Positions 1-35,059 of a stretch of DNA of 35,059 bases are shown one piece after another. Under the pieces are notes generated by a model. That model did no database searches. It had not been told where the DNA came from and saw only the letters and a program-made list of their open reading frames with translations. The position numbers and the translations under genes are program-made. The number at the start of each line of letters is the position of its first letter. The stretch's first letter is position 1. The stretch lies in NCBI GenBank assembly GCA_022360715.1, contig JAKSCG010000073.1:1-35059 (forward strand), read 5' to 3'. The DNA is from Halanaerobiales bacterium (GTDB lineage: Bacteria > Bacillota > Halanaerobiia > Halanaerobiales > DTU029).

Positions 1-2
1 TT

Positions 3-248
3 AATATGGGAGATGGAGAGTCGGAAAGGAGTACCGATCTATCGACTGCCTTTGAATTGCAAGAGCGAGGTCATATGGGCACCGGAAGGAAATTTGAGGT
101 TGCCGGTACTTCTTATCGGGCTGTTAACTGGGATAATCACATCAAAGAATTGATAGATGCCGGATTTGTTATTGATAAAATGTTCAACACTGAAAATAGG
201 GATTATTCCAAATGTATGACCGTTTATTTAAATAAAGAGGAAGAATAA
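3..248 (+). CDS. C-terminal part of an unidentified protein, cut by the window edge
   Basis: An open frame runs in from the left edge without a stop and ends at TAA 246-248, so this is the last ~80 residues of a longer protein; the ATG at 6 has no ribosome site and is not a credible start. The visible part is hydrophilic, with no membrane segment. The last 50 residues contain a WDNHIKELIDAGFVIDKMF stretch that resembles the tail of small SAM-dependent methyltransferases, which would fit the other methyltransferases in this window, but no catalytic motif is inside the window. I do not recognise the family with certainty. Confidence 0.6.
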   Translation, partial: NMGDGESERSTDLSTAFELQERGHMGTGRKFEVAGTSYRAVNWDNHIKELIDAGFVIDKMFNTENRDYSKCMTVYLNKEEE

Positions 249-278
249 GACTGCCAAAAACATATTGGGGTGTTTGTT

Positions 279-884
279 ATGAATAATAAAAAAACAGGGT
301 TTATTGAGGGAATTGTTAGTGAGTTTAAATGGTATAATGAGCCGGCAGAGTATAAATATAATAATGGTCTAGTAATTAAAACATCACCTTATACGGATTT
401 TTGGCAAAAAACACACTATCAATTTCAAAAAGATAATGGTCACTGTTATTTAACCGAGAAAACAGGAGATTTTTCCTTGATTGCTTCTTTTGAATTTACC
501 TATAAAGTGCTATATGATCAATGCGGATTATTCTTAAAGATTGATCAATATAATTGGGTAAAGACATCAATTGAATATGAAGATAAAGAAGTTAGTAAAC
601 TGGGATCGGTAGTTACAAATTTTGGGTATTCAGATTGGGCAACTACCGATATTTCGACAGGAGTTAAAGCAATGTGCTATCGGATTAACAAGAATGGCAA
701 TGATATTTTATTAGAAAATTCACATGATGGGATCAATTGGAAGCAAATGCGGATATCACATCTACATAAGGATTCGGAAAAAGTACAGGTCGGAATTTAT
801 GCATGTAGCCCTAAAGATAGTAGTTTTGAATGTAAGGTAACTAAGGTTATTATAGGTGAAAATAAATGGAAACATGAAGAATAA
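279..884 (+). CDS. DUF1349 / YesU-like concanavalin-fold protein
   Basis: A soluble protein of about 201 residues with no signal peptide or membrane segment. The pattern of an early FKWYNEPAEY segment, then TDFWQKTHY, then a FEFTYKVLYDQCGLFLKID core and a SHDGINWKQMRI segment is typical of DUF1349 (relatives of yeast Ree1 and Bacillus YesU), a beta-sandwich family related to concanavalin-like lectins. These are thought to bind or act on carbohydrates, but the function is mostly unknown. I chose ATG 279 because GGGG at 267-270 sits at a good distance; GTG 270 in the same frame is the alternative. It lies 30 bases after the preceding gene and may be co-transcribed with it. Confidence 0.8.
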   Translation: MNNKKTGFIEGIVSEFKWYNEPAEYKYNNGLVIKTSPYTDFWQKTHYQFQKDNGHCYLTEKTGDFSLIASFEFTYKVLYDQCGLFLKIDQYNWVKTSIEYEDKEVSKLGSVVTNFGYSDWATTDISTGVKAMCYRINKNGNDILLENSHDGINWKQMRISHLHKDSEKVQVGIYACSPKDSSFECKVTKVIIGENKWKHEE

Positions 885-962
885 ATTGTAAGATCAAACG
901 GCGCTGAATTACATTGCTCAAAGTTTGATGGTGAATATCGTGGAGATTTGAAGAAGTCTAAC

Positions 963-1766
963 TCAGGATATAAACTCGTTCTGATAAAAATTAAGATACT
1001 CTTCTCTAATTGACAGGAAAGTATTTATTCTTTTTTCTTTTAGTTTTTTTATAAAGGCATTACTTCTTTCAATCTGTAATTCAATCCTTTTTTGGGGTAT
1101 TTTTTTTATAATTGAAATTGTTCTAATATAATTTGTCAATTCGCGATTAAATTGATTGAAAGTGCTAATGGAAGAGTAAAGTCTCCGATGATTTTGCTGG
1201 TTAGGATAATAGATTGAGGATATTTTTCGGCTATGGTCTTCTTCTACCTTTAGAAATATAATGAGATCAACCTGGTTAAAATCTTTTTGATTGATTGATA
1301 GAGGGGGATTCAAAAGTATATTTCTCATTTCAGCCAGGTTATCGGCATGGACTGTCGACACGATTGTTCCTTTTCTGATAAAACTAAAGAAAACGCCGGC
1401 GGCTTTTCCCCAGATATAGCTATAAAAAGGGCTGTTATAAATCTCATGTGCTATAAAATATTCTTGGTTTGATTCTAATTCTACTTCCCTTCTTCCGCTA
1501 TATGTTTTTATCTGTATACCTGGCTTTACAAAATTAAGTAAGGCGGCCATTAAAGTGGATTTACCGGCACCGTTTGGACTGGCCGCAGTGATAAAGGAGA
1601 AACCGTTGGACATCGCAAAGACTAAAACCCCGGCTATTTCTTCCGAAATAGTTCCCATTTCCATTAAGTCAGTAAGGGTTAACATCCTTCTACCCATTCG
1701 AGTTAAGCTGAATATTTGATAATTATTATTTCTTTCCGTCCGATAATTGATAACCCTTTCTTCCAT
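963..1766 (-). CDS. Degenerate type II/IV secretion (GspE/VirB11/CpaF)-like ATPase
   Basis: A 267-residue protein starting at ATG 1766 with a GAGGT ribosome site. Residues 62-71 form a P-loop (S-P-N-G-A-G-K-S-T) in which the first glycine of the usual GxxxxGK[ST] is serine. Residues near 135-145 contain STVHADN, which corresponds to the His box of secretion-type hexameric ATPases. The region between them lacks the expected acidic Walker B/GE-VR motif (it reads YIWGKAAGVFFSFIRKG), and no pilus, secretion or conjugation gene is near. The C-terminal ~80 residues are basic and coil-like. It could be a divergent motor with another role or a non-catalytic remnant. It is one of only two genes here on the - strand and is divergent from the acetyltransferase-like gene at 1892. 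Confidence 0.7.
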   Translation of the reverse strand: MEERVINYRTERNNNYQIFSLTRMGRRMLTLTDLMEMGTISEEIAGVLVFAMSNGFSFITAASPNGAGKSTLMAALLNFVKPGIQIKTYSGRREVELESNQEYFIAHEIYNSPFYSYIWGKAAGVFFSFIRKGTIVSTVHADNLAEMRNILLNPPLSINQKDFNQVDLIIFLKVEEDHSRKISSIYYPNQQNHRRLYSSISTFNQFNRELTNYIRTISIIKKIPQKRIELQIERSNAFIKKLKEKRINTFLSIREEYLNFYQNEFIS

Positions 1767-1891
1767 AAGAATAACCTCACTTTTTAAAGTACTGATCTTA
1801 TAGTATGGTGTTATCAGAAAAATGGTGTAAAGTTTTTTTATATTTAAAGGAGATATAATTAGTTTAGAGAAGTAGAAGGGAGTGAATAAAA

Positions 1892-2515
1892 ATGGAATAT
1901 ATTAATATGGAAAAATGGGATAGAAAAGAACACTTTGAATTTTTTTATAGTATGGATTATCCACAATACAACATTTGTGCAAATATTGATATAACTAAAT
2001 TTCTTGCTTACGTAAAAAAGAAGCAATTATTATTTTATTATGCCATGATCTATTCTTCCACATTTGTTGCCAATCAGATTATTAATTTTCGCTACAGGAT
2101 CAGGAAAGGCAAAGTTATCTTGCACGATATTGTACACCCCTCATTTACTGATATAGACCAAAAAAAACTATTTAAATTAGTTAACGTTAAAATGGAAAAT
2201 GATATCTTTGATTTTACCAAAAAGGCAGCCGATCAAGCTGGAAAACAAAAGGAATATTTTGCTTTAAACGATCATGTAAGGAGAGATGATTTAATCTATA
2301 TCACCTGTCTGCCGTGGATTTCGTTTACTCATGTCTCCCACACTATTTCACTAAATAAAGATGATTCCGTACCTAGAATCTCTTGGGGTAAATATTTTAC
2401 CGAAAATAATAAAGTTTTATTACCGTTTTCAGTGCAAGTAAACCACGCATTGGTTGATGGCGTACATATCGGTCAATATTTTTCTAAATTACAAGATTTT
2501 ATAAATACAAAATAG
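1892..2515 (+). CDS. Chloramphenicol acetyltransferase (CatA)-like acyltransferase
   Basis: A 207-residue protein, close to the usual 210-220 of CAT trimers. The catalytic motif HxxxDG is present near the C-terminus as VNHALVDGVHIG, putting the catalytic His at about residue 185. The mid region SFTHVSH and the IDITKFLAYVKKK segment also follow the CAT layout. CatA-like proteins acetylate small hydroxyl compounds using acetyl-CoA. Many chromosomal members do not give real chloramphenicol resistance, so the substrate is open. GAAGGGAGTG just upstream is the ribosome site for ATG 1892. It ends with TAG and is followed by a decayed LacI-type regulator. Confidence 0.85.
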   Translation: MEYINMEKWDRKEHFEFFYSMDYPQYNICANIDITKFLAYVKKKQLLFYYAMIYSSTFVANQIINFRYRIRKGKVILHDIVHPSFTDIDQKKLFKLVNVKMENDIFDFTKKAADQAGKQKEYFALNDHVRRDDLIYITCLPWISFTHVSHTISLNKDDSVPRISWGKYFTENNKVLLPFSVQVNHALVDGVHIGQYFSKLQDFINTK

Positions 2516-2527
2516 CCGAGTTGATGA

Positions 2528-2713
2528 AAAAAGAAAAGTAAAGCTCAATTTGCCGAAACTAATAAGTCAGTATTATCAGATTATAAAGCACTGGAAAATA
2601 AAATAAAAGTCCCTTCCGAGTTACCGGTGGCTGGATATGATAATCATCCCTTGGCCGGAGTATTCACCCCTTTTTTAACAACTGTTAGTTACCCGACTGA
2701 AGAACTGCAATAG
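2528..2713 (+). pseudogene. Relic of a LacI-family transcriptional regulator (C-terminal end)
   Basis: A short open stretch, with no start or helix-turn-helix, reads ...KVPSELPVAGYDNHPLAG... and then FTPFLTTVSYPTEELQ before TAG at 2711-2713. This is the hallmark of LacI/GalR sensor domains (V-P-x-x-x-x-V-x-G-[FY]-D-[ND]-x-P-L-A ... P-x-L-T-T-V-x-x-P). The rest of the gene is missing: upstream is the acetyltransferase gene, and downstream the final ~30 residues expected after EEL are absent. It lies just before a sugar transporter and a sugar deacetylase, where such a regulator would be expected, so local control by LacI has probably been lost. Confidence 0.75.
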
Positions 2714-2792
2714 TGTAGTTCCTTAAACCAAATTTGATCATAAGACAGACTACTTGTTAATATAAAAATATTAAAACTGGGGGGTAATCAAG

Positions 2793-4109
2793 GTGGCAAA
2801 AAGTGATTTAAAAAGAGTATCATCATTACGTTATTCGTTAGGGATGCTGGGGCTTTCTATACCTAGTCAGGCTTTTACGGTTTTTTTGATATTTTTTTAT
2901 GTGGATAATCTTGGTCTGGCAGTAGGGTTGGCCGCAATCGGCAGAAGTATTTTTGCAGTATGGGATGCAGTTAATAACATACTATTTGGTTACTTGTCGG
3001 ATAATACGAGAAGTAGATGGGGGCGACGCCGTCCCTGGCTTATCAGTGCAATTCCCTTCTACCTTTTGCTATTTATTATGGTCTATACTGTTCCGGATAT
3101 TTTTTTGGATGGTCGCAAACTGTTTTGGTATTTTACAATAATTATTTTCTTATACGAAACAGCCGCGACAATACTTTGGGGCAATTATAATGCATTATTT
3201 CCTGAAGTTTTTAAGAAAACAGCGAGCAGGGCCAAGGCAAGTGCCTTCAAACAATTATTTGGAATTATCGGCATGGTAATTGGTATTGCTGTAACCCCGC
3301 TAGTATATAGTCAGTTTGGCTTTGCCGGGATGGCAATTATTTATGGGATAATCGGCTCTATTATTTTGTTGTATTCTATATTGGGCAGCCATGAAGATCC
3401 AAATAGTTTACTTCAGCCGGTAATGCCCTTTCTAGAGGCGTTTAAAGTAACTTTAACCAATAAGCCATTTTGGCATTATTCGCTGGCCTATACTTTTATA
3501 CAATTTGTCTTTGGCTTACTTATGGCTGGTATACCCTTTTATGCCCAATATACACTGGGACTTGATTCAGGAAAAACTTCAATACTTTTAGCATCAGTAT
3601 TTGCCGTAGCTCTACCTATGGTATTTATCTGGGCAAAACTGATTAAGAAGTGGGGGGCAACGAAAACATGGCTTATCGGTGTGGCAGTATTAGCCATAAC
3701 AGTAGGGCCTTTAGGGCTGGCAAATAATATGACCACCGGGATTATAGCGGGTGCAATTCTGGGTTTAGGTTATTGTGGAGTACTGGTCAGCGGAGAAGTT
3801 GTTACTTCCGAAATTATCGACAGGGATGCTGAACAGACTGGAGTTAGAAGAGAGGCGATCTATTTGAGTGTTTACGGATTTATTATCAGGATTAGTGGTA
3901 TTCTGCAGAGCTTGGCCTTTGTCTTGATCGGTATACTATTCGGATATGTAAGTGGTGATCACCCGGGACCACAACCTGATATTGCTTTTAGGTTTTTTAT
4001 GTCAGTTATTCCTTTTGTTGCTTTAACTATTGCATTTGTAATCGGAATGCTCTATAAAAAAAGCAGCAGTATTTATCAAAAAAATAGTGAGGAGACTATC
4101 AATGGATAA
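2793..4109 (+). CDS. GPH-family (glycoside-pentoside-hexuronide) sugar:cation symporter
   Basis: A 438-residue integral membrane protein with about 12 hydrophobic segments. The cytoplasmic loop between segments 2 and 3 carries SDNTRSRWGRRRPWL, the signature of the GPH branch of the major facilitator superfamily (MelB, XylP and relatives). It should import a glycoside or oligosaccharide with a cation. Start is GTG 2793; a GGGG stretch lies upstream. It overlaps the next gene, a ChbG/YdjC deacetylase, by 8 bases, so the substrate may be an acetylated amino-sugar oligosaccharide (inference). The decayed LacI-type regulator lies immediately upstream. Confidence 0.9.
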   Translation: MAKSDLKRVSSLRYSLGMLGLSIPSQAFTVFLIFFYVDNLGLAVGLAAIGRSIFAVWDAVNNILFGYLSDNTRSRWGRRRPWLISAIPFYLLLFIMVYTVPDIFLDGRKLFWYFTIIIFLYETAATILWGNYNALFPEVFKKTASRAKASAFKQLFGIIGMVIGIAVTPLVYSQFGFAGMAIIYGIIGSIILLYSILGSHEDPNSLLQPVMPFLEAFKVTLTNKPFWHYSLAYTFIQFVFGLLMAGIPFYAQYTLGLDSGKTSILLASVFAVALPMVFIWAKLIKKWGATKTWLIGVAVLAITVGPLGLANNMTTGIIAGAILGLGYCGVLVSGEVVTSEIIDRDAEQTGVRREAIYLSVYGFIIRISGILQSLAFVLIGILFGYVSGDHPGPQPDIAFRFFMSVIPFVALTIAFVIGMLYKKSSSIYQKNSEETING

Positions 4110-4974
4110 AATCAGCTCAAATAAACGGTATCTAATTATTAACGCAGATGACTTTGGGATGTGTCATTCAGTCAATCAGGCAATAAAAAAATTACTGGAG
4201 GATAAGGTTATTACTTCTGCCTCAATTATGCCGGTCTGTCCCTGGTTTGAAGAAGCGGCTATGTATGCCAGGCAGCTATGTGAGGCTGATATTGGGATTC
4301 ACCTTACTTTTACTAGTGAATGGTATTATTATAAGTGGGGACCGATAAGTAATGGAAAGTCACTAACCGAAGAGAGGGGCTATTTCCCTGAGGATTGCTA
4401 TTACTTTGAGGAAAATGCCCGGAATGAAGAAGTAATTACAGAAATATGGGCGCAGATAAATAAAGTAAAAGCGGCAGGAATAAGATTTTCTAATATTGAT
4501 AATCATATGGGAAGCTTATATGGACTAATGACCGGCCGGAGTTTTTTGCCGGTTGTATTTGAGATCTGTCGAGAACTGGGTATGCCTTTCCGCTTTCCCA
4601 AATCATTTTCCGAACATAGAAGAAAGAGTGTACCTAAGCTGCAACTGGAAGAGTTTGAAAAATTACGCGACCTGTCTCTGGCAAAAGATATTTTATTGAT
4701 CGATTATTTAGTAGAATATCCTTATCAGCTTAAATCAGAAGAAAATTATAAGGCCTATGTTGATATGATAATTGCATTATTGAGAGACCTCTCCCCGGGA
4801 ATTTCAGAGCTGTATATCCACCCGTCGCTCGATAGTAAAGAGATCAGGGCTATTAATCCCACCTGGGAAAAACGAGTTATGGAATTTCGGGTTTTTTATG
4901 AAGACAGGGTGCAAAGGGTAATCGAGAAGGAGGGGATTGAATTAATAAGCTGGGGGGATTTAAAGCTTAAGTGA
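4102..4974 (+). CDS. ChbG/YdjC-family carbohydrate deacetylase
   Basis: A 290-residue cytosolic enzyme. The N-terminal motif NADDFGMC (about residues 13-20) supplies the metal-binding Asp, NIDNHMGSLYG the first His, and LYIHPSLD the later His, which together are the ligand set of YdjC/ChbG. The family removes acetyl groups from N-acetylglucosamine oligosaccharides such as diacetylchitobiose. ATG 4102 is preferred because GAGGAG precedes it by about 7 bases; the longer frame from GTG 4087 would put that site inside the gene. The start overlaps the transporter's stop, implying translational coupling and a joint uptake-and-deacetylation role. Confidence 0.9.
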   Translation: MDKISSNKRYLIINADDFGMCHSVNQAIKKLLEDKVITSASIMPVCPWFEEAAMYARQLCEADIGIHLTFTSEWYYYKWGPISNGKSLTEERGYFPEDCYYFEENARNEEVITEIWAQINKVKAAGIRFSNIDNHMGSLYGLMTGRSFLPVVFEICRELGMPFRFPKSFSEHRRKSVPKLQLEEFEKLRDLSLAKDILLIDYLVEYPYQLKSEENYKAYVDMIIALLRDLSPGISELYIHPSLDSKEIRAINPTWEKRVMEFRVFYEDRVQRVIEKEGIELISWGDLKLK

Positions 4975-5273
4975 TTGGCAAATCAGGGGGAACATTTTAA
5001 ACTAGCTTATCAAAACTTGTAGATTGGCAAGAAATTGGTAGCGATAATACTTGAAGAATTAAGGGTTATTTTTTCTTATCTTGAATTATGTACATCTGAT
5101 CAGTTTATTTTTGATGATATGGATTCACAGTCCGGATATTCTTTACCGATAATTTATAAACCGTTTGATTTTAGAGAACAATCGCATTGGATTCATCTAC
5201 TAGACTTATGAAAAATCTAATCGGAAAAGTTAATAACTACCGGGAGGTATTCAAAAAAAATGGAGGAAATTTT
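4975..5273 (+). other. Gap before rsgA containing a possible coding remnant
   Basis: There is no recognisable full gene here. One frame is open from about 5023 to TGA 5209-5211 and would encode ~60 residues ending in SGYSLPIIYKPFDFREQS plus a short tail. The composition looks protein-like, but there is no ATG and no ribosome site, and I do not recognise the family. It may be the tail of a lost gene. The AGGAGG-like sequence TGGAGGAAAT at 5261-5270 serves rsgA. Confidence 0.3.
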
Positions 5274-6371
5274 ATGGACTTACAACAGTTAGGATGGGAT
5301 GATTTCTTTCAGGATCGCTATCAGGAATATCAAAAAAAGGGTTTACTTCCAGCCCGGATAATTGCTCAACAGAAAGGGCAATATCAGGTATACTGTGTTG
5401 AGGGTGAACTCCCGGCCCAATTAGCTGGTAAGTTTTCCTATCACAATACCCTGCAAAAACAGTATCCGGCAGTTGGAGACTGGGTGGTAGTCCGTTTAGT
5501 TAAGAACTATCAGCGAGTATTTATTCAGGGGGTACTGGAGCGAAAGAATTATTTTTCACGCAAATTGCCGATCTCAGGAGGGCGCAAGCTTAACAAGGGA
5601 ATTATTGACGGTGGTATAACTGAAGAGCAGGTGATTGCTGCCAATATTGATACCGTTTTTATTATTAGTAGTTTAGATAATGACTTTAATCTGCGGCGAA
5701 TTGAGCGCTATCTGACCTTAGTGTATAATAGTGGTACTTTACCGGTTATTGTTTTAAACAAGCTTGATCTATGTAAGATGGCCGATGACTATATTCAACA
5801 GGTTAAAGAGATTGCTTTTGGAGTACCGGTTTATCCGATTAGTGTGACGCAAAAGCAGGGGTTAGAGCTTTTTGCCAGTTATTTAGATTTTGGTAAAACG
5901 GTAGCTTTTATTGGTTCATCAGGTGTTGGTAAATCAACATTAACTAATTATTTTTTAGGAGAAGAACGACAGAAAACGAAAGTGCTAAGTGAAGCAACAG
6001 GAAAAGGACGGCATACTACCACTTACCGGGAATTAATCATTTTGCCTTCAGGGGGGATGGTCATTGATACTCCGGGGATGAAGGAGATACAGCTCTGGGG
6101 TGGTGAAGAAGAAGTAAAACGAAACTTTGAAGATGTTATTAATCTTGCTAAGCTCTGTAAATTCAATGACTGCCGTCATGATACTGAACCAGGGTGTGCC
6201 GTTAATCAGGCATTAACCGATGGAAGACTTAGCAGGGAAAGATATGAAAGTTACTTAAAACAAATGGCCGAAATAGAAAGGTTAGAAGAGAAGAAAAAGT
6301 TATTTGACAAAAGATTAAGTGGCAAGGAAAGACTGAGGTTAAAAATAAAGCATGGTCGGAAAGGGATATAA
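5274..6371 (+). CDS. rsgA: Ribosome small-subunit-dependent GTPase A
   Basis: A 365-residue, circularly permuted GTPase that helps late 30S subunit maturation. Order of parts: an N-terminal OB-like domain (roughly residues 25-95, with VGDWVVV), then the G domain with G4 first (VLNKLDLC), G1 FIGSSGVGKST, a switch GKGRHTTTYREL and G3 IDTPGMKEIQLWG. A zinc-binding tail follows with C-KFNDC-RHDTEPGC. All key residues are present. ATG 5274 follows TGGAGGAAAT; a longer frame from 5187 lacks a ribosome site. The N-terminal LQQLGWDDFF type is common in a second RsgA paralogue of Bacillota. It is separated from the next gene by 2 bases. Confidence 0.93.
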   Translation: MDLQQLGWDDFFQDRYQEYQKKGLLPARIIAQQKGQYQVYCVEGELPAQLAGKFSYHNTLQKQYPAVGDWVVVRLVKNYQRVFIQGVLERKNYFSRKLPISGGRKLNKGIIDGGITEEQVIAANIDTVFIISSLDNDFNLRRIERYLTLVYNSGTLPVIVLNKLDLCKMADDYIQQVKEIAFGVPVYPISVTQKQGLELFASYLDFGKTVAFIGSSGVGKSTLTNYFLGEERQKTKVLSEATGKGRHTTTYRELIILPSGGMVIDTPGMKEIQLWGGEEEVKRNFEDVINLAKLCKFNDCRHDTEPGCAVNQALTDGRLSRERYESYLKQMAEIERLEEKKKLFDKRLSGKERLRLKIKHGRKGI

Positions 6372-6373
6372 TT

Positions 6374-7756
6374 ATGCAAAAAAAGGACAAATTGCCGAGG
6401 ATTGCACATTATGATTTGCAGTTTGAGATTGAACCTAATAGCAGCTTTTTTAGTGTGCAGGGAATGATAAAGATAGAAGATAAAACAAATATTGATTGTA
6501 GTGAGTTAGAAATACTACTTTATCATCAAATTAAAGTAATCGAAATAAAAGATGCCAATAATAATAAGTTGTCGTTCGCCCAAAAAAAGGTGCCGCTGAC
6601 AGATGCAGATAATTATTATGTAAATTATATTATACTTAAGTTGAATGCCGGTATGAAGGGGAGTGAGTCGATAGATTTATATATTGAATATGAGGGTAGT
6701 ATTGACGGTTATTCCCACTTAATGCCTTATGTTAAAGACAAGATTAGAACGGATTTTTCAATTATTCGCCCGGATTGCCACGCGTATCCAATAATATCTA
6801 AACCATGTTATGAAAATATCTATAAAAGCTATGAAAACAGGTTTACATATAATCTGTTGATAAATGTTCCAAAGGATTATCTGGTAGGATGTGGTGGTGT
6901 TTTAAAGGAGATAATCCATAAAACGACTCGTAGTATCTTTAGATATATAAGTAATTCACCCACCTGGAGGTTTGATATTGGAATTGCTCCATATATCCTG
7001 ATATTGGATAATGATATAAATCTAAAAATATTTGCCTTTCCTCAGCACCGAAATAATGCCGAGAATACTGTTAAAAACGAAATTAAAAAAACAATTAAGT
7101 TATTCACTGACCTGTTTGGCGATTTTAAGGAAAATAACCATTTTACTGTTATCGAAATGAAAGAATCTTATGGTTCACAGGCCGGGGATAATTACATAAT
7201 GATGGAGGAACACGCCTTTATTGGTGATAGCAAAGACTTAACACATTTATATCATGAGATCGGACATGGCTGGAATGTCAAAGCAAAGCTTGATGTCCAA
7301 AGAACTAGATTTTTTGATGAAGCCTTTGCATCATATTTTGAAGCACTAGCAATCAGAGAATTTTATGGAGATAAAGCCTATCGAGATAAAATGGAGCTTT
7401 ATCGGGAATATTTTTTAAAGGACGTAGAGAAAGATCAAATCAATTTTGATACACCGGTATGTGATTATGGGAAGTCGCATATCGGGTATAATAGCTACAC
7501 TAAGGGACCCTGGGTCTTATATGTCCTTCACGAGAGTATAGGTGATGACATTTTCTATAAGATTATCAAAAGCCTATTAAGTAATTATAGCGATAGAGAA
7601 GTTGATTTTAAAGATTTGGAAAAGGTAATTAGTCAAATAGCCGGGATTAATGTTAAACTATTCTTGGCAGAGTGGATAGATGGAATAGAATCTTCCAAAT
7701 ATTTATATGAGGGAACCAGTATATCAGCTATTATCAAAAAGATAAGATGCCTATAG
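6374..7756 (+). CDS. M1-family-like zinc metallopeptidase
   Basis: A 460-residue protein without an obvious signal peptide. The first ~190 residues form a beta-rich region like the N-terminal domain of M1 aminopeptidases. The catalytic region has HEIGH at residues 294-298 followed by FFDEAFASYFEA, giving the two His and the downstream Glu ligands; the spacing is one residue shorter than the classic HExxH-x18-E. A segment before it (VIEMKESYGSQAGDNYIMM) occupies the place of the GAMEN exopeptidase motif but is not that sequence, so aminopeptidase activity is not assured. It starts 2 bases after rsgA and is followed by two more peptidase-like genes. Confidence 0.8.
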   Translation: MQKKDKLPRIAHYDLQFEIEPNSSFFSVQGMIKIEDKTNIDCSELEILLYHQIKVIEIKDANNNKLSFAQKKVPLTDADNYYVNYIILKLNAGMKGSESIDLYIEYEGSIDGYSHLMPYVKDKIRTDFSIIRPDCHAYPIISKPCYENIYKSYENRFTYNLLINVPKDYLVGCGGVLKEIIHKTTRSIFRYISNSPTWRFDIGIAPYILILDNDINLKIFAFPQHRNNAENTVKNEIKKTIKLFTDLFGDFKENNHFTVIEMKESYGSQAGDNYIMMEEHAFIGDSKDLTHLYHEIGHGWNVKAKLDVQRTRFFDEAFASYFEALAIREFYGDKAYRDKMELYREYFLKDVEKDQINFDTPVCDYGKSHIGYNSYTKGPWVLYVLHESIGDDIFYKIIKSLLSNYSDREVDFKDLEKVISQIAGINVKLFLAEWIDGIESSKYLYEGTSISAIIKKIRCL

Positions 7757-7784
7757 CTGATCGGTCTTAGAAAGGGTGATTTAG

Positions 7785-8447
7785 ATGTCTACTCAAAAAA
7801 AATTAGTATTGTATAGTGATCAATTTGATAGTCAATCTAATAAAATAGATCGAGAATTAATGAATTTATTAGCGACTAAAGAACCTAAAATTGGATATAT
7901 ACCATCATCTTCAGATTTGACAAGGAAGTATTACCAACAAAGAGTAGAATATTATCAAAGAATGGGAATTAATAATATAATGTATTTTGATTTAGATGCA
8001 GAGTTTAAAGATAATAATATAAAAGATGTTTTGAGCTGTGATGCAATCCATCTCGCAGGGGGTAATACCTTTTATTTTTTGCATTCTATCCGCAAGAGAA
8101 GTTTTTTGATGCCATTATTGAATTATGTTTATAACGGCGGTATTCTAATTGGGGTAAGTGCCGGAAGTATCTTAATGTCAAATACCATATCTGCTGCCCA
8201 AATTGGTGACCGTAATTCTATCGGTCTAGAAAATCTAGAAGCCTTAGGATTAGTTAATTTTGACTTTTTTCCTCATTGGAACAACGATGATGATTACTTA
8301 AAGAAAATAATCGAGTATTCCCGGATAAAAAAAGATAAGGTTTGTTATGTCTGTAAAGATAGTGATGGGATCATAATTAACAATAATGTTCAAAAATTTA
8401 TTGGAAGTCCTCTAATCGTTTTAAACGGGAAGGTAGATAAAGTATAA
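7785..8447 (+). CDS. Peptidase S51 / dipeptidase E-like protein (type 1 GATase-like fold)
   Basis: A 220-residue cytosolic protein. The nucleophile elbow is GVSAGS (Ser at about residue 125), and HLAGGNTFYFLH upstream is the usual glycine-rich motif of the S51 family (PepE, cyanophycinase relatives). PepE cleaves Asp-Xaa dipeptides; the relatives in Bacillota are of unknown substrate. The later FFPHW segment supplies the candidate His. ATG 7785 is preceded by AGAAAGGGTG. The next gene begins 12 bases downstream with its own AAAGGAG site, so the two are probably one transcript. Confidence 0.85.
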   Translation: MSTQKKLVLYSDQFDSQSNKIDRELMNLLATKEPKIGYIPSSSDLTRKYYQQRVEYYQRMGINNIMYFDLDAEFKDNNIKDVLSCDAIHLAGGNTFYFLHSIRKRSFLMPLLNYVYNGGILIGVSAGSILMSNTISAAQIGDRNSIGLENLEALGLVNFDFFPHWNNDDDYLKKIIEYSRIKKDKVCYVCKDSDGIIINNNVQKFIGSPLIVLNGKVDKV

Positions 8448-8459
8448 AGGAGATATATT

Positions 8460-9104
8460 ATGGAAAATATGATTTATTGGTTTATCTTTTTAATATTTAC
8501 GATTTTAATATCTACGTTTTTACATGAGGTGGGACATGGTCTCAGCGCATCCATAAAAGGTCACCCGGTTAGCACAGGATTTAATCGGGTAGGTGACTAT
8601 AATAAAAGACCCGGTGATGATGACTTCAGGGAAGAACATAAAAAGTATAATAATCCCTGGGATTTTGGTCCTCTTTTAACGTTAATACTAGCAATCGTCT
8701 TTACTTATTTGCTTTTTCAGGTCAGTAATAAGTTTTTGATTTTTCTATTGGGGGGATTAGCATTTACAAATTCTTTTCTTAGGTTAATACCAATGATCAG
8801 ATCCTATTATTATCTGGCAGTAACGGGGAGTTTCGCATTAGAAGATGAAATCAGTATGGGATATTTATGGTACCAAATGTCGGGCATTTTAATCTTTAAA
8901 TATATTCCTTCAATTATTTCGCTTGTCATCTCATTGATCTGTTTAAAATATGTACTAACAATTTTGCCGATAAAAATACTTGAGTTATTTTCAGATAAGT
9001 GGTCGTTTGCAGTGATAAGTTTTGGGGCATTTATAGTATCGATGCCGATCATCAAAGTGTTAGATAAATATATCAGGATAAATTGGGGGATATATACATC
9101 CTAA
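8460..9104 (+). CDS. Membrane-embedded M50-like zinc protease
   Basis: A 214-residue hydrophobic protein with about five to six membrane segments. The first segment contains HEVGH at residues 22-26, inside FLHEVGHGLSASIKGHP, the arrangement of intramembrane M50 or related membrane metalloproteases. The classical second motif (NPDG/LDG) is not seen, so it belongs to a smaller, less characterised subgroup, or the enzyme differs in its third ligand. A hydrophilic, acidic loop (about residues 45-65) follows the first segment. It ends right where a broken methyltransferase frame begins. Confidence 0.7.
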   Translation: MENMIYWFIFLIFTILISTFLHEVGHGLSASIKGHPVSTGFNRVGDYNKRPGDDDFREEHKKYNNPWDFGPLLTLILAIVFTYLLFQVSNKFLIFLLGGLAFTNSFLRLIPMIRSYYYLAVTGSFALEDEISMGYLWYQMSGILIFKYIPSIISLVISLICLKYVLTILPIKILELFSDKWSFAVISFGAFIVSMPIIKVLDKYIRINWGIYTS

Positions 9105-9688
9105 ATGTTTAAAACTTAGGGAAAGATTAGCGCGGCATAAAATGGAATTTGACATAACAAAGAGGTATCTGCTTGAATACATCAAGGGTTTTTCTCGGAT
9201 TTTGGATGTAGGGGCTGGCCCTGGGAGATATTCTATCTTCCTGGCAGAACAGGGCCATGAAGTCTCTTTACTATTTATCGGTTGAAAATATAAAACTTGC
9301 AAGAGAAAAAGCCCAAGAAGCAAAAGTTAAAATCAAGAGATATATTTATGCTGACGCACTTGAACTATCCCACAAAGTATCTGGTAGATTTGATATTGTG
9401 CTTTGTATGGGGCCTTTGTATCATCTAACGGAAAAAGAGGACCGACAATGTGTTATTGTTGAATGTCTGAAAAGGTTGAATCCAGGAGGCTTAATATTCG
9501 TTTCATTTATTTCGGGCTATGCACCGATAATAGATCACATAAAAAATTATCCGGAAAATAGTTGGTTTTAAAGATAATTTATTAGAGTATTTAAAGAATG
9601 GCTTGATTTAATTTATCAGACATCAACTAATCCCTTTACCTGGGCATCATGTGAACATATTTTATATATTGGTGAAAAGGTTAAGTGA
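9105..9688 (+). pseudogene. Frameshifted SAM-dependent methyltransferase
   Basis: Three frames together spell one class I methyltransferase. The first reads RERLARHKMEFDITKRY and then motif I RILDVGAGPGRYSIF up to about 9270. A 2-base loss near 9270-9280 (expected LLDLSVENI, found LLFIG-stop) moves the frame to the piece with DIVLCMGPLYHLTEKE and LNPGG, which ends at TAA 9569-9571. A further shift restores KDNLLEYLKNG, and the tail FTWASCEHILYIGEKVK ends at TGA 9686-9688, with material missing in between. The intact gene at 16674 has the same layout (GPIYHL, motif I with AGTGRY), so this is a decayed member of the same broad group. Confidence 0.85.
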
Positions 9689-9721
9689 TTAGATGGTAAA
9701 TACTTTAATTAGGAGGCAAAT

Positions 9722-10471
9722 ATGTTGCTTAAAGGTATAGGCAATCCTAGTATATCCAAAATAACTGATGGCGTTTATGCTATTATTGATCTCTATCATC
9801 CGGCTGAAGGGGCTGGTACTAATGCAGGTTTTATTATAGATCAAGGCAATGTGGTTGTTATTGATTCCGGTATGTCTGTGGCGTCAGGACAATTTATTTG
9901 GAGCCAAATCCTAAAAATAAACGATAAAATTGATCATGTAACTTTAATTTTAACCCATCATCATTCCGACCATGTATTCGGCATGAGAGTATTTAAAGAA
10001 AAAGGAGCAAAAATCATTGCTCACCAAAAGATTGTGGAACCCCTTAAAATTGGTGGTCGAGGATATAAAGAATTCATTGTAAAGCAGTGCCAAATAACTG
10101 AAGAACAAGGTGATGAAATCTTTGGTGATGTGAGATTTTTTGAACCTGATAAGTTAATTCAAAATGATCTGCGATTGAGAATAGGCGATATGATTTTAGT
10201 TGTATTAGCTACTCCCGGTCATGTGGTAGATGAATTATGTGTCTACCATGCACAGTCCAAGACTCTTTTTGCAGGGGATACAATTTATGAAGGGATGCCT
10301 TTAACAACACGTTTTGGTGGAATAAACGAATGGAAAGAATGGATTGATCAGCTTGACCGATTAAAACAGTTAAAAATCGATACAATCTGTCCCGGTCACG
10401 GAAAGCTTTGTTCCAAAGAAATTATTGATGTAAATATTAACTTTTTAAAACAAAAATGTGATGGGTTATAA
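9722..10471 (+). CDS. Metallo-beta-lactamase-fold hydrolase
   Basis: A 249-residue cytosolic protein. The metal motif HxHxDH is intact as THHHSDH (His79, His81, Asp83, His84). Later ligands are in ATPGHVVDELCVY (His) and TLFAGDTIYEG (Asp), with a final CPGHGK His. The family hydrolyses thioesters, phosphoesters or lactones; the sequence does not say which. ATG 9722 has a good AGGAGG site at 9712-9717. There is a 44-base gap to the next gene. Confidence 0.88.
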   Translation: MLLKGIGNPSISKITDGVYAIIDLYHPAEGAGTNAGFIIDQGNVVVIDSGMSVASGQFIWSQILKINDKIDHVTLILTHHHSDHVFGMRVFKEKGAKIIAHQKIVEPLKIGGRGYKEFIVKQCQITEEQGDEIFGDVRFFEPDKLIQNDLRLRIGDMILVVLATPGHVVDELCVYHAQSKTLFAGDTIYEGMPLTTRFGGINEWKEWIDQLDRLKQLKIDTICPGHGKLCSKEIIDVNINFLKQKCDGL

Positions 10472-10515
10472 CTCTTTAAAGTAATGGGGTGCCGCTTCAA
10501 GAGTGGAGGTAGAGC

Positions 10516-11241
10516 ATGAGTGAAATAATTTCGGTGGCCTTTGAAACAAATGGGAAAGGTTACTTAGGTTATCTTTTGGATCTTCCGGGAGCTTTTGTCA
10601 GAGGGAAGACAATTGATCAAGCTTTATCAAAAGTAGAGCAGGAAGCAATTATATATCAAAAATGGAGAGGTCTCCGACCAAGATACAATTTAAAACCGAA
10701 AGTTGTTCAGATTCATTATTCTTCGCTCATGGTAGAAGATGCAGATTCAGAAATTTTGCTTGATTTCGATAAAGAAAAGATGGAAGAAAAGGAATTTAAT
10801 CAATATATAGAATTAATCAAAAAATCGGGTTTTTCAATATTAACTATCTATAAGAATACGGAGTTAAAAAACTGGCTTGATGAAACAAGGAGAAGAAAGA
10901 CATTCTACGGAGATGTCCCAATAAGTATTCAGAGAATATTTGAACATATTGATTCTGTTCAATATTATTATTTATCAAGAATATCTACAGATATAGAGGA
11001 GAAAAAAGGTTTTTTAGAAAGAAGAGAATATTGTTTAAAAAAGCTTAAAGCAATTTATTTAAGAGAAAATAATAGTAAAATCTATATTACTGATCATGAG
11101 AAATGGACAATTAGAAAAGTTTTAAGGCGCTTTATCTGGCATGATAGAATCCATGCCAAGTCTATGGTTAAAATTTTAAAAAAACAAAAATGGATGGGCT
11201 TAATAGATTGTTATCAAGATCCATTTAATTTCTTTACTTAG
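10516..11241 (+). CDS. HicB-like domain fused to a DinB-like domain
   Basis: A 241-residue soluble protein. Residues 1-55 follow the HicB antitoxin fold (YLGYLLDLPGAFVRGKTIDQAL), which normally pairs with a HicA RNase, but no HicA gene is adjacent. The C-terminal ~110 residues are helical and end with EKWTIRKVLRRFIWHDRIH, which matches DinB/YfiT-type four-helix proteins, with a His (WHDRIH) as candidate metal ligand. DinB-type proteins are often metal-dependent thiol transferases. The role here is unknown. ATG 10516 follows GAGTGGAGG. Confidence 0.72.
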   Translation: MSEIISVAFETNGKGYLGYLLDLPGAFVRGKTIDQALSKVEQEAIIYQKWRGLRPRYNLKPKVVQIHYSSLMVEDADSEILLDFDKEKMEEKEFNQYIELIKKSGFSILTIYKNTELKNWLDETRRRKTFYGDVPISIQRIFEHIDSVQYYYLSRISTDIEEKKGFLERREYCLKKLKAIYLRENNSKIYITDHEKWTIRKVLRRFIWHDRIHAKSMVKILKKQKWMGLIDCYQDPFNFFT

Positions 11242-11272
11242 TTGGTAGAATATTTAAAGGGGGTTGAACAAT

Positions 11273-11827
11273 ATGCATAGTCAAATAAATATTAAAACCC
11301 GTAGGCTTCTATTAAGGGAATTTATAAAAGATGACTTAGCAGCAGTTCAGTCTTATGCATCGGATTCTGAGGTTGTTCGGTATATGGAGTGGGGACCCAA
11401 TTCAGTCGACGAAACAAGAGAGTTTATTAGCAGGGTTATCGCAAACCAGGACGAAAAACCCAGACTTAAATTTGAATTGGCTATCCTAATAGAAAATAAA
11501 TTGATTGGGGCCTGTAATCTGACAATAACTAATGCTACTACCAAGCAGGCCTTTATCGGATATTGTTTTAATAAAACTTATTGGGGAAAGGGCTATGCAA
11601 CAGAAGTGGCAAAAAAATTATTAAACTTTGGGTTTAACCAATTGAAATTACATAGAATTTATGCAACATGTGATGTCGGAAACATAGCTTCTAAAAAGGT
11701 TTTACAGAAGATCGGGATGACAAAAGAGGGGCATTTAAGAGAAAATAAGATTATAAGGGGAGAATGGCGGGATTCATTTTTATTTTCGATCCTGGAACAG
11801 GAATATAATAATATAAAAACTGTTTAA
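11273..11827 (+). CDS. GNAT acetyltransferase, RimJ/RimL type
   Basis: A 184-residue acetyltransferase. It opens with TRRLLLREF, and the acetyl-CoA loop is represented by YWGKGYATEVAKKLL. HRIYATCDVGNIASKKVL followed by GMTKEGHLRE is the classic end of RimJ/RimL-like enzymes. It would acetylate an N-terminal amine or a small molecule. ATG 11273 is at a good distance from AAAGGGGG; TTG 11264 in the same frame sits too close. An intrinsic terminator follows directly, so this gene ends a transcript. Confidence 0.9.
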   Translation: MHSQINIKTRRLLLREFIKDDLAAVQSYASDSEVVRYMEWGPNSVDETREFISRVIANQDEKPRLKFELAILIENKLIGACNLTITNATTKQAFIGYCFNKTYWGKGYATEVAKKLLNFGFNQLKLHRIYATCDVGNIASKKVLQKIGMTKEGHLRENKIIRGEWRDSFLFSILEQEYNNIKTV

Positions 11828-11835
11828 TTTAAGGC

Positions 11836-11868
11836 AAAAAGATGGAGTAAACCCCATCTTTTTACTTT
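11836..11868 (+). terminator. Intrinsic terminator after the GNAT gene
   Basis: AAAAAGATGG (11836-11845) and CCATCTTTTT (11854-11863) form a 10-bp perfect stem with an 8-base loop. The T run is at its 3' end, and the A run at its 5' end makes it potentially bidirectional. Confidence 0.85.
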
Positions 11869-11906
11869 TGGCTAATAAAAAAGTACAGAACATGTTATAG
11901 AGAAGA

Positions 11907-11930
11907 ACTATTTCTTTAAAAAGGAATAGT
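11907..11930. repeat. Inverted repeat in the gap 11864-12125
   Basis: ACTATTTCTT (11907-11916) and AAGGAATAGT (11921-11930) form a 10-bp stem (one G-T pair) with a TAAA loop and no T run, so it is not a terminator. The rest of the ~260-base gap before the flavoprotein gene is AT-rich. It has only an 18-codon open frame near 11981 with a good ribosome site (AGGAG) that I do not regard as a proven gene. Confidence 0.5.
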
Positions 11931-12125
11931 GTATTGTTTGGAGAAGTTATTAATTAATCTAATAAAGCAGGAGAACAATTATGGATGATCAAATATTGTC
12001 CGGCATTTATGTATTATATTGCCATTTAATAATATAATAGAAATGGATACAGCTAATTGGATTAATTAACAAGAAAGCCTGGTAAGAAAAAGGATATTGA
12101 ATGAATATAAAAAGGGGTATGCGCG

Positions 12126-13190
12126 ATGTACGACATTGCAGTCATTGGAGCCGGGCCAGCCGGAGCGACTTTGGCAAGACTTATTGGGAAGAAATATAAG
12201 GTCTTACTTTTAGAGCGCAGAGAACTGCTTAATCCTGGGGATAGCTCTTGGGAAAAGACTTGTGGCGGATTAATTGCACCAGACGCCCAACAAGTACTGG
12301 CTCAACTTGGTTTAGGAGTACCTGGAAAAGTATTAGTTGGTCCGCAACTATTTACCGTCCGGACAATTGATATTCAGAATAACATTGAGCGGTATTATCA
12401 AAGAAATTACATAAATATTGTCCGGGAACGATTTGATTGTTGGTTAGTCTCACTTCTTCCATCAGCGGTTGATCTGCGTTGTGGGGCCTTATTTAAGCGA
12501 TATTTTATTAAGAATAACTGTTTTAACATAGAATACAAACTTAAAGGAAAGGAATATGCTGAAAAAGCAAAGTATTTGGTGGGGGCTGACGGGGCATTCT
12601 CAACTATACGCCGACAAATAGTTCCAGCATTTTTTCAACCAAAATATATTGCTGTGCAAGAGTGGTTCAAGACCAGTAAAACTCAACCCTATTTTTCAGC
12701 CATATTTGATCGGGAAATAACTGATTTCTATTCCTGGACAATTCCCAAAGAAGATTGTATACTGGTCGGAACGGCAATTCCAGTGCAAGGGAGTCTAAAT
12801 CGGAAGTATAATCTTTTCAAAGAAAGGTTAATTAAGCGCGGATTTGAGTTGCAAAGGAGTATCAAAAAAAAGGGGGCTTTTTTACAAAGGCCGCAGAACA
12901 TTAAACAAATATTTCTCGGAAATGGTAACATTACCTTGATCGGTGAGGCGGCGGGATGGATTAGCCCGACATCGGCCGAAGGATTTAGTTATGCTTTTCA
13001 TAGTGCAGTTGCCTTAAGTCAAAGTATTGAGCAAAATCCGGAAAATCTAATCCAGGAATATATCAAGAAGACGAGAAGGTTAAGATTGAATATTATCCAG
13101 AAAAATATGAAATTACCGTTCATGTATAAGCAGTTTTTAAGAAAAGTGGTGATGAAGTCGGGATTGTTAAGTATGGATATTAAAAAATAG
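12126..13190 (+). CDS. Geranylgeranyl-reductase-family FAD-dependent oxidoreductase
   Basis: A 354-residue flavoprotein. Residues 4-13 are the Rossmann FAD motif VIGAGPAG. CGGLIAPDAQ (about residues 47-56) is the characteristic CGG element of the geranylgeranyl reductase family, VGADGAFSTIRR is the mid-chain GD-like motif, and ITLIGEAAGWISPTSAEGF is the C-terminal FAD-binding motif. The family reduces isoprenoid double bonds or oxidises small aromatic or halogenated substrates; the substrate here is unknown. A GGGG element lies before ATG 12126. No isoprenoid gene is near. It ends 28 bases before the next gene. Confidence 0.87.
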   Translation: MYDIAVIGAGPAGATLARLIGKKYKVLLLERRELLNPGDSSWEKTCGGLIAPDAQQVLAQLGLGVPGKVLVGPQLFTVRTIDIQNNIERYYQRNYINIVRERFDCWLVSLLPSAVDLRCGALFKRYFIKNNCFNIEYKLKGKEYAEKAKYLVGADGAFSTIRRQIVPAFFQPKYIAVQEWFKTSKTQPYFSAIFDREITDFYSWTIPKEDCILVGTAIPVQGSLNRKYNLFKERLIKRGFELQRSIKKKGAFLQRPQNIKQIFLGNGNITLIGEAAGWISPTSAEGFSYAFHSAVALSQSIEQNPENLIQEYIKKTRRLRLNIIQKNMKLPFMYKQFLRKVVMKSGLLSMDIKK

Positions 13191-13218
13191 ATTTAAATAT
13201 ATTTTAGGGGGAATAAAG

Positions 13219-14133
13219 ATGGAACGAAAAAAAGCAATATTAGGCTGGGTAGGGGTAGTAATTACGGTGCTTTTTTCAAGTTTCTGGGCTTATTGGGGAG
13301 CATTTGAAAATTTCCATGAAGGTTGGTACTCTACTTCACTTTGGGAAAATATTTCTATGTTTTTGTTTCAATATATGTTATTGCCGATTATTTTTATTGG
13401 CTCAGCTTTAATTGCCTTGAAATGGAAAAAAATAGGATTACTAGTCTATTTGCTGTTAGGTGTTTTTTGTCTTTGGTTTTTTGCCGGGGCCAATTTTAGT
13501 CTGCTCGGATTCCTAATTATCCTCCCTTTTGCCGCTTTAGCACTAACTTACTATTTTGGCGAACCTTATCCCCAAAAATGGGCCAAAAGGTTAATAAGCT
13601 TTATTCCGTTAATTATTGTCTTGGCAATCTCCATTCCGCAAGGAATTAAGGTTTCAAATAGAATTAATGATTACAACTTCGGGATGAGAATTATTGAAGG
13701 AAACGATCTTACCCTGGCCTGGGCACCAAGGGGACCAGGTTGGCCGGATCAAGGGACATCCTGGCATGAAGCTCAAGAGATATGTAAGTATTTATCGGAG
13801 GATGGGCTGCTTGTGATGGAAACAGAGCAAAACATCTGGCGTTTACCAACAGTTGACGAAGCAGTCCGGTCAATGATGCTTCATGGTCAAAACGCCGGAG
13901 GGTTATGGGATGAAGGAGAAGAGAAGGCAAGATACGAGCAAACACCGGATAAAGAATCTCCTTTATGGGATGTTCATTCTAAAGTTATTTATTATTGGAC
14001 TGCCGATACCTCAACCAAGGAAGAACAAAAGGCTTATATTATAGTCTACCACGGGGGTGTATTTAAAAGGACAAAGACAAATCGGCAAGGTTATTTAAGT
14101 TTTAGAGCTGTTAAGGGGATTGGCAGTTTCTAA
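13219..14133 (+). CDS. Membrane protein with C-terminal DUF1566 domain
   Basis: A 304-residue protein. The first ~145 residues carry four to five membrane segments. The remainder has the DUF1566 pattern: TLAWAPRGPGWPDQGTSW, WRLPTVDEAVRSM, a WTADTS segment and a final SFRAVKG. DUF1566 domains usually sit outside the cytoplasm and are distantly like lectin or sulfatase-modifying folds; the function is unknown. ATG 13219 follows AGGGGGAATAAAG. It is followed after 18 bases by the nucleotidyltransferase gene with its own AGGGGG site. Confidence 0.78.
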   Translation: MERKKAILGWVGVVITVLFSSFWAYWGAFENFHEGWYSTSLWENISMFLFQYMLLPIIFIGSALIALKWKKIGLLVYLLLGVFCLWFFAGANFSLLGFLIILPFAALALTYYFGEPYPQKWAKRLISFIPLIIVLAISIPQGIKVSNRINDYNFGMRIIEGNDLTLAWAPRGPGWPDQGTSWHEAQEICKYLSEDGLLVMETEQNIWRLPTVDEAVRSMMLHGQNAGGLWDEGEEKARYEQTPDKESPLWDVHSKVIYYWTADTSTKEEQKAYIIVYHGGVFKRTKTNRQGYLSFRAVKGIGSF

Positions 14134-14151
14134 ATAAAAAGGGGGACAGAG

Positions 14152-14925
14152 ATGGTTAAGGACTTGGCGGAGCTTGTGGCCAAACTTAAAAATAATGCTA
14201 AAGTAATTAGTATTATTGAATATGGGAGTAGGAGTTTTGAGCACTCGTCTGCTGATGGTGACTATGATATTTTTGTGATAGTGGAAAAGAGGCTCTATGC
14301 AATCGAGAGTTTGCATTTTTATGTTAATGGTATTCCGGTTGACTTAAATATTCGGATAATAGAGGACTTAAAGGCTGAAAAACCATTATCATTCATTGAT
14401 TTTTCTATTTTTGAGGGAAGAATTATCTATGATAAAAACAATACGGTGGCTAATCTGCTGAGGGAAAACAAGATAAAGTGGAAAAATAAACAGGAACAAC
14501 TACCTGAACTTGAGATTGTATTTGAACGGTTTAGTAAAAAACATGTCTTAGATAAAGTGAAGGGAAGGCTTGATTCTAATCCGCTTTTATGTCATTTGTT
14601 GCTTAATACCAATATCTATTGGCTGCTACATTCATATTTTAGATTTAATGGCCTGGTTTATCCCGGTGAGAAGACAGCGCTTAATTATATAAGAGAAAAG
14701 GAACCGCTTATTTACCAAGAAATAGCGGAGTTTTACCAAAAAAATGCTTTAGTAGATAAGGTGAAGATTACTGAAAAGCTAAGTGATTTAATTTTGAAAA
14801 ATGTAGGTGGTCTTTGGCAGCAAAATGAAATAATTGCCTTTGGGGTGAACAATCAGGTCAAGAACTTGTCGGAGAAGGGTAAAAAAGTCTATGATATTTT
14901 ACTAAAGGAATGCAACTGCATATAA
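14152..14925 (+). CDS. Nucleotidyltransferase-fold (pol beta-like) protein
   Basis: A 257-residue soluble protein. Near the N-terminus YGSRSFEHSSADGDYDIF gives Gly25-Ser26 and the two metal-binding acids Asp37 and Asp39, the GS-x10-DxD pattern of the nucleotidyltransferase superfamily (aminoglycoside adenylyltransferases, MNT toxins and others). The C-terminal ~130 residues are helical. The target is unknown: it could modify a small molecule, RNA or a protein. No HEPN partner is adjacent. Confidence 0.78.
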   Translation: MVKDLAELVAKLKNNAKVISIIEYGSRSFEHSSADGDYDIFVIVEKRLYAIESLHFYVNGIPVDLNIRIIEDLKAEKPLSFIDFSIFEGRIIYDKNNTVANLLRENKIKWKNKQEQLPELEIVFERFSKKHVLDKVKGRLDSNPLLCHLLLNTNIYWLLHSYFRFNGLVYPGEKTALNYIREKEPLIYQEIAEFYQKNALVDKVKITEKLSDLILKNVGGLWQQNEIIAFGVNNQVKNLSEKGKKVYDILLKECNCI

Positions 14926-15101
14926 TCCTAGGTGTTTCCAATATGTAAAAGAGTAGCTAATCGGCGGGACAGGCCTAATTTAGAATGGGCTTTGGGTCAG
15001 ATCTGCTTAGGAGGAGAATATGAAACAATTTTTATGAACTCACAGTGATTACTACCTTTGGCTTTTACAGAATCTGTTATTAGTTATGGAGGAAGTATGC
15101 T
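14926..15101 (+). other. Gap with possible coding remnant before plsY
   Basis: One frame, open from 14932 to TGA 15046-15048, would give ~38 residues (ending GGEYETIFMNSQ) without a ribosome site. A 5-codon frame MKQFL-stop at 15020-15037 has a good AGGAGG site but no supporting context. I see no regulatory structure. Confidence 0.25.
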
Positions 15102-15701
15102 ATGTTTAGAGCGGTAATTGTAGTTCTAATTGCTTTTTGGATCGGCGCCATCCCCTTTGGCTATATTATTGCAAAAAAATCAAAAGGGATTAATATCCAG
15201 GAATATGGTAGCGGAAACATAGGTTCAACTAATGTCAGAAGGGTTGTTGGTAAAAAAGAAGCGCTACAAACCCAGGTATTGGATATAGGCAAAGGATTAT
15301 TGCCCACACTTGTTGTGATGCAATTGGAAGGGAATAACTGGCTCACTACTGGAGCTGATCAGCTAATATTACTGGTTGCTTTTGCCACAATATTAGGTCA
15401 TGATTTTACTCCGTTCTTAAGGTTTAAAGGAGGAAAAGGAGTAAATACAACTGTAGGGGCATGCTTAGTAGTTGCACCAATAGCTACAATCATTGCGACA
15501 ATAATCTATTATGTTGGTAAAAAGCTTGGTAAGCATGTTTCGGTCGGTTCTTTGTTAATTGCCATTTCATTGCCCCTGCTTTACTTTCTGCAACATGGCT
15601 CCACCAATACTTTTTTCTTCCTGGTAGGCGCAGGTTTTTTAATAGTACTTCGACATAAAAGTAATATCAGCAGGTTAATTGCCGGTAGAGAGAACCAATA
15701 G
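15102..15701 (+). CDS. plsY: Acyl-phosphate:glycerol-3-phosphate acyltransferase
   Basis: A 199-residue membrane enzyme that moves an acyl group from acyl-phosphate to glycerol-3-phosphate, the first step of phospholipid synthesis in most Gram-positive bacteria. The three loop motifs are intact: YGSGNIGSTNVRR (about residues 35-47), FKGGKGVNTTVG, and the C-terminal RHKSNISRLIAG. About five membrane segments, the usual number. ATG 15102 follows GGAGGAAG. This may be a second PlsY copy, as its neighbours are not lipid genes. The next gene's real start lies 52 bases beyond its stop. Confidence 0.92.
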   Translation: MFRAVIVVLIAFWIGAIPFGYIIAKKSKGINIQEYGSGNIGSTNVRRVVGKKEALQTQVLDIGKGLLPTLVVMQLEGNNWLTTGADQLILLVAFATILGHDFTPFLRFKGGKGVNTTVGACLVVAPIATIIATIIYYVGKKLGKHVSVGSLLIAISLPLLYFLQHGSTNTFFFLVGAGFLIVLRHKSNISRLIAGRENQ

Positions 15702-15753
15702 CTATTGTTTACTTGCTGATATTAGGGATTATAGCAGGGGTAGGGGGTTGGTG

Positions 15754-16674
15754 ATGAATAGATTTTTGATCGGACAATATGGTAAATATGATCAGGACAA
15801 GCAGAAGAGAGATTTTAGAGCGGGATTTTTTGGGGTGGAGGCCTGTTTATTCAAAAGCGAAAAAGATATTGAGCTTTTACTATCTGAATCAAGGAAAAGG
15901 GATTTTCAACTGGCTGTTCATTTTCCTTTACGCAATAAGGGGTGGAAATTAAGAGATGTACAGTTTATGTCAAAAGATATCAATTGTAAGAAATATGCAT
16001 ATGAGCAGATCGAAGCTGAGTTAAAATATTTGAGTAAGATCAGACCAAAATATATCTTGTTTCATTATCCAAAACCCGTATTGCTGGATGGAGAAGTAGA
16101 CTGGAGCAAGTGGCGATTTGCTGATCCAACAGAGTATTATTATGACCATGAGTATTCCTATCAAGAATTTTTAAAGCAAAGTGAAGAGCTATTTAGGTGG
16201 TTAACGGAAAAGAGTAATAGATATAATTTCACGCCGGTCTTAGAATTTGATGCCCTCAATAGCTATATTTATGAAAAAAGTGGACTTTGCGATTTGTTGG
16301 AAAGATACTCCAGAATGCGAATATGCCTGGATATAGCCAGATTACATTTGCAGAATAAATTAGATGGAAATTTTGACGGTTATGCACTTGCCCAAAAATA
16401 TGCCAAGTATGCAGAGGTAATTCATTTGTCAAACCTTAGAGTAAAGGATAATTTATTTAATAATCATTATCCGGCATTAAGACGGTTAAAACCGGAGCAA
16501 GGTTGGGCCGATATTGCAAAGTACATAAGCATAATCAAAGGAGAAAACAATCAATTTAAGGTATTATTTGAGCATAGATCAGAGCTGATTAGTGAGCAAG
16601 AACTTAATTACTGTTATCAGTGGATAAGTGAACTGGTCAGTAGTAATAGAGGATTGGAGGAGGAAAAATACTGA
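15754..16674 (+). CDS. Sugar-phosphate isomerase/AP-endonuclease-like TIM barrel protein
   Basis: About 306 residues of alternating beta strands and helices: LAVHFPLRNKG, YILFHYPKPV, TPVLEFDALN, RICLDIARLHLQ, AEVIHLSNLRV and KVLFEHRSE, as in the xylose-isomerase-like TIM barrel superfamily (AP endonuclease family 2). Candidate metal ligands are the Glu in VLEFD, the Asp in CLDIAR, the His in VIHLSN and the Glu in LFEHRS. No substrate can be assigned. ATG 15754 follows GTAGGGGG; the longer open frame upstream overlaps plsY and is not used. It overlaps the next gene by one base (ATGA). Confidence 0.75.
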   Translation: MNRFLIGQYGKYDQDKQKRDFRAGFFGVEACLFKSEKDIELLLSESRKRDFQLAVHFPLRNKGWKLRDVQFMSKDINCKKYAYEQIEAELKYLSKIRPKYILFHYPKPVLLDGEVDWSKWRFADPTEYYYDHEYSYQEFLKQSEELFRWLTEKSNRYNFTPVLEFDALNSYIYEKSGLCDLLERYSRMRICLDIARLHLQNKLDGNFDGYALAQKYAKYAEVIHLSNLRVKDNLFNNHYPALRRLKPEQGWADIAKYISIIKGENNQFKVLFEHRSELISEQELNYCYQWISELVSSNRGLEEEKY

Positions 16675-17468
16675 TGAAACAAATCTTGGAATACTACCGA
16701 AACTACGATGAAGAAGGTCGTCTCATGAGAAGTCCCGCCCATCAGATGGAATTTATTACTACTACTCATGTAATTAATAAGCTAATTCAGGTTAATGATC
16801 GGATTATCGAGATTGGTGCGGGGACAGGAAGATACTCCTTTTATTATGCTGAAAAAGGATTTGAAGTTTCAGCGGTGGAGTTAGTGCCGGAGAATGTGGC
16901 GATTATGCGAAAGAAGCTGAGCAAAAAATACGCTGGTTCATTAAGGCTGATGATTACCCAAGGCGATGCTAGGGATCTATCAATCTTTCCTGCCGAAAGT
17001 TTTGAACTGGCTCTTTGTTTAGGGCCAATTTATCACCTGCCTGATCCGGCAGAAAAAGAAAAAGCAATCCGGGAAGGGTTGCGGGTACTGAAACCTGGTG
17101 GGGTTTTGGCTGTAGCTTATATTAATAAATTTGCCGTTTATCTAAGCACTCTGATCGATGAGGGGGGCTTTAAGAATCCGACCATATTAAAAAATATCCT
17201 GAACCATGGTGCCACTTATTTGGATGACTGTGATTGCTTCTATTTTACAACTCCTGAAGAGATGGAAGATTTGATGGAAAAATTTGACATTGAGCCGATT
17301 ACTCAGGTAGCGACTGATGGAGTTAACTATTTTGGGATTGTCAACAAGCTACCAGCGGATGAACTTCCTTTCTGGATCGAAAACCATTTGGCGACCTGTG
17401 AACAGCCTTCACTTCTGGGCTATAGTTTACACGGACTATATCTTTGTCGTAAAAGCAAAGATTGCTGA
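16674..17468 (+). CDS. Class I SAM-dependent methyltransferase
   Basis: A 264-residue cytosolic enzyme. Motif I is IIEIGAGTGRYSFYY (about residues 44-58), the acidic motif II is SAVELVPENV, motif III is near ITQGDARDL, and LALCLGPIYHLPDP followed by RVLKPGGVLAVAYIN completes the fold. The substrate is unknown. It is translationally coupled to the TIM-barrel gene (ATGA overlap), so the two may act on one compound. It resembles the broken methyltransferase at 9105-9688. Confidence 0.88.
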   Translation: MKQILEYYRNYDEEGRLMRSPAHQMEFITTTHVINKLIQVNDRIIEIGAGTGRYSFYYAEKGFEVSAVELVPENVAIMRKKLSKKYAGSLRLMITQGDARDLSIFPAESFELALCLGPIYHLPDPAEKEKAIREGLRVLKPGGVLAVAYINKFAVYLSTLIDEGGFKNPTILKNILNHGATYLDDCDCFYFTTPEEMEDLMEKFDIEPITQVATDGVNYFGIVNKLPADELPFWIENHLATCEQPSLLGYSLHGLYLCRKSKDC

Positions 17469-17489
17469 TAAAATCGGGAGGTGTTGCTA

Positions 17490-18245
17490 ATGACAAAAGA
17501 AGAGTTGCGGAAAATACTAACAATTGAACAATTCCCCCTTTCCGCTCAATATGATCCGGAATGGATGATTGAAAACGAGATGGGACCGAGTTCTGTTTGG
17601 CTTACCGAGTATTTGACCCAAGCAATGGAGTTAAAGCCGGGCATGAGGGTCTTAGATATGGGTTGTGGGAAAGGGATGAGCTCTATTTTTTTAGCGAAAG
17701 AGTTTGGTGTTCAAGTCTGGGCCAATGATCTTTGGATCAGTGCCAGTGATAATTGGCAACGGATAATCGAAGCAGGTGTAGAAGAACTCGTCTATCCGAT
17801 TCATGCCGAAGCCCACTCTTTACCATATGCGCAAGAGTTCTTTGATGTGATAATCAGTATTGATGCCTATCAATACTTCGGTACTAATGAAATATATTTA
17901 TTAGATTTTATCAAATTTTTAAAACCACGAGGCCAGATTGGGATAGTAGTGCCGGGGTTGTTGAAAGAGTTTAACCAGGAGGTACCTGCTCATTTCAAGC
18001 CATATTGGGATAATGAGTGGTACTATTGGCATACACCTGCCTGGTGGTCGAAGCTATGGAAAAGAACCGGGGTAGTCGAACTGGAAGTGGCCGATAATCT
18101 GCCCAGTGGCTAGGAGTTATGGCTGAAGTGGGAGACAACAGCTAAGGCATCGGGATTATGGCAGAGAAAGGGAGACATCGAATTATTGAGAGCTGACGGT
18201 GGTGAATATCTGGGATTTACCAGGGTGATTGCCCGCAGAAAGTAA
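17490..18245 (+). pseudogene. SAM-dependent methyltransferase interrupted by an in-frame TAG
   Basis: ATG 17490 follows GGGAGGTG. The frame has motif I VLDMGCGKGMSSIFLAK and DVIISIDAYQYFG, and stops at TAG 18111-18113 after 207 residues. The same frame then stays open for 43 more codons (ELWLKWETTAKA ... DGGEYLGFTRVIARRK) to TAA 18243-18245. That continuation looks like the authentic C-terminus of this methyltransferase family, and a Trp (TGG) fits the position of TAG, so a single G-to-A change explains the stop. A shortened but active enzyme is possible, as is readthrough. TAG is the normal stop of many other genes here, which speaks against reassignment. Confidence 0.8.
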
Positions 18246-18262
18246 AGGATGGGGGAAAATTG

Positions 18263-19069
18263 ATGCCAGAAAAAGGCAGATGGCTGGCCCGGGGTAGAAC
18301 AGCTGAACTATACCTTTGGGGCGATCATGTTTTAAAGCTGTTTAAGCCGGGGGCTACTTCAACAGCAGTCGAGCAGGAATTTAAGATTAATTCGCATGTC
18401 CAACAAACCGGCCTGCCGGTTCCAAAGACGATTGACATAGTCGAGGTTGATGGCAGAAAGGGGATAATTTACCAATCCATTAGTGGTTCCTCAATGTTGA
18501 AGCAAATATCAACCAAACCCTGGACACTGAAAAAAGAAGCCCATCGCTTGGCGGAATTACATTTAGCAATACATGGATATGCAGTCTCCAATCTACCTGA
18601 GCAAAAGTTAAATCTGGAGAATGAGATCAGTAGTGGTGAATTGCTATCTGCACACAGCAGGGAAATTATTCTGGAAGTACTGGCAAGATTACCTGATCGT
18701 CATCAATTATGCCATGGTGACTTTCATCCTGATAATATATTATTATCTCCGGCAGGACCGATCATCATTGATTGGATGACCGGAAGCAGTGGTGAGCCGC
18801 TGGGCGATGTGGCAAGGACTTTGTTACTGCTAAGAGTTGCTTCACCACTCTTAACTCACTCATATTTTACAAGAAAGTTGATAGATTTTATTAGAAATAA
18901 TTTTTATAGTAATTATTTAAAGCACTATTTAAAACTTACTAATACTTCATTTGCTCAAATTCAAAGATGGGAACTGCCGATTGCTGCGGCCCGATTGAAT
19001 GAAAGCATACCAACGGCTGAAAAAGAGAGGTTAGTATTGATGATTAACCATTTATTATTCGGGAGGTAA
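18263..19069 (+). CDS. Aminoglycoside phosphotransferase (APH)-family kinase
   Basis: A 268-residue kinase-like protein. LCHGDFHPDNILL (catalytic HGDxxxxN) and IIIDWMTGSSGEPLGDVAR (metal-binding Asp and following element) are intact, and the N-terminal HVLKLFKPGA offers the nucleotide-binding Lys. The family phosphorylates small hydroxyl compounds; antibiotic resistance cannot be inferred. ATG 18263 is 3 bases after a TTG; a GGGGGAAAA site precedes it. The gene lies 2 bases before a methyltransferase, so they share a transcript. Confidence 0.87.
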   Translation: MPEKGRWLARGRTAELYLWGDHVLKLFKPGATSTAVEQEFKINSHVQQTGLPVPKTIDIVEVDGRKGIIYQSISGSSMLKQISTKPWTLKKEAHRLAELHLAIHGYAVSNLPEQKLNLENEISSGELLSAHSREIILEVLARLPDRHQLCHGDFHPDNILLSPAGPIIIDWMTGSSGEPLGDVARTLLLLRVASPLLTHSYFTRKLIDFIRNNFYSNYLKHYLKLTNTSFAQIQRWELPIAAARLNESIPTAEKERLVLMINHLLFGR

Positions 19070-19071
19070 TT

Positions 19072-19716
19072 ATGATTAAGTCCAAGGAATGGAATTGGTC
19101 AGCAGTTACGGAGAGCTTTTGGAATGAACCCGCTGAAGATGTCTATTATTATCTGAATAGATGGACAGAAAAGGGATTTAGCGTTTTTTTAGATTTAGGA
19201 TGCGGTCTTGGCCGCCACTCGATTTTATTTGCCAGGAATGGGTTTAAGACCTATAGTCTTGATTTATCAAAGGATGGTTTAAATGTTCTGGAGAAAAAGT
19301 CCGGTGAATTAGGGCTTTTTATTGAGACCAGCTTAGCTGATATTAATAAGCTTCCCTATCAATCTAATTTTTTTGATTGCTTATTAGCCTATCATGTAAT
19401 TTCCCATACCGATACAGTAGGAATAAAGGTCATTGTCAAAGAGATTGCCCGGGTTTTAAGAAGTGGTGGTGAGTTTTTTGTTACTCTATGTTCAAAGAAT
19501 AGTCCCAATTTTACCCAAAATTACTATCCGAAAATTGATCAAAATACGATCATGAAGACCAAAGAACCGGAAATCAATGTACCCCATTTCTATGCGGATT
19601 TGGCCGAAGTAAGAGAAATCTTTCGGGGATTTGCTCTAATTAGAATTCGACAGATTGAGGATATTATAGAAGATAAGAGTAGTTGGCATTACTTTATTCA
19701 CGGGAGAAAGCGATAA
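19072..19716 (+). CDS. Class I SAM-dependent methyltransferase
   Basis: A 214-residue enzyme with motif I FLDLGCGLGRHSILFAR (about residues 41-57), an acidic motif II in YSLDLSKDGL, DCLLAYHVISHTD, and VLRSGGEFFVTL. ATG 19072 has a GGGAGGTAATT site that overlaps the end of the kinase gene. Tandem placement with the APH-type kinase suggests both work on the same small molecule (inference). Confidence 0.88.
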   Translation: MIKSKEWNWSAVTESFWNEPAEDVYYYLNRWTEKGFSVFLDLGCGLGRHSILFARNGFKTYSLDLSKDGLNVLEKKSGELGLFIETSLADINKLPYQSNFFDCLLAYHVISHTDTVGIKVIVKEIARVLRSGGEFFVTLCSKNSPNFTQNYYPKIDQNTIMKTKEPEINVPHFYADLAEVREIFRGFALIRIRQIEDIIEDKSSWHYFIHGRKR

Positions 19717-19731
19717 TAATGGAAAGTTGGC

Positions 19732-19783
19732 TTGACATTTATTTAAAGAGATGTTATGATCGAAATGGAAAGCATGCTTTACA
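19732..19783 (+). promoter_or_regulatory. Promoter and palindromic operator of the XRE regulator gene
   Basis: TTGACA (19732-19737), a 17-base spacer and TATGAT (19755-19760) make a strong sigma-A promoter. Immediately after the expected transcription start is the perfect 12-base palindrome AAAGCATGCTTT (19769-19780), extendable to 18 bases with one mismatched pair (19766-19783). The position suits an operator for the regulator encoded just downstream (inference). Confidence 0.75.
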
Positions 19784-19806
19784 TTAGAAGAACAGGGGAG
19801 TTGCTT

Positions 19807-20019
19807 TTGAAAAATAGACTCGAAGAGATTAGAAAACAAAAGGACATTACCCAGGAAGAGCTTGCCGAAAGACTGGCGGTAAGTAGGCAAACGATCGGTT
19901 CACTGGAAAACGGGCGATATAATCCGTCAATAATCCTCGCCTTCAAAATTGCTAAATTTTTTCAATTGAGGATTGAAGAAATATTTATTTATGAGGAGGA
20001 TAATGGGAGTGAAAAATAG
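19807..20019 (+). CDS. Small XRE/Cro-type transcriptional regulator
   Basis: A 70-residue protein made almost entirely of one helix-turn-helix: RLEEIRKQKDITQEELAERL, then SRQTIGSLENGRYNPS as recognition helix, then FKIAKFFQLRIEEIF. It belongs to the short Bacillota group usually paired with a DUF2178-type membrane protein. TTG 19807 is the likely start because AGGGGAG ends 6 bases upstream; frames starting further upstream would overlap the operator and promoter. It overlaps the membrane protein gene by 17 bases. Confidence 0.88.
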   Translation: MKNRLEEIRKQKDITQEELAERLAVSRQTIGSLENGRYNPSIILAFKIAKFFQLRIEEIFIYEEDNGSEK

Positions 20020-20431
20020 AAAAGACATCCGCTATCTTGTCTTGTTTATTGTTGGCATAGTCTTGTTGGGGATCGGTGGTTTGGCGATAAGGGGTACTTC
20101 ATCCAAACTTGGAGCTGGAGTTTTAATTGTGCTGGGGGCCGGTTTATTCGGGATGTCAGTCGGTGAAATGATTCGACTGTGGTTGATTGACAAAGCTCCC
20201 AAATATAAACAAAAAATTGCTATAGAGAAAAATGACGAGAGAAATATCATTATTAATAATAAAGCTAAGGTTAAAGCCTTTGATCTTATGCTGACTGTAC
20301 ATTCAACGCTCATCCTGATCGTGGCTTTGCTGAAAACTGATTTGCTGTTAACCCTTCTTTTAGCCGGAGCTTATTTGTTGATCTTAGCGGTGTATGTGGC
20401 TTGTTTAGTAAAATACCAAAAAGAGATGTAG
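20003..20431 (+). CDS. DUF2178-like membrane protein, partner of the XRE regulator
   Basis: About 142 residues with two N-terminal membrane segments, a charged middle (KQKIAIEKNDERNIIINNKA) and two more C-terminal segments. The ERN...NxA motif in the middle is typical of membrane proteins encoded next to short XRE regulators. Function unknown; it may control the regulator or sense membrane state. ATG 20003 follows GAGGAGG. No terminator is apparent before the alaS promoter. Confidence 0.75.
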   Translation: MGVKNRKDIRYLVLFIVGIVLLGIGGLAIRGTSSKLGAGVLIVLGAGLFGMSVGEMIRLWLIDKAPKYKQKIAIEKNDERNIIINNKAKVKAFDLMLTVHSTLILIVALLKTDLLLTLLLAGAYLLILAVYVACLVKYQKEM

Positions 20432-20496
20432 GATCACCGGCAGGATTGGAGAGAATGAGTTGGAGAGGAAAGGTAAATAATAAAGGAAGATATTAC

Positions 20497-20525
20497 TTGA
20501 CTAGCAACTTTTCTTTAGTTATAAT
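20497..20525 (+). promoter_or_regulatory. Promoter of the alaS T-box transcript
   Basis: TTGACT (20497-20502), a 17-base spacer and TATAAT (20520-20525), followed about 25 bases later by the first T-box elements. Confidence 0.85.
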
Positions 20526-20551
20526 TTGATTAAGTTAACAAAGATAATATT

Positions 20552-20830
20552 TAATGACATTGACGAGAAACGAAGTAGGTTAGACCCAGTTCACAGAGAG
20601 GAGACTCTATCGCTGCAAGGGTTTCTGTTCATGGCTGACCGAAAGCCCTTCTCTAGTTGTAAACCGAAAATTTGGAGAGTAAGTTTACCGTATAGCTGCG
20701 TTAAAGTCGAATGGTGTTGTTATTAAACCTTTTAAGGCTGGATGAAAATCGAGCGAAACAGGGTGGTACCACGGTTATTGCCGTCCCTGCTGTTATCCGT
20801 GACAGTGGACGGTTTTTATTTTTTCAGGGA
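20552..20830 (+). promoter_or_regulatory. T-box leader of alaS, alanine specific
   Basis: The leader senses uncharged tRNA-Ala and lets transcription continue into alaS. Seen in order: the start of stem I with GAGAAACGAAGTAG, the AGAGAG and CGCTGCAAGG elements of the distal stem I, and a specifier region GGCTGACCGAAAG whose GCT (20634-20636) is an alanine codon. The T-box sequence AGGGTGGTACCACGG follows at 20760-20774. The anti-terminator contains that T-box; the competing terminator follows at 20781. The specifier reading is from pattern, not from a fold calculation. Confidence 0.93.
20781..20824 (+). terminator. T-box-controlled intrinsic terminator
   Basis: CCGTCC (20781-20786) pairs with GGACGG (20807-20812), an inner CTGT/ACAG pair extends the stem, and TTTTTATTTTTT follows. 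It competes with the T-box anti-terminator. Confidence 0.9.
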
Positions 20831-20853
20831 AATATATTGAGGGGGAATGTTAG

Positions 20854-23478
20854 ATGAAGCAATTAACAGGAAGTGGCCTACGCCAGGCCTTTTTAGATTT
20901 CTTTGCCAGTAAAGAACATTTAATTTTACCAAGTGCTCCACTGGTGCCGCAAAATGATCCGACTTTATTCTGGATTGTTGCCGGGATGGCACCTTTAAAA
21001 GAATTTTTTGACGGTCGGGCGATCCCGCCTGCTAAAAGATTAGTAACAGCGCAAAAGTGTATTCGGACCACTGATATCGAAAATGTAGGGAAAACGGCTC
21101 GCCATCATACATTTTTTGAGATGTTGGGCAATTTTTCATTTGGTGATTATTTCAAAAAAGAGGCAATTGATTGGGCCTGGGAATTTGTAACCGAATGCTT
21201 AGAGATGCCGGAAGAACGGCTCTGGGTCACAATTTATCCCGATGATCAGGAAGCATATACAATCTGGAAAGACGGAGTAGGCCTTCCGGCTGAGCGAATT
21301 ATTGCTGACCCCGATAATTTCTGGGAGATCGGTACGGGAACCGGACCGTGTGGGCCTTGTAGCGAAATCTACTATGACCGGGGAGAGGAGTTTGGCTGTG
21401 GCCCGGATTGCCAGGTCGGTTGTGAGTGTGACCGTTATCTGGAGATCTGGAATCTGGTTTTTACCCAGTATAATCAGACAGAGACAGGGGAATATCTCCC
21501 TTTACCACAGAAGAATATTGATACCGGGATGGGCTTAGAACGGGTAGCTTCAATTTTACAGGGGACAGAGTCTAACTATCAAACTGATTTAGTTAAACCG
21601 GTGATCAGTAAAGTAGAAGAGCTGACCGGGATTAAACACTCGAAAGATCAATATACTGAGACTGCTTTTTATGTAATTGCCGATCATGTCCGGGCAATTA
21701 CCTTTGCGGTAAGTGACGGTGTTTTGCCGTCAAATGAGGGGCGGGGTTATGTTATCCGCCGAATCCTGAGACGGGCTGCCCGCTGGGGCAGGGTGTTAAA
21801 CCTGACAACACCTTTTCTGTATAGACTGGTAGAAGTGGTTGTAGCCATGATGAAGGCTGGTTACCCCGAGCTGGTAGAGAAGAGTGCTCATGTTATCAAG
21901 ATTGTTAAAAATGAAGAAGAGCGTTTCCTGGAGACACTTGACCAGGGATTAAATATTTTAAGCCAGATGATTGCTGAGCAAAAAGGGAGCGGGAGAGACG
22001 AAATTACCGGCGCTCAGGCTTTTAAATTGTATGATACTTTTGGTTTTCCGCTGGATTTGACCCAGGAGCTGGCCCAGGAACGTGGTTTAAGTGTAGATGT
22101 ATCAGGTTTTGAAGTGGCGATGGAAGAACAGCGGAAACGGGCCAGAGCCGCCAGAGAAAGTTACGGCTTCAGTGATTCTTCTTTTGAAATTTACAAAAAG
22201 ATCCGTGAGGAGAAAGGAGAAGCGAAGTTTGTCGGCTATTCAAACCTGGAAGTTGAGGCCAGGGTTATGGCTTTAATTAAAGGAGAGCAGCTGGTTGATC
22301 GTTTACACCCCGGTGAGACCGGCCAGGTTGTGCTGGAGAGTACACCTTTTTATGCCGAAAGCGGTGGACAGGTAGGAGATACGGGCCGGTTGAAAGCAGA
22401 GGGTATTAAGGTAACGGTTACTGATACTCAAAAATTGGCGGAAGTTAATTTTAGCGAGGTTTTAATCGAAGAAGGTGAGTTAACAGTAGGGATGACTGTT
22501 CAAGCAACAGTTGAACCGGGTTTGCGCCGCGATACTTGTCGTAATCATACTACCACTCACCTTTTGCATAAAGTTTTACAGGAAATTCTCGGCGACCATG
22601 TCAGCCAAGCCGGCTCTTTAGTGCAACCAAATCGTCTTCGTTTCGACTTTAACCATGCTCAGCCGTTGAGTAAGGAAGAGATTAAGCGGATTGAAGAACG
22701 AGTTAATTGGGTTATTGGCAAAAACTATCCGGTGGAGACGGTAGTTACGGATCTGAAGCAGGCCAGCGAAATGGGGGCGGTTGCACTCTTTGATCAAAAG
22801 TATGGTTCTGAGGTCAGGGTGGTTTCAATCGGCGATTATAGTAAAGAGCTATGTGGCGGGACCCATGTCGGTGATATTGCTGAAATAGGTTTATTTAAAA
22901 TAATTAGTGAGGTCGGAATTGCCGCCGGTGTAAGGCGGATTGAGGCTCTGACCGGACGAATCGCTTTTGACTTCCTCCTTAAGCAGGAAGCATTACTGGA
23001 AAAAACGGCGGCTCTTTTAAAAGCTAAGCCTGATCAGCTTTACAGCCGGGTGGAAAGATTAGTAGCTGAGAACAAGGAGCAGGCAAGAGAGATTAATCTT
23101 TTAAAACAGCAGATGGCCGGTTCGCAGGTTGAAGAGATTCTGGAACAGGTGCAAGAGGTCGGGGGAGTAAAAGTCCTTGTTGCCAAGCTAAAAGGAGTCG
23201 ATGGTAATTCTTTGCGAAAGATTGGTGATCAGTTAAAACAGAAACTCGGTTCGGGAGTGATTGTCTTAGCTTCCCAATTGTCGGATAAGGTACTATTTGT
23301 CACCATGGTAACTGATGATTTGCTTAAGCAGTTTCATGCCGGGAAGATCGTGGGACAGGTCGCTAAAGTTGCCGGTGGCGGAGGCGGAGGACGGGCCGAT
23401 ATGGCTCAGGCCGGTGGAAAAGATGTCAGCAAGATTGATGCTGCCCTGAAAAAAGGGCTAGAGATGGTGCAGGGTTAG
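20854..23478 (+). CDS. alaS: Alanyl-tRNA synthetase
   Basis: An 874-residue, full-length class II synthetase that charges tRNA-Ala. The N-terminal GLRQAFLDFFASKEH and the motif regions FFEMLGNFSFGDYFK and TGMGLERVASILQ are intact. The editing domain has HTTTHLLHKVL and the downstream CGGTHVGD, i.e. the zinc-binding HxxxH and Cys/His set. The C-Ala domain ends with the glycine-rich GGGGGGRADMAQAGG. ATG 20854 follows GAGGGGG. Transcription is governed by the T-box. The downstream gene begins 49 bases later and is probably co-transcribed. Confidence 0.98.
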   Translation: MKQLTGSGLRQAFLDFFASKEHLILPSAPLVPQNDPTLFWIVAGMAPLKEFFDGRAIPPAKRLVTAQKCIRTTDIENVGKTARHHTFFEMLGNFSFGDYFKKEAIDWAWEFVTECLEMPEERLWVTIYPDDQEAYTIWKDGVGLPAERIIADPDNFWEIGTGTGPCGPCSEIYYDRGEEFGCGPDCQVGCECDRYLEIWNLVFTQYNQTETGEYLPLPQKNIDTGMGLERVASILQGTESNYQTDLVKPVISKVEELTGIKHSKDQYTETAFYVIADHVRAITFAVSDGVLPSNEGRGYVIRRILRRAARWGRVLNLTTPFLYRLVEVVVAMMKAGYPELVEKSAHVIKIVKNEEERFLETLDQGLNILSQMIAEQKGSGRDEITGAQAFKLYDTFGFPLDLTQELAQERGLSVDVSGFEVAMEEQRKRARAARESYGFSDSSFEIYKKIREEKGEAKFVGYSNLEVEARVMALIKGEQLVDRLHPGETGQVVLESTPFYAESGGQVGDTGRLKAEGIKVTVTDTQKLAEVNFSEVLIEEGELTVGMTVQATVEPGLRRDTCRNHTTTHLLHKVLQEILGDHVSQAGSLVQPNRLRFDFNHAQPLSKEEIKRIEERVNWVIGKNYPVETVVTDLKQASEMGAVALFDQKYGSEVRVVSIGDYSKELCGGTHVGDIAEIGLFKIISEVGIAAGVRRIEALTGRIAFDFLLKQEALLEKTAALLKAKPDQLYSRVERLVAENKEQAREINLLKQQMAGSQVEEILEQVQEVGGVKVLVAKLKGVDGNSLRKIGDQLKQKLGSGVIVLASQLSDKVLFVTMVTDDLLKQFHAGKIVGQVAKVAGGGGGGRADMAQAGGKDVSKIDAALKKGLEMVQG

Positions 23479-23527
23479 TGCAACTCAGAATAAGCAGGAT
23501 TGCTCGCTCCGGAAAGGAAAGGTTGTC

Positions 23528-24220
23528 ATGTCGGTTATCAGAGACTTTTCACCGGACTTAATAAAGGATATACCGGTCGGGGTTATTCTAAGGATGAGTG
23601 GATATCAGGATATAGCTAAAGCAGACCAGCCGGTTATTAATACTACCGCTGAATTAATTAAGCTGGCCCGGGAGATAGTCCGACCGGCCGTGTTATATCA
23701 AAAAACACCTTGCCAGGTCGAGCCAGATCGGATAATCATTCTCCCTGATCAAGAATTTACCGGTAAAAAACTCTTGCAAAGAGTTCAGGGGTGTGATGGT
23801 TTGGTAGTAGCTGTGCTCACTTTGGGTCGGCAAATTGAGGATAAGAGCCGGCAAATGCTGTCCGGTGAAGTGTTTGCGGCCTATCTTTTTGATGTAATTA
23901 GCTCTTATCTGGTAGAAATGATTGCGGAGATTTTCTGGCAGCAGTTGAAAAATGAATTGAATAGTCAAGGGCTAAAAGTAACCAGTTTTATTTCGCCGGG
24001 ATCTAAGGACTTCCCGTTAACTGCTCAAAAAACAATTTTTGAAATCCTCCGGCCGGAAAATAAACTGGGACTGCATTTGAGTGATACTTATTTAATTGAA
24101 CCGACTAAATCCCTGACAGCTATTATGGGTTATGGTAAGAGAATTGAAGAAGCGGCAAAGAGTCATAATTGTGCAGATTGTGAGCTGTCAGGGTGTATGT
24201 TCAGGGGAATTCACAGATAA
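23528..24220 (+). CDS. Stand-alone B12-dependent methionine synthase activation-domain-like protein
   Basis: A 230-residue cytosolic protein resembling the C-terminal (reactivation) domain of MetH, which binds SAM to re-methylate oxidised cobalamin. The ordered features are a VVAVLTLGRQIED helix start, FAAYLFDVISSYLVE, the PGSKDFPLTAQKTIF segment (equivalent of the PGYPACPD-like loop), and LGLHLSDTYLIEPTKSLTAIMGYG. The C-terminus adds a cysteine cluster C-x2-C-x4-C (NCADCELSGC), which may bind a metal or Fe-S. The catalytic MetH modules are not in this window. The gene follows alaS by 49 bases. Alternative: a reactivator for another corrinoid methyltransferase. Confidence 0.8.
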   Translation: MSVIRDFSPDLIKDIPVGVILRMSGYQDIAKADQPVINTTAELIKLAREIVRPAVLYQKTPCQVEPDRIIILPDQEFTGKKLLQRVQGCDGLVVAVLTLGRQIEDKSRQMLSGEVFAAYLFDVISSYLVEMIAEIFWQQLKNELNSQGLKVTSFISPGSKDFPLTAQKTIFEILRPENKLGLHLSDTYLIEPTKSLTAIMGYGKRIEEAAKSHNCADCELSGCMFRGIHR

Positions 24221-24297
24221 AGGCGGGGTATTACTCATCACAAGGGTGGCTAATTATAAAATATTCTATTAAATTTTTATTTTTACCCAGATATTAT

Positions 24298-24327
24298 TTG
24301 ACATTGGTCTTTATTTTTTAATATAAT
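24298..24327 (+). promoter_or_regulatory. Strong promoter of the Moco-riboswitch operon
   Basis: TTGACA (24298-24303), an 18-base spacer and TATAAT (24322-24327). The start of transcription should fall about 24334, just before the aptamer's first stem at 24341. The 77 bases between the preceding gene and this promoter hold nothing else I can identify. Confidence 0.88.
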
Positions 24328-24340
24328 AATGTTAATTAAA

Positions 24341-24440
24341 AACTCCGAGCCTTTCATTCCTAAGGATCTTATTTTCTATGGAATATCGGCCGTTAGGGTA
24401 TTGGCGGAAACGGTGATGCCTCCCAGCTTGGAAAGGAGTT
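24341..24440 (+). promoter_or_regulatory. Moco (molybdenum cofactor)/Tuco-type riboswitch aptamer
   Basis: The RNA closes with AACTCC (24341-24346) pairing with GGAGTT (24435-24440). Inside are GAGC/GCTT (24347-24350 with 24426-24429), ATTCC/GGAAT (24356-24360 with 24380-24384) and CCGTTA/TGGCGG (24390-24395 with 24402-24407) followed by AAACGGTGAT. The sequence GCCTCCC (24418-24424) and the opening CTCCGAGCC are what I remember as hallmarks of the Moco RNA motif. The presence of mobB and Moco-domain-like proteins downstream agrees. Whether it is the molybdenum or tungsten cofactor subtype is not clear from inspection. Confidence 0.78.
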
Positions 24441-24453
24441 GCACAAGGTTATT

Positions 24454-24486
24454 AAAGTGCGTCTACTTTCAGTGGGCGCACTTTTT
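24454..24486 (+). terminator. Riboswitch-controlled intrinsic terminator
   Basis: AAAGTGCG (24454-24461) pairs perfectly with CGCACTTT (24477-24484), ending in a run of five T. GCAC at 24441-24444, just after the aptamer, can pair with the GTGC of the terminator arm, offering a switch. This fits ligand-dependent premature termination, so the operon would be shut off when cofactor is plentiful (inference). Confidence 0.78.
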
Positions 24487-24540
24487 GAATATATGAAGCA
24501 ATTTATCTTTATGGACAAAGGCTAATAGTGTTGAAAGGAG

Positions 24541-25071
24541 GTGTGTTTAATAAGAAAAGGACTTGTTATAATTATAATTTTCTTAATTGCTTTTGTAGTG
24601 CTACAAGTTTTGCAAATTGAAAAAATTCCGGATTATATCAGCGGATTGCTTTCCCCGGGCCAGCAGGTTGAAAGGCTAAAGCACTACGAAACCGGGCAGA
24701 TTAAAGAGGTCTATTTGGTAAAAGGTAATGGTAATCAGCAAGGTTTTATTCAAATAGTTAATTGCCCGGGTTATAATGGTTCAATTGAGATTTTGGTTAA
24801 GATTAATTTTCCGGAAAAAAAGCTGAGTGAGATCAGACTACTTAATCATAATGAAACACCTAATTATGGTGGATATATTGAAGAAGGCTGGTTCCTGGAA
24901 CGGTTTGTCGGTAAAAAGGCTGAACAGGAACTAGTACTGGTCAAACTGAGTCAGCAGAGCGCGGAGGAGGTTGTTGCCATTACAGGTGCAACCATCACCA
25001 GTCAGGGTGTATTGACCGGAGTTAATCAGGCTTTTGAAAATTTTAATAATTTCTTGCTAGATAGACTTTAA
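24541..25071 (+). CDS. Membrane-anchored FMN_bind-domain protein (RnfG/NqrC-like)
   Basis: First gene of the riboswitch operon. About 176 residues: one N-terminal membrane segment (residues 7-24), then an FMN_bind domain with CPGYNGSIEILVKI, IRLLNHNETPNYGGYIEE and VVAITGATITSQGV. In flavinylated relatives ApbE attaches FMN to the Thr of a D-x-x-[ST]-G-A-T motif; here T-G-A-T is present, but the usual Asp three residues earlier is Val, so covalent flavinylation is uncertain. Start is odd: the perfect AAAGGAGGTG overlaps GTG 24541, and the best-spaced in-frame codon is ATA at 24550. It is presumably an extracellular redox partner. Confidence 0.8.
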   Translation: MCLIRKGLVIIIIFLIAFVVLQVLQIEKIPDYISGLLSPGQQVERLKHYETGQIKEVYLVKGNGNQQGFIQIVNCPGYNGSIEILVKINFPEKKLSEIRLLNHNETPNYGGYIEEGWFLERFVGKKAEQELVLVKLSQQSAEEVVAITGATITSQGVLTGVNQAFENFNNFLLDRL

Positions 25072-25090
25072 CTTTATGGGGGTATGAAAA

Positions 25091-26164
25091 ATGAAAATGT
25101 TAAGATTGAGATTTTTGCCGGTGGTTTTACTAGTATTAATGATTACTGCTGTTAGTACGACAGTTTTAGCGGATTCGGATAGTATGATTATCAGTGGATT
25201 TGGAGAAGAAATTAAGATTACCGTGGCCGAAGTGAAAGAATTACCGGTAATTGAAAAAACAGTAGTCTCGGTCAATTCGGCCGGGAACAAAAAGGAATTT
25301 ACGATCACGGGAGCACTTTTGGCTGATCTCTTAAAGCAATACGGGAAATCCCAACAAAATTTGAAGGCGATTAGACTGATCGCCGGGGATGGTTATGAAA
25401 TCGACGTTGATCAATCAATTTTACAGCAGCGGGATATTATTATTGGTTATTTAATTGATGGGAAACCGATCAAAGAAAAATATCAACCCTTCCGGGTAGT
25501 AATTCCTGAGGAAAGGGCGATGTACTGGCTGAAAAATCTGATTAAAATCGAGGTTCTTGATCTGGCTGAGACAGTAGAGATCGATAAGGTATATTTTCTG
25601 GAAACAGCGATTTCGGAAGTAGAGCAGCTGGATTATACCTATTATGACAGTGTTGATCAAGCGGTCAAGGTTGCCGAGCTGATTGAAAAATTAGGTATTT
25701 CTACCGATTTGCGAACGGTCAGGATGTTAGCCAGTGACGGGTTGGACAAGGATGAGGAAAGGGATATCTTTGCTGGTGGCTATCTAAAAATAAGTGGTGA
25801 CTATGCTCCGATGTTTCTCTCCCCTGATCTGCCAAAGGGTATGTTTGTGAAAGACCTTTTATTGTTTAATTATGGTCAGAATGCGATTTGTTCTTTAAAT
25901 AACATGTTGAAGACCTTAAACCAGGTGACAGTTGGAGATATTACCGGGGTTAATATTGCTGATTTGTTGAGCCAGACGGGGTTAACTACTGCCGAGCAGT
26001 ATCGCTTTAAAGCTATTGACGGCTATGCGGTTGAAGTAGCTGCTACTGAGTTGGATAACGGGATTATCTATTTTGACCAAAAAGGGAGGGTCAGGACCTT
26101 TTTTGCTAATTTGCCAAAGAATTATTCGGTAAAATACCTATATTTAATTGAGGCAGTCCAATAA
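25091..26164 (+). CDS. Secreted protein with sulfite-oxidase-fold (Oxidored_molyb)-like modules
   Basis: A 357-residue protein with a clear signal peptide (residues 1-27, basic start, hydrophobic core, end VLA-DS). Residues ~35-155 follow the molybdopterin oxidoreductase-like fold: FTITGALLADLLKQYG, LKAIRLIAGDGYEIDVD, a KPIKEKYQPFRVVIPEE segment and WLKNLIKIEVL. Residues ~175-357 seem to repeat it (VNIADLLSQTGL, FKAIDGYAVEVAATEL ... VKYLYLIEAV). The N-terminal module has no Cys, and the cysteine that binds Mo in sulfite oxidases is not recognisable, so it is more likely a binding protein than an enzyme. It could bind a pterin cofactor outside the cell for the ECF transporter (inference). Confidence 0.78.
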   Translation: MKMLRLRFLPVVLLVLMITAVSTTVLADSDSMIISGFGEEIKITVAEVKELPVIEKTVVSVNSAGNKKEFTITGALLADLLKQYGKSQQNLKAIRLIAGDGYEIDVDQSILQQRDIIIGYLIDGKPIKEKYQPFRVVIPEERAMYWLKNLIKIEVLDLAETVEIDKVYFLETAISEVEQLDYTYYDSVDQAVKVAELIEKLGISTDLRTVRMLASDGLDKDEERDIFAGGYLKISGDYAPMFLSPDLPKGMFVKDLLLFNYGQNAICSLNNMLKTLNQVTVGDITGVNIADLLSQTGLTTAEQYRFKAIDGYAVEVAATELDNGIIYFDQKGRVRTFFANLPKNYSVKYLYLIEAVQ

Positions 26165-26190
26165 AAACGGAGAGGGGTAGGTTGTGTAAT

Positions 26191-26748
26191 ATGATCAAAA
26201 AAATGTTAGCTAGCTTTTCCATGTTTCATCTGGTAATTATCGCCTTGATGGCCGGGCTGGGCGTGGCGACCAAACCGCTTATTGTACCACTTGCCCATAT
26301 GATTACCGGTCCGTTGTATATTCCGGGGGGAGTTGTTGCCGGAGGATTTTATATGATGTGGATGGTGATCGGAGCCGGTCTGGTCGGGAAACGGGGTACT
26401 GCTACCTTAATAGCAGCAGTACAGGCGATCATGATGGTATCACTGGGGATTTTCGGTACACATGGACTGGTCAGTTTTTTTACCTATATTATCCCTGGTC
26501 TGGCGATTGATTTGATCCTGTTAATTTTACCAATCTCTACCCAAACCTTACTCGCCTGTTTTTTAGCAGGGATGGCTGCCAATCTAAGTGGTACTTTCCT
26601 GGTCAACCTGGTTTTTTTTCGATTACCCTTGGTACCTTTGCTATTAAGCCTCAGTAGTGCCGCACTTTCCGGGGGATTAGGTGGAATTGTAGCCTATCAG
26701 GTAGTTAATCGTTTCCAAAAGTTTGGCTTGAGCGGTGAAGCTGTTTAG
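26191..26748 (+). CDS. ECF transporter S component (YkoE-like)
   Basis: About 185 residues with six hydrophobic segments and no soluble domain, the size of ECF substrate-binding subunits. The IVPLAHMITGPLYIPGGVVAGGFYMMW region and the LVGKRGTATLIAAVQAIMM region resemble YkoE, the S component of a thiamine-precursor transporter, but the substrate specificity cannot be transferred. No TPP element is seen; the Moco-type RNA points to another ligand. ATG 26191 is used; TTG 26182 in the same frame is an alternative. The ATPases and T subunit follow at 28753-30821, separated by the phosphodiesterase and a small anchored protein. Confidence 0.82.
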   Translation: MIKKMLASFSMFHLVIIALMAGLGVATKPLIVPLAHMITGPLYIPGGVVAGGFYMMWMVIGAGLVGKRGTATLIAAVQAIMMVSLGIFGTHGLVSFFTYIIPGLAIDLILLILPISTQTLLACFLAGMAANLSGTFLVNLVFFRLPLVPLLLSLSSAALSGGLGGIVAYQVVNRFQKFGLSGEAV

Positions 26749-26756
26749 GAAGGAAG

Positions 26757-28247
26757 GTGTTTCTTATCTTGCGTTGGAAACAGATTGTTTTAGTTCTCAT
26801 ATTTTTTGTACTGGGATTAGGTACAGGCCTATTTTGGCCTGGTGGGGATAAATCTGGCTATATTCCTGCCCTGCGCTTAAGTGGTGATGTGGAAAAACCC
26901 CTGCAAGTTAAAGAATTAACTAAAAATAATCTGCTTAACATCGAGTACAGGGATTCCTCATACCGGGTGATTAGACTGAAAGAGTTGGTTGAGCGGGCGA
27001 TTCCCCGCTCAAACAATTATGAGCTGGTTTTAATTGGGGAAGACGGACTGACCGCCTGCCTGGCCGGGACTCAACTGGAAGAAAGTTATATTTACTATTC
27101 AACCAGTAGTGGTTGGTCTGCTTTAAACTTAAACCATCCAATTAGCAGTAATATTAAGCAACTGGAGCAGATCATCATCGTATCACTTGAACCTTTGCCG
27201 GACCGCACCCTGAGTTTTATCAGCCCGAACGAGAATATCAGGCAAATAAGCCCGGGCCAGTTGCTCAAAGGTGCGCTGACAGTCTATCCATACTTTGAAG
27301 GAGCATCAACATTTAAGGTAGAAGGGGTTAGTTACCGGACCGGTATTTACACCAGGCGGAGGCTCGTTAAGCCGGGCGAGCTGGTCGAGCGAGAGATAAA
27401 ACGTTCATTAATCATTGGTGCTAAAGGCGAAGAAATCCTTGACCAGGGAGGTTTTCTGGAGTTAGGGGACAATCAGGTTAACTATTTTAACCCGGCAAGC
27501 GGGAAAGGGCTCAAGAATGTCCGGGGGATTATCCTTGATGCTCCGGTCGCCCGTAACAGTGATGCTTTCCATGATGCCCTTTACTACCTGGAACAGGATC
27601 AACGGGTTTTAATTATTATGCTGGATGGATTTGGTTTTCATCAGTACAAATATGCGCTGGAAAATGGCTACGCCCCTTTTCTGGTCGGCACCAAGCGGGC
27701 CAATCGAGTCCTTTCGGTTTTCCAACCGGTTACCAATGCGGGATTGGCGGCTGTACTGACCGGAACCGGACCGGAGAATAACGGGGTTTATTCCCGCAAA
27801 CAAAAGGAACTGCAATCTGATGATATCTTTCAAAAAGCGGAAGAGATGGGTAAAAGGAGTGCCTATATCGAAGGGCATATTAAGATCTTAAATACTACGG
27901 TTGAACCTGTCCTTAATCCCGATGTTAATCAAAACGGGACTACCGATGATGAAATAATGGCGGCTGGTTTGGCAGCAATTGCCGAGGATTATGCCTTGCT
28001 CTTTGTCCATTTTCACGGGATCGATGATCAGGGTCATCACAGTGGCGACTTGAGTAGCAAGACGATGGAGATAGTCCGGGTTACTGATGCTTATCTACAG
28101 GAACTGGTTGCTGTCTGGCCGGGTCAGGTTATTATTACTGCTGATCACGGGATGCATCAGACCACAAGCGGGGGAAGCCACGGTATTGTTTGTTATCAGG
28201 ACCTTTTTGTTCCCTATCTTATTATTGAAGGAGGTAAACAGGGGTGA
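26757..28247 (+). CDS. Membrane-anchored phosphodiesterase/nucleotide pyrophosphatase with N-terminal Moco-domain-like region
   Basis: A 496-residue protein. Residues 5-25 form a membrane anchor. Residues ~35-145 (GDVEKPLQVKEL ... RVIRLKELVERAIP ... ELVLIGEDGLTACL) look like the sulfite-oxidase-type fold seen in the neighbouring proteins. Residues ~280-496 are an alkaline-phosphatase-superfamily catalytic domain: IIMLDGFGFHQY (metal Asp), QPVTNAGLAAVLTGTGPENNG (Thr nucleophile candidate), HFHGIDDQGHHSGD (Asp and His ligands), ITADHGM and SGGSHGI. The ligand set appears complete. It should cleave phosphoesters or pyrophosphates outside the cell. Start is GTG 26757 or, better spaced from AGGAAGG, TTG 26769. 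It overlaps the next gene by 4 bases. Confidence 0.85.
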   Translation: MFLILRWKQIVLVLIFFVLGLGTGLFWPGGDKSGYIPALRLSGDVEKPLQVKELTKNNLLNIEYRDSSYRVIRLKELVERAIPRSNNYELVLIGEDGLTACLAGTQLEESYIYYSTSSGWSALNLNHPISSNIKQLEQIIIVSLEPLPDRTLSFISPNENIRQISPGQLLKGALTVYPYFEGASTFKVEGVSYRTGIYTRRRLVKPGELVEREIKRSLIIGAKGEEILDQGGFLELGDNQVNYFNPASGKGLKNVRGIILDAPVARNSDAFHDALYYLEQDQRVLIIMLDGFGFHQYKYALENGYAPFLVGTKRANRVLSVFQPVTNAGLAAVLTGTGPENNGVYSRKQKELQSDDIFQKAEEMGKRSAYIEGHIKILNTTVEPVLNPDVNQNGTTDDEIMAAGLAAIAEDYALLFVHFHGIDDQGHHSGDLSSKTMEIVRVTDAYLQELVAVWPGQVIITADHGMHQTTSGGSHGIVCYQDLFVPYLIIEGGKQG

Positions 28248-28756
28248 AAAAGCCGATTATCATTACTTTAATTATCCTGGTTGTTATAGTCGGGATCACA
28301 GCTTATTTAAACCAGAAGGAGGTAGCTAATAAAGACCTTCTTCAGGAGAAAGCCTTAATCGCCATCAAAGCTGACGGCCAGGAAGTTGAGCAAATCAATT
28401 TTGCTTTTATCAAAGAGCAGGGGGAGCTGACCTTTAATAAAGAACTGGATACCAGTGAATCAGAACCTAGAGACCACAGCTATACTGGAGTGCCGTTTAA
28501 AAATATTATAACCGGGGTGGGAATCGAACTAGCGGACCGGCAGCAGATAATTGTCCGGGCAATCGACGGATATACGGTAGCTTTGACCAGTACGGAAGTA
28601 TTGGCCGATGATAATATTTATCTGGTCTATAAAAAGGACGGACAGTACTTAAAGGGAAAGAAGGAGGGGGGCTCAGGTCCCTACATGATTGTGATCAGAC
28701 GTGATCAATTTGGACAACGCTGGTGTAAGTTTGTTATTGAGGTAGAGGTAAAGTGA
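28244..28756 (+). CDS. Small anchored Moco-domain-like (Oxidored_molyb-type) protein
   Basis: A 170-residue protein with an N-terminal membrane segment (residues 4-21) and one extracellular domain. IIVRAIDGYTVALTSTEVLADDNIYLVYKKDG, GGSGPYMIVIRRD and FGQRWCKFVIEVEV follow the core of sulfite-oxidase-like domains (each stretch separated by a few residues). The single Cys near the C-terminus is not at the position expected for the Mo ligand, so it is probably a binder rather than an oxidase. GTG 28244 overlaps the preceding stop (GTGA), and its own TGA overlaps the GTG of ecfA1, indicating tight coupling to the transporter. Confidence 0.8.
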   Translation: MKKPIIITLIILVVIVGITAYLNQKEVANKDLLQEKALIAIKADGQEVEQINFAFIKEQGELTFNKELDTSESEPRDHSYTGVPFKNIITGVGIELADRQQIIVRAIDGYTVALTSTEVLADDNIYLVYKKDGQYLKGKKEGGSGPYMIVIRRDQFGQRWCKFVIEVEVK

Positions 28757-29442
28757 CGCTACCGATTATGGTCAAAGACCTTTCTTTCCGTTATCAGGGT
28801 AGTAAGAAAGAAATCCTGACGGGCATTAATATTACGGTTAATCAGGGAGAAATCCTGGCGATTGTTGGGTTAAGCGGTAGTGGGAAGTCAACCCTTTGCT
28901 ATTGTATCAGTGGGATTATCCCACACATTTACCAGGGTGAGCTGAGCGGAGAGGTTTTACTGAAAGGCAGTTCAACCCGCTCACTCAGTTTACCCCGGAT
29001 TGCTACTCAACTGGGGATTGTCTTTCAAAACCCGGAGACTCAGCTTTTTTTTCCGATCGTAGAAGATGAGATTGCTTTTGGACCGGAGAATTTGTGTCTG
29101 GCCAGGGAGGAGATTGGACAAAGATTGGCACAGGTTTTGGAGTTAACCGGGATGGAGCGGCAAAGGTATAGCAATCCCCAACTCCTTTCCGGTGGTCAGA
29201 AACAGCTGATTGCCCTATCTTCGGTTCTGAGCCTGCAACCGGATATCCTGGTATTTGATGAGGTCATGGCTCAACTTGATCCGGCGGGTAAAGAGCTGAT
29301 TAAAAATATGATTTTAAATTTAAAAGAGCAGGGTAAAACGGTGATCATGATTGATCATGATTGTGATAACCTGGTGATTGCGGATAAAGTAAAGATTTTA
29401 AAGCAGGGGAGGTTACTTGATTTTGATGGTACCTTTAGCTAA
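28753..29442 (+). CDS. ecfA1: ECF transporter ATPase A1
   Basis: A 229-residue ABC ATPase. Walker A GLSGSGKST (about residues 38-46), Q-loop GIVFQNPETQLFF, signature LLSGGQKQLIA, Walker B ILVFDEVMAQLDP and the switch DHDCDN are intact. The QNPETQ motif is typical of energy-coupling-factor ATPases. It forms a heterodimer with the next protein and powers import through the T and S subunits. GTG 28753 overlaps the previous gene's stop. Confidence 0.92.
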   Translation: MTLPIMVKDLSFRYQGSKKEILTGINITVNQGEILAIVGLSGSGKSTLCYCISGIIPHIYQGELSGEVLLKGSSTRSLSLPRIATQLGIVFQNPETQLFFPIVEDEIAFGPENLCLAREEIGQRLAQVLELTGMERQRYSNPQLLSGGQKQLIALSSVLSLQPDILVFDEVMAQLDPAGKELIKNMILNLKEQGKTVIMIDHDCDNLVIADKVKILKQGRLLDFDGTFS

Positions 29443-30100
29443 TTCAGGATTCCTTGAACTGATTGAAGTTGCTTTTTCTTATCCCGGTAATGAGTTTTCC
29501 CTGCAAGGGATTAATCAGCATTTTCAGCAAGGGGAATTTACTGCTATTATCGGGGCAAATGGCACTGGTAAAACAACTCTGGGGAAACTACTGGCCGGAA
29601 TAATTAAACCTGAGCAAGGACAGGTTTTAATTGCCGGCCGTGATAGCAGGGAAATCAGTCTTGGTCAGGTCGGTAAATTGATTGGGTATCTTTTTCAGCA
29701 ACCGGATCGACAATTATTTACTCCCACTGTCCGGGAAGAAATCGGCTTTGCCCTGGAGTTTAACGGTAGTTCTCCGGAGGTGATCAAGAAAAAGGTTAAT
29801 GATATGTTGGATATTTTTTCTCTCGCTGATTTAGCGGGGGCTGCCCCTTATCAGTTAAGTGCCGGAGAAAAACAACGGCTGGCCCTGGCCGCCCTGTTAG
29901 TCAATCAACCCCAATTCCTCATTCTTGACGAACCTACGACTGGTCTTGATCCGGTCCGCAAGCAAAAACTGGCTGAAGTCCTAAAAGAATTACAGGGAAA
30001 GGGGATCGGATTGGTTGTAATTAGTCACGATCTATCCTTTATCAGGAGTAATGCCGATCGGGTGCTCGTTATGGCAGGGGGTGGGCTAATTGCAGCTTGA
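29417..30100 (+). CDS. ecfA2: ECF transporter ATPase A2
   Basis: A 227-residue ABC ATPase with Walker A GANGTGKTT, Q-loop GYLFQQPDRQLFT, signature QLSAGEKQRLALA, Walker B FLILDEPTTGLDP and the switch VISHDLSF. Start is ambiguous: TTG 29417 or ATG 29426, with GGGGAGG at 29406-29412. Either overlaps the end of ecfA1 by 17-26 bases, and its own end overlaps ecfT, so the three subunits are translationally coupled. Confidence 0.92.
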   Translation: MILMVPLANSGFLELIEVAFSYPGNEFSLQGINQHFQQGEFTAIIGANGTGKTTLGKLLAGIIKPEQGQVLIAGRDSREISLGQVGKLIGYLFQQPDRQLFTPTVREEIGFALEFNGSSPEVIKKKVNDMLDIFSLADLAGAAPYQLSAGEKQRLALAALLVNQPQFLILDEPTTGLDPVRKQKLAEVLKELQGKGIGLVVISHDLSFIRSNADRVLVMAGGGLIAA

Positions 30101-30821
30101 TCCCAGGACAAAGTTGATCATGGTTTTTTCCCTTTCGACCCTGGCTGTTTTTGTCCAGGATAATCGGCTGCTGTTGTTAGTACTGATTGTATCGGTTTTA
30201 CTGGTAGCTTATTTTACGGCAGATTTCCGTTTTGTTAAAAAGGCCAGGAAGTTTATTATTCTGTTTTTAGGGATTGCGATTATCCAGAGCATTTTTGCCC
30301 CGGAAGGAGAGGTTTTGTTCAAGCTAGGTGACCTAACTCTGCTCACAGCCGGCGGTTTGCAAAAAGGGATCAGGGTAATTCTAAGGATGTTGATCATTAT
30401 CGTCTCGGCCGTAATAATGACCGGTTCCAGTGCCCGGGAGATTGTTCAGGGACTGATTCGGTGGAAGGTTCCCTTTGAGATTGCTTTTATGGTCTCACTG
30501 GCCACCCGTTTTTTACCGATTCTGGGCGAAGAAGCCAGAGATGTCTATATTGCTATTCAATTAAGGGGAATTGAACCGGAGAAGTTGCCGCTTAAACAGC
30601 GCATCAAATTATATTCATATTTATTAATGCCGGTTCTTACCGGAGTGATCGTTAAAGCCCGCGAATTATCTACTTCGATGGAAATGAGGGCTTTCCGGGC
30701 ATACCCCCGGCGAACCAGTTATTTAAGGCTGGAGTTTAAGCAACAGGATTACATTGTAATTATCCTCAGTTTATCCTTTTTAATGGTTATTTTATTACTT
30801 TATTTGTTAAATATTTGGTAG
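30090..30821 (+). CDS. ecfT: ECF transporter transmembrane subunit T
   Basis: A 243-residue membrane protein beginning QLDPRTKLI, typical of EcfT, with about five to six membrane segments. Two coupling-helix motifs are visible in the C-terminal half: IAIQLRGIEPEKLP and VKARELSTSMEMRAFRAYP, which dock on the two ATPases (the family's ARG-type motifs). Start TTG 30090 overlaps the ecfA2 stop by 11 bases. As the T subunit is encoded with a single S component, this seems to be a dedicated (group I) ECF transporter. Confidence 0.9.
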   Translation: MQLDPRTKLIMVFSLSTLAVFVQDNRLLLLVLIVSVLLVAYFTADFRFVKKARKFIILFLGIAIIQSIFAPEGEVLFKLGDLTLLTAGGLQKGIRVILRMLIIIVSAVIMTGSSAREIVQGLIRWKVPFEIAFMVSLATRFLPILGEEARDVYIAIQLRGIEPEKLPLKQRIKLYSYLLMPVLTGVIVKARELSTSMEMRAFRAYPRRTSYLRLEFKQQDYIVIILSLSFLMVILLLYLLNIW

Positions 30822-30834
30822 GAGTGATTAAGAA

Positions 30835-31593
30835 ATGAAGGTTTTTTCTGTTTTTGGGATTAGCGGTTCCGGTAAAACAACCACGATTGAGCGGATAATT
30901 GCGGAACTGAAAAAACGGAGGTATAGTGTCGGTTCGATTAAAGAGATCCATTTTGAGAAGTTTGCGATTGATCAGGAAGGGACTAATACTGATCGGCATA
31001 AAAAAGCCGGTGCGGAGTTAGTTACCGCCCGCGGCTATTATGAAACAGACATTCTCTATCCAACAAGATTATCACTGGAAGAGATCTTAAAGCATTATTA
31101 CTATGACTATGTGGTAGTTGAGGGGATTGCAGCAGGGAATTTTCCTAAAATAATAGCAGCGGCAGACGTTGAACAGATCGACCAAAGGCTGGATGATACT
31201 GTTTTTGCAATTGCCGGGAAGATAGCTAATCAAATGAGTGAATACAGGGGCTTACCGGTAATTAGCGGGATCGATCAAGCGGAAAAATTGGTCGACCTGA
31301 TTGAAGATAAGGTATTTGAGCAACTACCGGATTTCCCTAAGGAGTGCTGCTCAGCCTGTGGGTATAGTTGCCGTGAACTGGGAATAAATATTTTAAAAGG
31401 AAGAGCCAGCCGGGAAGATTGTGTACTTTCTTCATCGCGGATCAAACTATTCTTTGATAACCGGGAGGTTGAACTGGTTCCTTTTGTGCAGAATTTGCTG
31501 GAAAATGTTGTGACGGGAGTGGTGAGAGAACTAAAAGGGTATCAGCCCGGTTCTTCAATTGAAGTTAGGATTGGTTGCGATGAAAAGAGATAG
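30835..31593 (+). CDS. mobB: Molybdopterin-guanine dinucleotide biosynthesis protein MobB
   Basis: A 252-residue P-loop protein. FGISGSGKTTTIERII (residues 7-22) is the nucleotide-binding loop, and SIKEIHFEKFAIDQEGTNT followed by HKKAGAEL is the family-specific segment (GxDTxRHxxAGA). YDYVVVEGIAAGNFPKI contains the Walker B-like VVEG. The C-terminal part has a Cys-rich extension C-C-x2-C-G-x3-C then EDC ~20 residues later, which could hold an Fe-S cluster as in some anaerobe MobB proteins. MobB assists MobA in attaching GMP to molybdopterin. Its place in the operon ties the transporter to molybdenum or tungsten cofactor. ATG 30835 follows TAGGAGTG. Confidence 0.88.
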   Translation: MKVFSVFGISGSGKTTTIERIIAELKKRRYSVGSIKEIHFEKFAIDQEGTNTDRHKKAGAELVTARGYYETDILYPTRLSLEEILKHYYYDYVVVEGIAAGNFPKIIAAADVEQIDQRLDDTVFAIAGKIANQMSEYRGLPVISGIDQAEKLVDLIEDKVFEQLPDFPKECCSACGYSCRELGINILKGRASREDCVLSSSRIKLFFDNREVELVPFVQNLLENVVTGVVRELKGYQPGSSIEVRIGCDEKR

Positions 31594-32290
31594 ACCATCT
31601 GAGCAAAACAATCTTTTTTCCCACTATCAGCTGCGGAAAAAATTCACCAGTAAAAAAAATAAGGTTTATTTAATCAGGACGGTTACAACTGAAAGTGAGA
31701 GCAAAGATTATGTCCGGAAGGAAATGGGAAGCAAGCTGACCAAAGAAGCAGCGTTCTTATTAAAATTGCGGGAAAGGGGAGTAAGTGTACCGGAATTATA
31801 TCAATCCGGACCAGATTACCTAATTCTGGAGTATTTGCCCGGACCTACTTTGCTTGAGATTTACTGTCTGCTCGAATCAGAACAGGCTGACTTATCTGAA
31901 GTTAACCCTCTTTTTCAGGGATTGTCCAACTGGCTGCTTGATTTTTACCGGTCTTACGATTATAAATTTATTCTGGGTGATATCAATTTCAGGAACTTTA
32001 TAGTACTTGAAAAAAATAAAATTTTTGGACTGGATTTTGAAGATTGCCGAAAGGGGGCTGTTGAAGAAGATATCGGAAAGCTCTGTGCGTTCGGTCTGAG
32101 CTATCGACCGGTCTTTACAAACTGGAAATTGCGGGTAATAACTCTCCTTTTTCAAGACCTCACCGAAAAGCTATCATTAGACCGGGAATTAACCCGGTTA
32201 AAATTAAAAGAAGAGCTAGCAGAGATTGGTAAGAGAAGGAGATTATCTTTATCCAAAATCCAGCTGGAAGACTATTTGAAAAATTTTTGA
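31580..32290 (+). CDS. APH/Kdo-type small-molecule kinase
   Basis: A 236-residue protein kinase-like protein, last in the riboswitch operon. KDYVRKEMG supplies a candidate ATP-binding Lys, LTKEAAFLLKL the paired Glu, YLILEYLPGPTLLEI the hinge, FILGDINFRNFIV the catalytic Asp and Asn (the usual His before Asp is Leu-Gly), and IFGLDFEDCRKG the metal-binding Asp. The set looks active. Relatives include Kdo kinase, Bud32/RIO and APH enzymes. ATG 31580 overlaps the end of mobB by 14 bases. It may re-phosphorylate an imported, dephosphorylated compound (inference). Confidence 0.78.
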   Translation: MKRDRPSEQNNLFSHYQLRKKFTSKKNKVYLIRTVTTESESKDYVRKEMGSKLTKEAAFLLKLRERGVSVPELYQSGPDYLILEYLPGPTLLEIYCLLESEQADLSEVNPLFQGLSNWLLDFYRSYDYKFILGDINFRNFIVLEKNKIFGLDFEDCRKGAVEEDIGKLCAFGLSYRPVFTNWKLRVITLLFQDLTEKLSLDRELTRLKLKEELAEIGKRRRLSLSKIQLEDYLKNF

Positions 32291-32353
32291 TTTAACGGGA
32301 GAGCTGTCTTCCGGGTAACTCAAGCTGTTGATACTAATAAAAAAAATATAGTT

Positions 32354-32389
32354 CAGTATCTTGCAATAAAAGATACTGTGTGTTATTAT
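32354..32389 (+). promoter_or_regulatory. Promoter with perfect inverted repeat before the padR operon
   Basis: CAGTATCTT (32354-32362) and AAGATACTG (32370-32378) form a perfect 9-bp inverted repeat with a 7-base centre. TTGCAA (32361-32366), a 17-base spacer and TATTAT (32384-32389) make the promoter, so the repeat covers the -35 and part of the spacer. Autorepression by the PadR protein is the simplest reading. Confidence 0.75.
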
Positions 32390-32412
32390 ATATTTGAAAG
32401 GACAGTGATACA

Positions 32413-32736
32413 GTGAATATACAGTTCAAAAAAGGGGTTCTTGAATTATGCGTATTGGCAATATTAAGTGGCAAAGACCATTATGGATATGAGTTAGTTA
32501 ATGAAATGTCGAAAAATATTTCTTTATCTGAAGGTACGATCTATCCGCTTTTGAGACGGCTTAAGGCAGAAAGATTTGTGACTACTTATTTACAAGAATC
32601 TTCGGAAGGACCACCTCGAAAATACTATAAACTGACCCAATCAGGTCGAAAAGCAAAGGATCAATTATTAGCGGAGTGGGATTTGTTTGTTGCAGGGGTA
32701 AATAATATTGTAAAAAGGGGTGATGACCATGAATAA
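32413..32736 (+). CDS. PadR-family transcriptional regulator
   Basis: A 107-residue winged-helix regulator: [40 protein letters not shown] and [15 protein letters not shown] are the standard PadR elements. Start is GTG 32413 with AAAGGA upstream; there is no nearer ATG. It overlaps the next gene by 8 bases. In Bacillota such short PadR proteins commonly control HAAS/DUF4097 membrane genes involved in envelope stress. Confidence 0.93.
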
Positions 32737-33313
32737 AGTTGAATTTCTGCGGAGATTATCTAAGACCTTAGATAATATTCCGGCAGTTGAGAAGAATGAT
32801 ATTTTGTTTGATTATGAAGAGCATTTCAATATCGGTATGGAGGCCGGAAGAACTGAGGAGGAAATTGCTCAATCACTAGGAGATCCTTATATATTATCTA
32901 AACAGATCAATGTCAATTATATGATCAATAAAGCTGAAAAAACAGCGACTGCCGGCAATGTATTAAAGGCTGTTTTGGCCAGTGTCGGCTTAGGGTTTTT
33001 TAATTTAGTTTTTGTTTTAGGGCCTTTTCTCGGGTTGGTAGGCGTTTTGATAGGAATCTGGGGGGTTTCGCTTGGATTAACCTTTTCAGGCATAATTTTA
33101 TTTATCGCAACTATATTTAGACCAATGTTACCATTTATTATTAATATACCGGTTAGTTTTTTTACCTCTATCTTCTTATCAATAGGATTAACTAGTTTAG
33201 GTCTGTTAGTAACAATAGGATGTTATTATTTGACTAAGTCATTTCATAAGATAACAGTGCGATATTTAAAAATGAATTTACAGATTATCAGTAACTATAA
33301 GGGACTTACTTAG
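32729..33313 (+). CDS. HAAS-domain (DUF1700) membrane protein
   Basis: About 194 residues. The first ~60 residues are the HAAS signalling domain ([21 protein letters not shown], then [19 protein letters not shown] and [11 protein letters not shown]), and the remainder has three to four membrane segments. ATG 32729 is 8 bases from AAGGGG; ATG 32723 in the same frame is an alternative. The family is found between PadR and DUF4097 genes. It is presumed to sense or transmit an envelope signal to PadR; the mechanism is not established. Confidence 0.9.
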
Positions 33314-33322
33314 GAGGGAATT

Positions 33323-34186
33323 ATGAAAAAAATGAATATCAAAAAAATAGCTTTAATTTTGAGTGCTATTTCCATAGGGGCATTTTTAATCGCCGGGCTG
33401 CTTTTTGTTTTTGGTATTAATAGTTATGGATATCTTGAAAAAAATATTTATGAAGAAAAAATTCATCAAATAGATAATTTAGACCTTATACTGATTAAAT
33501 CACCTAGTTTTGATGTTAAGATTTTACCAGTTGAAAGTGATGAAATTAAAATTACTCTTACTGGTAGGGGTAAAGCAAGTTCTGAAGAGATATTTCCCCG
33601 GCTTACTACTAAAATAATTGGAGATAAGTTAATCATAGAAGTGAAACCAATCAGACAGTTTTCCATTGGATTTTCTTTCTTTTCCAGTAATCTCAAATTA
33701 GAAATATATCTACCTAAAAGCTACAAAAACAATTTAGATCTGGTTGTATCATCTGCTGATGTAGTGATTAACGATTTAGCAATTAATAATTTTAATTTTT
33801 CTACCTCATCTGGGGATTTAGATTTGACATCATTTAAAGCCAATCGATCAATAATGAGGGTATCGTCAGGAGATATTATTGCCGCAGGTTTTAACGGAGA
33901 TTTAGAGATAGTTTCAAGTTCCGGGGAAGCTTATATTGAATATGAAAAATTTAATAACAATGTGACTCTTAGATCTTCATCCGGGAACATTACGTTAAAA
34001 CTTCCACCGGAGTCCAGGTTTTATTTAAAAGCTGATACTTCTTCCGGGAATATTGTTACTGATTTTCCAATTGCAATTATCGGCTCGATCAAAGAGGATT
34101 ATTTAGAAGGGACTGCTGGTGATAGTAATAATCGAATTGAAATTAAAACTTCTTCCGGGGATATTGAGTTATTAATTAACAAGTAG
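33323..34186 (+). CDS. DUF4097 (adhesin-like beta-solenoid) membrane-anchored protein
   Basis: A 287-residue protein with one N-terminal membrane segment (about residues 9-30) and a long outside part with repeated SSGD/SSGN/SSGE strands (for example STSSGDLDLTSF, RVSSGDIIAAGF, VSSSGEAYIEY, RSSSGNITLKL, ETSSGDIELLI-like end), the pattern of DUF4097. ATG 33323 follows GGAGGG. It completes the PadR-HAAS-DUF4097 operon. No clear terminator is visible in the 17 bases before the convergent response-regulator gene. Confidence 0.9.
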   Translation: MKKMNIKKIALILSAISIGAFLIAGLLFVFGINSYGYLEKNIYEEKIHQIDNLDLILIKSPSFDVKILPVESDEIKITLTGRGKASSEEIFPRLTTKIIGDKLIIEVKPIRQFSIGFSFFSSNLKLEIYLPKSYKNNLDLVVSSADVVINDLAINNFNFSTSSGDLDLTSFKANRSIMRVSSGDIIAAGFNGDLEIVSSSGEAYIEYEKFNNNVTLRSSSGNITLKLPPESRFYLKADTSSGNIVTDFPIAIIGSIKEDYLEGTAGDSNNRIEIKTSSGDIELLINK

Positions 34187-34203
34187 CAGGTATCCTTAGA
34201 CTT

Positions 34204-34584
34204 TTATATGATAAATCTTTGTCGTTTACTATTAAGTATTTCCATAGTTATCTTCAATAAGTTATTGAGGTCAAAGGGTTTTTGAAGTGCACCCTGTATA
34301 TCTTCATTACGAAAAAAATTAATATCATTCAAAGCAGTAATAATTACTATCGGGAGACCTGTCAGGTATTGATTCTGCCGGATTGAGCGGAGGATATCCG
34401 GCCCTGACAGCATGGCCAGATCAAGATCGAGTAAGAGCAGATCGGGACTTAACCGGATTATTTCTTTAATGTCCTTACATTGTTTTAAAACAACAGTACT
34501 GAAACTGAAATAATTATAGAAGTCGGTAATTACTTTTAATAAATCCTGATTATCTCCAATAACCATGATTTTGTCGCCCGGCAT
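34204..34584 (-). CDS. Stand-alone response-regulator receiver domain
   Basis: About 126 residues, just a CheY-like receiver without an output domain. LLLLDLDLAM supplies the phospho-acceptor Asp (about residue 53), VIITA the Thr, and LQKPF the Lys. At the N-terminus only one acid is present (VIGDNQD) where two are usual. ATG 34584 is favoured: GGGAGG at 34594-34599 (on the - strand) is correctly spaced from it and too close to TTG 34593. No kinase gene is near. It faces the DUF4097 gene. Confidence 0.85.
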   Translation of the reverse strand: MPGDKIMVIGDNQDLLKVITDFYNYFSFSTVVLKQCKDIKEIIRLSPDLLLLDLDLAMLSGPDILRSIRQNQYLTGLPIVIITALNDINFFRNEDIQGALQKPFDLNNLLKITMEILNSKRQRFII

Positions 34585-34599
34585 TTTGTCCAACCTCCC

Positions 34600-34942
34600 T
34601 TTTTTAAAAAATCAAAATATCCTTTATCTAGATATACTTAGACATTTAATAACAAATTCCTGCATATACTTATAAATTATCTAAGAAAATAATGCAATAG
34701 CTTAATAATCTACATTTTTATTCCTGGAGTTAGAGATTTAAAGGCAATTATATTACCATTAAAAGATAAATTATCCAATTGACTCTGTAAAAAATCCTAC
34801 TCTAAATTTTTTGACGTGTCAAGTCTAAAGGATTTATTCCTATAATTTTAAATCATTAAAATAATCAGATAAATATAGCTTACCTTTTACCCGGAGGGAG
34901 GAAATGAGATAAGCAAAAAGCTTTGGGATGAGAAGTAGTTTT
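34600..34942. other. AT-rich gap with no gene
   Basis: No credible coding frame. Contents that can be seen: the promoter above, an inverted repeat TTGAC-GT-GTCAA at 34811-34822, and TATAAT at 34841-34846 followed by GGAGGGAGGAAATG near 34895, whose ATG reaches a stop after two codons, so it is not a gene start. Confidence 0.5.
34669..34697 (-). promoter_or_regulatory. Promoter of the receiver-domain gene
   Basis: On the - strand TTGCAT (34697-34692), a 17-base spacer and TATAAG (34674-34669) lie about 80 bases before the start codon, the first good sigma-A match upstream of it. Confidence 0.55.
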
Positions 34943-35059
34943 TCATTTCAGGAAATTAAGTATGCCGTCCAATTTTTTACCACAAGGGGGATTATATATT
35001 TTTCGTAATTTTTGCTGTAATTCCATTCTACCCATTTGAGTCCAGTGGGGGGTATAGAA
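34943..35059 (-). CDS. Possible C-terminal end of a gene running off the right edge
   Basis: On the - strand, a frame open at the window edge gives 38 residues (MGRMELQQKLRKIYNPP in the middle, GILNFLK at the end) before TGA 34945-34943. A second - frame is also open to TGA 34950-34948, so the choice is not certain. I do not recognise either product. Confidence 0.3.
   Translation of the reverse strand, partial: FYTPHWTQMGRMELQQKLRKIYNPPCGKKLDGILNFLK

What the first reader, a model, noticed from the sequence alone, without database searches (positions are those of the whole stretch)
24298..32290. Moco-riboswitch-controlled ECF operon: candidate import and salvage system for molybdopterin or tungstopterin
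Seen: a strong promoter, an RNA with Moco-type features and a terminator, then ten packed genes: FMN_bind protein, secreted Moco-domain-like protein, YkoE-like S component, anchored phosphodiesterase, second Moco-domain-like protein, EcfA1, EcfA2, EcfT, MobB, APH-type kinase. Known: ECF transporters import vitamins, usually in dephosphorylated form, with kinases restoring phosphate inside (riboflavin, thiamine precursors); MobB acts in molybdopterin dinucleotide synthesis. Inference: extracellular binding proteins capture pterin cofactor, the phosphodiesterase removes nucleotide or phosphate, ECF imports it, and the kinase and MobB rebuild it. I know of no described ECF transporter for molybdopterin.
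Basis: partly seen in the sequence, partly recalled or inferred. Interest (0 to 1): 0.93.

Follow-up and report, generated by a model that had tools for sequence, protein, structure and literature searches.

The report
Importer for ready-made tungsten cofactor
This gene cluster, headed by an RNA of the molybdenum/tungsten-cofactor riboswitch family, likely imports that pterin cofactor ready-made; 14 of 47 searched genomes that carry its core transporter gene show no moaC gene for making the cofactor, yet encode enzymes of families that need it.

Summary
24331-24454 matches RF01055 (70.2 bits, cut-off 36) in the P3-lacking, tungsten-type form; ten packed genes follow. Eight core genes lie together in 32 of 80 named loci, in the same order from S onward in all 32; an RF01055-type RNA lies upstream in 53 of 80.

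New evidence for cofactor import: of 80 genomes (47 with the S component, 33 without, my choice), 24 lack MoaC. All 14 of these with S encode AOR or a molybdopterin oxidoreductase; of the 10 without S, none does if two NuoG-like proteins are set aside (Fisher p 5e-7; 6e-5 if counted). Twelve of the 14 also lack MoeA, 11 keep a MobA-like gene, and RF01055 is found in 13 of 14 against 0 of 10. One of the 14 is a complete chromosome. The imported form therefore likely bears the metal already and lacks the nucleotide.

The S component has YkoE's fold but not its thiamine contacts. The PF00174 proteins weakly resemble the pterin-binding protein PruR. Substrate and single steps are untested.

The parts
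24298..24327 (+). sigma-70-type promoter, 12 of 12 consensus positions
24331..24454 (+). Moco/Tuco riboswitch aptamer, P3-lacking (tungsten-type) form
   Evidence: RF01055, 70.2 bits, E 3.7e-15
24454..24486 (+). 14-bp hairpin followed by U run, likely intrinsic terminator of the riboswitch
   Evidence: fold -22 kcal/mol, z -3.75 for 24431-24500; not listed by the terminator scan
24541..25071 (+). FMN_bind protein with N-terminal membrane stretch and TGAT flavinylation-type motif
   Evidence: PF04205 56.7 bits; T148-G-A-T151 at 96-100% of 24 sequences
25091..26164 (+). secreted PF00174 (SUOX-fold) protein; lipobox cysteine in many relatives; predicted pterin capture protein
   Evidence: PF00174 37.5 bits; 26 of 26 relatives match; alignment A5
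26182..26748 (+). ECF S component, PF09819 (YkoE-type)
   Evidence: AF2 pLDDT 83; best PDB match YkoE 5edl, TM 0.71
26757..28247 (+). membrane-anchored NPP-type phosphodiesterase; N-terminal half resembles the PF00174 proteins
28244..28756 (+). membrane-anchored small PF00174 protein
   Evidence: PF00174 25.9 bits; 28 of 28 relatives match; PDB 7kom E 7e-4
28753..29442 (+). ECF ATPase EcfA1
   Evidence: TIGR04520 216.9 bits, below that model's cut-off 315
29417..30100 (+). ECF ATPase EcfA2
   Evidence: TIGR04520 189.9 bits, below that model's cut-off 315
30090..30821 (+). ECF T component (CbiQ family)
   Evidence: PF02361 105.1 bits
30835..31593 (+). MobB GTPase with C-terminal four-cysteine motif (Fe-S type)
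   Evidence: TIGR00176 82.7 bits, cut-off 76.2; P-loop and C172, C175, C179, C196 conserved
31559..32290 (+). APH-family kinase
   Evidence: PF01636 33.3 bits; K54, E63, D141, N146, D159 at 97-100% of 36 sequences

Best explanation
This operon is predicted to be an ECF-type import and salvage system for the finished pterin cofactor of tungsten (and probably molybdenum) enzymes. Shown by sequence: a P3-lacking RF01055 leader, a complete ECF transporter (S, two ATPases, T), two PF00174 proteins, an NPP-type phosphodiesterase, MobB, a kinase and an FMN_bind protein in one packed row, conserved as a unit in many anaerobes; and, in the genomes searched, the system in every genome that lacks MoaC but encodes AOR or canonical molybdopterin-oxidoreductase families. 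Inferred: (1) when the cofactor is scarce, the leader lets transcription through; when it is plentiful, the hairpin at 24454-24486 stops it. (2) The PF00174 proteins hold the cofactor that leaks from other cells, and the flavinylated protein keeps it reduced. (3) The phosphodiesterase clips off the nucleotide (GMP or CMP) and perhaps the phosphate. (4) The S component with EcfA1A2T carries the nucleotide-free, still metal-bearing pterin inside. (5) The kinase restores the phosphate if it was lost, and MobB with a MobA encoded elsewhere (in this genome beside the formate dehydrogenase) re-adds GMP for formate dehydrogenase, while AOR takes the cofactor without nucleotide. I put about 0.85 on 'imports a molybdopterin-type cofactor' and less on the metal-bearing form and the step order; the number below is for the whole statement.
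For: Riboswitch; RF01055 upstream in 22 of 24 loci scanned with Rfam (the two others hold under 400 bases before S) and by the home-made model R1 in 53 of 80. Unit: eight core genes in 32 of 80 loci, order from S onward kept in 32 of 32. Host test: MoaC-lacking genomes with S encode AOR or a canonical molybdopterin oxidoreductase in 14 of 14, without S in 0 of 10 (2 of 10 if the NuoG-like proteins count); Fisher p 5e-7 (6e-5); collapsed to 10 lineages each, 1e-5. MoaA agrees with MoaC in 30 of 30 distinct genomes (21 with both, 9 with neither). MoeA missing in 12 of 14, MobA-like gene (E <= 1e-19) kept in 11 of 14, against 0 of 10 in the S-less set. RF01055 found in 13 of 14 against 0 of 10; in five of the 13 (G013, G040, G051, G065, G088) the only RF01055 found sits before this operon, so the aptamer is kept where its ligand does not seem to be made. 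Complete chromosome CP118523 (G073): whole operon, RF01055, Sec-type formate dehydrogenase, MobA-like, FdhD, no MoaA/MoaC/MoeA/MoaE over cut-off. Own genome: the second RF01055 stands before a ferredoxin-like protein and an AOR. Anaerovirgula locus L026: the same RNA type also stands before a Tup-like tungstate ABC transporter right behind the operon. S fused to a PF00174 domain in a divergent relative (L123; PF00174 22.2 bits, just under cut-off).
Against: No experiment. Auxotrophy is read from missing genes, mostly in draft genomes (told completeness of seven of the 14: 57, 80, 89, 91, 92, 97, 97%; not told for the rest). 33 of 47 S-bearing genomes have MoaC, so the system does not mark auxotrophs only. 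Two of the 14 (G086, G088) have MoeA; three (G079, G086, G096) lack a clear MobA; no MobA-like match in any of 47 genomes passes the curated cut-off. 14 of the 67 loci with a hit or with at least 5 kb upstream have no RF01055-type RNA upstream of S. The phosphodiesterase is near S in 48, the kinase in 37 and FMN_bind in 20 of 80 loci (some contigs are cut), so these steps cannot be needed everywhere. The best solved relatives of the small PF00174 protein match weakly (7kom E 7e-4; two unrelated viral chains at 0.03), and the PruR site is said to be too small for Moco (passage of PMC13259868). My S-less genomes were chosen, not drawn at random.
Confidence: 0.6

Rival explanations
1. The ECF system imports metal-free molybdopterin or an earlier intermediate (dephospho-MPT or cPMP), and tungstate from the Tup transporter is inserted inside.
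For: The operon kinase and MobB fit a phosphate-poor pterin. Two of 14 MoaC-less carriers keep MoeA. A Tup-like ABC transporter under the same RNA type stands behind the operon in L026.
Against: 12 of 14 MoaC-less carriers have no MoeA over cut-off, so metal insertion would need an unknown enzyme.
Confidence: 0.25
2. The ECF system imports tungstate, molybdate or a chelate of them, i.e. metal and not pterin.
For: The riboswitch class is also known before Mo/W transporters (PMC2408646 passages); one locus (L022) carries DUF364/DUF4213 'heavy-metal chelation' and a siderophore-type binding protein inside the cluster.
Against: Metal alone would not help hosts without MoaA and MoaC; PF00174, NPP, MobB and kinase parts fit an organic cofactor; the S component has no CbiN/NikN-like metal partner in the operon.
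Confidence: 0.05
3. It is a thiamine/HMP-type vitamin importer of the YkoE family.
For: PF09819; AF2 model closest to YkoE (TM 0.71, 21% identity).
Against: Thiamine contacts Y46, W49, E77, Q95, D131 of YkoE stand at G54, Y57, M/V/I85, P105, V/S/T141 in 23 of 23 S sequences of the family; W to Y alone is not telling, since the YkoE-like paralog L124 has Y too. RF01055 and no TPP riboswitch at gathering score.
Confidence: 0.03
4. The missing biosynthesis genes are assembly gaps or replaced by unknown enzymes; the operon serves repair or recycling of the cell's own leaked cofactor.
For: Most of the 14 are drafts; most carriers of S have MoaC (33 of 47).
Against: G073 is a complete chromosome; MoaA and MoaC are missing together in 9 of 9; the S-less genomes without MoaC have lost the enzymes too (10 of 10 if NuoG-like proteins are set aside).
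Confidence: 0.07

Closest known systems
YkoEDC thiamine/HMP ECF transporter (YkoE, PDB 5edl)
   Same: PF09819 S component, S/A/T genes in one operon under a cofactor riboswitch, same fold
   Different: RF01055 leader, two separate ATPase genes instead of a fused one, thiamine contacts not kept, added PF00174, NPP, MobB and kinase genes
PruR periplasmic pterin-binding proteins (PDB 7kos, 7kom, 7kp2)
   Same: small secreted SUOX-like PF00174 domain without the Mo-ligating cysteine; N-D-Y of 7kom aligns with D108-G-Y110
   Different: weak sequence match; PruR partners are DcpA-type regulators and its site is said to be too small for Moco (PMC13259868 passages)
Moco/Tuco riboswitch (RF01055) regulons
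   Same: same RNA family; P3-lacking class linked with tungsten use (PMC2408646 passages)
   Different: in the passages I saw, regulons hold synthesis genes, metal transporters and enzymes; no cofactor importer is named (PMC2408646, PMC3766115)
TupABC / ModABC / WtpABC oxyanion transporters
   Same: serve the same enzymes and share the riboswitch type (L026)
   Different: import metal oxyanion, not a pterin

Membership tests
RF01055 Moco/Tuco riboswitch | covariance-model score over the gathering cut-off | tested here: met
   70.2 bits, cut-off 36
RF01055 Moco/Tuco riboswitch | P3-lacking (tungsten-type) architecture | tested here: met
   P3 positions deleted in the window and in 14 of the 15 RF01055 alignments printed; only L084 has P3
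RF01055 Moco/Tuco riboswitch | binds Moco or Tuco and switches expression | not testable with these tools
   needs reporter or probing work
ECF transporter (group I layout) | S component, T component and ATPases in one operon | tested here: met
   PF09819, PF02361, two ABC_tran
YkoE thiamine/HMP transporter | thiamine-contact residues of YkoE | tested here: not met
   none of five identical in 23 sequences (contacts from passages of PMC5037267)
YkoE thiamine/HMP transporter | S-component fold | tested here: met
   5edl TM 0.71
SUOX-type Mo oxidoreductase | conserved Mo-ligating cysteine in PF00174 | tested here: inconclusive
   no cysteine among window residues kept in 85% or more of 45 and 63 sequences; a cysteine beside W160 is the majority residue in the small protein; the ligand position was not mapped by structure
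PruR pterin-binding protein | PF00174 domain, secreted, with pterin-site N/D and Y | tested here: inconclusive
   D100-G-Y102 and D108-G-Y110 conserved; 7kom E 7e-4; no fold model of these proteins was made
NPP phosphodiesterase | nucleophile Thr and metal-ligand Asp/His set | tested here: met
   D290, T326, D423, H427, D463, H464, H475 at 89-100% of 47 (roles recalled from NPP enzymes)
MobB | curated model score | tested here: met
   TIGR00176 82.7 over 76.2 bits
ApbE-flavinylated FMN_bind protein | flavinylation motif | tested here: met
   TGAT in 24 sequences at 96-100%; ApbE itself is not in the window operon but is in L065
Cofactor importer | transports Mo/W-pterin | not testable with these tools
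   needs uptake or binding assay

The most novel reading that the evidence does not exclude
This is the first transporter for the complete, metal-loaded pterin cofactor of tungsten/molybdenum enzymes, and some anaerobes have given up making that cofactor altogether: they live on cofactor released by neighbours, strip its nucleotide outside, import the metal-pterin core by an ECF transporter and re-attach the nucleotide inside, all under an RNA that senses the imported cofactor.
Probability: 0.6. Interest if true: 0.95.

Novelty: new variant of a known kind. Interest (0 to 1): 0.9.

Why it matters
Mo/W-pterin cofactor is generally held to be made by each cell for itself because it is large and falls apart outside proteins (general knowledge, not from a call). 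A dedicated importer, and bacteria that keep formate dehydrogenase and AOR without moaA/moaC/moeA, would add this cofactor to the shared goods of anaerobic communities, explain why such strains resist cultivation, and give a direct handle on extracellular cofactor traffic. It may also explain an odd case in Regulski 2008, where two P3-lacking RNAs of Syntrophomonas wolfei stand before putative 'sulphite oxidase' genes (passage): these may be PF00174 proteins of this system (my inference, not tested).

Tried and rejected
Considered and set aside: metal-only transport, thiamine/HMP transport, assembly gaps (see rivals). MoaE was no help: only 4 of 47 genomes match, with or without MoaC, so MPT-synthase loss cannot be judged. 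MobA by TIGR02665 gives no match over the curated cut-off in 47 genomes, so I used E <= 1e-19 as 'MobA-like'. The A1 profile found no PDB chain at E <= 10. No relative of S in viral contigs. In one search my YkoE numbering was off; one search corrects it. Six weak S matches (G115, G122, G148, G181, G192, G209; E 1e-7 to 1e-25) were left out of both the S+ and the S- set. The 33 S- genomes were picked by me before MoaC was searched: 16 of the 51 S-less genomes and 17 of the 124. MoeA, MoaE and MobA were searched in 47 of the 80 genomes, all 24 MoaC-less ones among them. In one search the first look was capped (88 candidates scored), so a missed RNA is possible in G086, G004, G012, G059 and G098. 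VIA-align rows for the phosphodiesterase cover residues 279-493 only; the N-terminal half was not folded alone. Literature: seven papers opened, passages only (PMC2408646, PMC3766115, PMC8238504, PMC10979944, PMC13119186, PMC5037267, PMC13259868), the others seen as search listings with the starts of abstracts. No Mo/W-pterin importer showed in searches of that open-licence library; subscription papers are not held.
Full report
Observation. The window holds one Rfam match at gathering score: RF01055, 24331-24454 (+), 70.2 bits against 36. P3 is missing, the class that Regulski 2008 links with tungsten cofactor (passages). Promoter and hairpin stand where a riboswitch needs them, though the simple terminator scan did not list the hairpin. 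Ten genes follow from 24541 to 32290 with overlaps or short gaps: FMN_bind, PF00174, PF09819, PF01663 phosphodiesterase, PF00174, two ECF-type ATPases, CbiQ, MobB and APH.

Conservation. A scan of GTDB genomes with the S alignment A1 confirmed 229 stretches, of which the best 80 were kept as loci L018-L097. They come from Halanaerobiales, many Clostridia, Pelotomaculum, Syntrophomonas and records titled Dehalococcoidia, Actinomycetota, Thermoleophilia and Sumerlaeota. MocoD1 (first PF00174 gene), S, phosphodiesterase, second PF00174, both ATPases, T and MobB lie together in 32 of 80; from S onward their order is the window's in 32 of 32; all ten types are present in 14 of 80 (in L028 the kinase hit lies elsewhere in the locus). 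Near S, over the 80: A1 66, A2 68, T 69, second PF00174 61, MobB 54, phosphodiesterase 48, first PF00174 48, kinase 37, FMN_bind 20; several contigs are cut.

Riboswitch across loci. Rfam found RF01055 before the operon in 6 of 8 loci (L018 and L021 hold under 400 bases before S), 8 of 8 (L062 cut at the 5' end) and 8 of 8. A covariance model from 8 of these RNAs (R1) finds one upstream on the same strand in 53 of 80 loci (E at most 7e-6); of the 27 others, 13 hold under 5 kb upstream. L090 has three and L028, L089 two RNAs in a row before the operon; L053 has two close together and a third farther up. Of the 15 RF01055 alignments printed, only L084 has P3.

Host test. I asked whether carriers can make the cofactor. 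MoaA (TIGR02666): 34 handles, 30 distinct genomes, 21 over the cut-off, 9 not. MoaC (PF01967) over 80 genomes, 47 with S and 33 without: 56 have it. The 24 without are 14 S+ (G000, G013, G016, G040, G047, G049, G051, G065, G073, G076, G079, G086, G088, G096) and 10 S- (G004, G012, G014, G053, G059, G091, G098, G103, G105, G110). AOR (PF02730) is in 13 of the 14 and 0 of the 10; PF00384 is in 14 of 14 and 2 of 10. The two S- hits (G105, G110) are 1,090- and 1,189-residue NuoG/glutamate-synthase-like fusions without the dinucleotide-binding domain PF01568; the only PF00384 hit of G096 is of similar length (1178 residues), but G096 has six AOR matches. So 14 of 14 against 0 of 10 (p 5e-7), 2 of 10 if those fusions count (p 6e-5), and 1e-5 after collapsing to 10 lineages each. 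The full table: S+ MoaC- enzyme+ 14, S+ MoaC+ enzyme+ 33; S- MoaC+ enzyme+ 22, S- MoaC+ enzyme- 1, S- MoaC- enzyme- 8, S- MoaC- enzyme+ 2. The S- genomes were picked by me before MoaC was searched, not at random; genomes in one genus are not independent.

What form is imported. MoeA (PF03453), the metal-inserting enzyme, is missing over cut-off in 12 of the 14 (present in G086 and G088; G040 has a match below cut-off) and in 10 of 10 S- MoaC- genomes. G042 has MoaC but no MoeA. A MobA-like gene (TIGR02665, E <= 1e-19, never over the curated cut-off) is in 11 of the 14 and 0 of the 10; in the own genome, G065 and G073 it sits beside the formate dehydrogenase. This brackets the entry point: after metal insertion and before nucleotide attachment. 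G073, the complete chromosome CP118523, has the whole operon with RF01055, a formate dehydrogenase with in-frame TGA whose downstream piece alone passes TIGR01591, MobA-like and FdhD genes, one AOR match, and none of MoaA, MoaC, MoeA or MoaE over cut-off.

The aptamer is kept without synthesis. RF01055 is found in 13 of the 14 and in 0 of the 10 (first look capped in some genomes; in G086 the operon contig begins inside the first PF00174 gene). In G013, G040, G051, G065 and G088 the only RF01055 found is the one before this operon. In the window's own genome the second RF01055 (44.3 bits) stands before a ferredoxin-like gene and an AOR.

Reading. A cofactor riboswitch, an ECF transporter, pterin-fold capture proteins, a nucleotide-clipping enzyme and MobB in one unit, kept in the cells that lack MoaC and usually MoeA but not Mo/W enzymes, is best explained by uptake of ready-made metal-pterin. 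Uptake itself, the ligand of each protein and the order of steps are inference.

Noticed in passing
L119, L120, L121, L125 (S-like genes): A second group of distant PF09819-like S components stands beside NTPase_1 (THEP1), MobA/MocA-like nucleotidyltransferase and, in L121, xanthine-dehydrogenase-type genes (recalled from the sequence), with no Rfam match: possibly importers of a cytidine-type cofactor.
   Followed up: partly
L122:3902-4572: A distant S component with its own RF01055 (58.2 bits) directly upstream and a molybdopterin-oxidoreductase-like ORF nearby on the other strand.
   Followed up: no
L123:3572-4708: S component and PF00174 domain on one protein chain.
   Followed up: partly
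L090:8192-8658; also L089, L028, L053: Two or three RF01055-type aptamers in tandem before the operon; L090's three and L053's two confirmed by Rfam.
   Followed up: no
L022:4510-9955: DUF364/DUF4213 'heavy-metal chelation' gene, siderophore-type ABC genes and a TiaS-like gene sit between the first PF00174 gene and S.
   Followed up: partly
L026:16155-18784 (- strand): Tup-like ABC transporter with its own P3-lacking RF01055 directly behind the operon.
   Followed up: partly
G042: Carrier with MoaC and MoaA but no MoeA match and no AOR; two PF00384 matches.
   Followed up: no
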